A model generated the notes under the pieces. It saw only the letters and a list, made by a program, of their open reading frames with translations, was not told the origin of the DNA and ran no database searches. Shown in pieces: positions 1 through 36,619 of a stretch of DNA of 36,619 nucleotides (within the stretch, counting starts at the first letter, position 1; each line of letters starts with the position of its first letter). Source of the DNA: Caldifarciminota bacterium (GTDB taxonomy: Bacteria; Hydrothermota; Tepidihabitantia; B3-TA06); assembly GCA_023128825.1 (NCBI GenBank), contig JAGMDF010000077.1, positions 1 through 36,619 of the forward strand. Reading direction: 5' to 3'. Position numbers and translations under genes: made by a program.

Positions 1-309
1 GCGATAGTGGTAACGCGCACGCGGAACATGTACGAATCCATTGATACATTAAACCTTCGTGTACAATTCCAAGGAACCGGAGAAGCCTGCATTACATGGC
101 ATGAAATCTTTAAATATGAACATCGTATCCATACTGAATATTGGGATATAGACACAAGTGGCATTTATACTTCTCACAGGGATTATTCACGTTTCACAAC
201 ACATGACCATACGGTTTGGGTTACAGTTCAGGATGAGGATTCCACTTTGCTCGCTACCTCAGATACAGTTATTGTTCATGGGAAAAGCTTGTTTGGTGGG
301 AATAAATAA
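1..309 (+). CDS. Unknown protein, C-terminal part (gene starts before the window)
   Basis: The reading frame is open from the first base (GCG ATA GTG) to a TAA at 307-309, so this is the 3' end of a gene that starts upstream. About 102 residues are visible. They are polar, rich in Thr, His and aromatic residues, with alternating hydrophobic stretches that suggest beta strands (for example VWVTVQDED), as in secreted beta-sandwich proteins. No family could be recognised. Base composition is clearly more AT-rich than the next gene, ptb, which starts 13 bases downstream with its own ribosome-binding site. The product may be an extracellular or Ig-like domain end; that is a guess from composition. 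Confidence 0.6.
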   Translation, partial: AIVVTRTRNMYESIDTLNLRVQFQGTGEACITWHEIFKYEHRIHTEYWDIDTSGIYTSHRDYSRFTTHDHTVWVTVQDEDSTLLATSDTVIVHGKSLFGGNK

Positions 310-322
310 TTGGGAGGTTATC

Positions 323-1219
323 ATGATCCGTTCTCTTGCCGAGCTTAGGGCTGCGGCCAAGAAATTAGGTCCCAAGCGATGCGTTGTGGCCGCGGCCGCA
401 GATCCGGTAACCCTTACCGCGCTTTCGGCAGCCCGGAAGGAAGGCATAGCTCAAGGCGTGCTGTGCGGACCAAAGGCCAAGATCAGCCAGGCCGCCTCCA
501 AGGCAGGGGTCTCACTCGATGGATTCGAGATCAAGGATTGTCCCGATGAGGAGGCGGCTGTTGCAGCGGTCGATGAGGTTCGCGCCTCGGGAGATTTTCT
601 CTTAAAGGGACATCTTCCTACCTCCGCATTCCTTGGTGCGGTGCTGGATAAAGAGAAGGGGCTTCGCACCGGCAGGGTGCTTTCACACATAGCCATACTT
701 GAACCCGCCTCTTTGGGCCGCCTCCTTTTGGTCTCAGACGGAGGCATGAACATAGCACCCGATCTTAAAACCAAGCTGGATATCATCAACAACGCGATCG
801 AGGTGGCGCATTCGCTCGGCATAAAAGAACCCAAGGTCGCACTCCTTGCCGCAGTTGAAGCGGTCAATCCGAAGATGGCCGAGACGCTCGAGTGGGCCCA
901 GATAACCCAGATGGCCGCACGCAAACAGATAAAAGGTGCTTTGGTTGACGGCCCCCTGGCCCTTGACCTTGCGGTATCCGAGGAGGCTGTAAAGATCAAG
1001 GGCGTTGCGAGTGATGTGGCCGGTCAGGCGGACGTGCTTATTGTGCACGACATCGCCGTGGGGAACATCTTTGCCAAGGGGCTCATCTATCTTGGGAATG
1101 CCAAGGCATGCGGCATCGTCGCAGGCGCTCTTAAACCCGTGGTGATGCTTTCCCGGGCAGACGACGCGGAGACCAAGCTCAACTCGATAGCCCTGGGCGC
1201 GGTAGCCAGCCGGGTATAG
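323..1219 (+). CDS. ptb: Phosphate butyryltransferase / phosphate acetyltransferase family enzyme
   Basis: Predicted to exchange CoA for phosphate on butyryl-CoA or a similar acyl-CoA, giving an acyl phosphate from which a kinase could make ATP. The 298-residue length matches the short Ptb-type members of the PTA_PTB family. Family-like features include the N-terminal sensing stretch AAAADPVTLTALSAARKEG, the DGFEIKDCPDEEAAVAAVDEV segment, a central GMNIAPDLKTKLDIINNAIEVA stretch (the Ptb-like MNIAPD region) and a C-terminal GNIFAKGLIYLGNAKACGIV segment. The ATG at 323 follows GGGAGGT at good spacing; longer readings upstream overlap the preceding gene. No butyrate or acetate kinase gene is adjacent, which is unusual because ptb is normally followed by buk. 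Substrate cannot be told from sequence alone. Confidence 0.88.
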   Translation: MIRSLAELRAAAKKLGPKRCVVAAAADPVTLTALSAARKEGIAQGVLCGPKAKISQAASKAGVSLDGFEIKDCPDEEAAVAAVDEVRASGDFLLKGHLPTSAFLGAVLDKEKGLRTGRVLSHIAILEPASLGRLLLVSDGGMNIAPDLKTKLDIINNAIEVAHSLGIKEPKVALLAAVEAVNPKMAETLEWAQITQMAARKQIKGALVDGPLALDLAVSEEAVKIKGVASDVAGQADVLIVHDIAVGNIFAKGLIYLGNAKACGIVAGALKPVVMLSRADDAETKLNSIALGAVASRV

Positions 1220-1423
1220 CTCAGGTTTACAGGGGGAGGATGGACTGACCTTGTTCGTGGTTTGATTATACCTTCCACGGTGTATCCGATCAGCATTCCC
1301 TCAAAAAAGGATAATCCACTGATACATATAGTCAACGGTATCGAGTTATTGTGAACGTCCGTGATTTTCATCCAGTCAAGGCGTTGTGATTCCTGGCCTC
1401 AAGAGGCGGCTTATTTTTTAGGA
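1220..1423. other. Intergenic stretch with no gene seen
   Basis: Between the ptb stop and the sigma-54-like promoter nothing convincing is seen. An antisense frame (roughly 1230-1371) gives a protein-like string with a hydrophobic stretch, but it runs back into ptb and has no start signals; it could be a decayed gene. Confidence 0.4.
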
Positions 1424-1440
1424 TGGCACGGTTTTTGCTA
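1424..1440 (+). promoter_or_regulatory. Sigma-54 (RpoN)-type -24/-12 promoter
   Basis: TGGCACGGTTTTTGCTA matches the sigma-54 consensus TGGCACG-N4-TTGCA closely. The invariant GG (1425-1426) and GC (1437-1438) are exactly 10 bases apart. Transcription would start near 1450. It is followed by a strong Shine-Dalgarno AAGGAGG and the ATG at 1495. It is the only promoter of this class noticed in the window. Confidence 0.55.
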
Positions 1441-1494
1441 TAGCAGTAAAATAGAGGGAGGGGGAAGGGTATTTATAAGGAGGGGGGAGTTACC

Positions 1495-1656
1495 ATGGGG
1501 CGCTTGGGTGACCAGGCGCTCCATATTTTGTACCCCAAACGATCGCATCGCGCTCGTTTGGAGACCCCGAACAATACACCCCACGCCGTTGCTTCGCAAC
1601 ACCGCGGGGACCCCGAACAATCCTCCTTTTCGCCTACGGCGAAAAGATCGGAGTAA
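1495..1656 (+). CDS. Short ORF behind a sigma-54-like promoter; probable gene remnant
   Basis: A 53-residue reading frame starts at an ATG preceded by AAGGAGG, so initiation signals are good. The first residues (MGRLGDQALHILYP) look like a normal protein start. From about codon 15 the frame reads through two tandem ACCCC...GACCCCGAACAAT repeat elements and a CTTTT...AAAAGATCG hairpin, ending at TAA 1654-1656. The simplest reading is that a gene was interrupted or replaced by repeat elements just after its start, leaving its promoter and ribosome-binding site. A genuine short peptide made under sigma-54 control is the alternative. No homologue is recognised. Confidence 0.3.
   Translation: MGRLGDQALHILYPKRSHRARLETPNNTPHAVASQHRGDPEQSSFSPTAKRSE
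1530..1622 (+). repeat. Two tandem ACCCC...GACCCCGAACAAT elements
   Basis: Two units lie back to back. The first runs from about 1530 and contains the inverted repeat CCAAACGA/TCGTTTGG. The second runs from about 1576 and contains GTTGC-TTC-GCAAC inside CCCC...GGGG. Both end in GACCCCGAACAAT. Relatives are at 2864, 8812, 23418, 27549, 32899 and 34009. Confidence 0.6.
1621..1653 (+). repeat. CTTTT...AAAAGATCG hairpin element, copy a
   Basis: CTCC precedes a 9-bp stem CTTTTCGCC / GGCGAAAAG with a 3-base loop, followed by ATCGGAG. It belongs to a five-copy family (1621, 8773, 28495, 29788, 33964) whose outer stem and flanks are constant while the inner stem pairs change in a compensating way. 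Confidence 0.65.
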
Positions 1657-1715
1657 CGGAGTTTTCAACCTCAACTCAACAAGATTACTCACAAAGAATG
1701 CGAGCCCAAAAGTTG

Positions 1716-2777
1716 TTAGAACCTTTTTACCTTGCGGTAAGCGTACAGGTTGCCTTCGTCGTCGCAGCCCCAGAATTGTACCAACGCAGAATCAGGTGCC
1801 AGAAGCGGATTGTACTTTATCCATGTTTTGAAGTAAACATGTTTTTCTGCTTCATCAGGCAAGCGGCCGAATGAACGCGCAGAACGAGCGCCGCCGTCTT
1901 TCAGTTCGGCAGGGGCTATAGGAACCCCGTCCTTATCAAGACGCAGGAGGTGGGTTGTGGTGCTGTCGTCAGGATCAGGGATACAGAGGATGTAGCCGCT
2001 GTCCTTGTGACGAGTCAGCGTCATCCACCTTATCCACGCATCGGTGTAGCTTCTCCAGATGTAGTTGCGCCAGGGATAAACCCTTGTCTCTTCCGCAGTG
2101 TAGTCGTCAGGTTTCAAGTTAATACGACGCACGTGCAGATCCTTCGTCTCTCCTTTTATTATAATGGTCTTGATACCCCAGCCTTTTGACCATTCCAGAA
2201 TGACCTCGTCGTAAATGGAACCCAGTTTAAGATAATCGAGGGCTTTGCTTTCATTTTTGGAATGGATATCTTCGGTTAAAGGTATCATCTCATCACGAGT
2301 CAGTAAAGCCTTGGCGGTCCGATTGTCCCAGGAATACCAGTCGTCTCCCACTACGAACAGAGTATCCCCGGGCACTATGTATTTAGCCAGAGAGTATTTC
2401 GTATCGGTTGGCCAGGGTGCGTAATCGGTTATCTTTCCTTCAGGCGTCACCCGCATAATTGATGGTGGTTTTTCACGTTTGGGAAAGTAATCGAAGTAGG
2501 CATTGCCCCATCTGTCGCAGACCACGTCTTGCCCTAGCTGGAATATAGGCGGGATAGGGACTTTATCTAAAGCCCACTTTCCGTTAGGGGCAAGCCTTGA
2601 GGCATAGTGTTCCTTTCCCCAAAGATGAATCAACCATAGGTGCCCTGTGTTATCGAAAGCGGTTCTTGAATCAGTCAGTTCGATCGTGGGAGTAGTCACC
2701 AAAGATAACAAGGCATCTGCCTGTGCCTCAGGGTTGAAGGAAACGAACAGAATCAATAGAATGCTCAAACAATTCAT
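1716..2777 (-). CDS. Secreted protein of unknown function, possible beta-propeller
   Basis: A 353-residue protein begins with a typical signal peptide (MNCLSILLILFVSFNPEAQA) and is expected to be exported. The body has repeated short motifs of the type DNTGHLWLIHLWG, DRWGNAYFDYF, PEGKITDYAPW and LDKDGVPIAP, spaced as in NHL/two-component-regulator-like propellers where each blade carries D-x-x-G-x-hydrophobic. This is a fold suggestion, not a family assignment. The ATG at 2777 is chosen over a TTG 18 bases upstream because the signal peptide starts there and the promoter -10 box ends at 2787, inside the longer version. There is no Shine-Dalgarno, so the mRNA appears leaderless. It is divergent from ridA. 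Confidence 0.7.
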   Translation of the reverse strand: MNCLSILLILFVSFNPEAQADALLSLVTTPTIELTDSRTAFDNTGHLWLIHLWGKEHYASRLAPNGKWALDKVPIPPIFQLGQDVVCDRWGNAYFDYFPKREKPPSIMRVTPEGKITDYAPWPTDTKYSLAKYIVPGDTLFVVGDDWYSWDNRTAKALLTRDEMIPLTEDIHSKNESKALDYLKLGSIYDEVILEWSKGWGIKTIIIKGETKDLHVRRINLKPDDYTAEETRVYPWRNYIWRSYTDAWIRWMTLTRHKDSGYILCIPDPDDSTTTHLLRLDKDGVPIAPAELKDGGARSARSFGRLPDEAEKHVYFKTWIKYNPLLAPDSALVQFWGCDDEGNLYAYRKVKRF

Positions 2778-2786
2778 TTCATATAA

Positions 2787-2814
2787 ATTATACAAAAAAT
2801 CGACCGTATGTCAA
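2787..2814 (-). promoter_or_regulatory. Near-consensus promoter, leaderless, for the 1716-2777 gene
   Basis: On the minus strand TTGACA (2814-2809), a 16-base spacer and TATAAT (2792-2787) are perfect matches. Nine bases separate the -10 box from the ATG at 2777, so the transcript would begin about 3 bases before the start codon. Confidence 0.8.
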
Positions 2815-2833
2815 TACATACGCTGCAGGCAGG

Positions 2834-2861
2834 TTGACAGTTCGGGTTTCCCACTTAAACT
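2834..2861 (+). promoter_or_regulatory. Promoter of the ridA operon
   Basis: TTGACA (2834-2839), 16 bases, TAAACT (2856-2861). The predicted start near 2868 leaves a leader of about 98 bases that contains an ACCCC...GGGGACCCC repeat (2864-2904). The -35 boxes of this and the divergent promoter are 19 bases apart. Confidence 0.65.
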
Positions 2862-2863
2862 TT

Positions 2864-2904
2864 TACCCCACGCCGTTACTCCGCAACTTCGCGGGGACCC
2901 CGAA
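2864..2904 (+). repeat. ACCCC...GCGGGGACCCC element in the ridA leader
   Basis: ACCCCACGCCGTTACTCCGC...GCGGGGACCCCGAA, closely similar to the second unit at 1576-1622. It can fold as CCCC...GGGG with an inner stem, and would form part of the 5' leader of ridA mRNA. Confidence 0.6.
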
Positions 2905-2965
2905 TTAGTGGGGAGAGATATTGACCTGTTTCGTATTAGGTGGGTCAATAGACTAGGAGATATTT

Positions 2966-3340
2966 ATGAAGAAAGAGATCAGGACAGACAAGGCACCGTT
3001 GCCCATCGGGCCGTACAGCCAGGCGGTAAAGTGCGGAAACTTCATATTCCTTGCAGGACAGATTGGCATCAACCCCCAAACCGGCGAGTTGGTCGAAGGA
3101 ACCGAGGCCCAGACCCGACAGGTGATGGAGAACCTCAAAGCCGTACTCGCGGAGGCCGGAGCAACCATGGACGATGTGGTGCGCTGCGACATACACCTGG
3201 TCGATCTTGGTGAGTTTTCCCTTGTCAACGGAATCTACGCAGGCTACTTTCAAGCACCCTATCCCGCGCGCGTAACCGTCGCATCCGCCTCACTTCCCAA
3301 AGGGGCAAGGGTGGAGATAGCGGCAATCGCAACCATCTAA
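2966..3340 (+). CDS. ridA: RidA family reactive enamine/imine deaminase
   Basis: RidA proteins hydrolyse 2-aminoacrylate and related enamines/imines released by PLP enzymes, protecting those enzymes; they act as cytoplasmic trimers. The 124-residue protein is the usual length. It contains the family landmarks GPYSQAV, FIFLAGQIGINPQTGEL, the catalytic-site Arg in YPARVTV (R102) and the Glu in GARVEIAAIA (E117), which correspond to the conserved Arg/Glu pair of active RidA-type members. The ATG at 2966 follows AGGAG at suitable distance. It is first gene of a co-directional run (TPR protein, glycosyltransferase, hydrogenase protease) and is separated from the next gene by only 24 bases. Confidence 0.93.
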   Translation: MKKEIRTDKAPLPIGPYSQAVKCGNFIFLAGQIGINPQTGELVEGTEAQTRQVMENLKAVLAEAGATMDDVVRCDIHLVDLGEFSLVNGIYAGYFQAPYPARVTVASASLPKGARVEIAAIATI

Positions 3341-3364
3341 TGCTAATGCGCGTCTTTTGAAGTG

Positions 3365-4342
3365 ATGGTCAGTCTACTTTTTTCCCTCTTCACCGCTCTT
3401 ACCCCCCAGGCCGAGGCGCTGCTTGAGAGGGGTATAGAGGCCTCCCACGTGGAGGATTACGTTAAGGCTCGCATAGCCTATGCAAAGGCCAAGAGGCTCT
3501 GCCCTGAGGACCCCGCTCCATACTTCCTTGACGGCGCTTTAACCTTCATCTACATGGTGGATTTCGTCACCGACTCACTGGAAGATCAGTTCGATTGGGA
3601 CATGAACAAGGCCGAGGAACTTGCAAAGGCCGGACTTGCGAAGAACGGCGAGAACGCCCGCGACCTTTTCTTCATCGGATCGGTTAAGATCTTCCGCATG
3701 GTTCGTTACGGTTGGAAGCGCCAGTACCTCAAGGCTCTCTCTGCGGGAAGCTCGGCACTCGATCCTCTTCTCAAAGCGAGCGAACTCGACCCCAATCTCC
3801 ACGACGCATATCTGGCCAGGGGGGCTTTTGATTACTTCTCCGGCCGGATTAACCGCTACATCCCGGGCGTGCCTGCCGAGGCCACGGTCGAACAGGGTAT
3901 AAGCGAGATCAGGCTTGTCTACGAGAAGGGCACTTACTTCCAGGCCTCTGCCGGCCAGGCGCTTTCATGGGTGCTGACCGAGGAGGGTCGATCAAAGGAA
4001 GCGCTTGCAGTGAGCCAGGAGCTTGTGGATGCCTACCCAGAGTCCCGCACCTTCCGCTGGGGACTGGGCGAGTTGTACATCGACCTTGAAATGTGGGAAG
4101 AGGCAAAGGAGCTCTACAAAAAGCTTCTTGCCGACGTTCGCCGCGACCAGCCCTCCTGCTACACCAATATCTATCAGATAAAGCTTCGCCTGGCTGAGGT
4201 TTATGCAAGTATGGGGAAGGAAGAGACCGCCGTCCGTTACTGTCTGGAGGTTATAGACAACAAGTATCGGATCAGAAGGGATTTGGGATACTCCGATATT
4301 GTCAGGGATGCTGAAAGACTCTTGCGCAAACTCGATGAATAA
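3365..4342 (+). CDS. Secreted tetratricopeptide-repeat (TPR) protein
   Basis: A 325-residue protein with a short N-terminal hydrophobic segment (VSLLFSLFTALTPQA, likely signal peptide) followed by TPR-like helices: ALLERGIEASHVEDYVKARIAYAKAKRLCPEDP, then LLKASELDPNLHDAYLARGAFDYFSGR, and C-terminal units FRWGLGELYIDLEMWEEAKELYKKLL and RLAEVYASMGKEETAVRYCLEVID. The A/G-Y/F-A/P pattern at positions 8, 20 and 27 of the 34-residue unit is visible. TPR arrays mediate protein contacts, here probably in the periplasm. The start could be GTG 3362 or ATG 3365. Its last 8 bases overlap the start of the glycosyltransferase gene, so the two are translationally coupled. Confidence 0.8.
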   Translation: MVSLLFSLFTALTPQAEALLERGIEASHVEDYVKARIAYAKAKRLCPEDPAPYFLDGALTFIYMVDFVTDSLEDQFDWDMNKAEELAKAGLAKNGENARDLFFIGSVKIFRMVRYGWKRQYLKALSAGSSALDPLLKASELDPNLHDAYLARGAFDYFSGRINRYIPGVPAEATVEQGISEIRLVYEKGTYFQASAGQALSWVLTEEGRSKEALAVSQELVDAYPESRTFRWGLGELYIDLEMWEEAKELYKKLLADVRRDQPSCYTNIYQIKLRLAEVYASMGKEETAVRYCLEVIDNKYRIRRDLGYSDIVRDAERLLRKLDE

Positions 4343-5657
4343 GAGTATCCTTATCATAACCTACTACTTTCCTCCGTTGGGCGGGGTTGGAGTGCAGCGG
4401 GTTTCAAAGTTATGCAGGTATCTTCCTCGCTTCGGCTGGCGTCCTGTGGTAGTTGCGCCCCAGCCCTCGGCGTTCTATGCTGCCGACGAGGAGATGCTTG
4501 CCGAGGTTAAGCACGTATCGCTGTATCGCGTTGCGGGCCTTGACAGCTTCCGCATGCGCCAAAAGCTCATCGGTCCTTTTAAACCAAGAATTGACAGCCC
4601 GTTGCGCTGGGTTGCCCGGCGTTTTTCATGGCCCGATACACAGACCGCATACATCCCTGCGGCATTCAGGCTTGCCTATAGGCTGGTAAACGAAGCCCAC
4701 GCGGTCCTCGTTACCGCTCCGCCTTACAGCAACCTTCTTCTGGGGCGGCTGATCAAGAGGAGAAGCAATCTTCCACTCATTGTAGAGATGCGCGATCCCT
4801 GGGTCGGGCATCCGGAACACGATAAGCCGGGCTGGAAGCGTGCCTTAAACAGGCGGGTTGAGCGCGACGTTCTGGAATACGCCGACGCCGTCGTCGCGGT
4901 TACACGCTCGCATACCGGGAATCTGCGTAAGCGTTATCCCTGGCTTGCCCCACGTATCCACTACATCCCCAACGGATTCGACGCCGCCGACTTCCGTAAC
5001 ACCCGTAACACCCGCAACACCCGCAACACCCGTAACACCAGTAACACACGTAACACACCTATCCGTAAGACTTCTGGCACCAGTAAACGAAGGCCCTTAA
5101 CCATCTGCTATACCGGTATACTTGGACTGGATCATATCAATCGCGGGACTACCCTGTATGCGGCGATCAGGCGGTTGAGGGACGAGGATGGGATTACACC
5201 TGCTCGGTTGCGTGTGGAGATAATGGGGGAGCTAAGCGCGGTTGAAGAGGAGCGAATCCGTCGTAGCGGCGTCTCTACCTTTATTGAAAGACTGGGGCAT
5301 CTGTCCCACCGCAAGGCTATGCAGCGCCTTCAAAAGGCAGACCTCGCATGGCTGCCCTATCATGCGGAGTATTCACGCCTTATAGTCCCTGCCAAGACTT
5401 ACGAGTATATAGGTTCGGGCACGCCTGTGCTGGCCGTGGTCAACCCGCATCATGAAACCGCAGAGCTTGTTCGGGAGACCGGCACCGGTCTTGTGGTGTC
5501 CGAGGGCGATGTTGACGGGGTGACACAAGCCATGCGTATGCTTCTTGAAGGAGCTTTTCCTTACTCTCCCAAGCCCAAGGCCATAGCAAAGTTCGATCGG
5601 CGATACCAGGCCAGGCAGCTTGCCGAAATCCTGGATGACATTACCCGGTATGGCTAA
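4335..5657 (+). CDS. Glycosyltransferase, GT4-like, with an in-frame 9-bp repeat insert
   Basis: The 440-residue protein has the two-Rossmann (GT-B) layout. The N-terminal domain opens with SILIITYYFPPLGGVGVQRVSKLCRYL, typical of GT4-family enzymes that use nucleotide-sugar donors. The C-terminal domain has LTICYTGILG near residue 255 and a donor-site region SGTPVLAVVNPHHETAELVRETGTGLVV. It probably adds sugars to a surface polysaccharide or lipid. Between the domains, residues 221-241 are seven RNT-type triplets encoded by the same 9-bp CGTAACACC repeat found in intergenic DNA here; this lies in the usual linker after IPNGFD, so activity may survive. ATG 4335 overlaps the previous stop (ATGAATAA) and its own last 8 bases overlap the next gene. 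Confidence 0.85.
   Translation: MNKSILIITYYFPPLGGVGVQRVSKLCRYLPRFGWRPVVVAPQPSAFYAADEEMLAEVKHVSLYRVAGLDSFRMRQKLIGPFKPRIDSPLRWVARRFSWPDTQTAYIPAAFRLAYRLVNEAHAVLVTAPPYSNLLLGRLIKRRSNLPLIVEMRDPWVGHPEHDKPGWKRALNRRVERDVLEYADAVVAVTRSHTGNLRKRYPWLAPRIHYIPNGFDAADFRNTRNTRNTRNTRNTSNTRNTPIRKTSGTSKRRPLTICYTGILGLDHINRGTTLYAAIRRLRDEDGITPARLRVEIMGELSAVEEERIRRSGVSTFIERLGHLSHRKAMQRLQKADLAWLPYHAEYSRLIVPAKTYEYIGSGTPVLAVVNPHHETAELVRETGTGLVVSEGDVDGVTQAMRMLLEGAFPYSPKPKAIAKFDRRYQARQLAEILDDITRYG
4995..5057 (+). repeat. Seven in-frame CGTAACACC units inside the glycosyltransferase gene
   Basis: Consecutive 9-mers CGTAACACC (x2), CGCAACACC (x2), CGTAACACC, AGTAACACA and CGTAACACA encode (R/S)NT seven times. The unit is a three-codon multiple, so expansion keeps frame. 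The same unit occurs in intergenic arrays at 8521-8683, 8847-8868 and 21401-21462. Confidence 0.9.
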
Positions 5658-6108
5658 GGTCCTTGTGATCGGAGTAGGCAACCGGATGCGCGCAGACGAC
5701 GCGGTTGGGCCGCTTGCCATTGATAAGCTGAAGGAATCCAGCAATCTGCCCTCCGACTGGATGCTAATAGACGCGGGCGAGGTGCCGGAGAACGCTTTGG
5801 GTCTGGTCGAGAAAGAGAAACCTGACCGCGTACTTTTGATAGACGCCTGTGACTGGGACGCAGAACCGGGCGAGGTGCACTTTTTTACATCCGAAGAGAT
5901 ACTTAAACTTCCCATCCGCACCATCTCCACCCACGGGGTGCCCTTATCCTTTTGGGTTAAAATGACTTTGGTTGATCACCCTGATTTGAAGATCGAGATG
6001 CTGGGTATCCAGGCCGGGAATGTGGGTTTTAACGAATCTTTGAGCGCTCCTATTACCACCGTTATCGGGCGCATCGAGGATCTGGTACGGGAACATTTAA
6101 ATCCCTAG
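5650..6108 (+). CDS. Hydrogenase maturation protease (HycI/HybD family)
   Basis: These endopeptidases clip the C-terminal extension from the large subunit of NiFe hydrogenases after nickel is inserted. The 152-residue length fits. The N-terminus VLVIGVGNRMRADDAVGPLAI has the GxGN...D-D/E-xxG signature, with an acidic nickel ligand in RADDAVG. The second acidic site is in LIDACDW and the His ligand in STHGVPL, matching the D/E-D-H metal-site pattern of HybD. ATG 5650 overlaps the glycosyltransferase stop by 8 bases (ATGGCTAA). No hydrogenase subunit gene is next to it, so its substrate must be elsewhere, possibly related to the Hdr-linked locus beyond 34 kb. Confidence 0.9.
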   Translation: MAKVLVIGVGNRMRADDAVGPLAIDKLKESSNLPSDWMLIDAGEVPENALGLVEKEKPDRVLLIDACDWDAEPGEVHFFTSEEILKLPIRTISTHGVPLSFWVKMTLVDHPDLKIEMLGIQAGNVGFNESLSAPITTVIGRIEDLVREHLNP

Positions 6109-6158
6109 TTATCTGCTCCTGCAAGCATCAAGGGGGAGGCGGGCAGCCTGGTGTTGAG

Positions 6159-6207
6159 GGCGGGAGTCCCGAGAAGGAAGAGCCTGGGAGCCCCGGGACT
6201 CCCCGCC
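6159..6207. terminator. Long GC-rich inverted repeat between convergent genes
   Basis: GGCGGGAGTCCCG (6159-6171) pairs with CGGGACTCCCCGCC (6194-6207), with one bulged base and a 22-base loop. No strong T run follows. It lies between the hydrogenase protease gene and the convergent 6282-8270 gene and may end transcription from both sides. Confidence 0.45.
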
Positions 6208-6281
6208 ATCCGACCCAGTATCGTGTCAGAGTTAGCTAAGCAAGGTTGCTTCCCCCTGACTTTATTAGTGCTCGAACGCGA

Positions 6282-8270
6282 CTAGTGTATAACAACCACT
6301 CGACCTTTGGCGGTATGTGCAGGCGTGACGAATGAGTAGAAGTAGACACCGGCAGGCACCGCTGATGCGTCCCAGGTAAGCGTGCGGGTGCCATCGAGCG
6401 TGCCTTTGAATAGGGTCTCAATCAGTTTACCCGCGGCGTCGTAGATCTTAAGCGAGGCATGGGTGCCAGGTGCGCTTACGCTGAAGACCACGGAGCCCGA
6501 GATCGGATGCTGACCCACAACCTCGACAACAGGGACGTTGTTAGGATTAGGATCCTCCTTCACGTGACTAATAATAGTATCTGGGCCGTCGCCTACATAC
6601 ACTTTGCTGCCCAGATACATCACCGGGTTGGTAGTAAAGACACCATTCGCAGGTCCACTCTGGACAACGGAGCCGGAGAAGAGGTCGTGGATGTAGGTTA
6701 CGTGAAGGATGCTATCTGAACCTATCCAGGGGTAGGCTGAGTGATACTCTTCACTTTCGCAATGGCCGACTTGAGCGTTAGGGCTGTGGGTGTTGGTGAC
6801 GTTAGTGATGAACGCGAACACATTGCCGCGTTCACGTAGGTCTTGTTCGGTCCAATCCGCGACCGGCCCCCAGGTGGCTCCGCCGTCGGTTGAGATAGCC
6901 GCATAGATATCGGCGTTGATGGTCATGCCTGCGCTTAGGTCAAGTGAATCCCACTGACCTGTCCAGGTGAAGATCATGTCGTCGCCCGAGCCTATAGCGG
7001 CAAGCTGCGGGTTCCAGCAACCGAGTCCAGGGTAGAAATAGTCGGCGAACTCGGCGATACCCCAGAAGTGTCCTTCCCAGAGGAAATGAATGGTATCTCC
7101 ATCCGGGTCACGAGGGACTAACATAGAGCAGGGACTGGATGCAATCGTAACCTCCTTGTGTGCTTCGCTCCAGTGAGCCATTCTCATGTACACGCGAACG
7201 TTGGAACCGATCCAAACAGCCGTGTCGCCTTCTATCCAATGGGAGCGCCACCCTTCTCCGAAGCCGATGTGAAGATTGCCGGCCCCATCGTAAGCACAAT
7301 CAATACTCCTGGTGATAGCCGCAAGAAGAACGGTGTCCCGGCTGTCCGGCGCCTCATCCTCATAGAGGCCATCAGTAACCTTGACAGGAGCGCTCCAGCT
7401 TGCACCGTTATTTGTAGACTCGACGTAATACACATGTCCGATGCCAGCCCTGTGCAAGTCGGTTCTACCCTTGAAGGGAAGACCGGACACCCATGCTATT
7501 GCCACCTTGCCGTCCGCCGATGCGGTCATGGCAGCGTCGCTGCCGGCGTCTTCGGCAAGAACCTGCCAGGGGGAGAAGGTCTGCCCTTGATCGGTGGAAC
7601 GAGAGTAGTAGAGATAGTGAACATTGTCAGGGGGGTGGTAAGGATCAGCCGGAGAGATGTGAGCAGTCACGTGGATGAAACCGTCGTTGTCAACAACGAT
7701 GTGCGGCCATATCGGCTGCTCGGGAACGGTAACGGGATCAACATCGACCGGTGAGCTGAATGCGCCTAGCTTGGGTGCAGCGTCCACTACAACGGCTGAA
7801 ACATTATCAGTAGTCGGCGTATGATGGAAAGCGATTACTGCCCGGCCGTCGGAAAGAGCACCCATAGTGGTGTAACCCGCACGGGGAACCCCGGAGGCCT
7901 TCACGCCGTCCGGCCAGTAGTCAGGGAAGCTCCCGGAAGCCTTTTCCCACACATTGTAGTAGATGTCGCGTGCAGCAAAGGTCTCGTCTTCCGAATGCAT
8001 CCAGCAGATCTGAGCGTCTCCGATGGTGTCAACCGCAATACGGTTGCCCATCGCACCGTTCTGCTGATAATCGTACATGGTAACACCGCCCCGGTCGCCT
8101 GCGACCAGAGGCGCGGCTGTACTGAAGAGGGTAGCGGTTACTGGTCCGTCCTTCAGGGGCAGGACCGGGGCAACAGAGAATTCCATCCCTTCCGGTATCG
8201 GGATAGGACCGTATGCCGCAAAGGCGGCCACCGCAAGGACCACCGTCAGCACCATGAGTTTTTTAAGCAT
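6282..8270 (-). CDS. Large secreted protein with sialidase/BNR-like repeats and a C-terminal FlgD/Por-secretion-like domain
   Basis: The 662-residue protein starts with a clear signal peptide (MLKKLMVLTVVLAVAAFAAYG). The body carries BNR/Asp-box-like segments such as STDQGQTFSPW, STNNGASWSAPVKVTDG and STDGGATWGPV, the S-x-D-x-G-x-T-W pattern of sialidase-type six-bladed propellers. The last ~75 residues (VSFSVSAPGTHASLKIYDAAGKLI...WDASAVPAGVYFYSF...KGRVVVIH) match the Ig-like FlgD/T9SS type-A tail pattern: IYDxxGrlv, W-D-x-x-x-x-x-x-G-x-Y, and a final VV-basic stretch. Such tails anchor or export proteins in many diderm candidate phyla. The ATG at 8270 has AAAGGAGAA at good spacing. Catalytic sialidase residues were not verified; a structural or binding role is equally possible. 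Confidence 0.8.
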   Translation of the reverse strand: MLKKLMVLTVVLAVAAFAAYGPIPIPEGMEFSVAPVLPLKDGPVTATLFSTAAPLVAGDRGGVTMYDYQQNGAMGNRIAVDTIGDAQICWMHSEDETFAARDIYYNVWEKASGSFPDYWPDGVKASGVPRAGYTTMGALSDGRAVIAFHHTPTTDNVSAVVVDAAPKLGAFSSPVDVDPVTVPEQPIWPHIVVDNDGFIHVTAHISPADPYHPPDNVHYLYYSRSTDQGQTFSPWQVLAEDAGSDAAMTASADGKVAIAWVSGLPFKGRTDLHRAGIGHVYYVESTNNGASWSAPVKVTDGLYEDEAPDSRDTVLLAAITRSIDCAYDGAGNLHIGFGEGWRSHWIEGDTAVWIGSNVRVYMRMAHWSEAHKEVTIASSPCSMLVPRDPDGDTIHFLWEGHFWGIAEFADYFYPGLGCWNPQLAAIGSGDDMIFTWTGQWDSLDLSAGMTINADIYAAISTDGGATWGPVADWTEQDLRERGNVFAFITNVTNTHSPNAQVGHCESEEYHSAYPWIGSDSILHVTYIHDLFSGSVVQSGPANGVFTTNPVMYLGSKVYVGDGPDTIISHVKEDPNPNNVPVVEVVGQHPISGSVVFSVSAPGTHASLKIYDAAGKLIETLFKGTLDGTRTLTWDASAVPAGVYFYSFVTPAHTAKGRVVVIH

Positions 8271-8484
8271 TTATGTTCTCCTTTTTGACGAATCGGCAGC
8301 CGCCGATTCGCGGTTTCTCCCTGTAGGATGGTTCTCTTAAGAAACCATCCAGGGTATCTTGGCTTATAGATGAAAAGTTGAGGATTTGAGGAAACTCCCA
8401 CCCTATACATACCCCTCTACAGCGCCCTTTTGCCTCCTGGGATTGAGCACATAGAAATTTCATCCGACCCATAAAGACCTTCAT
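8263..8484 (-). CDS. Possible leader ORF upstream of the 6282-8270 gene
   Basis: An ATG lies 4 bases after the -10 box of the promoter at 8489-8516, as in the leaderless genes of this window. It opens a 73-codon frame that ends in TAA overlapping the next start by 8 bases (ATGCTTAA), the same overlap type used inside the 2966-6108 operon. The product is Cys-rich at its N-terminal half and has no recognised family. The same DNA forms two strong hairpins, so it may instead be only a structured untranslated leader, which I consider more likely. Confidence 0.2.
   Translation of the reverse strand: MKVFMGRMKFLCAQSQEAKGRCRGVCIGWEFPQILNFSSISQDTLDGFLREPSYREKPRIGGCRFVKKENINA
8281..8352 (-). promoter_or_regulatory. 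Two hairpins in the leader of the 6282-8270 gene
   Basis: Read on the minus strand, CCCTG-GATGGTT...AACCATC-CTA-CAGGG forms an extended stem. It is followed by CGAATCGGC-GGCT-GCCGATTCG, a perfect 9-bp stem, ending 11 bases before the ribosome-binding site. There is no T run after the second stem. This could affect translation or mRNA stability; no known riboswitch class was recognised. Confidence 0.5.
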
Positions 8485-8488
8485 ATTT

Positions 8489-8516
8489 ATCATAGGTAGA
8501 TTTAGGGATATGTCAA
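8489..8516 (-). promoter_or_regulatory. Promoter of the 6282-8270 gene
   Basis: TTGACA (8516-8511), 16 bases, TATGAT (8494-8489) on the minus strand. The predicted start near 8482 leaves a leader of about 210 bases. Confidence 0.6.
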
Positions 8517-8520
8517 GCCC

Positions 8521-8683
8521 CCCGTAACACCACCCGTAACACCCGTACCCATAACACCCGTACCCGTACCCCTGCGGGGCATTCTCATTATTACTTGGAG
8601 CTTACGCTCCAGAACATCTAAGGATATAACACCCGCACCCGTAACACCCGTAACACCACCCGTAAAACCACCCGTAAAACACC
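8521..8683. repeat. Degenerate CCCGTAACA arrays with interspersed hairpins
   Basis: Two runs of CCCGTAACA/CCCGTACC-type 8-10-mers (8521-8571 and 8625-8683) flank small hairpins such as GGAGC-TTAC-GCTCC and CCCTGCGGGG. No coding frame is convincing across 8520-8865. Confidence 0.75.
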
Positions 8684-8772
8684 GTTTCCCCTTCGGGGCA
8701 TTCCTGACTGCCTATGGAGATAGAAAGTATGGGTACGGCACAGCGTGCCACTACCGCTCTACATTCTTCCCT

Positions 8773-8828
8773 CTCCGATCTTTTTCCCGCAGGGGAAAAG
8801 GAGGATTTACGTCGGGGTCCCCGCCAGG
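8773..8828 (-). repeat. CTTTT...AAAAGATCG hairpin (copy b) joined to a GGGGACCCC element
   Basis: On the minus strand GGGGACCCCGACGT is followed by ATCCTCCTTTTCCCC, a short loop and GGGAAAAAGATCGGAG. The order GGGGACCCCGA then ATCCTCC-hairpin-GATCGGAG is the same as at 1600-1653, so the two elements form a composite seen twice. Confidence 0.6.
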
Positions 8829-8846
8829 ATACGAAGTAGCCTGGGT

Positions 8847-8868
8847 GTGTTACGGGTGTTACGGGTTA
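8847..8868 (-). repeat. CCCGTAACA repeats abutting the stop of the second CNNM gene
   Basis: On the minus strand the stop codon TAA is followed directly by CCCGTAACA CCCGTAACA. The coding sequence thus ends exactly where the repeat begins. Confidence 0.75.
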
Positions 8869-9792
8869 TTCCTCGTTGCGGATCTCGCCTATGAACTCCT
8901 CCAAGAGGTCCTCGAGGGTAACAAGCCCAATAGGTTTTTCTTCCCTGTCCAAAACGATCGCCATATGCGCCCTGTTCGACTGCATGGTGCGCAGAAGCTC
9001 GGTGATGCGGGCGCCCGGCGTGGTGAAGAAGGGCCTGCTCAATCTGGGTCTTTCCCGCAGGAGGTCCTTGGCGTGCAGGATGCCCTTGATGTGGTCGGTG
9101 CGGCGATCCAAAACAGGGTAACGTGTGAATCCCTCCTGCTCAATCACCTTGAATATCGTCCTGCGTTTGGTCCCGGACTTCAGCGTTACCACGCGATCCC
9201 ATGGGGTCATCACGTCGCCAAGAGGGGTGTCGAAGGCGCTGAACAGGTTGGCCACGCGAGGTGAGGTCTTCTCCTCGATACTTCCGATCTTTTCGCCGAG
9301 TCTCAGTGCGGTGAGCATATCCAGCCGGGTGATGGAGAGGCGTTCGCCTCTTTTCTCCTTTCTCTTAGGACGATGAAAGAGGCTTCTGAAGGGTTTTGAG
9401 AGCACTATCGCCACGGAATAGAAAGGAGAGGTTGCTATCACCGTTCTTTCCGCGTTCAACCGTGCCAGATTCTTGGGTAGATACTCGCCGAGCAGCAATC
9501 CTGCCGCCACACCTACGATGATAGCTACGCTCGTTCCCAAGGTTTCGTTGAATTGATCCACGAAGAAGGCGGTGAGGAACAATCCGGACAGTACAATCGC
9601 GATGTTGGTTCCTATAAGGGTGACCACCAGGAGGAGTTCGGGATTGTTTAAAAGCTCTATGGCCTTCTCCTGCCTGGGGGTTTTTTTAGAAAGATGAGCC
9701 ACCCGTACCGGGTTCGCCACCACATAGGCCGTTTCCGAGCCTTCAAAGAACCCCTGGATGAATATGAAGAGTATGCCTAAAAGAAGCGTCAC
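8866..9792 (-). CDS. CNNM/CorC-type membrane protein lacking the C-terminal CorC_HlyC domain
   Basis: This is the second of two adjacent CNNM-like (DUF21 plus CBS pair) proteins, a family linked to Mg2+ or other divalent-cation transport. The N-terminal DUF21 part has hydrophobic spans including LLLGILFIFIQGFFEGSETAYV and LLLVVTLIGTNIAIVLSGLFLTAFF, and the SETA motif. The CBS pair follows (GDVMTPWDRVVTLKSG...YPVLDRRTDHIKGILHAKDLL; MAIVLDREEKPIGLVTLEDLLEEFIGEI). At 308 residues it stops right after the second CBS domain, unlike its neighbour, and its stop codon touches a CCCGTAACA repeat. It starts with GTG overlapping the previous stop by 4 bases (GTGA), so it is coupled to the upstream paralogue; the pair may form a heterodimer. 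Confidence 0.85.
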   Translation of the reverse strand: MTLLLGILFIFIQGFFEGSETAYVVANPVRVAHLSKKTPRQEKAIELLNNPELLLVVTLIGTNIAIVLSGLFLTAFFVDQFNETLGTSVAIIVGVAAGLLLGEYLPKNLARLNAERTVIATSPFYSVAIVLSKPFRSLFHRPKRKEKRGERLSITRLDMLTALRLGEKIGSIEEKTSPRVANLFSAFDTPLGDVMTPWDRVVTLKSGTKRRTIFKVIEQEGFTRYPVLDRRTDHIKGILHAKDLLRERPRLSRPFFTTPGARITELLRTMQSNRAHMAIVLDREEKPIGLVTLEDLLEEFIGEIRNEE

Positions 9793-11018
9793 CTGGTCCT
9801 CTTTTGTTCCAGCAGAACCTTTTCTATACGCAGGCGTCTTACGCTTCGAACAGTAAGATCGATTCCCTTGTAGCTCATCTTCTCCCCGCGCTTCGGTATG
9901 TGCCCCAGCTCGTGGGTTATGAGCTCTGAGAGCCTGTCGAACTCCTCCTCGGCCTCCCGGAACGCGTCGTCAAAAAACTCGTTGAGTTTGGCCAGATCTA
10001 TGTCGCCGTCTACAACATATCTCCCGCGAGCAAGACGCTTGTAGGGAACCCCGGTGTCGTACTCGTCCACTATCTCGCCGAAGATTGCCTCGAGTATATC
10101 CTCAAGCGTCACCAGTCCTGCGATGCCGCCGAACTCGTCCACCACTATGGCTATATGCTGATCGGAGCGCCGCAGCTCTTCCAGAAGTTCTGAAAGGACT
10201 TTGGTTTCAGGCACGAAGTAAGGCTCGCGCATGAGTTTCTTCAGGGACGTTCTAGGCGGTGCGGTAAGCAGATCCTTTGTGTAAAGCAGGCCGACTATCT
10301 TGTCGGTGGTGTCCTCGTAGATCGGGTAACGGGATTTATGTGTCCGGCGGGCGTAGGCAAGCGCTTTGTATCGAGTTGTGTTTACAGGAAGGGCACTCAT
10401 CTCCACACGAGGGGTCATCACCTCCCTTACCATGCGTTCACCCAGATCCACGAGGTTTTCCATGATCTGTTCCTCCTGCGGGCGAAGTATGCCGTAACGC
10501 ACCGCCATATCAATCATGGTTTTGACCTCCTCGTCAGTGGGAAAGGGACGTTCCCTGGGGCGGCCCCGGAAGATCAATCCGGCCAGTGAAGAGAGGACCC
10601 AGGTCAGGGGGAAGAACAGCCACCGGAAGAATATCAATACAGGCGCATAGAGCCGGGCAATTGTTATCGGTAGCCTTACCGCAACAATCTTGGGTGTTAT
10701 ATCGCCAGCGAGAAGAAGCACCACGATCATCAGAGCCGCGCCTATGGAGAGGATCTTGGTTTCATTCCACCCCCAGCGCTTTGATGTCATTATGAGCAGG
10801 GTTGTCCAGAGCGAGGTGGCGGCGAAGTTGACGATGAGATTGCCCGAAAGGATCGTTCCAAGAAGCCGGTCGCGTGATGAGAGCAGCCTGCGCACGAGCC
10901 CTGCCTGCTCAAGCCGCGCACTTCGCAGCGGCGAGATGGAAAAGTATGCGGTCTCAGCGCTTGAGAAGAAGGCGCTTGCCACAAGAAGGATAAGGATGGC
11001 CGTAAGAATCGGGATCAT
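9789..11018 (-). CDS. CNNM/CorC-type (hemolysin-like) membrane protein with DUF21, CBS pair and CorC_HlyC domain
   Basis: A 409-residue full-length member. Residues 1-190 form the DUF21 membrane domain (MIPILTAILILLVASAFFSSAETAYFSIS; later ITPKIVAVRLPITIARLYAPVLIFF). The linker EQIMENLVDLGERMVREVMTPRVEM leads into two CBS domains (YPIYEDTTDKIVGLLYTKDLL; HIAIVVDEFGGIAGLVTLEDILEAIFGEIVDEYD). A CorC_HlyC domain follows (YVVDGDIDLAKLNEFF...FDRLSELITHELGHIPKRGEKMSYKGI). The family is tied to divalent-cation efflux or transport. The ATG at 11018 is preferred; a TTG 3 bases upstream is possible. The gene starts 3 bases after the ybeY stop in the phoH-pgpH-ybeY operon, a common bacterial arrangement. 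Confidence 0.92.
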   Translation of the reverse strand: MIPILTAILILLVASAFFSSAETAYFSISPLRSARLEQAGLVRRLLSSRDRLLGTILSGNLIVNFAATSLWTTLLIMTSKRWGWNETKILSIGAALMIVVLLLAGDITPKIVAVRLPITIARLYAPVLIFFRWLFFPLTWVLSSLAGLIFRGRPRERPFPTDEEVKTMIDMAVRYGILRPQEEQIMENLVDLGERMVREVMTPRVEMSALPVNTTRYKALAYARRTHKSRYPIYEDTTDKIVGLLYTKDLLTAPPRTSLKKLMREPYFVPETKVLSELLEELRRSDQHIAIVVDEFGGIAGLVTLEDILEAIFGEIVDEYDTGVPYKRLARGRYVVDGDIDLAKLNEFFDDAFREAEEEFDRLSELITHELGHIPKRGEKMSYKGIDLTVRSVRRLRIEKVLLEQKRTR

Positions 11019-11021
11019 CAA

Positions 11022-11402
11022 TTATCCCAGGTAGCGTTTCATTATTGGTTTCATCCGGGGGTGTGTGTATCCCAAAAGATGCAGAAGCCCGTGGAGCACG
11101 AGCCTTTCTATTTCTTCTTCCTCGCTTACACCGTAATATCTAGCTTGCTCGCGTGCGCGGTCAAGGGAGACGTAAACCTCCCCAAGGAAATCCGGCTCCT
11201 CAAAGTCAAAGGCCAGCACGTCGGTGGGTCCTTTGCGCCCCTTGAAGCGTTCGTTTAGATCCCTGAGCGTTTCGTCGTCCGTTAGCACTATATTGACCCG
11301 CTTGCTGCAGCCCTTAGCGTCAAGAACGCTTTTTACGAGTCTTCGCAGGGCTGCTTTTCTTTGAATTCTTCTTGGGGCTAGTAGCGTTATTCTTTTTCTC
11401 AT
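11022..11402 (-). CDS. ybeY: Endoribonuclease YbeY (16S rRNA maturation, ribosome quality control)
   Basis: YbeY is a zinc-dependent single-strand endoribonuclease acting in 16S rRNA 3'-end maturation. The metal site HGLLHLLGYTH (H-x3-H-x5-H) is intact. The preceding core is typical: NIVLTDDETLRDLNERFKGRKGPTDVLAFDF and GEVYVSLDRAREQARYYG. At 126 residues it is a little shorter than most homologues, mainly by ending at KRYLG soon after the zinc site. ATG 11402 gives an N-terminus MRKRITLLAPRRIQRKAALRRLVKSV, whose first 27 codons overlap the end of the upstream pgpH gene in another frame (83 bases, 11320-11402). No Shine-Dalgarno is obvious, in keeping with coupling. A later start would remove the helix expected before the strand VNIVLTD. 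Confidence 0.9.
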   Translation of the reverse strand: MRKRITLLAPRRIQRKAALRRLVKSVLDAKGCSKRVNIVLTDDETLRDLNERFKGRKGPTDVLAFDFEEPDFLGEVYVSLDRAREQARYYGVSEEEEIERLVLHGLLHLLGYTHPRMKPIMKRYLG

Positions 11403-13428
11403 AACTGATTCTTGGGTGAAAGATCCCGATAAGGGTGGAGGTAAAGACCTTGCGTACCTCGTGGATGTCTGCGGTGGTGAATGGGCATTCATCCAGCTGG
11501 CCGTCCGAGATCTTCTCGTCCATTATCTCCTTTATGAATCTTTCCAGGTCTTCACGGTCCGTAAATCCATGGGCGCGCACCGCCGCCTCAACCGAGTCTG
11601 CAAGCATCACCAACGCCGCCTCCTTGGTTTGAGGTTTTGGCCCGGGGTAACGGAAGACCTCCTCTGGTACGGACTCTGCATCCTTGGTCTCAAGGTGCTT
11701 GCGGTAAAAGTACTCCATCCGTGTGGTTCCGTGATGCTGGGCTACTATATCGCGAATGGGACGCGGCAGCCGACAACGTTTTGCCATTATCAAACCTTTC
11801 TTGACGTGATTTGCGAGTATCAAGGCGGACATACGAGGCTTTAGCCCGTCATGGGGATTTTCTTCGTCCAGTTGGTTTTCTATAAAGTACTGGGGGTTTG
11901 CCATCTTGCCTATGTCGTGGTAGTAGCCGCTTGCAAGGACCAGGGCCGGGTTGGCTCCTATGATCCTGGCGGCGCGTTCGGCAAGGCTGCCCACAAGTAT
12001 GCTGTGGTGGTACGTTCCGGTTGCCTTGAGTGAGAGTTCCTTGAGCATCGGTCTGTTGAGATCGGCAAGCTCCGCAAGGCTAAGGGTTGAGGTGAAGCCG
12101 AATAGACGTTCTGCGGTAAAGAACGCGGCTGCAAGAAGTGCGAAGTTGATCACAGAATTTATGCCCGCCTCCAGTCCCAATACCGGCAGTTCACGAAGCG
12201 AGAAGTTGACCTTGGTCAGGATAAAGATTCCCCGCGCAACAACTCCTCCGCCGAGTATGAAACCGAAGGCTGCAACGAATCCTATACGGCGATGCATCAG
12301 GGGCAAAGCAAGCAGGGCGCCTGAGCCTGAAAGGAGTGCATAAAGTAGAAACTCAGGCTCAGTTTGCCAGGGAAGGTATATCAGTATGGAGACTGTACCT
12401 GCCAGGAGAATCCCTTCAAGTGGTCCAATAAACATGGCCACGGCTAACGCCAGAAAGCCGGTTGGGACGAACCACCATATTGAGAAGCGTCGCAGGATAA
12501 GGCTTGCTGCAAGCCCGACTACCAGCAGCATTGTCACATAAAGGAACTCACGAACCTTGAGCTCACGCCTTAAGAGGTAAAGGGCTAATCCCAGGCCCAA
12601 AAGGATTAATATGAATAGAAGATTCTGGCGGATGAAGAGCTGAAGTTTCAATCTCCAGTTGCCCTCGATTTCTGCGTTAAGGGCTGTGATTTTTTTAAGG
12701 GTCAAGGGATCGATGTGGCTGTTGGCTTCGACTATCAACTCTCCCCGTTCAACGAATCCCTCATAAGGGCTTACGCGGCTCCGTGCAGCTTCACGTCTTG
12801 CCTCGGTTTCCTCGCTGTCATACACCAGATTCGGGTTGGGCAAGATGATCCGTCTGAGTATGTCTGTCAGCAGGGCTGCCCTTTGTTTATCTGCGGTGAA
12901 GTGGCGTCGGGCTGAGTTCTCAATCAGGGTGTCCGCGTCCCAGAAGCCCAGTATGTTGTCTAAAGATTCCCCTATCTCCACTTCTCCCATAAGGACGACT
13001 ACCTTGCGTGCGGCAAGGTCTTCTTTCTCTCGGAAGTATCCTTGTGAGCTAATCACCTCTACGACGCTGTCTGCGGAGGCAAGCAGTTTCGAGCTGAGCA
13101 GTTCGCGTTTCTCTAAAGGGAGTTCACTGGCTATCGAGTCAGAGGTGCGCAGGTCTCGCAAGGTCTGCCGCCACTGGGTCTCGACTTCCTCCTTCAGAGC
13201 AAGGATAGGTAGAATCCCTGCTGCCGCGCTGTCCTGTTCGGCCACGAGACGGGTTGAATCCTTTGGAAGTGGAAAGGAGATAGGGGCGTAAAGATCCTTC
13301 TCGACCACATCACCCTCGGCATACTCCATTTTAGGGAGCGGTGCAAGAAGCGGTGCCAGGTTCAGGGCTGCAAGTACCGCTATAGCCGATGCGGCAAGAA
13401 GCAGCCTACGAAGGTTTTTTCTTCTCAT
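11320..13428 (-). CDS. pgpH: 7TM-HD cyclic-di-AMP phosphodiesterase (PgpH-like)
   Basis: Members of this family hydrolyse cyclic di-AMP in Gram-positive and other bacteria. The 702-residue architecture is standard. There is one N-terminal membrane span (LLLAASAIAVLAALNLAPLLA), a ~250-residue external 7TMR-HDED domain (AEGDVVEKDLYAPISFPLP...RVSPYEGFVERGELIVEANSHIDPL) and seven spans starting at LLFILILLGLGLALYLL. A cytosolic HD domain follows, with metal-binding motifs TYHHSILVGSLAERAA and YYHDIGKMANPQYFIENQ. The C-terminus ends in a Lys/Ser-rich tail that is encoded by DNA also read as the start of ybeY. Its ATG overlaps the phoH stop by 23 bases. The phoH-pgpH-ybeY order is widely conserved. 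Confidence 0.92.
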   Translation of the reverse strand: MRRKNLRRLLLAASAIAVLAALNLAPLLAPLPKMEYAEGDVVEKDLYAPISFPLPKDSTRLVAEQDSAAAGILPILALKEEVETQWRQTLRDLRTSDSIASELPLEKRELLSSKLLASADSVVEVISSQGYFREKEDLAARKVVVLMGEVEIGESLDNILGFWDADTLIENSARRHFTADKQRAALLTDILRRIILPNPNLVYDSEETEARREAARSRVSPYEGFVERGELIVEANSHIDPLTLKKITALNAEIEGNWRLKLQLFIRQNLLFILILLGLGLALYLLRRELKVREFLYVTMLLVVGLAASLILRRFSIWWFVPTGFLALAVAMFIGPLEGILLAGTVSILIYLPWQTEPEFLLYALLSGSGALLALPLMHRRIGFVAAFGFILGGGVVARGIFILTKVNFSLRELPVLGLEAGINSVINFALLAAAFFTAERLFGFTSTLSLAELADLNRPMLKELSLKATGTYHHSILVGSLAERAARIIGANPALVLASGYYHDIGKMANPQYFIENQLDEENPHDGLKPRMSALILANHVKKGLIMAKRCRLPRPIRDIVAQHHGTTRMEYFYRKHLETKDAESVPEEVFRYPGPKPQTKEAALVMLADSVEAAVRAHGFTDREDLERFIKEIMDEKISDGQLDECPFTTADIHEVRKVFTSTLIGIFHPRISYEKKNNATSPKKNSKKSSPAKTRKKRS

Positions 13429-14344
13429 ACGCCTCGATTATTGCCGATACCAGAGGCGGGCGAACCACGTCCGTAGAATCAAAGTAGATGAACGTTACGC
13501 CTTCGATCTCCGAAAGCAACCTCCTTGCATCAAGCAGCCCTGACTGCTCGGAATGCTCCAGATCGATCTGAGTAACGTCACCGGTTATTATTGAATGAGA
13601 GTTCCAGCCAAGACGGGTCAAAAACATCTTCATCTGTATGGGGGTGGTGTTCTGGGCCTCGTCAAGGATGGTGTAGGCGTCCGAAAGTGTTCTGCCTCTC
13701 ATGAAAGCAAGCGGCGCTATCTCGATAACCTGATTATCCAAAAAGCGTCTCATGCGTTCGGCTGGGATCATGTCGGAGAGCGCATCGTAAAGCGGACGCA
13801 GGTATGGATCAACCTTCTCCTTCAAGTCCCCTGGAAGGAATCCAAGGGATTCCCCAGCCTCAACCGCTGGTCGGGTCAGGATGATGCGGTCGATCTGGTC
13901 GTTTGTGAGCGCCTCGACCGCCTTGGCAACCGCGAGATAGGTCTTGCCAGTTCCTGCCGGCCCGATGCTGAAGGTTATCGAGTTTTCATCTATACTTTTT
14001 ATGTATCTTTGCTGATGCTCGGACTGGGGGCGAATGACCTTGCGCGGGGTGTAGATCACGCCCTCTTCCTGTTCGCTTCGGTTACGGGGCTTCCGCACGC
14101 CTTCCGTCTCGGCAAGCACTATCTCCGGGGTAATGATTCTTCCTGAGCGTATCATCCTACAGAGGCGTCCCACGAGGTCGACAACCTTGTCTACCTCGGC
14201 ATCCTTACCCTCGAGGGTGAGCTTTGTTCCCCTTGCCACAATCTGTACGTCAAAGTTTCCTCGCAGGGCACGCAAATTCTCCTCCCCCACCCCTGTTAAA
14301 AGCAGGGGATCAACGTCCTTCATCTTCAGGATACGTCGTGACAT
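13406..14344 (-). CDS. phoH: PhoH-like ATPase
   Basis: A 312-residue cytosolic P-loop NTPase of the PhoH/RhaPR type. There is a small N-terminal KH-like region (about residues 1-75: VDPLLLTGVGEENLRALRGNFDVQIVARGTKLTLEG). Walker A GPAGTGKT is at 128-135 and Walker B ILDEAQ at 226-231. The sensor-like SIITGDVTQIDL and the family motifs LTRPAVEAGESLGFLPGDL and PLAFMRGRTL are also present. It is thought to act in RNA metabolism; linkage to ybeY supports that. ATG 14344 is the first start; no ribosome-binding site or strong promoter was found just upstream, and a hairpin at 14365-14392 separates it from the LysM gene. The promoter of this five-gene operon is therefore unresolved; read-through is possible. 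Confidence 0.94.
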   Translation of the reverse strand: MSRRILKMKDVDPLLLTGVGEENLRALRGNFDVQIVARGTKLTLEGKDAEVDKVVDLVGRLCRMIRSGRIITPEIVLAETEGVRKPRNRSEQEEGVIYTPRKVIRPQSEHQQRYIKSIDENSITFSIGPAGTGKTYLAVAKAVEALTNDQIDRIILTRPAVEAGESLGFLPGDLKEKVDPYLRPLYDALSDMIPAERMRRFLDNQVIEIAPLAFMRGRTLSDAYTILDEAQNTTPIQMKMFLTRLGWNSHSIITGDVTQIDLEHSEQSGLLDARRLLSEIEGVTFIYFDSTDVVRPPLVSAIIEAYEKKKPS

Positions 14345-14364
14345 GGGTCAAGGGAAGATGGGAA

Positions 14365-14392
14365 GAGGGGAAGACTAATTCGTCTTCCCCTC
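14365..14392 (-). terminator. Hairpin between the LysM gene and phoH
   Basis: GAGGGGAAGAC and GTCTTCCCCTC form an 11-bp stem with a 6-base loop. On the minus strand it lies just after the LysM gene and is followed by a pyrimidine-rich but not T-rich stretch, so it may be a partial terminator controlling read-through into phoH. Confidence 0.5.
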
Positions 14393-14408
14393 AATAATCA
14401 TATCGGGC

Positions 14409-14996
14409 TTAACGCGGAATAACAAAGACTTGGTTTGGATAGATCAGATCCGGATCATTAACCTGATCCTTGTTGGCTTCGTAGATTGCCGGCCACTTGG
14501 AGCCGTCTCCGTAGACCGCTACAGAGTTGGCGATCTTCCACAACCAGTTGCCCGACTTCACCTTCCATTCGTTGACGCCGGGTATAAAGAGTACCCAGCC
14601 CGGATAGATCAGATTGGGATCGGAGATCAAGTCGTTGTTTGCCTCGTAGATTACCGGCCACTTGGAGCCGTCATTGTAGACGTATTCATCGGCAGCGATC
14701 TTGTAGAGATAGTCCCCGGGCTTAACGGAGTAACGACCCCAGTAGCGAGGCTGCGCCTCGAGCTCGGCAAGACGCGCTTCAAGATCGGCGATCCTGACGT
14801 CCAGAGTAGAAACCTCGTCCTTTAAGGCGTTAACCTTTGGTTCAACGTTGACGATTCCTTCTTCAGCAGCCGCCTCACGGATATTGCAGGTCTCTAGCTG
14901 CGCTTCCGCGTCCTTTTTCTTCATCTTGGCGCCATAGGCCACACCCGCGAACGCGACGAGGCCCACCATTACCAGAAGCAATAACTTCTTCGCCAT
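14409..14996 (-). CDS. Exported protein with coiled coil and two LysM domains
   Basis: A 195-residue protein. Residues 1-22 are a signal peptide (MAKKLLLLVMVGLVAFAGVAYG). About residues 45-85 form a heptad-rich coiled coil (VNALKDEVSTLDVRIADLEARLAELEA). Two LysM peptidoglycan-binding modules follow: YSVKPGDYLYKIAADEYVYNDGSKWPVIYEAN...YPGWVLFIP and WKVKSGNWLWKIANSVAVYGDGSKWPAIYEAN...YPNQVFVIPR. These are longer than standard LysM repeats because of an inserted V/A-Y-x-D-G-S-K-W stretch, as in the LysM-containing YgaU/XkdP-type proteins. It probably tethers the envelope to peptidoglycan. It lies 8 bases after the small coiled-coil lipoprotein gene, with its own AGGAGG; both begin coiled coils and may partner. 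Confidence 0.85.
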   Translation of the reverse strand: MAKKLLLLVMVGLVAFAGVAYGAKMKKKDAEAQLETCNIREAAAEEGIVNVEPKVNALKDEVSTLDVRIADLEARLAELEAQPRYWGRYSVKPGDYLYKIAADEYVYNDGSKWPVIYEANNDLISDPNLIYPGWVLFIPGVNEWKVKSGNWLWKIANSVAVYGDGSKWPAIYEANKDQVNDPDLIYPNQVFVIPR

Positions 14997-15004
14997 GGGT
15001 CCTC

Positions 15005-15295
15005 CTACTTCACTTCGGTTCGCTCGGGCTTGCCACCTGTGCCACGGGACGGCTTGGCGCTCTCAAGCTCGGCGATTTTTTGTTCGAGTTCCTGGATGCG
15101 CGTCTCTTTGGCGGTCTTATCAGACTGAAGCGTTTGGAGCTGCGACTCGAGGCTGGCAAGCCTTGCTTCGGCATCGTCAGCTGCTTGACACGCGGCTTCC
15201 ATATCGGCGATTAACTGCTTGGAGGCTCCGCAACCCGCAAGCAAGCCAAGTCCGAAGACGACCAGCACACCCAGTGCGATAAGTCGCTTGTGCAT
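15005..15295 (-). CDS. Small coiled-coil lipoprotein, Lpp-like in form
   Basis: A 96-residue protein with a type-II signal peptide: MHKRLIALGVLVVFGLGLLAGC, lipobox LAGC with Cys at residue 22. The mature part is almost all heptad repeat (LIADMEAACQAADDAEARLASLESQLQTLQSDK...RIQELEQKIAELES) with a polar, Pro/Gly tail. Size and layout resemble Braun-type lipoproteins or the SlyB/Pal-linked coils, but sequence identity to Lpp is not implied. The ATG at 15295 is chosen because AAAGGAGGT precedes it and the signal peptide starts there; an upstream in-frame start 24 bases earlier is rejected. Transcribed from the promoter at 15328-15355 together with the LysM gene. Confidence 0.8.
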   Translation of the reverse strand: MHKRLIALGVLVVFGLGLLAGCGASKQLIADMEAACQAADDAEARLASLESQLQTLQSDKTAKETRIQELEQKIAELESAKPSRGTGGKPERTEVK

Positions 15296-15327
15296 TTGCA
15301 CCTCCTTTAATTTAATCATGTGCGACT

Positions 15328-15355
15328 ATTATAGAGCCAGACAATAGTTTGTCAA
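15328..15355 (-). promoter_or_regulatory. Consensus promoter of the lipoprotein-LysM operon
   Basis: On the minus strand TTGACA (15355-15350), 16 bases, TATAAT (15333-15328). Predicted start near 15321; the leader of about 25 bases carries AAAGGAGGT. Confidence 0.8.
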
Positions 15356-15770
15356 GAGCAAATGCTTCTATTCGGTTTGTTTTTCCGTAACTTCCTGATT
15401 CCCGCTGCAAACCTCGTAAAGCTCTATTCGTAGGATAATAAGCCGGGAATCCATGAATGTCAAGGGGGCGCGGGGAGATGGTTACCGGGGTTACACAGAC
15501 CTAATGGAAGGTAGCGATCTCACTGCGCTCCTTGCAATGACACCCACTCCTTAATCCTCCCCCATCAAGGGTGAGGAGACAAGGAGTCATTTTAAGCTCG
15601 TAGGGGCCGACCTTTAGGTCGGCCCGCCTTCCTCCAACATAAGATTACTTCCCCGCCGGAACAATAAGTTATTGCGGGCTTCATCCCCCCCCTCCTTCTC
15701 GACGATCTCAATCCCCTCTTGCCTGGCAACGATGTGTTGACTATGGGCAGTCTCAGGATAAGCAGTCTTC
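15356..15770. other. Gene-free stretch with repeat remnants
   Basis: No supported gene. It holds a fragment resembling the chromosomal TCATTGCGAGG-type element (GATCTCACTGCGCTCCTTGCAATGACA near 15515-15542), a short GGGTGAGGAG-type remnant, and the GTAGGGGC hairpin listed separately. Confidence 0.5.
15604..15625. repeat. GTAGGGGCCGACCT hairpin element
   Basis: GGGCCGACCT (15604-15613) and AGGTCGGCCC (15616-15625) form a perfect 10-bp stem with a TT loop, preceded by CGTAG. Related stems are at 23606, 26170, 32949 and 33821. Confidence 0.7.
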
Positions 15771-15798
15771 TTGACAGGATGCGTGTTACGGGTAAACT
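15771..15798 (+). promoter_or_regulatory. Promoter, near-leaderless, of the first small transporter gene
   Basis: TTGACA (15771-15776), 16 bases, TAAACT (15793-15798), then 9 bases to the ATG at 15808. No Shine-Dalgarno. The spacer includes GTGTTACGGG, one unit of the 9-bp repeat. Confidence 0.65.
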
Positions 15799-15807
15799 GC
15801 AGTCGGC

Positions 15808-16203
15808 ATGAAGCAAAACATCTTTGACGCCATCGCCGGCTCCATGGGAACGGCCCTCCCAATCATCCTCGGCATCTACGCCATAGGCGCGTTATTCGTG
15901 GGCCAGGTTTCTTTCAAACAGTCAACAATGGTGCAGGGGTTCTGGCGATTCTGGGGCTGGCAGATTCTCGGTCACGTTGTCTCGGCCACCGGCGTCTTTG
16001 CCTACACCTGGCTCATCAAGCTCACCTCCATGCATCTGGCATTCGCGGTGTACGGCGGTCTGGGGTTCGTTGCCGTGCAGGTATTTGGTGCATGGCTCAT
16101 CTTCAAGGAACGTATAACCGTGGGCCAGTGGATCGGTGCCTTCCTTGTCTTCGCCGGAATAGTCCTCATCGCCCTCACCCGTCCGGGCCCGACCGGCAAC
16201 TAG
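15808..16203 (+). CDS. Small four-helix membrane protein, SMR/EamA-like transporter half
   Basis: A 131-residue protein with four predicted spans: ALPIILGIYAIGALFVGQVSF, WQILGHVVSATGVFAYTWLI, HLAFAVYGGLGFVAVQVFGAWLIF and WIGAFLVFAGIVLIAL. The third and fourth spans have the GLGFV...F-K-E-x-I/T-x-x-Q-W-I-G pattern typical of the DMT superfamily (SMR and EamA proteins), which export or exchange small molecules. The usual SMR glutamate in helix 1 is not seen, so the drug-export role of EmrE should not be assumed. The gene is followed 41 bases later by a paralogue with the same layout, as in paired heterodimeric SMR proteins. The ATG lies 9 bases after a -10 box and there is no ribosome-binding site. 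Confidence 0.7.
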   Translation: MKQNIFDAIAGSMGTALPIILGIYAIGALFVGQVSFKQSTMVQGFWRFWGWQILGHVVSATGVFAYTWLIKLTSMHLAFAVYGGLGFVAVQVFGAWLIFKERITVGQWIGAFLVFAGIVLIALTRPGPTGN

Positions 16204-16209
16204 AATTCA

Positions 16210-16238
16210 TTGACAACCTGAGCTTCTTGGGCTAAACT
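16210..16238 (+). promoter_or_regulatory. Promoter, leaderless, of the second small transporter gene
   Basis: TTGACA (16210-16215), 17 bases, TAAACT (16233-16238), then only 6 bases to the ATG at 16245. The transcript would start at or beside the start codon. Confidence 0.65.
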
Positions 16239-16244
16239 TGCCTC

Positions 16245-16602
16245 ATGAATCCCACACTTAAGATATTCATGACGGCAGGCATCGCCGTAGTGGCTTTGGC
16301 TGCCCTGGCCGCGAGCCAGATAGGTTTCAAGTACGCATCGGGTGCGCAGAACTTCAAGATAACCATCCTTTGGTTTTTGGCCGCCGGTGTTGCCGGAACC
16401 GTATCCATGGTCCTTTACACCATCATGCTGCGTTTCGTTCTCGGTCGGCTACGCCGTGCTCTTCGGCCTGGGCTTTGTAGTAGTGCAGGTGGTTGCGGCG
16501 AAGCTGATCTTCAAGGAGTCAATCTTCCCGGTGCAGTGGATCGGCGGCGCGGTGATGGTCGCCGGGATTTTGATGATAGCCTTCGGTGCGCAGAAGGGGT
16601 GA
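16245..16602 (+). pseudogene. Second SMR/EamA-like protein, broken by a +1 frameshift
   Basis: The first 65 codons (MNPTLKIFMTAGIAVVALAALAAS...VSMVLYTIMLRFV) encode two spans like those of the upstream gene. Just after codon GTT near 16440, the frame that continues the family is +1: SVGYAVLFGLGFVVVQVVAAKLIFKESIFPVQWIGGAVMVAGILMIAFG, aligning well with FAVYGGLGFVAVQVFGAWLIFKE of the paralogue. Removing one base in GTTCTCGG (about 16438-16445) restores a 118-residue four-span protein ending at TGA 16600-16602. It is either a true recent mutation, a sequencing or assembly error, or programmed slippage. The zero frame runs on open into the next gene, which has the false look of one 316-residue protein. 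Confidence 0.75.
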
Positions 16603-17195
16603 TCCGGGCCGTTACACGTGCGATCATCCTGGCGATAGACCGCTCGCTCATACGCCGCTACGGGATCTTTGAGTTTTCCTCGAACCCCTCCTCGATCCTG
16701 AGAGTATCATTCGAGCACAACAAGAAGGATCGTGTGCTTTCCGGTGGATTCCGTGTCGCTTTAGGAGAAAAGGTTCTGGCCGTTCATCTCCGCAACGAAT
16801 ACGTGCCTTCCTTTTCCACGTGGGGGGCGGACCTCGGTTGGGCCAAGCGGTTCCTCCGGCTCTTTACCGAATCCTTAGTCGAGCTTGCCTTCTTCATTCG
16901 CGACGACCCTCGTTGCATGGATATCCGGCTTATCTGGGGTACGACCCTTCTCTTTGCCGAGCCTCGCAGGATGGCCCGCAGATTCGGATTCCGGCTTGAA
17001 CGTATCGAAGGAAAGAACGCATGGCAGAGCTTTCTTCTCTTCTGGCCCAGGCTCTTTGCGTTTGCCCTGATATGGGCTTTCAATCCACGCCGCCTGAAAG
17101 GCAACGCCTTAAGCCGGGGTCGTCTTTACCGTCTCTGGTGGCCTCGAAAGGGCTTTGCGGCCTTGACTTCCGACAAATCCTCGCATCAGTGGTGA
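16599..17195 (+). CDS. YkoP-like domain protein (tentative)
   Basis: A 198-residue protein starting at GTG 16599, which overlaps the TGA of the restored transporter frame by 4 bases (GTGA), so the two are coupled. The pattern GGFRVALGEKVLAVHLRNEYVPSF...WAKRFLRLFTESLVELAFFIRDDPRCMDIRLIWGTTLLF resembles the YkoP-type domain often found C-terminal to polysaccharide deacetylases (an xxG-x-V-x-x-x-H-L-x-N core followed by helices). No enzyme motif is seen. Late hydrophobic Phe/Leu-rich stretch (SFLLFWPRLFAFALIWAF) could be a membrane-associated helix. It seems to be a cytosolic or peripheral membrane protein of unknown role; family call rests on memory of the pattern and is uncertain. Confidence 0.55.
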   Translation: MIRAVTRAIILAIDRSLIRRYGIFEFSSNPSSILRVSFEHNKKDRVLSGGFRVALGEKVLAVHLRNEYVPSFSTWGADLGWAKRFLRLFTESLVELAFFIRDDPRCMDIRLIWGTTLLFAEPRRMARRFGFRLERIEGKNAWQSFLLFWPRLFAFALIWAFNPRRLKGNALSRGRLYRLWWPRKGFAALTSDKSSHQW

Positions 17196-17237
17196 GGAAG
17201 GCCACACCGGTAAGGTTGTGTTGATGAGGCAGGGGTC

Positions 17238-17837
17238 TCAGGGCTTTTCTGTTCCGAGGTCGGCCTCTTCTTTCTTTTTGGGTTTGGCAAAGAAGAACTC
17301 CGTCGCAAGAAGTAATGTCACGGCTACGACGATGGCGCTGTCGGCTATGTTGTAGGTAGGCCAGCGCCAGGTGCGAATCCCCATGCTTATCCAGTCAACC
17401 ACGTATCCGAGTCTTACGCGATCTATGAAGTTGCCGAAGCCTCCGCCAAGGATCAACCCCAGAAGTACCGTAATTAACTTGGTCTGGGGGTGAAGGAGAA
17501 GGTAGATAACGAATCCAACCGCGAGCAACGGCAGGATTATGTAAAGCCACTGGGGGCCGAACGAAAGGCTGAACATCCCCTTATCGTTATGGGCAAGGGT
17601 TATTTCCAACAAGGGATCGATCAGCGTTACCCACTCATTAAGATTAAGGTTGGCTACGATGAGCACCTTGGAGATCTGATCCAGAAGCAGGACGGCGGCC
17701 ATCGCGATCACTGCCGTTACCCACTGCCTCCATGATGCCCACTGCCGCTTCTTTTGGGGCTTTTCGTGTCTGGATTTATCTTTCTCGAATACTTTCTTCG
17801 GCACCTTGGATTTTGGTGTATGTTTTGAAGTCGACAC
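17238..17837 (-). CDS. lspA: Lipoprotein signal peptidase (signal peptidase II)
   Basis: LspA cleaves the signal peptide from diacylglyceryl-modified prolipoproteins in the inner membrane. The 199-residue protein has four spans and the family motifs LLDQISK (residues 51-57), GNFIDRVRLGYVVDWI (135-150) and PTYNIADSAI (160-169). The two catalytic Asp residues correspond to D148 (VVDW) and D166 (NIADS). The first ~35 residues are an extra Lys-rich cytosolic extension (STSKHTPKSKVPKKVFEKDK) not usual in the family. The start is GTG 17837, four bases after the M23 peptidase stop; no clear ribosome-binding site, so translation is probably coupled. Substrates in this window include the lipoproteins at 15005 and 21456. 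Confidence 0.93.
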   Translation of the reverse strand: MSTSKHTPKSKVPKKVFEKDKSRHEKPQKKRQWASWRQWVTAVIAMAAVLLLDQISKVLIVANLNLNEWVTLIDPLLEITLAHNDKGMFSLSFGPQWLYIILPLLAVGFVIYLLLHPQTKLITVLLGLILGGGFGNFIDRVRLGYVVDWISMGIRTWRWPTYNIADSAIVVAVTLLLATEFFFAKPKKKEEADLGTEKP

Positions 17838-17841
17838 CGGC

Positions 17842-18795
17842 TCAGTACTCGAAGTCGCCTTCGTCGAGGATGTAGTTTAAGGGGTTGACCGGTTTGCCTG
17901 CAACCCTTACCTCGTAGTGCAGATGTGTGCCTGTGCTGCGTCCGGTTGCTCCCATGGCTGCGATGACCTGACCGCGCGAGACCTGCTCGCCCGGCCTTAC
18001 GTAGAAAGCCGAGATGTGGGCATAGAACGTCTCGATCTCGTTCCCATGATCCAGCTTGACACACAGCCCATAACCGGAGCGAGCGCCCGTATACGAGACC
18101 ACCCCGTCAGCGGTTGCGATAATCGGGGTGCCGGGAGCGTTCGAGATGTCAACGCCGTTGTGCATCCTCGGACGTTTGGTGAAGGGATCTATACGGTAAC
18201 CGAATCCCGAGCACTGCCAGCCGTTGCAGGGCCGAATCGAAGGGGTGTGGTCTCGAAGAAACTTGTTTTTCTTGAGTTTCTCCTCGATCTCTAAAAAGCT
18301 TTCCTTCTGATACTTTGCCCTGCGCAGGAGTTCGTCTACCGTGGCGGATATCTCGGTTACGTCCTGATATTGTTTGCTTTTTATCTGCTCCAACGCGAGC
18401 AGCTCTTTATCCTTTCTCTTTTCTCCGCCCACGCCAAGTTCACGAACATCCTTGGGCAGGACCTCCATATTGGCCTGGACCCGAAGTTGGAGGTCGTGCT
18501 TACCAAGTAGTCCGAGCAGGGTCTTGAGGGAATCGATCTGTTCGTTGAGCTCTTCGTACTGAGTCTGGAGGAGCTTGTTGTTTTCTTCAAGGTGGACCAG
18601 TTTGTCGTAGTCAACTTGTTCCGTAACACGTGAAGTTATGGAAAGACCGGCGAAGCCTATAAGGAAGGTGAAAGCGACCGCAACCGCCAGTAGCACCCAT
18701 CGTGGTACGGCCAGTTGCGTTACCTTGCCCCGTGATCCCTTCTCGATTAAGAAGTTGATACGCTTAGACAGCCAAGGGATGACACGCTTGAACAT
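17842..18795 (-). CDS. M23/LytM peptidase with N-terminal anchor and coiled coil (copy 1)
   Basis: A 317-residue inner-membrane-anchored protein. A basic start (MFKRVIPWLSKRINFLIEK) leads to a span at about residues 40-60 (WVLLAVAVAFTFLIGFAGLSI), a periplasmic coiled coil (YDKLVHLEENNKLLQTQYEELNEQIDSLKTLL) and a LytM domain. Metal ligands are visible as HNGVDIS (H-x3-D) and HLHYEV (H-x-H), with GTPIIATADGVVSY and GYGLCVKLDHG between them. Such proteins cut peptidoglycan cross-bridges or activate amidases. The start is set at ATG 18795, not further upstream, because the -10 box ends at 18803. The mRNA appears leaderless. It shares close similarity with the next gene upstream (19016-19972), a tandem duplication, and is followed by lspA. 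Confidence 0.9.
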   Translation of the reverse strand: MFKRVIPWLSKRINFLIEKGSRGKVTQLAVPRWVLLAVAVAFTFLIGFAGLSITSRVTEQVDYDKLVHLEENNKLLQTQYEELNEQIDSLKTLLGLLGKHDLQLRVQANMEVLPKDVRELGVGGEKRKDKELLALEQIKSKQYQDVTEISATVDELLRRAKYQKESFLEIEEKLKKNKFLRDHTPSIRPCNGWQCSGFGYRIDPFTKRPRMHNGVDISNAPGTPIIATADGVVSYTGARSGYGLCVKLDHGNEIETFYAHISAFYVRPGEQVSRGQVIAAMGATGRSTGTHLHYEVRVAGKPVNPLNYILDEGDFEY

Positions 18796-18802
18796 CACAG
18801 TA

Positions 18803-18831
18803 AGTATATAACAAACCGGGAATGTTGTCAA
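18803..18831 (-). promoter_or_regulatory. Promoter, leaderless, of M23 copy 1 and lspA
   Basis: On the minus strand TTGACA (18831-18826), 17 bases, TATACT (18808-18803), then 7 bases to the ATG at 18795. Confidence 0.75.
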
Positions 18832-19015
18832 GAGCTAAATAGCTTATCTCACAAGTCCTTCAAAATCAAAGGGTCACAAAAGGCTGTCGTTTTGATAGGA
18901 TTTAGTGGTTCGCTGGTTTTCCACGCGATTTGATTTTGTGTTTTTTGGATACAGGTACAGCATCAAAAAGGCATATAGATACGTTCGAATCGAGTTTTTA
19001 CACTTCCTCTGAGGC

Positions 19016-19972
19016 TTAAAAGCCTATCTGTCTGGAGTTCTCTTTACGGAGGAGGTAGTTTATGGGATTGACGGCCTTGCCTGCGATTCTTACCTCGTAG
19101 TGAAGATGTGTTCCGGTGGAGTGTCCGGTGTTGCCCATGCCGCCTATTACATCGCCGCGTAAAACCTGTTGTCCAGGTTTGATATAGACGGCTGAAAGAT
19201 GGCCGTACCGCGTCTCGATCTGGTTGCCGTGATCTATCTTTATCATCCGGCCGTATCCTGATATGAATCCTGCAAAGGTAACGGTGCCGTCGGCTGTAGC
19301 CACGATAGGTGTGCCTGAACTATTGGCTATGTCAACGCCGGGGTGCATCTTTGGACAGTGAAGAAAGGGATCGATTCGATACCCGAAGCCGCTGGTCAAG
19401 TATCCGGCCGCAGGGGCGATGGATGGTGTATGGTCTCGAATATAGTCATCTTTTTTGAGTTTCCTATCGATCTCTGCGAAGCTTTCCTGTTGGTATTGGG
19501 TCTTGCGCTGGAGTTCATCGACGGTTCGGGTAAGTTGACTGGCTTTTTCGTAGTATGGACTGCGTATCTGGAGCAGCTCGATCATCTCGGGGGACTGGAC
19601 TGCTGGACCACCGATACCCAGCTTGCGGACATCCGGGGGTAATACTTCCATACCTTTCTGGATGCGGAGCTGAATGTCGTGCCGGTCCATGTAAGCCAGT
19701 AACGTTGTCAAAGAATCGGCGGATTTTTCAAGACCCGCAAATCGCCTCAGGATCTCTTGATTTGCTCGTTCCAGCCGGCTTAATTTGTTGTGGAAGAGCG
19801 CACTTTCCAGGCCATAAGCACCTGCACCGACTGCGAGCGAGATCACGAGGAGAGAAATCGTTGCACAAAGCCACCTGGGTGCGGCGAACCGTCGGACTTT
19901 GCCGGTGTTTCCGGCATCAATAAGAATCGAGATCCGCCTTGAAAGGGCTTTTTTGACACGCTCAAGCCACAT
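19016..19972 (-). CDS. M23/LytM peptidase with N-terminal anchor and coiled coil (copy 2)
   Basis: A 318-residue paralogue of the 17842-18795 product with the same order. It has a basic N-terminus (MWLERVKKALSRRISILIDAGNTGKVRRFAAPRWL), one span (ATISLLVISLAVGAGAYGL), a coiled coil (LSRLERANQEILRRFAGLEKSADSLTTLL), then LytM motifs HPGVDIANSSGTPIVATADGTV and HLHYEVRIAGKAVNPINYLL. Zinc ligands (H-x3-D, H-x-H) are intact, so it should be active. The shared ends (KxxxRDHTPSIAP, DMEVLPPDVRKLGIGG-like linker) show duplication of the whole gene. ATG 19972 lies 8 bases after a -10 box with no ribosome-binding site. The 183-base gap to copy 1 holds no gene. Confidence 0.9.
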   Translation of the reverse strand: MWLERVKKALSRRISILIDAGNTGKVRRFAAPRWLCATISLLVISLAVGAGAYGLESALFHNKLSRLERANQEILRRFAGLEKSADSLTTLLAYMDRHDIQLRIQKGMEVLPPDVRKLGIGGPAVQSPEMIELLQIRSPYYEKASQLTRTVDELQRKTQYQQESFAEIDRKLKKDDYIRDHTPSIAPAAGYLTSGFGYRIDPFLHCPKMHPGVDIANSSGTPIVATADGTVTFAGFISGYGRMIKIDHGNQIETRYGHLSAVYIKPGQQVLRGDVIGGMGNTGHSTGTHLHYEVRIAGKAVNPINYLLRKENSRQIGF

Positions 19973-19980
19973 AGACTAAA

Positions 19981-20009
19981 AATATACCCGAAGAAAAGAA
20001 GGGTGTCAA
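19981..20009 (-). promoter_or_regulatory. Promoter, leaderless, of M23 copy 2
   Basis: On the minus strand TTGACA (20009-20004), 17 bases, TATATT (19986-19981), then 8 bases to the ATG at 19972. Confidence 0.75.
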
Positions 20010-20054
20010 TAGGGCAAACGCTGTATAGAGAAGAGATTGGTGAGGGCTGGACGG

Positions 20055-21044
20055 TTAAATAAGACTTTCGGCTATCTGCACGGCATTCAGTGCGGCTCCT
20101 TTGCGCAGATTGTCCGCACACAACCAGAAATGGATCATCCGCTCGTCCGCCGGGTCATTGCGAAGCCTGGCTACGTACACCTCGTCGGTGCCTGCGGCCT
20201 CGACAGGGGTGATTAACAGGTTATCCGGCAGGAGTTTGATGCTCGGGAACGAGGCCAGAGACTTTCCAATCGCCTTCAAATCCACCGCTTCTTCGAAGAC
20301 GCAGGTCACCGAAAGCGAATGTCCCACCTCGACCGGTACCCGTACGCAGGTGGCGTGTACTGAAAACTCAGGATCACCTAAAATCTTCCTCGACTCCTCG
20401 CGCAGCTTGCGTTCCTCGGATGACTCGCCCGCCTCACTGAACGAACCGATCTGGGGTATCAGGTTGGCGGCAAGGGTATGTCCGAAGACCTCCCTTGCAT
20501 CGGCAGGCATCTCCTGGTCCACGGTCAGGTACTCCCTCTGCAATCGGAGTTCCTCGATCGCCGCCTTGCCCGCCCCTGATGCGGACTGCAGAGCGGTAAC
20601 CACCGTCCTTTGAGGTCTCGCCATCTTGCGGATAGCAGCCAGAGCCATAACGAACGGGATGGTGGTGCAGTTGGGATTGGCGACTATCCTTGAATCGGTA
20701 GTCTTAAGCACATCCCCGTTGACCTCGGGCACCACAAGCGGCACTCGGGGGTCCATCCTGAACACCTTGGATTTGTCGATTACCCATGCCTCGCCCTTGT
20801 AGTCCTTCAGCAGTTCCTGTGCCACATCGTCGTCCACCGAGCAGAAGAATACGTCGGCCAGCAGGTCCCAGTTATCACTGATGGTCATGACCTCAACCTC
20901 TTCCCCTTTAAACAGAATCTTCTCGCCCGCGCTGCGCTGTGAGGCAAAAAGGATAAGCTCCGATACCGGGAACCCCCTCTCTTCAAGTATCTTCAACGTA
21001 GTCCTGCCCACCAGTCCGGTGGCGCCGATGATTCCGACTCGCAT
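20055..21044 (-). CDS. asd: Aspartate-semialdehyde dehydrogenase
   Basis: Converts aspartyl phosphate to aspartate semialdehyde with NADPH, a step in lysine, threonine, methionine and diaminopimelate synthesis. The 329-residue length is normal. The cofactor loop GATGLVGRTTL is at residues 7-17, the catalytic Cys in NPNCTTIP is C126, the SASGAGKAAIEEL substrate loop follows near 154, and the acid/base His in VRVPVEVGHS is H242. The diaminopimelate link fits the neighbouring cell-wall genes, though these have separate promoters. ATG 21044 is the only good start and lies 5 bases after a -10 box; the AAGGT before it is too close to act as a Shine-Dalgarno. Confidence 0.95.
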   Translation of the reverse strand: MRVGIIGATGLVGRTTLKILEERGFPVSELILFASQRSAGEKILFKGEEVEVMTISDNWDLLADVFFCSVDDDVAQELLKDYKGEAWVIDKSKVFRMDPRVPLVVPEVNGDVLKTTDSRIVANPNCTTIPFVMALAAIRKMARPQRTVVTALQSASGAGKAAIEELRLQREYLTVDQEMPADAREVFGHTLAANLIPQIGSFSEAGESSEERKLREESRKILGDPEFSVHATCVRVPVEVGHSLSVTCVFEEAVDLKAIGKSLASFPSIKLLPDNLLITPVEAAGTDEVYVARLRNDPADERMIHFWLCADNLRKGAALNAVQIAESLI

Positions 21045-21049
21045 ACCTT

Positions 21050-21078
21050 ATTCTAATCAACGGATGCTTTAGAGTCAA
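21050..21078 (-). promoter_or_regulatory. Promoter, leaderless, of asd
   Basis: On the minus strand TTGACT (21078-21073), 17 bases, TAGAAT (21055-21050), then 5 bases to the ATG at 21044. Confidence 0.65.
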
Positions 21079-21114
21079 GTAACTGACTCAAGGAAAGTAA
21101 CAGGTAGGATATTC

Positions 21115-21174
21115 CCCCTCCCAGGTGGACAGTGTGCCCCTTGGGGTGCCAATTTTACTGCACCCCATAGGGTA
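21115..21174 (-). repeat. Partial inverted copy of the 103-bp repeat
   Basis: The minus strand reads TACCCTATGGGGTGCAGTAA, AATTGGCACCCCAAGGGGCA and CACTGTCCACCTGGGAGG. It matches the distal ~60 bases of the repeats at 26777-26879 and 27439-27541 almost exactly. Confidence 0.85.
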
Positions 21175-21229
21175 GTGGGATAAAGGGGGATGGGGAAGCA
21201 ATAAGACACAGGCCGTTCAGTCAAGTTGA

Positions 21230-21296
21230 ACTGCAGAGATATTGAGATTAGAAGATTTGAAGATACGAAGATTAAAAGATTGAAGATTAGATTGTG
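21230..21296 (+). repeat. AT-rich GAAGATT-type short repeats
   Basis: A run of degenerate 7-10-mers (GAGATTAGAAGATTTGAAGA, TACGAAGATTAAAAGATTGA, AGATTAGATTG). No gene is seen in 21079-21455. Confidence 0.5.
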
Positions 21297-21400
21297 AGCG
21301 CGGGTTTAGTATGCCACCGTCGGGTGCCCCAACCCGCGGAGAACGGGAATGGCGGACTGGAAAGAGGCGGGAAATTGAGAAGGGGCCCCGGAGGGGTACG

Positions 21401-21462
21401 GGGGTGTTACGGGTGTTACGGGGGTGTTACGGGTGTTACGGGGGTGTTACGGGTGTTACGGG
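21401..21462 (-). repeat. Three exact 20-bp units of the CCCGTAACA repeat at a gene end
   Basis: GGGGTGTTACGGGTGTTACG occurs three times in a row (21401-21420, 21421-21440, 21441-21460). The stop codon of the 21456-23201 gene (TAA, 21458-21456 on the minus strand) lies within the last unit, so the repeat supplies the stop. Confidence 0.9.
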
Positions 21463-23201
21463 AGGCGGCGTACCTGCAGGCGGTAGAAGTTCTCTCCCTC
21501 CAATCGGCAGATGTAACCTAAATGCTTTCCGTCGGGCGAGAAAAAAACATAATTGAGCCAGCCCTCGTTCGGAGCCATAAGGGTAATCGCCTCGACGCTG
21601 CCGTCGCAGGAGCGGAGCCTGGGCGAAGGCCTGTCCCGAACCTCATCCCCAGGTGCCCGGTTCACGTCTTCATACACCAGCACCCAATCCTTGCCGGGCA
21701 CGAACCGGAATGGGGCGGCGGATTCATACTGTAGTATATGGACATAGGATTTCACCGATTTCAGCAGCGACGGATCTGAAAGCGCCTCTGTCGGGATAAG
21801 AACGTGTTCGTAAGGGGGCAGGCGTTTGCATAGCCACTTGCGCAAGCGGGAGAACTGCTTGTAATAGTCCAGCACGAGCCAGCGTTTGTCGGGCGAGAGC
21901 TCCCAGTTCATCTCCCAGCCCGGTTTTTTGAACTTGCGCAGCTCGGATATTTCACGGGGAGGATTGATAAGATCGGATATTGCCGGGACCTGAACGAATC
22001 TGCTGGGTAAATTACATGCAGGGAATCCCCAGCTGTCAAAGGGACACAGAAACAATGCTTTACCTGAAGGTGCGAGGAATGACTCACTTGAAAAACGACA
22101 GTCATCTTCTAAATAATCACCAGTGGGTACTAGAAGTTCGGTATATGCTGAGTCGCAGGATTCCAGATCGCATACCCTAACCGAGCACCGTTTCACCTCG
22201 TAGTGTCGCAAGGGAATAAACTTATGTTTGGCTAGCTCGCGAAGAAAGCCGATTCGTGAAAATCGGGTAAGTCTATTGAGCAGTAAAAGGCCTCGAATTC
22301 GTTTATTCAATATCTCGGAATATTCTTCAGAAGAAACAATCCGGTCCTGTTCGACAATATAGCAATGGGAAGCGGTAAATTCAGCTATTGAATCAATCTC
22401 CTCGTAAAGCAGCCGGCCCTCGGCAGTGATCCTTATTCGCAGGCTAAGGTTAAGATCCTCAAGCTCAGGAGCCGGTATCCTGGCGACAACACGCATATCC
22501 CGCAGGTCAACCGCCAGGATTTCGTTCGAAGGGAGGTTAATTCTACCAAAAGAAACGATCCCTTTTTCAAGAATATTGTAACCGTAACCGGTGAAGAGAA
22601 GGATATACGGTAGCTCGACCTGTAGAATATATCCTTGCACTGCGGCAACTGTTCGCGGCTCAGAAGAGTGCACGTCCACTACGTAGAATAGCTCCATGCG
22701 GTCAGCCAGCATATTGTTGAACTGGAATTCGGGCAAAGTGCCTGAAACGTTAATCATCTCCACGTTTCCTACGTGCACCATCCGGCTGGTATCGCCTAAA
22801 GGCAAGGGGAATAGTATCCACCCCGGATGAAGCTGGTTTGAAAGACGATAACTGGCATTTATGTTTAAATCGAGAGAGTAAACCTCGTAGGTATTGCCGA
22901 GCGCTCGATACGGAGGCTCTCCGCCTGGAATGTTCAGAACGAGCGTATCGCAGGAGCCAGGATTTGCCAGAGGGTAGCGTCGCAGCATGACCCCCCAGTT
23001 GATCGAATCAACCCCGACAAAGGTAGCGACGTAGAGCAGGCTGTCAGTGAACCCAAGGATGTTTGACCACTCCCCGTATCTGTCGGGGATGGATAAAACA
23101 AGCGGCAGTTCGGCCTGCTCAGGTGGTTCCGATTTGGGACATCCCACAACTAAGGCCAGGCCTAGATAAAAAATGGCTACAATCCAGCCCCTTATCTTCA
23201 T
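21456..23201 (-). CDS. Lipoprotein of unknown function, possible propeller-like
   Basis: A 581-residue protein with a lipoprotein signal peptide (MKIRGWIVAIFYLGLALVVGC, lipobox VVGC, Cys21), so it should be lipid-anchored. Short strand-turn motifs such as IPDRYGEWSNILGFTDSLLYVATF, SPDKRWLVLDYY and FFSPDGKHLGYICRLEG recall WD40-like/TolB-type (PD40) propeller blades, where SPDGK-x-h-x-y recurs. Blade count cannot be set by eye. ATG 23201 lies 5 bases after a -10 box without a ribosome-binding site. The last codons (CTC CCG TAA) run into the CCCGTAACA repeat, so the original C-terminus may have been changed by repeat growth. No specific function is recognised. Confidence 0.7.
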   Translation of the reverse strand: MKIRGWIVAIFYLGLALVVGCPKSEPPEQAELPLVLSIPDRYGEWSNILGFTDSLLYVATFVGVDSINWGVMLRRYPLANPGSCDTLVLNIPGGEPPYRALGNTYEVYSLDLNINASYRLSNQLHPGWILFPLPLGDTSRMVHVGNVEMINVSGTLPEFQFNNMLADRMELFYVVDVHSSEPRTVAAVQGYILQVELPYILLFTGYGYNILEKGIVSFGRINLPSNEILAVDLRDMRVVARIPAPELEDLNLSLRIRITAEGRLLYEEIDSIAEFTASHCYIVEQDRIVSSEEYSEILNKRIRGLLLLNRLTRFSRIGFLRELAKHKFIPLRHYEVKRCSVRVCDLESCDSAYTELLVPTGDYLEDDCRFSSESFLAPSGKALFLCPFDSWGFPACNLPSRFVQVPAISDLINPPREISELRKFKKPGWEMNWELSPDKRWLVLDYYKQFSRLRKWLCKRLPPYEHVLIPTEALSDPSLLKSVKSYVHILQYESAAPFRFVPGKDWVLVYEDVNRAPGDEVRDRPSPRLRSCDGSVEAITLMAPNEGWLNYVFFSPDGKHLGYICRLEGENFYRLQVRRLP

Positions 23202-23206
23202 GGGTT

Positions 23207-23234
23207 ATTTTAATTAGGAAACAAAGGTTGTCAA
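23207..23234 (-). promoter_or_regulatory. Promoter, leaderless, of the 21456-23201 lipoprotein gene
   Basis: On the minus strand TTGACA (23234-23229), 16 bases, TAAAAT (23212-23207), then 5 bases to the ATG at 23201. Confidence 0.65.
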
Positions 23235-23287
23235 CTCCTCGAAGGAGTCTTAAGCAACGACCGAGTGGTTGCACTCCATAGTCCTTG

Positions 23288-23385
23288 TGTCATTGCGAGG
23301 ATGGCGAAGACATCCGAAGCAATCTCATAGCACAACGTTGAGGCATGAGATCGCCACGGGCACCTACGGTGCCCTCGCGATGACA
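23288..23385. repeat. 98-bp TCATTGCGAGG-type element with terminal inverted repeats
   Basis: TGTCATTGCGAGG at 23288-23300 and CCTCGCGATGACA at 23373-23385 are 13-bp inverted ends with one mismatch. Inside are GAAGCAATCTCAT/ATGAGATCGCC and GGGCACC-TAC-GGTGCCC stems. Elements of this type (TCATTGCGAGG...GCAATCTC) are scattered in many bacterial genomes; no transposase is encoded, so it looks MITE-like. Confidence 0.75.
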
Positions 23386-23417
23386 ATATCAATGGTTTGG
23401 AGTGCATCAACTATGCT

Positions 23418-23457
23418 TTACCCCACAAAAACACTATGTATTTTTGCGGGGACCCCA
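23418..23457 (+). repeat. ACCCC...GCGGGGACCCC element
   Basis: ACCCCACAAAAACACTATGT followed by ATTTTTGCGGGGACCCC. The inner part pairs as CAAAAAc.../...ATTTTTG, different in sequence from other copies but again complementary. Confidence 0.6.
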
Positions 23458-23605
23458 GTGTTGTCGCGGCAACGACTCGGTCGTTGCATTCCACAGAACG
23501 ATTCCCCCTCCTTGGTGGAGTTCGTAGGGGCGTACCTCAGCGTGCCCCTTGGGATACTGCGTATTCCATAGGGTATCAGGTGCGCCCGAGATTGTTACAT
23601 CCAGC

Positions 23606-23627
23606 GGGCCGACTTGAAAGTCGGCCC
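23606..23627. repeat. GGGCCGACTT hairpin element
   Basis: GGGCCGACTT and AAGTCGGCCC form a perfect 10-bp stem with a 2-base loop, followed by CCTAC; member of the GTAGGGGC family with a changed inner pair. Confidence 0.7.
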
Positions 23628-23664
23628 CTACTTCCTTTTGACCAGCTTAGGCATTGAACCCTGT

Positions 23665-23741
23665 CCAACTTTTGTCCAGCTTTTGACCACCTTTTGACCA
23701 ACTTTTGACCAGCTTTTGACCAGCATTTGACCACCTTTTTT
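23665..23741 (+). repeat. Seven 11-bp iteron-like repeats upstream of nfnA
   Basis: Seven back-to-back 11-mers fit CCANCTTTTGA (variants at position 4 and minor changes in units 1, 6 and 7). The array ends 48 bases before the -35 box of the nfnA promoter. A spacing of 11 bases places each unit on nearly the same face of the DNA helix, as in arrays bound cooperatively by a regulator or initiator. Confidence 0.85.
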
Positions 23742-23789
23742 GTGACGAGTGCGATGTAAGGCTGACGGGTTCGTGGGGTGTTTTTCTGA

Positions 23790-23818
23790 TTGACACACCA
23801 TTCCAAACCCCGTATAAT
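23790..23818 (+). promoter_or_regulatory. Consensus promoter of nfnAB
   Basis: TTGACA (23790-23795), 17 bases, TATAAT (23813-23818). The start near 23825 gives a leader of about 30 bases with AAAGGAGG at 23843-23850. Confidence 0.85.
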
Positions 23819-23854
23819 CACGAACTTTGAAGTTGAACCCCCAAAGGAGGCTGG

Positions 23855-24700
23855 ATGTTCAAAATCGTTGAGCGGGAACGCGTAAATCCCGTAGTTAATA
23901 AGTTTGTAATCGAGGCTCCCATCATTGCCAAAAAGCGCGAGCCTGGACAGTTCGTTATCTTTCGTCTGCACGAGAAGGGCGAACGCATCCCCATCACCAT
24001 CGCCGATGCTGATCCGGATGCCGGAACCATCACCGTTTACGTTCAGGAGCTGGGGAAAACTACATTCCAGATGGGCACTATGCAAGCAGGCGACGAGATA
24101 GCCGACGTGGTAGGCCCTCTTGGTAACCCTACATCAATAGAGAAGCTTTCAGGTGAGATGTTCGTGATCGCTGGCGGCGTTGGTGCCGCCGAGGTCCTGC
24201 CCATCGCCCGCAAGCACAAAAAGATAGGCAACAAAGTGGTTGCCATCCTGGGCTTTCGCTCCAAGGACATCGTTATCCTCGAGGACGAGTTCCGCTCTTT
24301 TGCGGACGAGGTTTATATCACCACCGACGACGGCTCCTATGGACGCGAAGGGTTCGTGACCACCGAGCTCAAGGAGCACCTCGATAAGGGCCGTAACATT
24401 GCCGAGATCCTCGCCGTTGGCCCGGCCATCATGATGAAGGTGGTCTCAGATTTGACCCGTCACTACAAGATCAAAACCATGGTATCCTTGAACTCAATCA
24501 TGATAGACGCCACCGGCATGTGCGGTGTGTGCAGGGTGGAGGTGGGCGGCGAGACGCGCTATGCCTGTGTGCACGGCCCGGAGTTCGACGGCCACAAGGT
24601 CAACTTTGATCTCTTGCTCAAACGTCTGGCTTCGTTTAAGGAAGAGGAGAAGATTTCACTTGAACGCTACCAGGCCGCGGTAGGAGGCGAAGATGGCTGA
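23855..24700 (+). CDS. nfnA: NfnA/SudB-type FAD and NAD(P)-binding subunit with C-terminal 2Fe-2S cluster
   Basis: Small subunit of the NADH-dependent ferredoxin:NADP oxidoreductase (also annotated as sulfide dehydrogenase beta or dihydroorotate dehydrogenase electron-transfer-like subunit). The complex couples NADH, NADPH and ferredoxin by flavin bifurcation. The 281-residue protein has an FNR-like FAD domain (EPGQFVIFRLHEKGERIPITIADAD), an NAD(P)-binding region (MFVIAGGVGAAEVLPIARKHKK, then AVGPAIMMKVVSDLT) and a C-terminal 2Fe-2S motif, DATGMCGVCRVEVGG...YACVHGPEFDG. It starts at ATG 23855 behind AAAGGAGG and overlaps nfnB by 8 bases, so the two are coupled. A dihydroorotate dehydrogenase partner is unlikely since the NfnB homologue follows directly. 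Confidence 0.93.
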   Translation: MFKIVERERVNPVVNKFVIEAPIIAKKREPGQFVIFRLHEKGERIPITIADADPDAGTITVYVQELGKTTFQMGTMQAGDEIADVVGPLGNPTSIEKLSGEMFVIAGGVGAAEVLPIARKHKKIGNKVVAILGFRSKDIVILEDEFRSFADEVYITTDDGSYGREGFVTTELKEHLDKGRNIAEILAVGPAIMMKVVSDLTRHYKIKTMVSLNSIMIDATGMCGVCRVEVGGETRYACVHGPEFDGHKVNFDLLLKRLASFKEEEKISLERYQAAVGGEDG

Positions 24701-26093
24701 CGCAAAGATCCCGCGCCAGGCCATACCCAAGCAGACGCCAAAAGACCGCGTCAAGAACTTCAACGAGGTCGCTTTAGGCTACACCCCTGAACTCGCTCAG
24801 CTTGAGGCTCAGCGCTGCATCCAGTGCAAAAAGCCGTTCTGCATAGAGGGCTGCCCGGTGGAGATAGACATTCCGGCGTTCATCAAGCTCATCAAGGAAG
24901 GCGACTTCGAGGGTGCTCTGGCCAAGATCCGCGAGACCAACCTTCTGCCTGGGGTATGCGGCAGGGTATGTCCCCAGGAGGAGCAGTGTGAGAAGGTGTG
25001 CATCATGGCCAGGCGGTTTGAGCCGGTGGCCATTGGTCGTCTGGAGCGTTTCGTGGCCGACTGGGAGATCCAGCAGAACAAGATGGATCTGCCTGAGATC
25101 GCGCCTCCTACCGGTCACAAGGTAGCGGTGGTGGGCTCCGGCCCTGGCGGACTTACCGTGGCCGCGGACTTAGCCAAGCTCGGTCACAAGGTTACCCTGT
25201 TTGAAGCCCTTCACAAGCCGGGCGGGGTACTGGTCTACGGCATCCCCGAGTTCCGTCTTCCCAAGGCCATCGTGGCCCGCGAGTGCCACATTCTGGAAGA
25301 GATCGGAGTGGATATCCGTACCGATTTTGTGGTGGGCCGAACCGCGAGCGTGGACGAACTCTTCGAGATGGAATACGAGGCGGTTTATCTCGGACTGGGA
25401 GCCGGTCTTCCCTGGTTTATGAACATCCCTGGCGAGAACCTGGTAGGGGTCTATTCGGCCAACGAGTACCTTACCCGAATCAATTTAATGAAGGCCTATA
25501 AGTTTCCTGAGTACGATACCCCTATCCGGGTAGGCGACCGGGTAATCGTTGTCGGCGGCGGCAACGTGGCCATGGACTCGGTGCGCTCCAGTCTGCGTTT
25601 AGGTGCCAAGGAAGCCCATATCATATACCGCCGCTCCCGCAAGGAGATGCCGGCACGTAACGAGGAGATAGAGAATGCGGAGGCAGAAGGGGTCGTATTC
25701 AACTTCCTTGTAAACCCGGTGCGCTACATCGGCAATGAGCAAGGCAGGGTCAAGCAGGTTGAACTTTTGAAGATGGAACTGGGCGAGCCCGACGCCTCGG
25801 GTCGCCGCAGGCCTGTGCCCATCGAAGGTTCGGAGTACATAATGGATATTGACACCGTAGTGGTCGCCATCGGCAACGGGGCTAATCCCTTGGTTCCCTC
25901 CTCCACCCCTGGTCTTGATACCAACAAGTGGGGCTACATAGTGGCCGATACCGAGACCGGAAAGACCACCAAGAAAGGGGTTTGGGCAGGCGGCGACATC
26001 GTCACAGGTGCCGCAACCGTCATCCTGGCCATGGGCGCGGGCCGCAAAGCCGCCAACTCCATACACGAGTATTTGACGACCGGTGAATGGTAG
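24693..26093 (+). CDS. nfnB: NfnB/SudA-type flavoprotein (glutamate synthase small-chain family)
   Basis: Large subunit of the NfnAB transhydrogenase, related to GltD and often annotated as NADPH-dependent glutamate synthase. The 466-residue protein has an N-terminal iron-sulfur domain (CIQCKKPFCIEGCPVEIDIPAFI and GVCGRVCPQEEQCEKVCI, supporting two 4Fe-4S clusters), an FAD site VVGSGPGGLTVAADLAKLGH (about residues 144-163) and an NADPH site VVGGGNVAMDSVRSSLRLGA. The C-terminal FAD segment KKGVWAGGDIVTGAATVILAMGAG is also present. No glutamate synthase large subunit is adjacent, which favours the transhydrogenase role. With NfnA it balances NADH, NADPH and reduced ferredoxin, which would supply the Hdr-type module at 34 kb. 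Confidence 0.93.
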   Translation: MADAKIPRQAIPKQTPKDRVKNFNEVALGYTPELAQLEAQRCIQCKKPFCIEGCPVEIDIPAFIKLIKEGDFEGALAKIRETNLLPGVCGRVCPQEEQCEKVCIMARRFEPVAIGRLERFVADWEIQQNKMDLPEIAPPTGHKVAVVGSGPGGLTVAADLAKLGHKVTLFEALHKPGGVLVYGIPEFRLPKAIVARECHILEEIGVDIRTDFVVGRTASVDELFEMEYEAVYLGLGAGLPWFMNIPGENLVGVYSANEYLTRINLMKAYKFPEYDTPIRVGDRVIVVGGGNVAMDSVRSSLRLGAKEAHIIYRRSRKEMPARNEEIENAEAEGVVFNFLVNPVRYIGNEQGRVKQVELLKMELGEPDASGRRRPVPIEGSEYIMDIDTVVVAIGNGANPLVPSSTPGLDTNKWGYIVADTETGKTTKKGVWAGGDIVTGAATVILAMGAGRKAANSIHEYLTTGEW

Positions 26094-26095
26094 AA

Positions 26096-26160
26096 AAAAC
26101 CACAGATGAGAACTCCATAAGGTCGTTCTCGCCATAGGCGTGCGCAGATTACGCGGATTT
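26096..26160 (+). repeat. ACCACAGATGAGAACTCC-type element, copy 1
   Basis: ACCACAGATGAGAACTCC...GTCGTTCTCGCCATAGGCGT...AGATTACGCGGATT begins just after the nfnB stop. A close copy begins just after the pmbA stop (32771). Inside, GAGAAC and GTTCTC pair. Confidence 0.75.
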
Positions 26161-26169
26161 AATCGTAGG

Positions 26170-26189
26170 GGCCGACCTTAAGGTCGGCC
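26170..26189 (+). terminator. Perfect 20-base palindrome followed by T-rich tract, after nfnB
   Basis: GGCCGACCTTAAGGTCGGCC then TTTGTTCTCCTT. It belongs to the GTAGGGGC hairpin family and could serve as the nfnAB terminator. Confidence 0.55.
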
Positions 26190-26209
26190 TTTGTTCTCCT
26201 TGAAGGTTG

Positions 26210-26237
26210 TTGACAATCTCTCTATATTTCTTATAGT
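26210..26237 (+). promoter_or_regulatory. Promoter of the 26264-26776 gene
   Basis: TTGACA (26210-26215), 16 bases, TATAGT (26232-26237). Start near 26244; the only purine-rich ribosome-binding candidate (AGGAG, 26244-26248) is 15 bases before the ATG and lies at the predicted 5' end, so translation may not use it. Confidence 0.6.
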
Positions 26238-26263
26238 TAGGAGAGGAGACAAGCTAAACGATC

Positions 26264-26776
26264 ATGATTGGTAAATATCATCGTTCGTATTGTAGAAACT
26301 GCAATTTAATCTGGGGAAGGCAAGCCATTGGGCGTGTACTCAAATGCACCCAATGTGGTAGCCCCCTTGTTCTAAAATCCTTTAACCCTTGGTTTAAGAT
26401 TCTAGGTGGTGTAGCAATAATAGGCGCATCTGTTGCGATTATATTTATGGAGTGGGTGCCTTTAATATGGATAGGAGGATTTATTCTCGGGCCTGTTTTA
26501 ATCTTTAATGCAATAAAGAATCAGTCAAGAATAAGGAAGTTGGATGATGGAAGGAAAGCAACCCAAAAAGTTAGTGGCAAAGCAAGAAGAAGTGAAGTAA
26601 AAGGTAGTTGGAAAGAATACAAAGAACCCAAGAGTAAAAGTTCACCTGTTGAACAGACGAAATACATAACTATAACCTGTGGCAAATGTTTCGGCAAGAT
26701 GAGTGTTCCTAAAGGTAAAGGATTAATCAGAGTTACATGTCCGCATTGTTCAGCAAAGTATACTGTTAGAACATGA
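26264..26776 (+). CDS. Membrane protein with a zinc ribbon at each end
   Basis: A 170-residue protein. The N-terminal ribbon has CRNC (residues 9-12) and CTQC (about 28-31). Two spans follow (ILGGVAIIGASVAIIFMEW and LIWIGGFILGPVLIFNAI). Then comes a Lys/Ser-rich polar linker and a C-terminal ribbon, CGKCFGKMSVPKGKGLIRVTCPHCSAKY, close to the MJ0042-type (CxxC...CPxC) fold. Both ribbons would lie on the same side of the membrane, probably the cytosol. Function unknown. The gene is clearly richer in A and T than its neighbours (many AAA, ATA and TTA codons), which suggests recent acquisition. Its stop codon is directly followed by the 103-bp repeat. Confidence 0.7.
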   Translation: MIGKYHRSYCRNCNLIWGRQAIGRVLKCTQCGSPLVLKSFNPWFKILGGVAIIGASVAIIFMEWVPLIWIGGFILGPVLIFNAIKNQSRIRKLDDGRKATQKVSGKARRSEVKGSWKEYKEPKSKSSPVEQTKYITITCGKCFGKMSVPKGKGLIRVTCPHCSAKYTVRT

Positions 26777-26879
26777 GCATGTAGTACGAACCTTCAGGTT
26801 CGCTTCCTGTGAATCTCCCCTACCCTATGAGGTGCAGTAAAATTGGCACCCCAAGGGGCACACTGTCCACCAGGGAGGG
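26777..26879 (+). repeat. 103-bp repeat, left copy
   Basis: About 97 percent identical by eye to 27439-27541 (three differences seen). It contains GCGAACCT/AGGTTCGC-like and GGTGC...GCACC stems. Same orientation as the right copy, so the two are direct repeats flanking the 26978-27412 gene. Confidence 0.9.
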
Positions 26880-26944
26880 AAAGCCCTCACCCTACCCCCT
26901 CTTGGTGGTACTATTCCCTGTAGCAAAGCTTGTTAAGCCCTGAC

Positions 26945-26972
26945 TTGACTTTCCGGTAAACCAGTGTATACT
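26945..26972 (+). promoter_or_regulatory. Promoter, leaderless, of the 26978-27412 gene
   Basis: TTGACT (26945-26950), 16 bases, TATACT (26967-26972), then 5 bases to the ATG at 26978. Confidence 0.65.
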
Positions 26973-26977
26973 TGGTT

Positions 26978-27412
26978 ATGGAAGAGGGACAGAAGTCGGT
27001 CAAACAGAGGCACCTTCACTGGCAAGCGTACACATGGATAGTGGGCCCGCTTTTACTTCTTCTTTTCATTAAGATTCCCTTTCTTCTCGAATTGTTGGAC
27101 TTTGAATATTATAACTCCATAATCTTATTTGACTCTCCGCCGTTCCTGAGGTTTATCATGCTGTTTTTATTTTTTCTCTATGTGACGTTGGCCCTTGCTT
27201 CAGCGGTAATACTACTGATACACTCCAAGACAGGTTACGTGCTTTCCCTGAATGCGTTGGGGGTCTCCACCGGGATGTTCGGTTACGGAATCTTCTACTA
27301 TACTAACGTCAGGATATCTTCTACGTATCTTACAGGTACGATAGTGGTTCTTCTGGTAAACACCGTCTTGTGGTTCTACTTCCTCCTTAGGCGACGCAAG
27401 TACTGGGCCTAG
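26978..27412 (+). CDS. Small integral membrane protein, four spans, unknown function
   Basis: A 144-residue protein. After a short polar start (MEEGQKSVKQRHLHWQ) there are four likely spans: TWIVGPLLLLLFIKIPFLLELL, FLRFIMLFLFFLYVTLALASAVILLI, GYVLSLNALGVSTGMFGYGIFYY and LTGTIVVLLVNTVLWFYFLL, then a basic RRRKYWA end. No family is recognised. The ATG at 26978 is used because the promoter -10 box ends 5 bases before it; an in-frame TTG two codons earlier overlaps the -10 box. The gene stands alone between two direct copies of a 103-bp repeat, which could make it a removable unit. Confidence 0.65.
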   Translation: MEEGQKSVKQRHLHWQAYTWIVGPLLLLLFIKIPFLLELLDFEYYNSIILFDSPPFLRFIMLFLFFLYVTLALASAVILLIHSKTGYVLSLNALGVSTGMFGYGIFYYTNVRISSTYLTGTIVVLLVNTVLWFYFLLRRRKYWA

Positions 27413-27438
27413 ATTTTATTCCTTCTGATCGAAAGCTA

Positions 27439-27541
27439 GCATGTAGTGCGAACCTTCAGGTTCGCTTCCTGTGAATCTCCCCTTCCCTATGGGGTGCAGT
27501 AAAATTGGCACCCCAAGGGGCACACTGTCCACCAGGGAGGG
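27439..27541 (+). repeat. 103-bp repeat, right copy
   Basis: Direct copy of 26777-26879. Downstream it is joined to an ACCCC...GCGGGGACCCC element (27549-27608). Confidence 0.9.
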
Positions 27542-27548
27542 GGAATTT

Positions 27549-27608
27549 TACACCCCACGAATCTGCTCCGCAGCTTCGCACCCTTGAGGGGTACAGGCGG
27601 GGACCCCA
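27549..27608 (+). repeat. ACCCC...GCGGGGACCCC element, long form
   Basis: TTACACCCCACGAATCTGCT, then CCGCAGCTTCGC, an extra CCCTTGAGGGG stem and GCGGGGACCCC. It is followed by GCAACAACGCGGTTGTTGCACTCC (27626 onward), a short inverted repeat also seen near 23255 and 23468. Confidence 0.6.
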
Positions 27609-27641
27609 AGAATCCTAATGAATGTTGCAACAACGCGGTTG

Positions 27642-27669
27642 TTGCACTCCAAATAATTCACCGTATAAT
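27642..27669 (+). promoter_or_regulatory. Promoter of the 27693-28427 gene
   Basis: TTGCAC (27642-27647), 16 bases, TATAAT (27664-27669). Leader of about 17 bases with GGAGGGAG before the ATG. The -35 box lies inside a repeat hairpin (GTTGCACTCC), so the repeat appears to have supplied it. Confidence 0.6.
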
Positions 27670-27692
27670 CTCCCAAACACGGAGGGAGTAAC

Positions 27693-28427
27693 ATGAACGT
27701 TTTGGTTTTGACAATAACACTCATCTCCGCCCCGTGGCACTTCGGGCTGGAGGCAGGCTACAGCGCAGGGCTTTACGCCATGGAGCCTGCACAGGGTACG
27801 TACCTGAATCCCAACACCCACGTTTACGTGGAGGGCAGTCGGCCGGCTATCCCGCCTCCCGGATTCTTCCATCTGGGCATCTCGCTTGAAGACGAACGCT
27901 CCATCGGTTTTGCCCTAGACATCGTCACCCATTACAAGAACTACACGGTTACCGTGCTGGTGGACAGCCTCGATAACCTGGGTGTACCTTATCTCCTACC
28001 ATCCCGCATCGATACCACTGCCCAGGTTCCTTACCTGCACACCCAGTTCGCCTGGGGTATCCAGAAGACGTTGAGCGCCGCCGAGGGCCGGGTGCTCTTC
28101 CCTCTCGGTCTGCAGTTAACCAACAACTGGTTCATCCCTGCCGCTAGCGACTCTCTGGTGAACCAGTATGTCAATGATCTCAGCAAGGATATCCCGCGCA
28201 TCATCGAGTTTTACAACAACCCCGAGGAAGCGATCAAAGAGATCATCGAAAACGAAAGCCGTATGGGGATGCGGCTTAACCTCGGTCTCCAGGTGGCGGC
28301 GGTCAAGGTCCCCCACTTCAGCTGGCTCTTCGGCCTCGGCTTAGACTGGAACATCTTTTTCAGGCCGAACGCGAACGGCAAGGTCTTCTACCCGGAGTTC
28401 TGGCTCTCCACCGGGTTCAGGTTTTAA
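27693..28427 (+). CDS. Exported beta-barrel-like protein
   Basis: A 244-residue protein with a short signal-like N-terminus (MNVLVLTITLISAPWHFG). The rest alternates polar and hydrophobic residues in strands (FHLGISLEDERSIGFALDIVTHY, MRLNLGLQVAAVKV, FSWLFGLGLDWNIFF) and ends in Phe (WLSTGFRF), the terminal signature recognised by the BAM machinery in outer-membrane proteins. A helical, acidic segment (DLSKDIPRIIEFYNNPEEAIKEIIENES) could be a long loop. No known family. It begins a group of three similar-type envelope proteins that continue at 28586 and 29216, each with its own ribosome-binding site. Confidence 0.65.
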   Translation: MNVLVLTITLISAPWHFGLEAGYSAGLYAMEPAQGTYLNPNTHVYVEGSRPAIPPPGFFHLGISLEDERSIGFALDIVTHYKNYTVTVLVDSLDNLGVPYLLPSRIDTTAQVPYLHTQFAWGIQKTLSAAEGRVLFPLGLQLTNNWFIPAASDSLVNQYVNDLSKDIPRIIEFYNNPEEAIKEIIENESRMGMRLNLGLQVAAVKVPHFSWLFGLGLDWNIFFRPNANGKVFYPEFWLSTGFRF

Positions 28428-28494
28428 TTCACCCCTATGGCTTCTCCGGGAGTTGTCATTGCTCCTGTGATTCCAAGAAAGGGGTGCTCAAATT

Positions 28495-28523
28495 GCGATC
28501 TTTTAACCGCAGGTTAAAAGGAG
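28495..28523 (-). repeat. CTTTT...AAAAGATCG hairpin element, copy c
   Basis: On the minus strand CTCCTTTTAACC-TGC-GGTTAAAAGATCGC: perfect 9-bp stem with inner pairs AA/TT where copy a has CG/CG. It sits just upstream of the promoter at 28533. Confidence 0.65.
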
Positions 28524-28532
28524 CATGTGGTA

Positions 28533-28561
28533 TTGACAACTTCCAGGTTCAGCCTTATAGT
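28533..28561 (+). promoter_or_regulatory. Promoter of the 28586-29785 gene pair
   Basis: TTGACA (28533-28538), 17 bases, TATAGT (28556-28561). Leader of about 18 bases with AAAAGGAGG before the ATG at 28586. Confidence 0.7.
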
Positions 28562-28585
28562 TACTTTATTGAAAAGGAGGCGTGC

Positions 28586-29206
28586 ATGCCTAGAAGAATG
28601 GGTATAGCGCTCATATTGAGCGTATGTCTTTTGCCAGCTTTGGCAAGCGCAAGCTATCGTCTTGGTGTGGGAATCCATGGGGATGGTATCTCCGGCGGAT
28701 TGGAGTTCCGCATCTGGGCTCCTGTGGGTGAGAACTCCTCACTCTTCATCGCCCCCCACGGATTCGGGATGTATTACTTCAGTGGCAATGATGAAGCGGA
28801 TAACGGGGGAGAAGGCTTCTGCAGTGTGGGACTCAGGATTGGAGTTATGCGATTACCCGACAACTGGATCTCTCTTTTCTTCGGGATAGGCGGTGGATAC
28901 ACCTACGATAGCTGGTGGTACGGCAGCCAAAGCCGGGATTTCGGCGGAAGGCTTTTCGCCGGGATTTCCGTGGCGCCATTCGATATAATAAGCCAGGAGA
29001 TCGACTTACTTGAATGGACAAAGGCATTGAAAGGCTTGCGCGTTGAGATCAACTCCGGCTTCCAGTACCGTAACTATTACCACAGATACAGGGAGTGGAT
29101 CGGTTTTGATGAGGATAACGGAGAATACATATACGAGTGGAAAAAGGATAGTGGTCACTACTTTGCGTTGCCTGATATCGGTGCAGGCATCAGCTTCAAC
29201 TGGTAG
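28586..29206 (+). CDS. Exported beta-barrel-like protein
   Basis: A 206-residue protein with signal peptide MPRRMGIALILSVCLLPALASA. The mature part is built of amphipathic strands (YRLGVGIHGDGISGGLEFRIWAPVG, SLFIAPHGFGMYYF, WISLFFGIGGGYTYD, FGGRLFAGISVAPF) and ends PDIGAGISFNW with a terminal aromatic, typical of small outer-membrane barrels. The start at 28586 is fixed by AAAAGGAGG and the signal peptide; the frame is open further upstream, but that part contains the promoter and a repeat. It is followed after 9 bases by a related gene. Function unknown; a role as structural or porin-like barrel is possible. Confidence 0.7.
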   Translation: MPRRMGIALILSVCLLPALASASYRLGVGIHGDGISGGLEFRIWAPVGENSSLFIAPHGFGMYYFSGNDEADNGGEGFCSVGLRIGVMRLPDNWISLFFGIGGGYTYDSWWYGSQSRDFGGRLFAGISVAPFDIISQEIDLLEWTKALKGLRVEINSGFQYRNYYHRYREWIGFDEDNGEYIYEWKKDSGHYFALPDIGAGISFNW

Positions 29207-29215
29207 GGAGAAGCC

Positions 29216-29785
29216 ATGTATAAGTTAAGAGCGATTTTGTTTCTGGCCGTCTTTGGACTGGTTGCCTCAAGCTTTGCCGGGCAGGCGGTAGGCATGCAGG
29301 CCGACATGGCAGGGCAGGGGTTCTCCTACCGTCTTCTTTCCAGATCCGGCCTGGGTGCCGAGATCGTAGGCCGGGGTTGGTACGACATGGGAGATTCAAC
29401 CTACACGGTGGCAGGCGAACTACGGCTACTCAAGTTCTTCAATCCTCATGAGAGATTTAGCATCTATGTGGGATTAGGCGCAGGAGCCTGGCGGTTCAAG
29501 GAACGTTATACAGTGTGGTGGGGGGATGATGACGAGGAGTATCAGGAAGAGGAGCGTCTGCGTACCCAGACCGGTATCTCCACGGTGGGACTGGTTGGTC
29601 TTGATGTTACCCTTCCGAATCTGGGAGAGTGTTCCGGCATCTCGGTGGCGCCCGAGATTCAATTCGGATACTACACAATGCCGGTTCGGGTCTACGACAT
29701 GGAGAGGGGCGAGTCTTTGGAGTACTATGCCCCGCGTCGGTTCATCTCCCCTGGCGTAGGCATAGGATTTAGGTACTTCTTTTAA
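29216..29785 (+). CDS. Exported beta-barrel-like protein
   Basis: A 189-residue protein with signal peptide MYKLRAILFLAVFGLVASSFAG. Strand-like segments (FSYRLLSRSGLGAEIVGRGWYDMG, YTVAGELRLLKFF, FSIYVGLGAGAWRFKE, GISVAPEIQFGYYTMPV) and the terminal GVGIGFRYFF match a small outer-membrane beta-barrel with a C-terminal Phe. An acidic loop (WWGDDDEEYQEEERL) is likely surface exposed. The start follows GGGAG and lies 9 bases after the previous stop; the two are probably one transcript and may be distant paralogues. A CTTTT...AAAAGATCG hairpin begins 2 bases after its stop and could end transcription. Confidence 0.7.
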   Translation: MYKLRAILFLAVFGLVASSFAGQAVGMQADMAGQGFSYRLLSRSGLGAEIVGRGWYDMGDSTYTVAGELRLLKFFNPHERFSIYVGLGAGAWRFKERYTVWWGDDDEEYQEEERLRTQTGISTVGLVGLDVTLPNLGECSGISVAPEIQFGYYTMPVRVYDMERGESLEYYAPRRFISPGVGIGFRYFF

Positions 29786-29787
29786 TG

Positions 29788-29818
29788 CCTCTTTTGCCCC
29801 CTGGGGCAAAAGATCGCA
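29788..29818 (+). repeat. CTTTT...AAAAGATCG hairpin element, copy d (possible terminator)
   Basis: CTTTTGCCCC-CT-GGGGCAAAAG is a perfect 10-bp stem followed by ATCGCA. It starts 2 bases after the stop of the upstream gene. Confidence 0.65.
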
Positions 29819-29866
29819 ATGGGTTTAAAAACCAACCTTCAGGTCAATGCTCCTGGAATTTATACC

Positions 29867-29894
29867 TTGACAATCTGTCCTCACAGCCTATTAT
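29867..29894 (+). promoter_or_regulatory. Promoter, leaderless, of tldD-tldE
   Basis: TTGACA (29867-29872), 16 bases, TATTAT (29889-29894), then 6 bases to the ATG at 29901. Confidence 0.75.
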
Positions 29895-29900
29895 CCCTGT

Positions 29901-31430
29901 ATGAAGAATCAGCGATTCAACAAAGCAATAAAGAAGGCTTTCGGCTGCGCTAAAAAGTTCTTTGACTACGCAGACATCCTCTACGAGCGAGTTGAAAAGA
30001 CCGAGGCCAAGACCATAGGCTCCCAGACCTTCATCACACCCCTTTCGGTGAAGGCCAGGGTGCAGATGCGGTTCTTGCGGGACGGGAAAAAGGTCTCTTT
30101 GAAGATCGGCGATCTGGATGAGAAGGTTCTCTACCAGGCTGTCGAGCGTGCCAAAGGGCTGTGGCGCACAGCCAAAAAGCCCAAGGTTGGTGTCAAGCTC
30201 GCGCCAATACCCAACCCCAAGCGCAAGGAATACAGAATCAAACCCGGCTACGATCTGGCCAAGGCCGATCCCAAGAAGGTGATCAATGCAGTTTTGAAGG
30301 GTGTCCGTCAGATTGCCGACGCCTTTGAGCGGAAGTACGCAGCCCGCGGCGTCAAGATAAACCCCGAGGTCTGGTTCTATGCCCAGAACGAGGAAAAGAT
30401 CATCGCCGACTCCAAGGGCATCTACAAACGTCAGACCGTGCCCCGCAGTTTCCTTCAGGTACACACCAAAATCAAAGATAAGAAAGGCAAAACCACCCAG
30501 ACGCGCGTCCGTATCGGAGACATCAAGGGTCTGGAGGCGCTGCTCGAACCCACCAAGCAAGGCTACAGGCTCAACCCCTACACCAAGGCCCAAATCAAGG
30601 ACTGGATCGAGAAGGCGGTTGATCTCCTGGACGGCGTCTCGCTTTCCGCCGAGGAGATCGCCCGGATGGATCACTTTGTTCTGGATTTCAACACCCTTGG
30701 TGTATTCGTTCACGAGGCGCTGGGTCACAACTTTGAGGCCGATGGGGTCAAGTCAGGTTCCTCCGGGGTGGCCGATGCAAAGGGCAAGCCCCTGGGTATG
30801 GTGGCGGCAAAGGCCGTTGACATCCTGGACGGCCCGCCGGTTGACATCAAAACACGCAAGCCCGACTACAGCACCGGTTTTGGAACCGAGCTTATAGACG
30901 ATGAAGGGGTCGAGGTCAAGGTTAAGGTACTGGCCAAAAACGGCAAGGTCAAGGAATTCATCTATAACCGGGAGACCGCGGCCTACTTTAGTAAGCGGCC
31001 AAACGGCGGCGCTTATTCCCAGCTCGGCGATCAACAGATATGCCGCATGTCCAATACCTATCTCGTTCCCGCCGATCCTAAAATCGTCCGCAAAGACCTC
31101 AAGGACCTTATCCGCGACATCTCCTATGGAGTGATACTTCAGGGAACCCTGGGCGGAGCGGTATCAAAGGACGGGATGTCATCATCCATCCAGATCGGAT
31201 ACCTTATCCAGAACGGCAAGGTAACCAAAACGGTCAACCCTTCCAACTTCTCCGGCAAGAGCATGTACGCCCTGCGGTACGTTGACGGCTGCGCAGGCGA
31301 GCTCAGAACCGACGACATAGGCTTCTGCGGCAAGGACGGTCAGCACCGGCCTGTAGGCGACGGCGGTCCGCGCTGGACACGAATCAAGACCAACCCCTAC
31401 GTGCAGTTAGCGGTGCAAGGAGGTTCATGA
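29901..31430 (+). CDS. tldD: TldD-type zinc metalloprotease subunit
   Basis: TldD and TldE form a heterodimeric protease that degrades unfolded or modified peptides (for example in microcin B17 maturation); TldD carries the zinc site. The HEALGH motif (H-E-x3-H, residues 271-276) is intact, and a downstream region with CRMSNTYLVPAD and GVILQGTLGGAVSKDGMSSSIQIGYLIQNGKVTKTV is typical of the family. At 509 residues it is somewhat longer than E. coli TldD (about 480), mainly through a Lys-rich N-terminal half (KDKKGKTTQTRVRIGD). The ATG lies 6 bases after a -10 box, with no ribosome-binding site. It overlaps the next gene by 4 bases (ATGA). Confidence 0.92.
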   Translation: MKNQRFNKAIKKAFGCAKKFFDYADILYERVEKTEAKTIGSQTFITPLSVKARVQMRFLRDGKKVSLKIGDLDEKVLYQAVERAKGLWRTAKKPKVGVKLAPIPNPKRKEYRIKPGYDLAKADPKKVINAVLKGVRQIADAFERKYAARGVKINPEVWFYAQNEEKIIADSKGIYKRQTVPRSFLQVHTKIKDKKGKTTQTRVRIGDIKGLEALLEPTKQGYRLNPYTKAQIKDWIEKAVDLLDGVSLSAEEIARMDHFVLDFNTLGVFVHEALGHNFEADGVKSGSSGVADAKGKPLGMVAAKAVDILDGPPVDIKTRKPDYSTGFGTELIDDEGVEVKVKVLAKNGKVKEFIYNRETAAYFSKRPNGGAYSQLGDQQICRMSNTYLVPADPKIVRKDLKDLIRDISYGVILQGTLGGAVSKDGMSSSIQIGYLIQNGKVTKTVNPSNFSGKSMYALRYVDGCAGELRTDDIGFCGKDGQHRPVGDGGPRWTRIKTNPYVQLAVQGGS

Positions 31431-32767
31431 TGTTTTCGGAAATCCGCAAGACACTGGAAAAGCTCTCCGCAAAACACAAGATAGACGACTTTGAGATCGT
31501 CCTCTCCCGCGGGGATAACACCTCGTTCAACATCGAACAGCGCGATCTGACCATCTCCTCCGAGGTGGGTATCGCCACCATGGGCCTGCGGCTAATGAAG
31601 CAGGGCAAGCTGACCTATGCCTCGACCACCGTGTTTGACGAGTCCTCGCTTGAACACGTAATCTCAGCCGCCCTTGCCAACCTCGAGCCCACCGCGCTTA
31701 AGGGGTTCGCTCTCATACCCGAAGGACTCTCATCCGATAGAGCCGACGCCGAGATCGTCAACCTGGTGGCCAGGCCAAAGGTCTTGCGCGATCTGCTATC
31801 TAGCACGGTCAGGAACACATGGGAGAAAGGCAAGGGCTGCTTTGAGCGGCTCAACGGAAACGGCAGCGTCTTCCACGGCGAAAGCTGGGTCTATACCGCC
31901 CACAGCAGCCAGCCTGCATATCAACGCTTGACCGCGTTCTCCGCTTACATAGACCTTGACAGCCGGGACTTTGAGTTCCTCGTGGGGCGCAAGCTGCCCA
32001 GGATTCAAAAGATAGAAAATCTGGGTGTCGAGGTGGCGAAGAGGCTGCCAAAAAAATCCCTGAAACCGGCTGATGTCGGAGCCAAGGGCGGCCTGATAGA
32101 CGTCATCATCCATCCCATGTGCCTTCAGGGGATATTCAATACCCTGGTGGCCGAGCAGATATACGCATCCAACAAGTTGGCCGGGCTTTCCCGCTACAAG
32201 GTCGGCGAGAAGCTCGCCTCTACCAAAGTAACCATCTATGACGACGCCACCCACCCCGACCTTTTGTCATCCGCGCCCACCGACAACGAAGGCGTCCCCT
32301 CCCGGCGCAACGTTTTGTTCGACAAAGGGGTGTTCAAGACCTTCCTTTACGACGCCGAAACCGCGGCCCTGGATAAGAAAAAATCCACCGGCAGCGGGAT
32401 GCGCAGGCCGGTTCTTGCAGAGGATACCCACGAGGCGCCGGTCAGGCCTGCCCTGCGTTCGCTTGTGATGGAGCCGGGTAAGGTAAAGGTCAAGGATATG
32501 GTTAAAGGTATCAAGAAAGGCCTTTTGCTGAAGTATCTTTTGGGTCTGCACACTGCGGATAGGGTCACCGGGGCTTTCTCGAACACCGCATACGTGAGCT
32601 ACGTTATCTCCAACGGAAAGATGGTCGCCACCGCCGAACCGGGCACCTGGGCAATGCGGGGCAACGCGCTGGAACTTTTGAAGAACATCACCGCCATCTC
32701 TGCGGAACGTTTCAACATGGGCACAGCCCTTCTGCCATGGGTGAAGACCAGGTTGGCGGTAGGGTAG
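31427..32767 (+). CDS. pmbA: TldE/PmbA subunit of the TldD/TldE protease
   Basis: Partner of TldD; in the known heterodimer this subunit lacks the zinc motif, and none is found here. The 446-residue length equals E. coli PmbA (about 450). Family features include FEIVLSRGDNTSFNIEQRDLTISSEVGIATMGLRLMKQGKLTYAST, the central IIHPMCLQGIFNTLVAEQIYA and TIYDDATHPDLLSSAPTDNEGVPSRRNVLFDKGVFKTFLYD, then STGSGMRRP. The start overlaps tldD as ATGA; a second ATG follows directly. No RiPP precursor gene or peptide exporter is seen next to the pair, so general peptide clearance is the default role. Confidence 0.92.
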   Translation: MMFSEIRKTLEKLSAKHKIDDFEIVLSRGDNTSFNIEQRDLTISSEVGIATMGLRLMKQGKLTYASTTVFDESSLEHVISAALANLEPTALKGFALIPEGLSSDRADAEIVNLVARPKVLRDLLSSTVRNTWEKGKGCFERLNGNGSVFHGESWVYTAHSSQPAYQRLTAFSAYIDLDSRDFEFLVGRKLPRIQKIENLGVEVAKRLPKKSLKPADVGAKGGLIDVIIHPMCLQGIFNTLVAEQIYASNKLAGLSRYKVGEKLASTKVTIYDDATHPDLLSSAPTDNEGVPSRRNVLFDKGVFKTFLYDAETAALDKKKSTGSGMRRPVLAEDTHEAPVRPALRSLVMEPGKVKVKDMVKGIKKGLLLKYLLGLHTADRVTGAFSNTAYVSYVISNGKMVATAEPGTWAMRGNALELLKNITAISAERFNMGTALLPWVKTRLAVG

Positions 32768-32770
32768 TTT

Positions 32771-32835
32771 AACCACAGATGAGAACTCCTGAGGAGTCGT
32801 TCTCGCCACAGGCGTTCGCGGATTACGCAGATTAA
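32771..32835 (+). repeat. ACCACAGATGAGAACTCC-type element, copy 2
   Basis: ACCACAGATGAGAACTCCTGAGGAGTCGTTCTCGCC split as GAGAACTCC/GGAGTCGTTCTC can fold into a hairpin; then AGGCGT...GGATTACGCAGATT. Copy 1 is at 26096. Confidence 0.75.
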
Positions 32836-32836
32836 G

Positions 32837-32970
32837 TAGGGGCACGGCATGCCGTGCCTTACGTTATTATCTTACGTTCATTTTTCCGAAGACTGAACAG
32901 GGGTCCCCAAAGCTTTGCGAGAGCAAAGGTTTGGGGTGAAAAACGTAGGGGCCGGTCTTTAGACCGGCCC
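32837..32970. repeat. Three hairpin elements between convergent genes
   Basis: GTAGGGGCACGGCATGCCGT ending GCC is an 18-base palindrome at 32844-32861. An inverted ACCCC...GGGGACCCC element lies at 32899-32939. GGGCCGGTCT-TT-AGACCGGCCC is at 32949-32970, followed by GAAACTTTT. The last could terminate transcription of pmbA and, on the other strand, of the 33031 gene. Confidence 0.6.
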
Positions 32971-33030
32971 GAAACTTTTATGGAGCGCGATGACCGTGTC
33001 ATTGCATATTGATTTGCAACCCGCAACTTT

Positions 33031-33675
33031 CTAAAGCTTCATCCTGGCTGTGAACGGAGGGAACTTGTAACCCACACCCACCGTGAAAAAGGGATATCCG
33101 TTACCGTCCTCGAAATAATCCACAAAAGAGTTCATCTCAGCGCCTGCAAAGATTGACCAGTGAGGAGAGATGTGAGCGGTGGCGAACGCGTCAAGAAATC
33201 TGGGGTAGTTCGGGTCACCAAAGGCTATAAAATAGGTCTTAGCTCCCAGAGTAAACCACTCTTTTTTGCCTATTCCTAATAGAACGACCGGTGAAAAGGT
33301 GGGCTGGATCCATGTGGAGTTAATCTCCAGCCTTACCGCAGGGGTGAATATCCATACGGGAAGAGCCGCATGAATGCCTAAACCGATGTCCGCGTATCCA
33401 ATGTAGGCCGTGTTAAGGCCAACCGCGGCTCTTGCGTAGGGTTTTAAAAAATGCTCTATACCGTAGCCTATCTCACCGTCGCAGCGTATCCCGATACCGT
33501 ACATGGGGCCGGCGTCAAACAGCGGCACCACGGTGGAGTGCAGCCCTGCTCCGGTATTAAGCTGCAATCCCGGCTCAATGCGCGCCGTGCCGTAGTATGG
33601 GGAGACGCAGCGGGTCATCCATATCACTCCGATAAGGATAAGTGAGAGGGTGATGAGGTGTATTTTCTTTTGCAT
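33031..33675 (-). CDS. Exported envelope protein, beta-barrel-like
   Basis: A 214-residue protein. The N-terminus MQKKIHLITLSLILIGVIWMTRC is a signal or anchor; the Cys at 23 has Arg before it, a poor lipobox, so lipidation is doubtful. The rest is strand-like and aromatic-rich (YGIGIRCDGEIGYGIEHFLKPYARAAVGLNTAYIGYADIGLGIHAALP, WFTLGAKTYFIAFG, HWSIFAGAEMNSF, FTVGVGYKFPPF), resembling small outer-membrane barrels. It has a good ribosome-binding site (AAGGAGG) 5 bases before ATG 33675. Not recognisably related to the three barrel-like proteins at 27.7-29.8 kb beyond general pattern. Confidence 0.65.
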   Translation of the reverse strand: MQKKIHLITLSLILIGVIWMTRCVSPYYGTARIEPGLQLNTGAGLHSTVVPLFDAGPMYGIGIRCDGEIGYGIEHFLKPYARAAVGLNTAYIGYADIGLGIHAALPVWIFTPAVRLEINSTWIQPTFSPVVLLGIGKKEWFTLGAKTYFIAFGDPNYPRFLDAFATAHISPHWSIFAGAEMNSFVDYFEDGNGYPFFTVGVGYKFPPFTARMKL

Positions 33676-33695
33676 AAAGCCTCCTTCTAATCAAA

Positions 33696-33723
33696 AGAAT
33701 ACGTAGACCGGTCGATCTGTCAA
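33696..33723 (-). promoter_or_regulatory. Promoter of the 33031-33675 gene
   Basis: On the minus strand TTGACA (33723-33718), 16 bases, TATTCT (33701-33696). Leader of about 14 bases with AAGGAGG. Confidence 0.7.
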
Positions 33724-33734
33724 GATAAACTGTG

Positions 33735-33884
33735 TGGAACAGACTCTCCAGTCTGTTCAGTGATATAAAAGCACAGGCTGGAGAGCCTATGCCACATCTT
33801 CCTCTTGAGAGGGAGGATAGTAGGGGCGACTCATACCCTATGAGATGTACAACATCTCAAGGGGCAGGCCCTGAGTCGCCCCTA
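33735..33884. repeat. Nested inverted repeats in the 33724-34051 gap
   Basis: GGAACAGACTCTCCAGTCTGTTC (33735-33757) is a hairpin. TAGGGGCGACTCA (33821-33833) and TGAGTCGCCCCTA (33872-33884) are perfect 13-bp inverted ends enclosing TGAGATGT-ACA-ACATCTCA (33841-33859). No gene is seen in this gap. Confidence 0.7.
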
Positions 33885-33963
33885 CCTTAGATATTCACTT
33901 CACAAAATCTCGCGATGACACCCTCTCCTACACCTTCCCCATCAAGGGGGAGGAAATCATATG

Positions 33964-34048
33964 CTCCTTTTTACCTGGCGGTAAAAAGATCGCAGTATAG
34001 AACTGTCCTGGGGGTCCCCGCGGCGTTGCGAAGCAACGACGGGGGGCA
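33964..34048. repeat. CTTTT...AAAAGATCG hairpin (copy e) beside an inverted GGGGACCCC element
   Basis: CTCCTTTTTACC-TGGC-GGTAAAAAGATCGCAG (33964-33995, split here by stem and loop) has a perfect 9-bp stem. GGGGGTCCCCGC...GTTGCGAAGCAAC...GGGG follows (34009-34048). The promoter of the 34088 gene begins 4 bases after it. Confidence 0.65.
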
Positions 34049-34051
34049 AGA

Positions 34052-34079
34052 TTGACATTCCTGCTTATCTTCCTATAAT
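34052..34079 (+). promoter_or_regulatory. Perfect consensus promoter, near-leaderless, of the Hdr-linked operon
   Basis: TTGACA (34052-34057), 16 bases, TATAAT (34074-34079), then 8 bases to the ATG at 34088. No Shine-Dalgarno. Confidence 0.85.
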
Positions 34080-34087
34080 CACGGCTA

Positions 34088-34966
34088 ATGGAACAATCTC
34101 CTGCGGTGAGCCAGAAGCTCTACTACAAGCGCGAAAATCCCTACCTTCCCATGCCTATGAGAATCAAAGACATACGCGTGGAATCCGAGGACGGGACGCT
34201 CAAGACGTTTGACCTGGGGTTCGTAAATCCAGAAGACAAGGAGGCTTTCCGCTTCCTTCCCGGGCAGTTTTGCGAGGTTTCTATCCTGGGGAAAGGCGAG
34301 GCCCCTTTCGGCATCGCCTCCTCGCCTACAGAGCAAGACTACGTGCGCTTTACCGTAAACCGAGCAGGGCTGGTTACCAACACCATGCACCAGCTCGAAG
34401 TCGGCTCACCCATAGGGATGCGCGGCCCTTTAGGCAACTGGTATCCTTTGGAACGCTTCAGGGGTTCGAACCTGGTAATCGTTTCCGGAGGGTTCGCGTT
34501 CACCACGCTGAGATCGGTAATCCGCTGGCTTATAGATGGCCACCGGGCAGACTACAAGGACGTTACCGTTATCTACGGTGCGCGCACCCCGGGTATGCTG
34601 CTCTATAAAGAAGAACTTGCCGAGTGGTCCAAGCGCGACGATCTGCCCATCCACCTGACCGTAGACACCGAGTCCCAGGGCTGGGACGGTCTTGTGGGTT
34701 TCGTTCCAACCGTCACCGAGAAGATTGCCCCAAGCCCGAATAATGCTCTGCTTTTAATGTGCGGGCCGCCGGCGATGATCCGCTACACCCTGCCGGTGGT
34801 CACCAAGCTGGGGTTTGCGCCGAATCAGATCTACACCTCGCTTGAACGCCGCATGAAGTGCGGGATCGGCAAGTGTGGGCGTTGCAACATCGGGCCGTAC
34901 TACGTGTGCAAGGACGGACCTGTGTTTTCGCTGGCTCAGGTCGAAGGTCTGCCTCACGAATACTAG
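34088..34966 (+). CDS. FAD/NAD(P)-binding electron-transfer subunit with 2Fe-2S cluster (hydrogenase/sulfhydrogenase gamma-like)
   Basis: A 292-residue FNR-family protein of the type found as the gamma subunit of sulfhydrogenases and as the pyridine-nucleotide subunit next to Hdr modules. FAD-binding region: FLPGQFCEVSILGKGEAPFGIASSPTEQDYVRFTVNRAGLVT. NAD(P) region: LVIVSGGFAFTTLRSVIRWLID and LLLMCGPPAMIRYTL. C-terminal cluster site: MKCGIGKCGRCNIGPYYVCKDGPVF, with Cys spacing 4-2-about 8, as for a 2Fe-2S cluster. It should pass electrons between NAD(P)H and the HdrCB-type proteins encoded next. The FxGG segment reads SGGFAFTT instead of the more usual AGGxGxxP, a small deviation. ATG 34088 lies 8 bases after the -10 box. 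Confidence 0.88.
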   Translation: MEQSPAVSQKLYYKRENPYLPMPMRIKDIRVESEDGTLKTFDLGFVNPEDKEAFRFLPGQFCEVSILGKGEAPFGIASSPTEQDYVRFTVNRAGLVTNTMHQLEVGSPIGMRGPLGNWYPLERFRGSNLVIVSGGFAFTTLRSVIRWLIDGHRADYKDVTVIYGARTPGMLLYKEELAEWSKRDDLPIHLTVDTESQGWDGLVGFVPTVTEKIAPSPNNALLLMCGPPAMIRYTLPVVTKLGFAPNQIYTSLERRMKCGIGKCGRCNIGPYYVCKDGPVFSLAQVEGLPHEY

Positions 34967-34993
34967 TGCGACCGCTGTCGCCTAGGAGGAATT

Positions 34994-35629
34994 TTGGAAG
35001 ATATGAAGAAGCCGGATCAGCCGAACGAAGGAACTGACCAGCAGTCGGTGGATGAAGTTACAAAGTCAGAGGAGCCGAAGGTGATTCGGTTTGAAGACCT
35101 TGACCCGAACTTCAAGTACGAGATCCAGGCCGAGCCTTCGGGGGAGTTCATAACCCGGTGCTACGCGTGCGGAACCTGCACCGCTTCCTGTCCGGTCCGC
35201 TCAATCGAAGAGACCTTCAACCCCCGACGCATTATCCACATGGCGCTTCTGGGAATGAAGAAGGAAGTGCTATCTTCCGAGTTCGTGTGGCTCTGTTCCA
35301 CCTGCTATGCCTGCTACGAGCGCTGTCCCCAGGACGTGCGCATCACCGAGATGATGAACGCATTAAAGAACCTTGCGGTCAAGAACGGCTACATCCATCC
35401 CGCGTTTACCGCTCAGATAGACCTTATTCAGGGGCATGGTCGTCTTTACGAGGCCGATTCCTTCGTGAACAAGAAGCGGGCCAAGGCCGAACTCCCCAAG
35501 CTTACCGAATTACCTGATCCTATCAAGGCCATCTTCAAGGCGACCGGTCTTTACGAGTATTCTACGGAAGCAAAAGAGTCCAGGGAATCACCTCAATCTG
35601 GGGATACTGAGGGAGGCTCTAATGAGTGA
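34994..35629 (+). CDS. hdrC: HdrC-like 4Fe-4S protein
   Basis: Subunit C of heterodisulfide reductase-like complexes carries two 4Fe-4S clusters and wires electrons to HdrB. Both cluster motifs are present: CYACGTCTASCP and CSTCYACYERCP, separated by about 45 residues containing FNPRRIIHMALLGMKKEVLSSEFVW, a typical HdrC stretch. The 211-residue protein has a polar, acidic N-terminal extension of about 45 residues and a polar C-terminal tail. The start is uncertain: TTG 34994 is 4 bases after AGGAGG, ATG 35003 is 13 bases after it. It ends by overlapping hdrB by 8 bases. Confidence 0.9.
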   Translation: MEDMKKPDQPNEGTDQQSVDEVTKSEEPKVIRFEDLDPNFKYEIQAEPSGEFITRCYACGTCTASCPVRSIEETFNPRRIIHMALLGMKKEVLSSEFVWLCSTCYACYERCPQDVRITEMMNALKNLAVKNGYIHPAFTAQIDLIQGHGRLYEADSFVNKKRAKAELPKLTELPDPIKAIFKATGLYEYSTEAKESRESPQSGDTEGGSNE

Positions 35630-36533
35630 CGCGAAGCGGAAGTACGCGCTCTATCTGGGATGCACCGTTCCGGTTCGCGCCCAGAACTACGAACTCTCCG
35701 CAAGAGTCATAGCAAAGCACTTCGGGATAGAATTCGTAGACATACCCTCCTTCACCTGCTGCGGGTTTCCCATAAAGTCCGTAGACCAGCGCTCCTCATT
35801 AGTGATGGCCGCCCGCAACCTGGCGCTCGCCGAAAGCGAGGGTCTCGATATGGTCACATTGTGCACCGCATGTACCGGAACCCAGGTCGAGGCCAACCAT
35901 CAGCTCAAGCACGATGCCAAAAAGCTGGCCGAAGTCAACGCCATCCTCAAAAAGGAAGACCTGGAATACAAAGGGACAGTAAACGTCCGCCACTTCGCCC
36001 GGGTACTATACGAAGACATCGGTATCGAGCGCATCAAACAAGACATCAAGGTTGATCTTCAGTCCTTACCAGTAGCCGGACATCCTGGATGCCACTTTAC
36101 GAAGCCCTCCGAGGCTTTCGAGAATTTCGACGACCCGGAAAACCCCCACGTCTACGACGATTTAATCAACGCAACCGGCGCTCGCAGTAATCCCTACTCC
36201 GAAAGGGAACTCTGCTGCGGCGGCGCGATCCTGGGTATCAGGGTCGACGTCGCCTACGCCATGGCGGGCAAGAAATTGCAAAGTGTCAAGGACTCCGGCT
36301 CCGAGGCGATGATCCTCATATGCCCGTTCTGCAACGTGATGTATGAGCAGAATCAAAAAAAGATTGAGAAGGAACTGGAGCAGGAGTTCGCCATGCCCTG
36401 TATCTACTATACCCAGCTTCTGGGCCTTGCCCTTGGCTACACCCCTGACGAGCTGGGATTCAAGATCAACCGTGTTAAACCCATAAAGATCCTTGAGCGG
36501 ATTGGAGTAATTAGTGAAAAACCTGCCTGCTGA
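35622..36533 (+). CDS. hdrB: HdrB-like protein with two CCG domains
   Basis: HdrB holds the catalytic non-cubane 4Fe-4S clusters in methanogen heterodisulfide reductase; relatives in bacteria act in disulfide or other redox reactions. The 303-residue protein has the two Cys-rich CCG units: YLGCTVPVRAQNYE...FTCCGFP with LCTACTGT, and GHPGCHF...ELCCGGAILGI with ICPFCNVMYE. All cluster Cys positions (C-x~31-C-C-x~35-C-x2-C pattern) appear intact in both halves, so both clusters may form. No HdrA gene lies upstream; it could follow after the window end. The ATG overlaps hdrC and the gene overlaps the next frame by 20 bases, indicating one operon. Confidence 0.92.
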   Translation: MSDAKRKYALYLGCTVPVRAQNYELSARVIAKHFGIEFVDIPSFTCCGFPIKSVDQRSSLVMAARNLALAESEGLDMVTLCTACTGTQVEANHQLKHDAKKLAEVNAILKKEDLEYKGTVNVRHFARVLYEDIGIERIKQDIKVDLQSLPVAGHPGCHFTKPSEAFENFDDPENPHVYDDLINATGARSNPYSERELCCGGAILGIRVDVAYAMAGKKLQSVKDSGSEAMILICPFCNVMYEQNQKKIEKELEQEFAMPCIYYTQLLGLALGYTPDELGFKINRVKPIKILERIGVISEKPAC

Positions 36534-36619
36534 GTTCGAAGATGACATCCCATTGGGACACGCCCTCTTTTTGGTAAGGGAAGGGGTGGGAGGCGCGGAG
36601 ATGATCCCTGAGCTTATGA
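36514..36619 (+). CDS. Start of an unidentified gene, cut by the window end
   Basis: A GTG at 36514 preceded by GGAG opens a frame with no stop for the remaining 35 codons (VKNLPAEFEDDIPLGH, ALFLVREGVGGAEMIPELM). It overlaps the end of hdrB by 20 bases, like the other overlaps in this operon. Too short to assign; a further Hdr-associated subunit would be expected here. Confidence 0.5.
   Translation, partial: MKNLPAEFEDDIPLGHALFLVREGVGGAEMIPELM

What the first reader, a model, noticed from the sequence alone, without database searches (positions are those of the whole stretch)
4995..5057. Intergenic 9-bp repeat has invaded a glycosyltransferase gene in frame
Seven CGTAACACC-type units encode (R/S)NT x7 at the linker between the two Rossmann domains. 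The same unit makes up intergenic arrays elsewhere in the window. As 9 is a multiple of 3, length change adds or removes RNT triplets without frameshift, so this may be a length-variable hinge, and a source of N-x-T-rich linker.
Basis: seen in the sequence. Interest (0 to 1): 0.6.

Follow-up and report, generated by a model that had tools for sequence, protein, structure and literature searches.

The report
Dispersed nine-base repeats inside bacterial genes
A bacterial family in the candidate phylum WOR-3/Stahlbacteria has the same nine-base tandem repeat scattered over its genomes, and where it falls inside conserved genes it almost always adds whole amino acids without breaking the protein, so these genomes show how junk-like DNA can colonise working genes.

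Summary
In detail: window 4995-5057 holds seven CGTAACACC-type units that encode (R/S)NT x7. They lie between the two Rossmann domains of a GT4-type glycosyltransferase, in a predicted low-confidence linker.

The array is one of about a hundred related sites in this Candidatus Stahlbacteria (WOR-3) genome. The unit occurs in all 8 sampled genomes of its family and in none of 53 other genomes of the class. Orthologues carry 7, 2, 1 or 0 units at this position, or a longer in-frame insert. That insert is a 57-bp two-hairpin element that splits a unit at its TA. The same 8 genomes, and no others, carry this element.

Many arrays lie inside conserved genes (tgt, glyS, radA, hisJ-like, hdrA-like). 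They are read in five of six frames; the sixth (TAA) occurs only at gene ends. Length differences between orthologous sites are multiples of 3 in 31/32 genic pairs, against 8/23 intergenic.

Closest precedents are Rickettsia palindromic elements and TAACTGA/STRR heptamer arrays. The 9-bp array plus unit-splitting element was not found in the papers searched. How arrays spread is unknown; no mobilising enzyme was identified. The "N-x-T-rich" remark is wrong, and invasion specifically from intergenic DNA is not shown.

The parts
4335..5657 (+). GT4-type glycosyltransferase gene (GT-B fold) that carries the array
   Evidence: Pfam PF13579/PF13439 N-domain and PF13692 C-domain; Foldseek best hit MshA 3c4q, E 5e-16. 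Start ATG 4335 is my choice from the sequence.
4995..5057 (+). Seven-unit 9-bp array, read as (R/S)NT x7, in the inter-domain linker (residues 219-239 of the translation from 4341)
   Evidence: residues 212-249 have pLDDT < 50
8522..8558 (+). Intergenic array, left of a composite element (unit spacing not strictly 9)
8567..8628 (+). Palindromic core element (two hairpins), TA at both ends, 62-bp variant counting both TA, splitting a CG|TA...TA|ACACC unit
   Evidence: covariance-model hit E 1.6e-15
8639..8681 (+). Intergenic array, right of the composite element
8846..8864 (-). Two-unit array just after the stop of the CNNM/CBS gene 8866-9792(-); absent in the G002 orthologous site
21403..21461 (-). 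Six-unit array at the 3' end of the 581-aa gene 21456-23201(-); the first unit's TAA (21456-21458) is the gene's stop codon

Best explanation
The array in the glycosyltransferase is one copy of a dispersed repeat family specific to one bacterial family of Candidatus Stahlbacteria/WOR-3. The family has two parts: tandem arrays of CCGTAACAC(C) and a 57-bp palindromic, MITE-like element that sits in a unit between CG|TA and TA|ACACC. Both behave as dispersed, probably selfish, DNA. SHOWN: about a hundred array matches per genome; the same site differs between species in unit number, or in array versus element; hairpins conserved by compensatory change; in genes almost only frame-preserving forms are seen; gene-end arrays supply TAA stops. 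INFERRED: copies arise by an unidentified dispersal process; unit number changes by slippage or recombination between units; the element enters a unit at TA and can be lost by recombination between the flanking units; purifying selection removes copies that break the frame, and copies in loops, linkers and termini are tolerated. In the glycosyltransferase the insert is therefore most likely a near-neutral, length-variable disordered linker, not an adaptive hinge.
For: Distribution: pattern and covariance model hit exactly the same 8 genomes of the family, 0 of 53 others. Site by site: orthologous GT site with 7/2/1/0 units or the composite; array versus composite exchange at several other sites; a near-isogenic pair (flanks 95-98%) differs by exactly 114 bp = 2 x 57. 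Junctions: left CG 35, the other 11 being AA/CA/GA, i.e. mostly the ends of a preceding element; right ACACC/ACACA 40. Hairpins: 36 cells with changes on both sides against 10.0 +/- 2.6 shuffled; 93.5% paired against <=58% when slid. Coding filter: length differences multiple of 3 in 31/32 genic against 8/23 intergenic site pairs, Fisher p 5e-7; homology-defined genic sites 37/39 same frame and open, unit spacing 100/100 multiples of 3 against 101/165 outside ORFs. Frames used: RNT 14, PVT 12, GVT 18, CYG 6, VLR 3, stop frame 0; 24 gene ends take the stop TAA from the repeat or element. Host genes include RadA, Tgt, GlyS, HisJ-like, HdrA-like.
Against: No mobilising enzyme found: IS630-type DDE_3 absent; Y1 transposases present in 7 of 8 genomes, but the five examined with enough context had no element beside them. 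No clean pair of a filled site and a unit-free empty site with both flanks >=84% was found, so arrival of an array was not caught; L089 (RadA) and L054/L125 are the nearest cases, with weaker flanks or a small replacement. Two genomes have many arrays and few elements (G004 66 vs 3, G005 46 vs 2), so arrays are not simply element ends. The frame tests pool three related genomes and are not fully independent.
Confidence: 0.72

Rival explanations
1. The palindromic element is a REP/BIME moved by a RAYT (Y1, IS200/IS605-like) transposase, and the arrays are its scars.
For: Short hairpins, mosaic and tandem arrangement, many copies; Y1_Tnp genes in 7 of 8 family genomes.
Against: The five Y1 genes checked have no element beside them, while RAYTs are described as always flanked by REPs (PMC2817692); G004 has no Y1 hit but 66 array matches. 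TA at the ends is not a known Y1 feature (own knowledge).
Confidence: 0.1
2. The arrays are a functional DNA or RNA signal (translation regulator as proposed for TAACTGA arrays, uptake sequence, or protein-binding iterons).
For: One strongly over-represented word; single units also in excess, 27 against 8.1 expected; precedent proposal for TAACTGA (PMC4679880).
Against: 196 of 223 CGTAACAC copies lie in arrays or elements, unlike uptake sequences. Intergenic arrays show no preference for promoters: divergent/convergent/tandem 14/17/50 against background 222/205/711, and they lie nearer the upstream stop (median 18 bp) than the next start (98.5 bp). Many copies are inside genes on either strand.
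Confidence: 0.1
3. The RNT stretch is an adaptive, selected peptide linker that tunes the glycosyltransferase.
For: Linker position; unit variants in this array are mostly synonymous (4 of 5 by reading the codons).
Against: G005-G008 orthologues lack it; the same DNA is read as RNT, PVT, GVT, VLR or CYG in other genes, so no common peptide is selected.
Confidence: 0.05
4. Independent local slippage at each gene produced the same minisatellite by convergence.
For: Identical 27-mers occur alone in a few unrelated genomes (Pseudomonas, Rhodococcus, Bacteroidetes), apparently independent.
Against: About a hundred sites with one unit in one bacterial family and none in 53 others of the class.
Confidence: 0.03

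Closest known systems
Rickettsia palindromic elements (RPE)
   Same: Short palindromic dispersed elements found between and inside conserved protein genes as in-frame inserts (reviewed in PMC2229807, PMC10969869).
   Different: RPEs are 105-150 bp and encode a conserved peptide; here the core is 57 bp, often nested in 9-bp tandem arrays, and the arrays alone are the commoner insert, read in five frames.
TAACTGA heptamer direct repeats (Beggiatoaceae, Cyanobacteria) and cyanobacterial STRR sequences
   Same: One short tandem unit dispersed over many loci of a genome, variable in copy number (PMC4679880).
   Different: Unit is 9 bp and unrelated in sequence; TAACTGA forward arrays stop all three frames and are mostly intergenic near start codons; here many are inside genes and no start-codon bias is seen.
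TA-inserting bacterial MITEs (Correia/NEMIS, RUP, ERIC)
   Same: Small non-autonomous hairpin DNA with TA at both ends; Correia, RUP and ERIC also leave target duplications (table in PMC2229807).
   Different: No clear terminal inverted repeats, no IS630-type source found, and one orientation within a specific 9-bp unit.
REP/BIME with RAYT transposases
   Same: Mosaic and tandem arrangement of short palindromes.
   Different: Five checked Y1 genes are not flanked by the element; many copies are genic.
PARCEL repeats
   Same: Palindromic DNA repeats that encode tandem protein repeats (PMC2996958).
   Different: PARCELs encode a 25-residue amphipathic motif in ORFs of unknown function; here 9-bp units, also in housekeeping genes.

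Membership tests
Bacterial MITE (TA-inserting) | Target-site duplication, TA | tested here: inconclusive
   TA at both ends in nearly all copies and an exact 2x57-bp difference between near-identical sites; but flanks are the two halves of one unit, so TA could belong to the element.
Bacterial MITE (TA-inserting) | Terminal inverted repeats | tested here: not met
   RNAalifold predicts two internal hairpins and no terminal pairing; only a short CCTTG/CAAGG match in some copies.
Bacterial MITE (TA-inserting) | Cognate IS630-type transposase | tested here: not met
   PF13358 in 0 of 9 genomes; other transposase families not tested; drafts incomplete.
Rickettsia palindromic elements | In-frame presence in conserved genes | tested here: met
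   37/39 homology-defined genic sites (arrays and elements together) open and in frame.
Rickettsia palindromic elements | Sequence relation to RPE families | not tested
   No RPE sequences were compared.
REP/BIME with RAYT | Element flanks a RAYT gene | tested here: not met
   None beside the five Y1 genes examined with context.
STRR / TAACTGA-type short tandem repeats | Short unit in direct tandem at many dispersed loci | tested here: met
   64 sites in about 0.56 Mb of the own genome.
STRR / TAACTGA-type short tandem repeats | Heptamer unit of the known sequences, mainly intergenic | tested here: not met
   Unit is CGTAACACC, 9 bp; 44 of 64 sites in ORF calls.
DNA uptake sequence | Mostly single dispersed copies | tested here: not met
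   196 of 223 copies in arrays or elements.
Known RNA family | Match to an Rfam model | tested here: not met
   Only a sub-threshold match elsewhere in the stretch.

The most novel reading that the evidence does not exclude
The 9-bp unit is itself the mobile or templated entity: an unidentified enzyme of this bacterial family adds units at new places, genes included, and the hairpin element is a second parasite that uses the unit as its specific, oriented landing site.
Probability: 0.2. Interest if true: 0.8.

Novelty: new variant of a known kind. Interest (0 to 1): 0.6.

Why it matters
It is a further bacterial lineage, far from Rickettsia, in which dispersed DNA sits in frame in many conserved genes, with a very short unit whose reading in five frames can be compared directly. 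It gives a natural experiment on which protein positions tolerate 6-40 extra residues, and it poses a clear open question: what spreads a 9-bp tandem repeat to about a hundred sites in a genome.

Tried and rejected
Reverse transcriptase as a templating enzyme: PF00078 in only 1 of 9 genomes. IS630 source: none. RAYT adjacency: none at five genes. Rfam: no family. Uptake-sequence reading: copies are in arrays. Start-codon regulatory reading: no positional bias. Search for unit-free empty sites with both flanks >=84%: none. Viral contigs for the glycosyltransferase: none. Exact 27-mer hits outside the phylum (Pseudomonas, Rhodococcus, Bacteroidetes) have no hairpin element nearby and look independent. 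A text search for the unit gave 100 unrelated papers with no sign of this repeat in the 20 listed; no paper on WOR-3/Stahlbacteria repeats in the held library.

Full report
OBSERVATION. The finding is in the sequence as described. TRF gives 4994-5056, period 9, seven copies; codons read RNT x5, SNT, RNT. The gene is a GT4-type glycosyltransferase: Pfam N-domain at residues 19-212 and C-domain at 255-403, Foldseek best match MshA 3c4q. An AlphaFold2 model from 8 orthologues (mean pLDDT 75.7) gives residues 212-249 below 50, between two better-predicted domains. The array therefore lies in a predicted flexible linker.

GENOME-WIDE FAMILY. Two units in tandem (<=1 mismatch) occur 92 times in the own 2.05-Mb genome and never in the reversed control. 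All 8 sampled genomes of the same family have them (8-92 matches), 0 of 53 others of the class. In 0.56 Mb read from the own genome the unit's 8-mer is the most over-represented word; 196 of 223 copies are in arrays or elements, and the 27 single copies still exceed the 8.1 expected.

A SECOND ELEMENT. Arrays often flank a core TACCCCTNCGGGGCATTCTCATAATTACTCGGAGCTTACGCTCCG...CAAGGAMATA of 57 bp plus a repeated TA (60 bp in a variant), mostly between CG and ACACC, i.e. within a split unit, in one orientation; tandem copies have a 57-bp period. A covariance model finds it in the same 8 genomes and no other of 61. Its two hairpins are supported by compensatory changes: 36 double-change cells against 10.0 shuffled, 93.5% paired against at most 58% when slid. 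Copy number does not follow array number: G003 has 69 elements and 29 array matches, G004 3 and 66, G005 2 and 46. Flanks in G003-G007 show the same split unit in most copies.

THE GLYCOSYLTRANSFERASE SITE. After NGFDxxDF, the own gene has seven units, G001 two, G003 one, G005-G008 none. G002 has a composite element read in frame as TRNTRTRTPLGHSHNYSELTLRSQGHNTLSTP. Comparison of G001 with G002 places the element within the last unit of the array.

OTHER GENES. 44 of 64 own-genome sites fall in ORF calls, 26 with blastp homology on both sides in G001 or G002. Named hosts: RadA, Tgt, GlyS beta (array at the start of the DALR match), an HdrA-like and a NuoF-like protein, a HisJ-like phosphatase, a ComEC-type protein, and a Peripla_BP_2 protein where the array follows a cysteine near the N-terminus. 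IspG also carries a two-unit RNTRNT stretch, but I did not compare it with orthologues. The 57-bp core is shared by three species inside the HdrA-like gene.

CODING FILTER. Differences in length between orthologous sites are multiples of 3 in 31 of 32 genic pairs and 8 of 23 intergenic pairs (Fisher p 5e-7). Because 'genic' was first defined by intact ORFs, I repeated it with both flanks matching one protein by blastx regardless of the query ORF: 39 sites, 38 keep the frame and 37 are open through; unit spacings are multiples of 3 in 100 of 100, against 101 of 165 at sites outside ORFs. One of the two exceptions is the window's own 8522-8681 site, matched to a short, doubtful ORF. Frames used at genic sites: RNT 14, PVT 12, GVT 18, CYG 6, VLR 3, none in the TAA frame. 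At gene ends, 24 sites take their stop from the repeat or the element, all TAA, including the 581-aa gene at window 21456. Counts pool three related genomes, so orthologous sites recur and p-values are optimistic.

MECHANISM. Shown: dispersal, unit-number and array/element differences between species, hairpin conservation, coding filter. A pair with 95-98% flanks differs by exactly two cores, 114 bp, within a unit at TA, which fits insertion at TA, or loss by recombination between units. Not shown: any transposition event, the enzyme, or arrival of an array at a unit-free site; a search for such pairs with both flanks >=84% found none. In one gene (L054/L125/L137) an array present in G000 and G002 is missing in G001 without frame loss; G001 and G002 look like the closer pair by flank identity, so loss in G001 is likely. 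No DDE_3 transposase, reverse transcriptase only in G003, Y1 genes without adjacent elements in the five checked.

COMPARISON. Works like: Rickettsia palindromic elements for in-frame residence in conserved genes (PMC2229807, PMC10969869), TAACTGA/STRR arrays for a short dispersed tandem unit (PMC4679880), TA-inserting MITEs for the junctions (PMC2229807). Member of: none established; RPE relation untested, MITE terminal repeats and transposase not met, RAYT adjacency not met. No description of this repeat was found in the held library, which lacks most subscription papers.

LIMITS. All genomes are drafts and short-read assembly can shorten tandem arrays; several separately assembled genomes agree, which argues against an artefact. 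Gene calls were made by a simple longest-ORF rule, with homology checks for the statements above. Within-species length variation was not testable.

Noticed in passing
window 21456-21458 (-): The first TAA of an array is the stop codon of the 581-aa gene 21456-23201, which has no Pfam or NCBIfam match.
   Followed up: yes
L070:1817-2062: Tandem run of palindromic cores with 57-bp period joined at TA.
   Followed up: partly
L102 near 10850-10953, L136 near 2048-2113, L121 near 8974: A longer form of the element carries an extra hairpin (CAGAGCCTGCCCCTTGAAGTATTTTATACTTCATAGGG) within its first stem-loop.
   Followed up: no
L060:15936-16065 (own genome C68): A DNA polymerase III delta gene has a stretch of many degenerate units, much longer than in G001.
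   Followed up: no
L038, L044, L047 (Bacteroidetes-type bins): Three-unit copies of the same 9-mer followed by inverted TGTTAC repeats in similar contexts; probably independent coding repeats.
   Followed up: partly
window 23665-23739: An unrelated 11-bp tandem repeat (CCAGCTTTTGA, 6.8 copies).
   Followed up: no
window 21245-21291: An unrelated 8-bp tandem repeat (AGATTAGA, about 6 copies).
   Followed up: no

Follow-up and report, generated by a model that had tools for sequence, protein, structure and literature searches.

Upstream of the nfnAB-type gene pair of G000, the genome studied here, lies a run of 11-bp direct repeats, and the question that this locus raises is what such a run is and whether it belongs to these genes. 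The stretch analysed (the window, 36,619 nucleotides) is contig C115 of the G000 assembly (2,047,161 bases, 139 contigs); its features are collected in Table 1. The first-pass annotation of this DNA had described seven copies of one unit, variable at position 4 only, as a site of cooperative binding by a regulator or replication initiator that might control the transhydrogenase, or else as a simple satellite. This observation was largely right; better readings exist than specific nfnAB control, an origin or a simple satellite. The array forms the core of an intergenic element built from modules, with a left module, (11-mer)n and a tail GTGACGAGTT..AAACCTGACG.

Table 1. Features of the window at and around the array
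Feature	Position	Strand	Remarks
Core array	23665..23741	+	Seven 11-bp units of the CCANCTTTTGA type; final unit ends CTTTTTT; CTTTTG core once per 11 bp
Promoter TTGACA-17-TATAAT	23790..23818	+	12/12 consensus match
Remnant of a second array, left-hand	23631..23652	+	Two degenerate units, CTTCCTTTTGA CCAGCTTAGGC
Tail module GTGACGAGTGCGATGTAAGGCTGACGGGTT	23742..23771	+	Conserved; 12 tail matches in G000, at least 9 adjoining arrays
nfnA-type FAD/NAD-binding subunit	23855..24700	+	NF004862; DHODB Fe-S domain
nfnB-type / GltA-type NADPH oxidoreductase subunit	24693..26093	+	TIGR01316 above cut-off
Hairpin repeat ACCCC..GGGGACCCC	23420..23456	+	Separate dispersed palindrome family; often left module at other arrays
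Palindrome GGGCCGACTT GA AAGTCGGCCC	23606..23627	.	Left-hand variable zone; read by eye
Left-hand gene, 581 aa	21456..23201	-	ORF

Tandem Repeats Finder reports a period of 11 with 6.8 copies at 23665-23739 (score 108). The seven repeats are present, but a sevenfold identical unit is too strong a description, as only four are exact copies of CCANCTTTTGA (starting at 23676, 23687, 23698 and 23709). The first unit has a terminal T, the sixth reads CCAGCATTTGA and the seventh CCACCTTTTTT, and positions 6, 10 and 11 vary besides position 4. With at most one mismatch, CCANCTTTTGA matches the window 9 times against 2.61 expected (9 or more in 0 of 100 shuffles); six of these matches lie inside the array, all in register. 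The perfect promoter was confirmed at a distance of 48 bp from the array end (23742-23789). The two-unit remnant on the left and the conserved tail on the right had been overlooked, and G001 also has the second remnant unit together with the spacer ATTGAACCCTGT (23653-23664).

An Rfam search of the window gave no match, and neither did Pfam and NCBIfam searches with the 581-aa protein encoded to the left. In G001, G002 and G004, a different gene (an ORF of 284-285 aa) stands to the left of the nfnA array. The best named match of NfnB (88%) is in the Candidatus Stahlbacteria MAG SOJW01000035, by which we assign G000 to the WOR-3/Stahlbacteria group. The window also holds a second short-repeat family of the CCGTAACAC / TACGGGTGT type, with 9-bp (also 12-, 15- and 20-bp) arrays at 4994-5056, 8521-8680, 8847-8866 and 21397-21462. 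One of them is within a 452-aa ORF (4299-5657), and the rest are intergenic or at a gene end.

We searched all contigs of G000 for two consecutive units with up to three mismatches. This gave 115 matches against 0 for the reversed pattern, and at least 34 array places were counted among the approximately 105 matches listed. Six contigs (C35, C60, C92, C97, C111 and C126) end inside an array or within about 25 bp of one. Arrays therefore interrupt the assembly, and all copy numbers are minima. With at most one mismatch, the array pattern was found in six of 61 genomes (G000 and its relatives), five of genus g1 and one of genus g2 of the same family. The core-only pattern (three CTTTTG at 11-bp intervals, one mismatch) was searched in 147 genomes of the phylum. 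It matched all eight genomes of the family f1, to which the array-bearing genera g1, g2 and g3 belong, with 21-124 matches each; outside f1, 9 of 139 genomes gave a single match each, and the reversed control also gave isolated single hits. A viral reservoir of the arrays was rejected, as a collection of viral contigs contained no exact match to the three-core pattern of the g1 type. The array is an apparently new, family-specific variant of a modular intergenic repeat. In the open-licence literature, we found no account of intergenic repeats in WOR-3/Stahlbacteria, and one may be in print elsewhere.

From 92 arrays of at least three units, the unit consensus is [CG][CTG]A N C[TA]T[TC]TG[ATG], and the commonest unit junctions are G-ACC-A, G-TCC-A and G-GGT-A. 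The terminal unit usually ends in CTTTTTT, CTTAATT or CTTATTT and is often directly followed by a tail like GTGACGAGTTGCACTCAAACCTGACGAGTT. Besides the tail matches of G000 that adjoin arrays, two sit near contig ends, and in G001 the tail has the same strand and right-hand position relative to the array. On the left, an A-tract run (ACCCCAAAAACCCTCAAAAATACCCCAAAATCGCCCC), a block ending in GCGACGCAGTCGCG or the hairpin listed in Table 1 alternate as modules. The element shows what characterizes modular repeats, i.e., dispersion, intergenic position and a leader-core(n)-tail build. The 11-mers are not palindromic, whereas the neighboring hairpin family is. In 746 kb of G001, there are 50 hairpin copies (47 intergenic), of which only 5 are within 600 bp of an array. 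These hairpins are about 37 nt long and REP-like, with stems that vary strongly yet stay self-complementary. Mobilization of the arrays by a RAYT was set aside, as the presence of Y1_Tnp (seven of nine genomes) does not track the arrays: it is absent from the array-rich G004 and from the array-less G008. To the right of the array at L219 (G005), a tail-like motif seems to form a repeat of about 20 bp (..CCTGACTACGA..), equal to two helical turns.

For the genomic context, 73 array loci from G000, G001, G002 and G004 were collected in 42 groups (44 without two joins made by eye, L168-L187 and L147-L190). None of the 73 arrays is within a called gene. In 22 groups the right-hand gene is transcribed away from the array, in 17 it points at the array and in 3 there is none, which is not a fixed placement at regulated promoters; the spacing between array and promoter, judged by eye, also varies among loci. 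Near-even orientation and unfixed spacing make the role of a classical activator site unlikely. The distance to the right-hand gene is near-constant in most orthologs (97/97/98, 177/177/178, 189/189, 65/65, 86/86 and 52/52), and the left distance varies. Across three G001 contigs sampled without selection (746 kb), the left distance exceeds the right one in 14 of 15 array-bearing intergenic intervals (two-sided sign test, approximately 0.001). Right-hand neighbors include tRNAs (Ala, Ser, Tyr and Gly), an HU/IHF-type gene supported by Pfam, and genes for proteins which, by their N-terminal sequences, we take to be MetG-, SmpB-, ClpB- and RpmF/PlsX-like.

Among 39 similar locus pairs, 18 have both flanks in common, 19 the right flank only (in 5 of these, the contig stops on the left side) and 2 the left flank only (L161-L189 and L182-L189). 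When all G000 flanks were mapped on other genomes, an array was present at 9/9 mapped right flanks in G002 and, in the G001 sample, at 7/9. Of the two exceptions, L140 is a match of 71% identity and probably a paralog. At the other, the ortholog of the L006 site, the modules on both sides (A-tract and tail) are kept and the array core is lost, so that it is not a clean empty site. The array is thus dispersed, intergenic and polar, and it is kept at orthologous gene ends.

The units themselves are unevenly constrained. In 332 internal units from G000, G001, G002 and G005, T7 never changes, T9 and G10 depart once each, and position 4 is nearly free (1.72-1.90 bits). Departures in g1 units are restricted, at position 6 to T -> A and at position 8 to T -> C in 18 of 19 cases. 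Across 34 locus pairs (by-eye joins and three-way sets included; the pairs are not independent), we aligned 148 unit pairs and counted 54 differences at position 4 and 38 at position 11, but 1 at position 7, 2 at position 9 and 3 at position 10, a contrast which in absolute terms is overstated and partly built in because the array callers score the core and omit positions 4 and 11 (in g3, they score the core alone). The differences among scored positions (7, 9 and 10 versus 1, 2, 6 and 8) are no such artefact. A coding (peptide) repeat was rejected by inspection, as successive 11-bp units start at every codon position in turn, which also puts the free base in each of the three.

Genus g3 offers the most stringent test. 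There, the core pattern with a mostly open linker gave 84 matches in G006 and 48 in G007 (reversed control, 2 and 0), and none in G008. The fifteen g3 arrays that we read keep CTTTTG and the 11-bp period and have different linkers. A tail-like match lies within 120 bp to the right in 5 of 14 g3 loci (three of them close) versus 1 of 14 to the left. The right-hand gene of L292 (G006) is common with the G000 array locus L006 (up to 90% at the amino acid level), and that of L297 (G007) with the g1 array locus L146. L306 matches L161/L182 weakly, L298 has its left flank in common with L004/L158, and some further matches are crossed or concern left flanks. In G005, the right flanks of L199, L207 and L216 are common with the G000 array loci L135, L026 and L009. 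The CTTTTG core and the 11-bp period hence outlast a wholesale change of the linkers between genera, an argument for selection that keeps one CTTTTG per helical turn. We read the pattern as selection that likely acts on core and phase and leaves linkers and copy number free; it suggests a chain of putative protein docking sites.

A protein-binding reading has precedent in known binders of direct repeats with a conserved core in 11-bp phase. In the portions of the papers available, CarH binds tandem 11-bp direct repeats on one face of the DNA (PMC9304148), and the PHO boxes of E. coli PhoP are 11-bp repeats with a 6-bp core and a 5-bp spacer (PMC9019756). Both resemble our array in the repeat length, the short conserved core and the free linker; they differ, as far as these portions go, in having few repeats at regulated promoters, whereas the array has 3-8 repeats with a CTTTTG core and is dispersed, next to unrelated genes and orientation-neutral. 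BldC, as excerpted, assembles head-to-tail on direct repeats and reads the narrowed minor groove of AT-rich DNA (PMC5859096). BldC and RdfS are described as small winged-HTH proteins that form head-to-tail oligomers on DNA, with BldC taking about one turn per molecule on a longer site (PMC5859096, PMC11963761).

On balance, we lean towards a family-specific modular element with one protein-binding box per turn, occupied as a cooperative head-to-tail array. Each CTTTTG would be one putative box, and the 3-8 boxes on one DNA face would nucleate a short cooperative nucleoprotein filament. Filament and phased A/T tracts together may bend the DNA at a gene border, i.e., upstream of promoters or past stop codons or tRNAs. 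At nfnAB, the array would then be an architectural or regulatory patch upstream of RNA polymerase which is not specific to this operon. Of the proposals in the first-pass annotation, cooperative binding by a protein, with one site per helical turn, is still the best reading and is backed by conservation; the initiator is taken up below.

Modular repeats can also be neutral for the host. The BOX elements of Streptococcus pneumoniae have a combinatorial intergenic build, boxA-boxB(n)-boxC, with a boxB of about 45 bp; our element is alike in this build and unrelated in sequence. Old insertions at gene ends, with an 11-mer core changing by slippage and unit exchange, would explain the leader-core-tail build, the dispersion, the unit numbers among nfnA orthologs (seven in the window, 4+5 in G001, 6 in G002 and 4 in G004), the loss of the array between retained modules at the L006 site of G001, and the abundance of repeats in intergenic DNA (dispersed similarity in 129 of 220 regions >150 bp in the G001 sample). 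A neutral repeat should, however, vary evenly, and here three almost invariant positions stand beside a nearly free one, the core persists through linker replacement between genera, and arrays stay at orthologous right-hand genes. We regard this explanation as unlikely, if still one to be reckoned with; the strongly uneven constraint likewise disfavors a simple satellite in its neutral version. Could the shape of the DNA suffice, with phased T-tracts that curve the DNA and pin the tip of a plectoneme at gene borders without a dedicated protein? We predicted curvature with a junction model (assumed parameters) for the last 120 bp of 76 arrays and for shuffles. It gave about 95 degrees over the window array and a mean of 76 degrees over the 76 arrays versus 23 for the shuffles, and 74 of the 76 exceeded their own shuffles. 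A/T tracts of at least 4 stand in helical phase, with high predicted curvature. A-runs of the left modules keep phase with the T-tracts of the array (39 runs, R 0.65, with a significance that is overstated as the module copies are related), and A-runs 60-120 bp further left do not. According to the available text of two papers, negatively supercoiled DNA is often associated with a period of about 11 bp (PMC4132750), and curved DNA of 75 bp pins plectonemes, for which sites upstream of promoters have been predicted in several genomes (PMC6301789). Against shape alone, the predicted curvature passes the 99th percentile of intergenic windows in just 29 of the 76 arrays, the array is at the 3' end of the right-hand gene rather than upstream in 17 of 39 groups, and the flanking C and G of CTTTTG would be unneeded, and longer tracts would bend more. 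Since this C and G are strictly kept, a protein is favored, and shape as the sole explanation appears improbable. Recognition of CTTTTG by a protein once per turn and intrinsic curvature are non-exclusive, and both fit.

The remaining explanations tie the array to one process. As a dedicated operator for nfnAB transcription, it would be well placed 48 bp before a perfect promoter; it is kept in all four same-genus genomes with the locus, with unit order and tail partly conserved and, in G004, a hairpin between array and tail. The first-pass annotation had held that absence of the array from nfnA in close relatives, or its occurrence at many unrelated positions, would speak against its reading, and the latter is what the genome search found. 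Arrays also adjoin genes of the metG, smpB, clpB, plsX and HU/IHF types (most of these names being our assumption) and tRNAs, and there is no array before nfnA in G005 (NfnA 85%), G007 (89%) and G008 (67%); in G003 and G006, a search for a close NfnA found none. The dispersion largely refutes specific control of nfnAB, which we consider most unlikely. A Rho-loading (rut-like) or termination element would match the C-rich, G-poor + strand with one pyrimidine-C step per 11 nt and the fixed polarity towards the right-hand neighbor. Left-hand genes run towards the array in just 20 of 39 groups, though, and no terminator-like site was found near the window array, so that this reading is very improbable. 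Regular direct repeats of one helical turn could also suggest a replication origin or plasmid-type iterons, as the initiator proposal had it. The copy number of at least 34 on the chromosome refutes this; moreover, the GC skew has no clear switch at the array, and the one DnaA-box match, 11 kb away, is near chance, which leaves this possibility next to no weight. Three large G001 contigs have too weak a GC skew to reveal any polarity of the arrays relative to the replication fork. The NfnA-like paralogs L038, L039, L040 and L042 (G001-G004) have one in-frame TGA, for which a frameshift, a pseudogene or selenocysteine is possible.

Other dispersed repeats place the element more closely, in the parts of the sources that were available. 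BrickBuilt of Porphyromonas gingivalis (PMC4596501) likewise has a dispersed intergenic leader, a variable tandem core and a tail; its core is 23 nt and its ends are small inverted repeats, whereas our element has a helix-phased 11-bp core that is conserved across three genera, and several left modules. The STAR elements of staphylococci (PMC3532100) are also interspersed intergenic direct repeats that expand and contract, each locus being distinct. Their repeats are separated by spacers and their locations differ between species, unlike the head-to-tail 11-mers here, some of which are at orthologous genes across genera. The TAACTGA repeats of Beggiatoaceae (PMC4679880) share the short intergenic direct repeats at many places (about 170) and, in the available text, the lack of a functional theme or known binder. 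They differ in a 7-bp unit right before start codons, read as translational; our 11-bp unit is found at 5' or 3' gene ends and is untied to start codons.

Returning to the protein-binding reading, we searched for a binder. As BldC-like proteins are small and have an HTH, the HTH_17 profile (PF12728) was run against nine genomes; it matched in 8/8 f1 genomes and not in G008. The f1 ortholog has two HTH_17 domains in tandem, whereas BldC, in the text available, is a single-HTH protein. With the double-HTH_17 protein as query, matches of 57-100% identity were found in 8 of 147 phylum genomes, all f1, and weak partial matches (33-37%) in three others. The distribution of this protein equals that of the arrays (eight f1 genomes), but these genomes are one family and one phylogenetic event, so any f1-specific gene fits and the link is confounded by shared ancestry. 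Hence, the tandem double-HTH_17 protein of about 110 aa (G000:C111:11575-11904) is a candidate binder, a lead by co-occurrence. No array lies within about 1.5 kb of its gene. HU/IHF was rejected as binder because all nine genomes have two copies, with or without arrays.

One may go further and suppose a chromosome-organizing system in which CTTTTG arrays mark gene borders and nucleate double-HTH filaments that fix bends and domain edges, with free linkers; we put this forward as a speculation and hold it to be rather unlikely. If true, genera of this WOR-3/Stahlbacteria family would keep a code (core and phase) and not a repeat, as the 5-bp linkers drift freely. Intergenic repeats of the dispersed kind are commonly written off as selfish or neutral. 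In these arrays, the different evolutionary rates of core, phase and linker are plain to see and allow function to be tested directly in an uncultured phylum, with a candidate partner named. Confirmation would extend the mode of direct-repeat binding seen in BldC, CarH and PHO boxes to the scale of the nucleoid.

In G001, G003 and G005 (L263, L265 and L266), the ORF just upstream of the double-HTH_17 gene encodes a predicted membrane/coiled-coil protein, which makes it a possible membrane tether.
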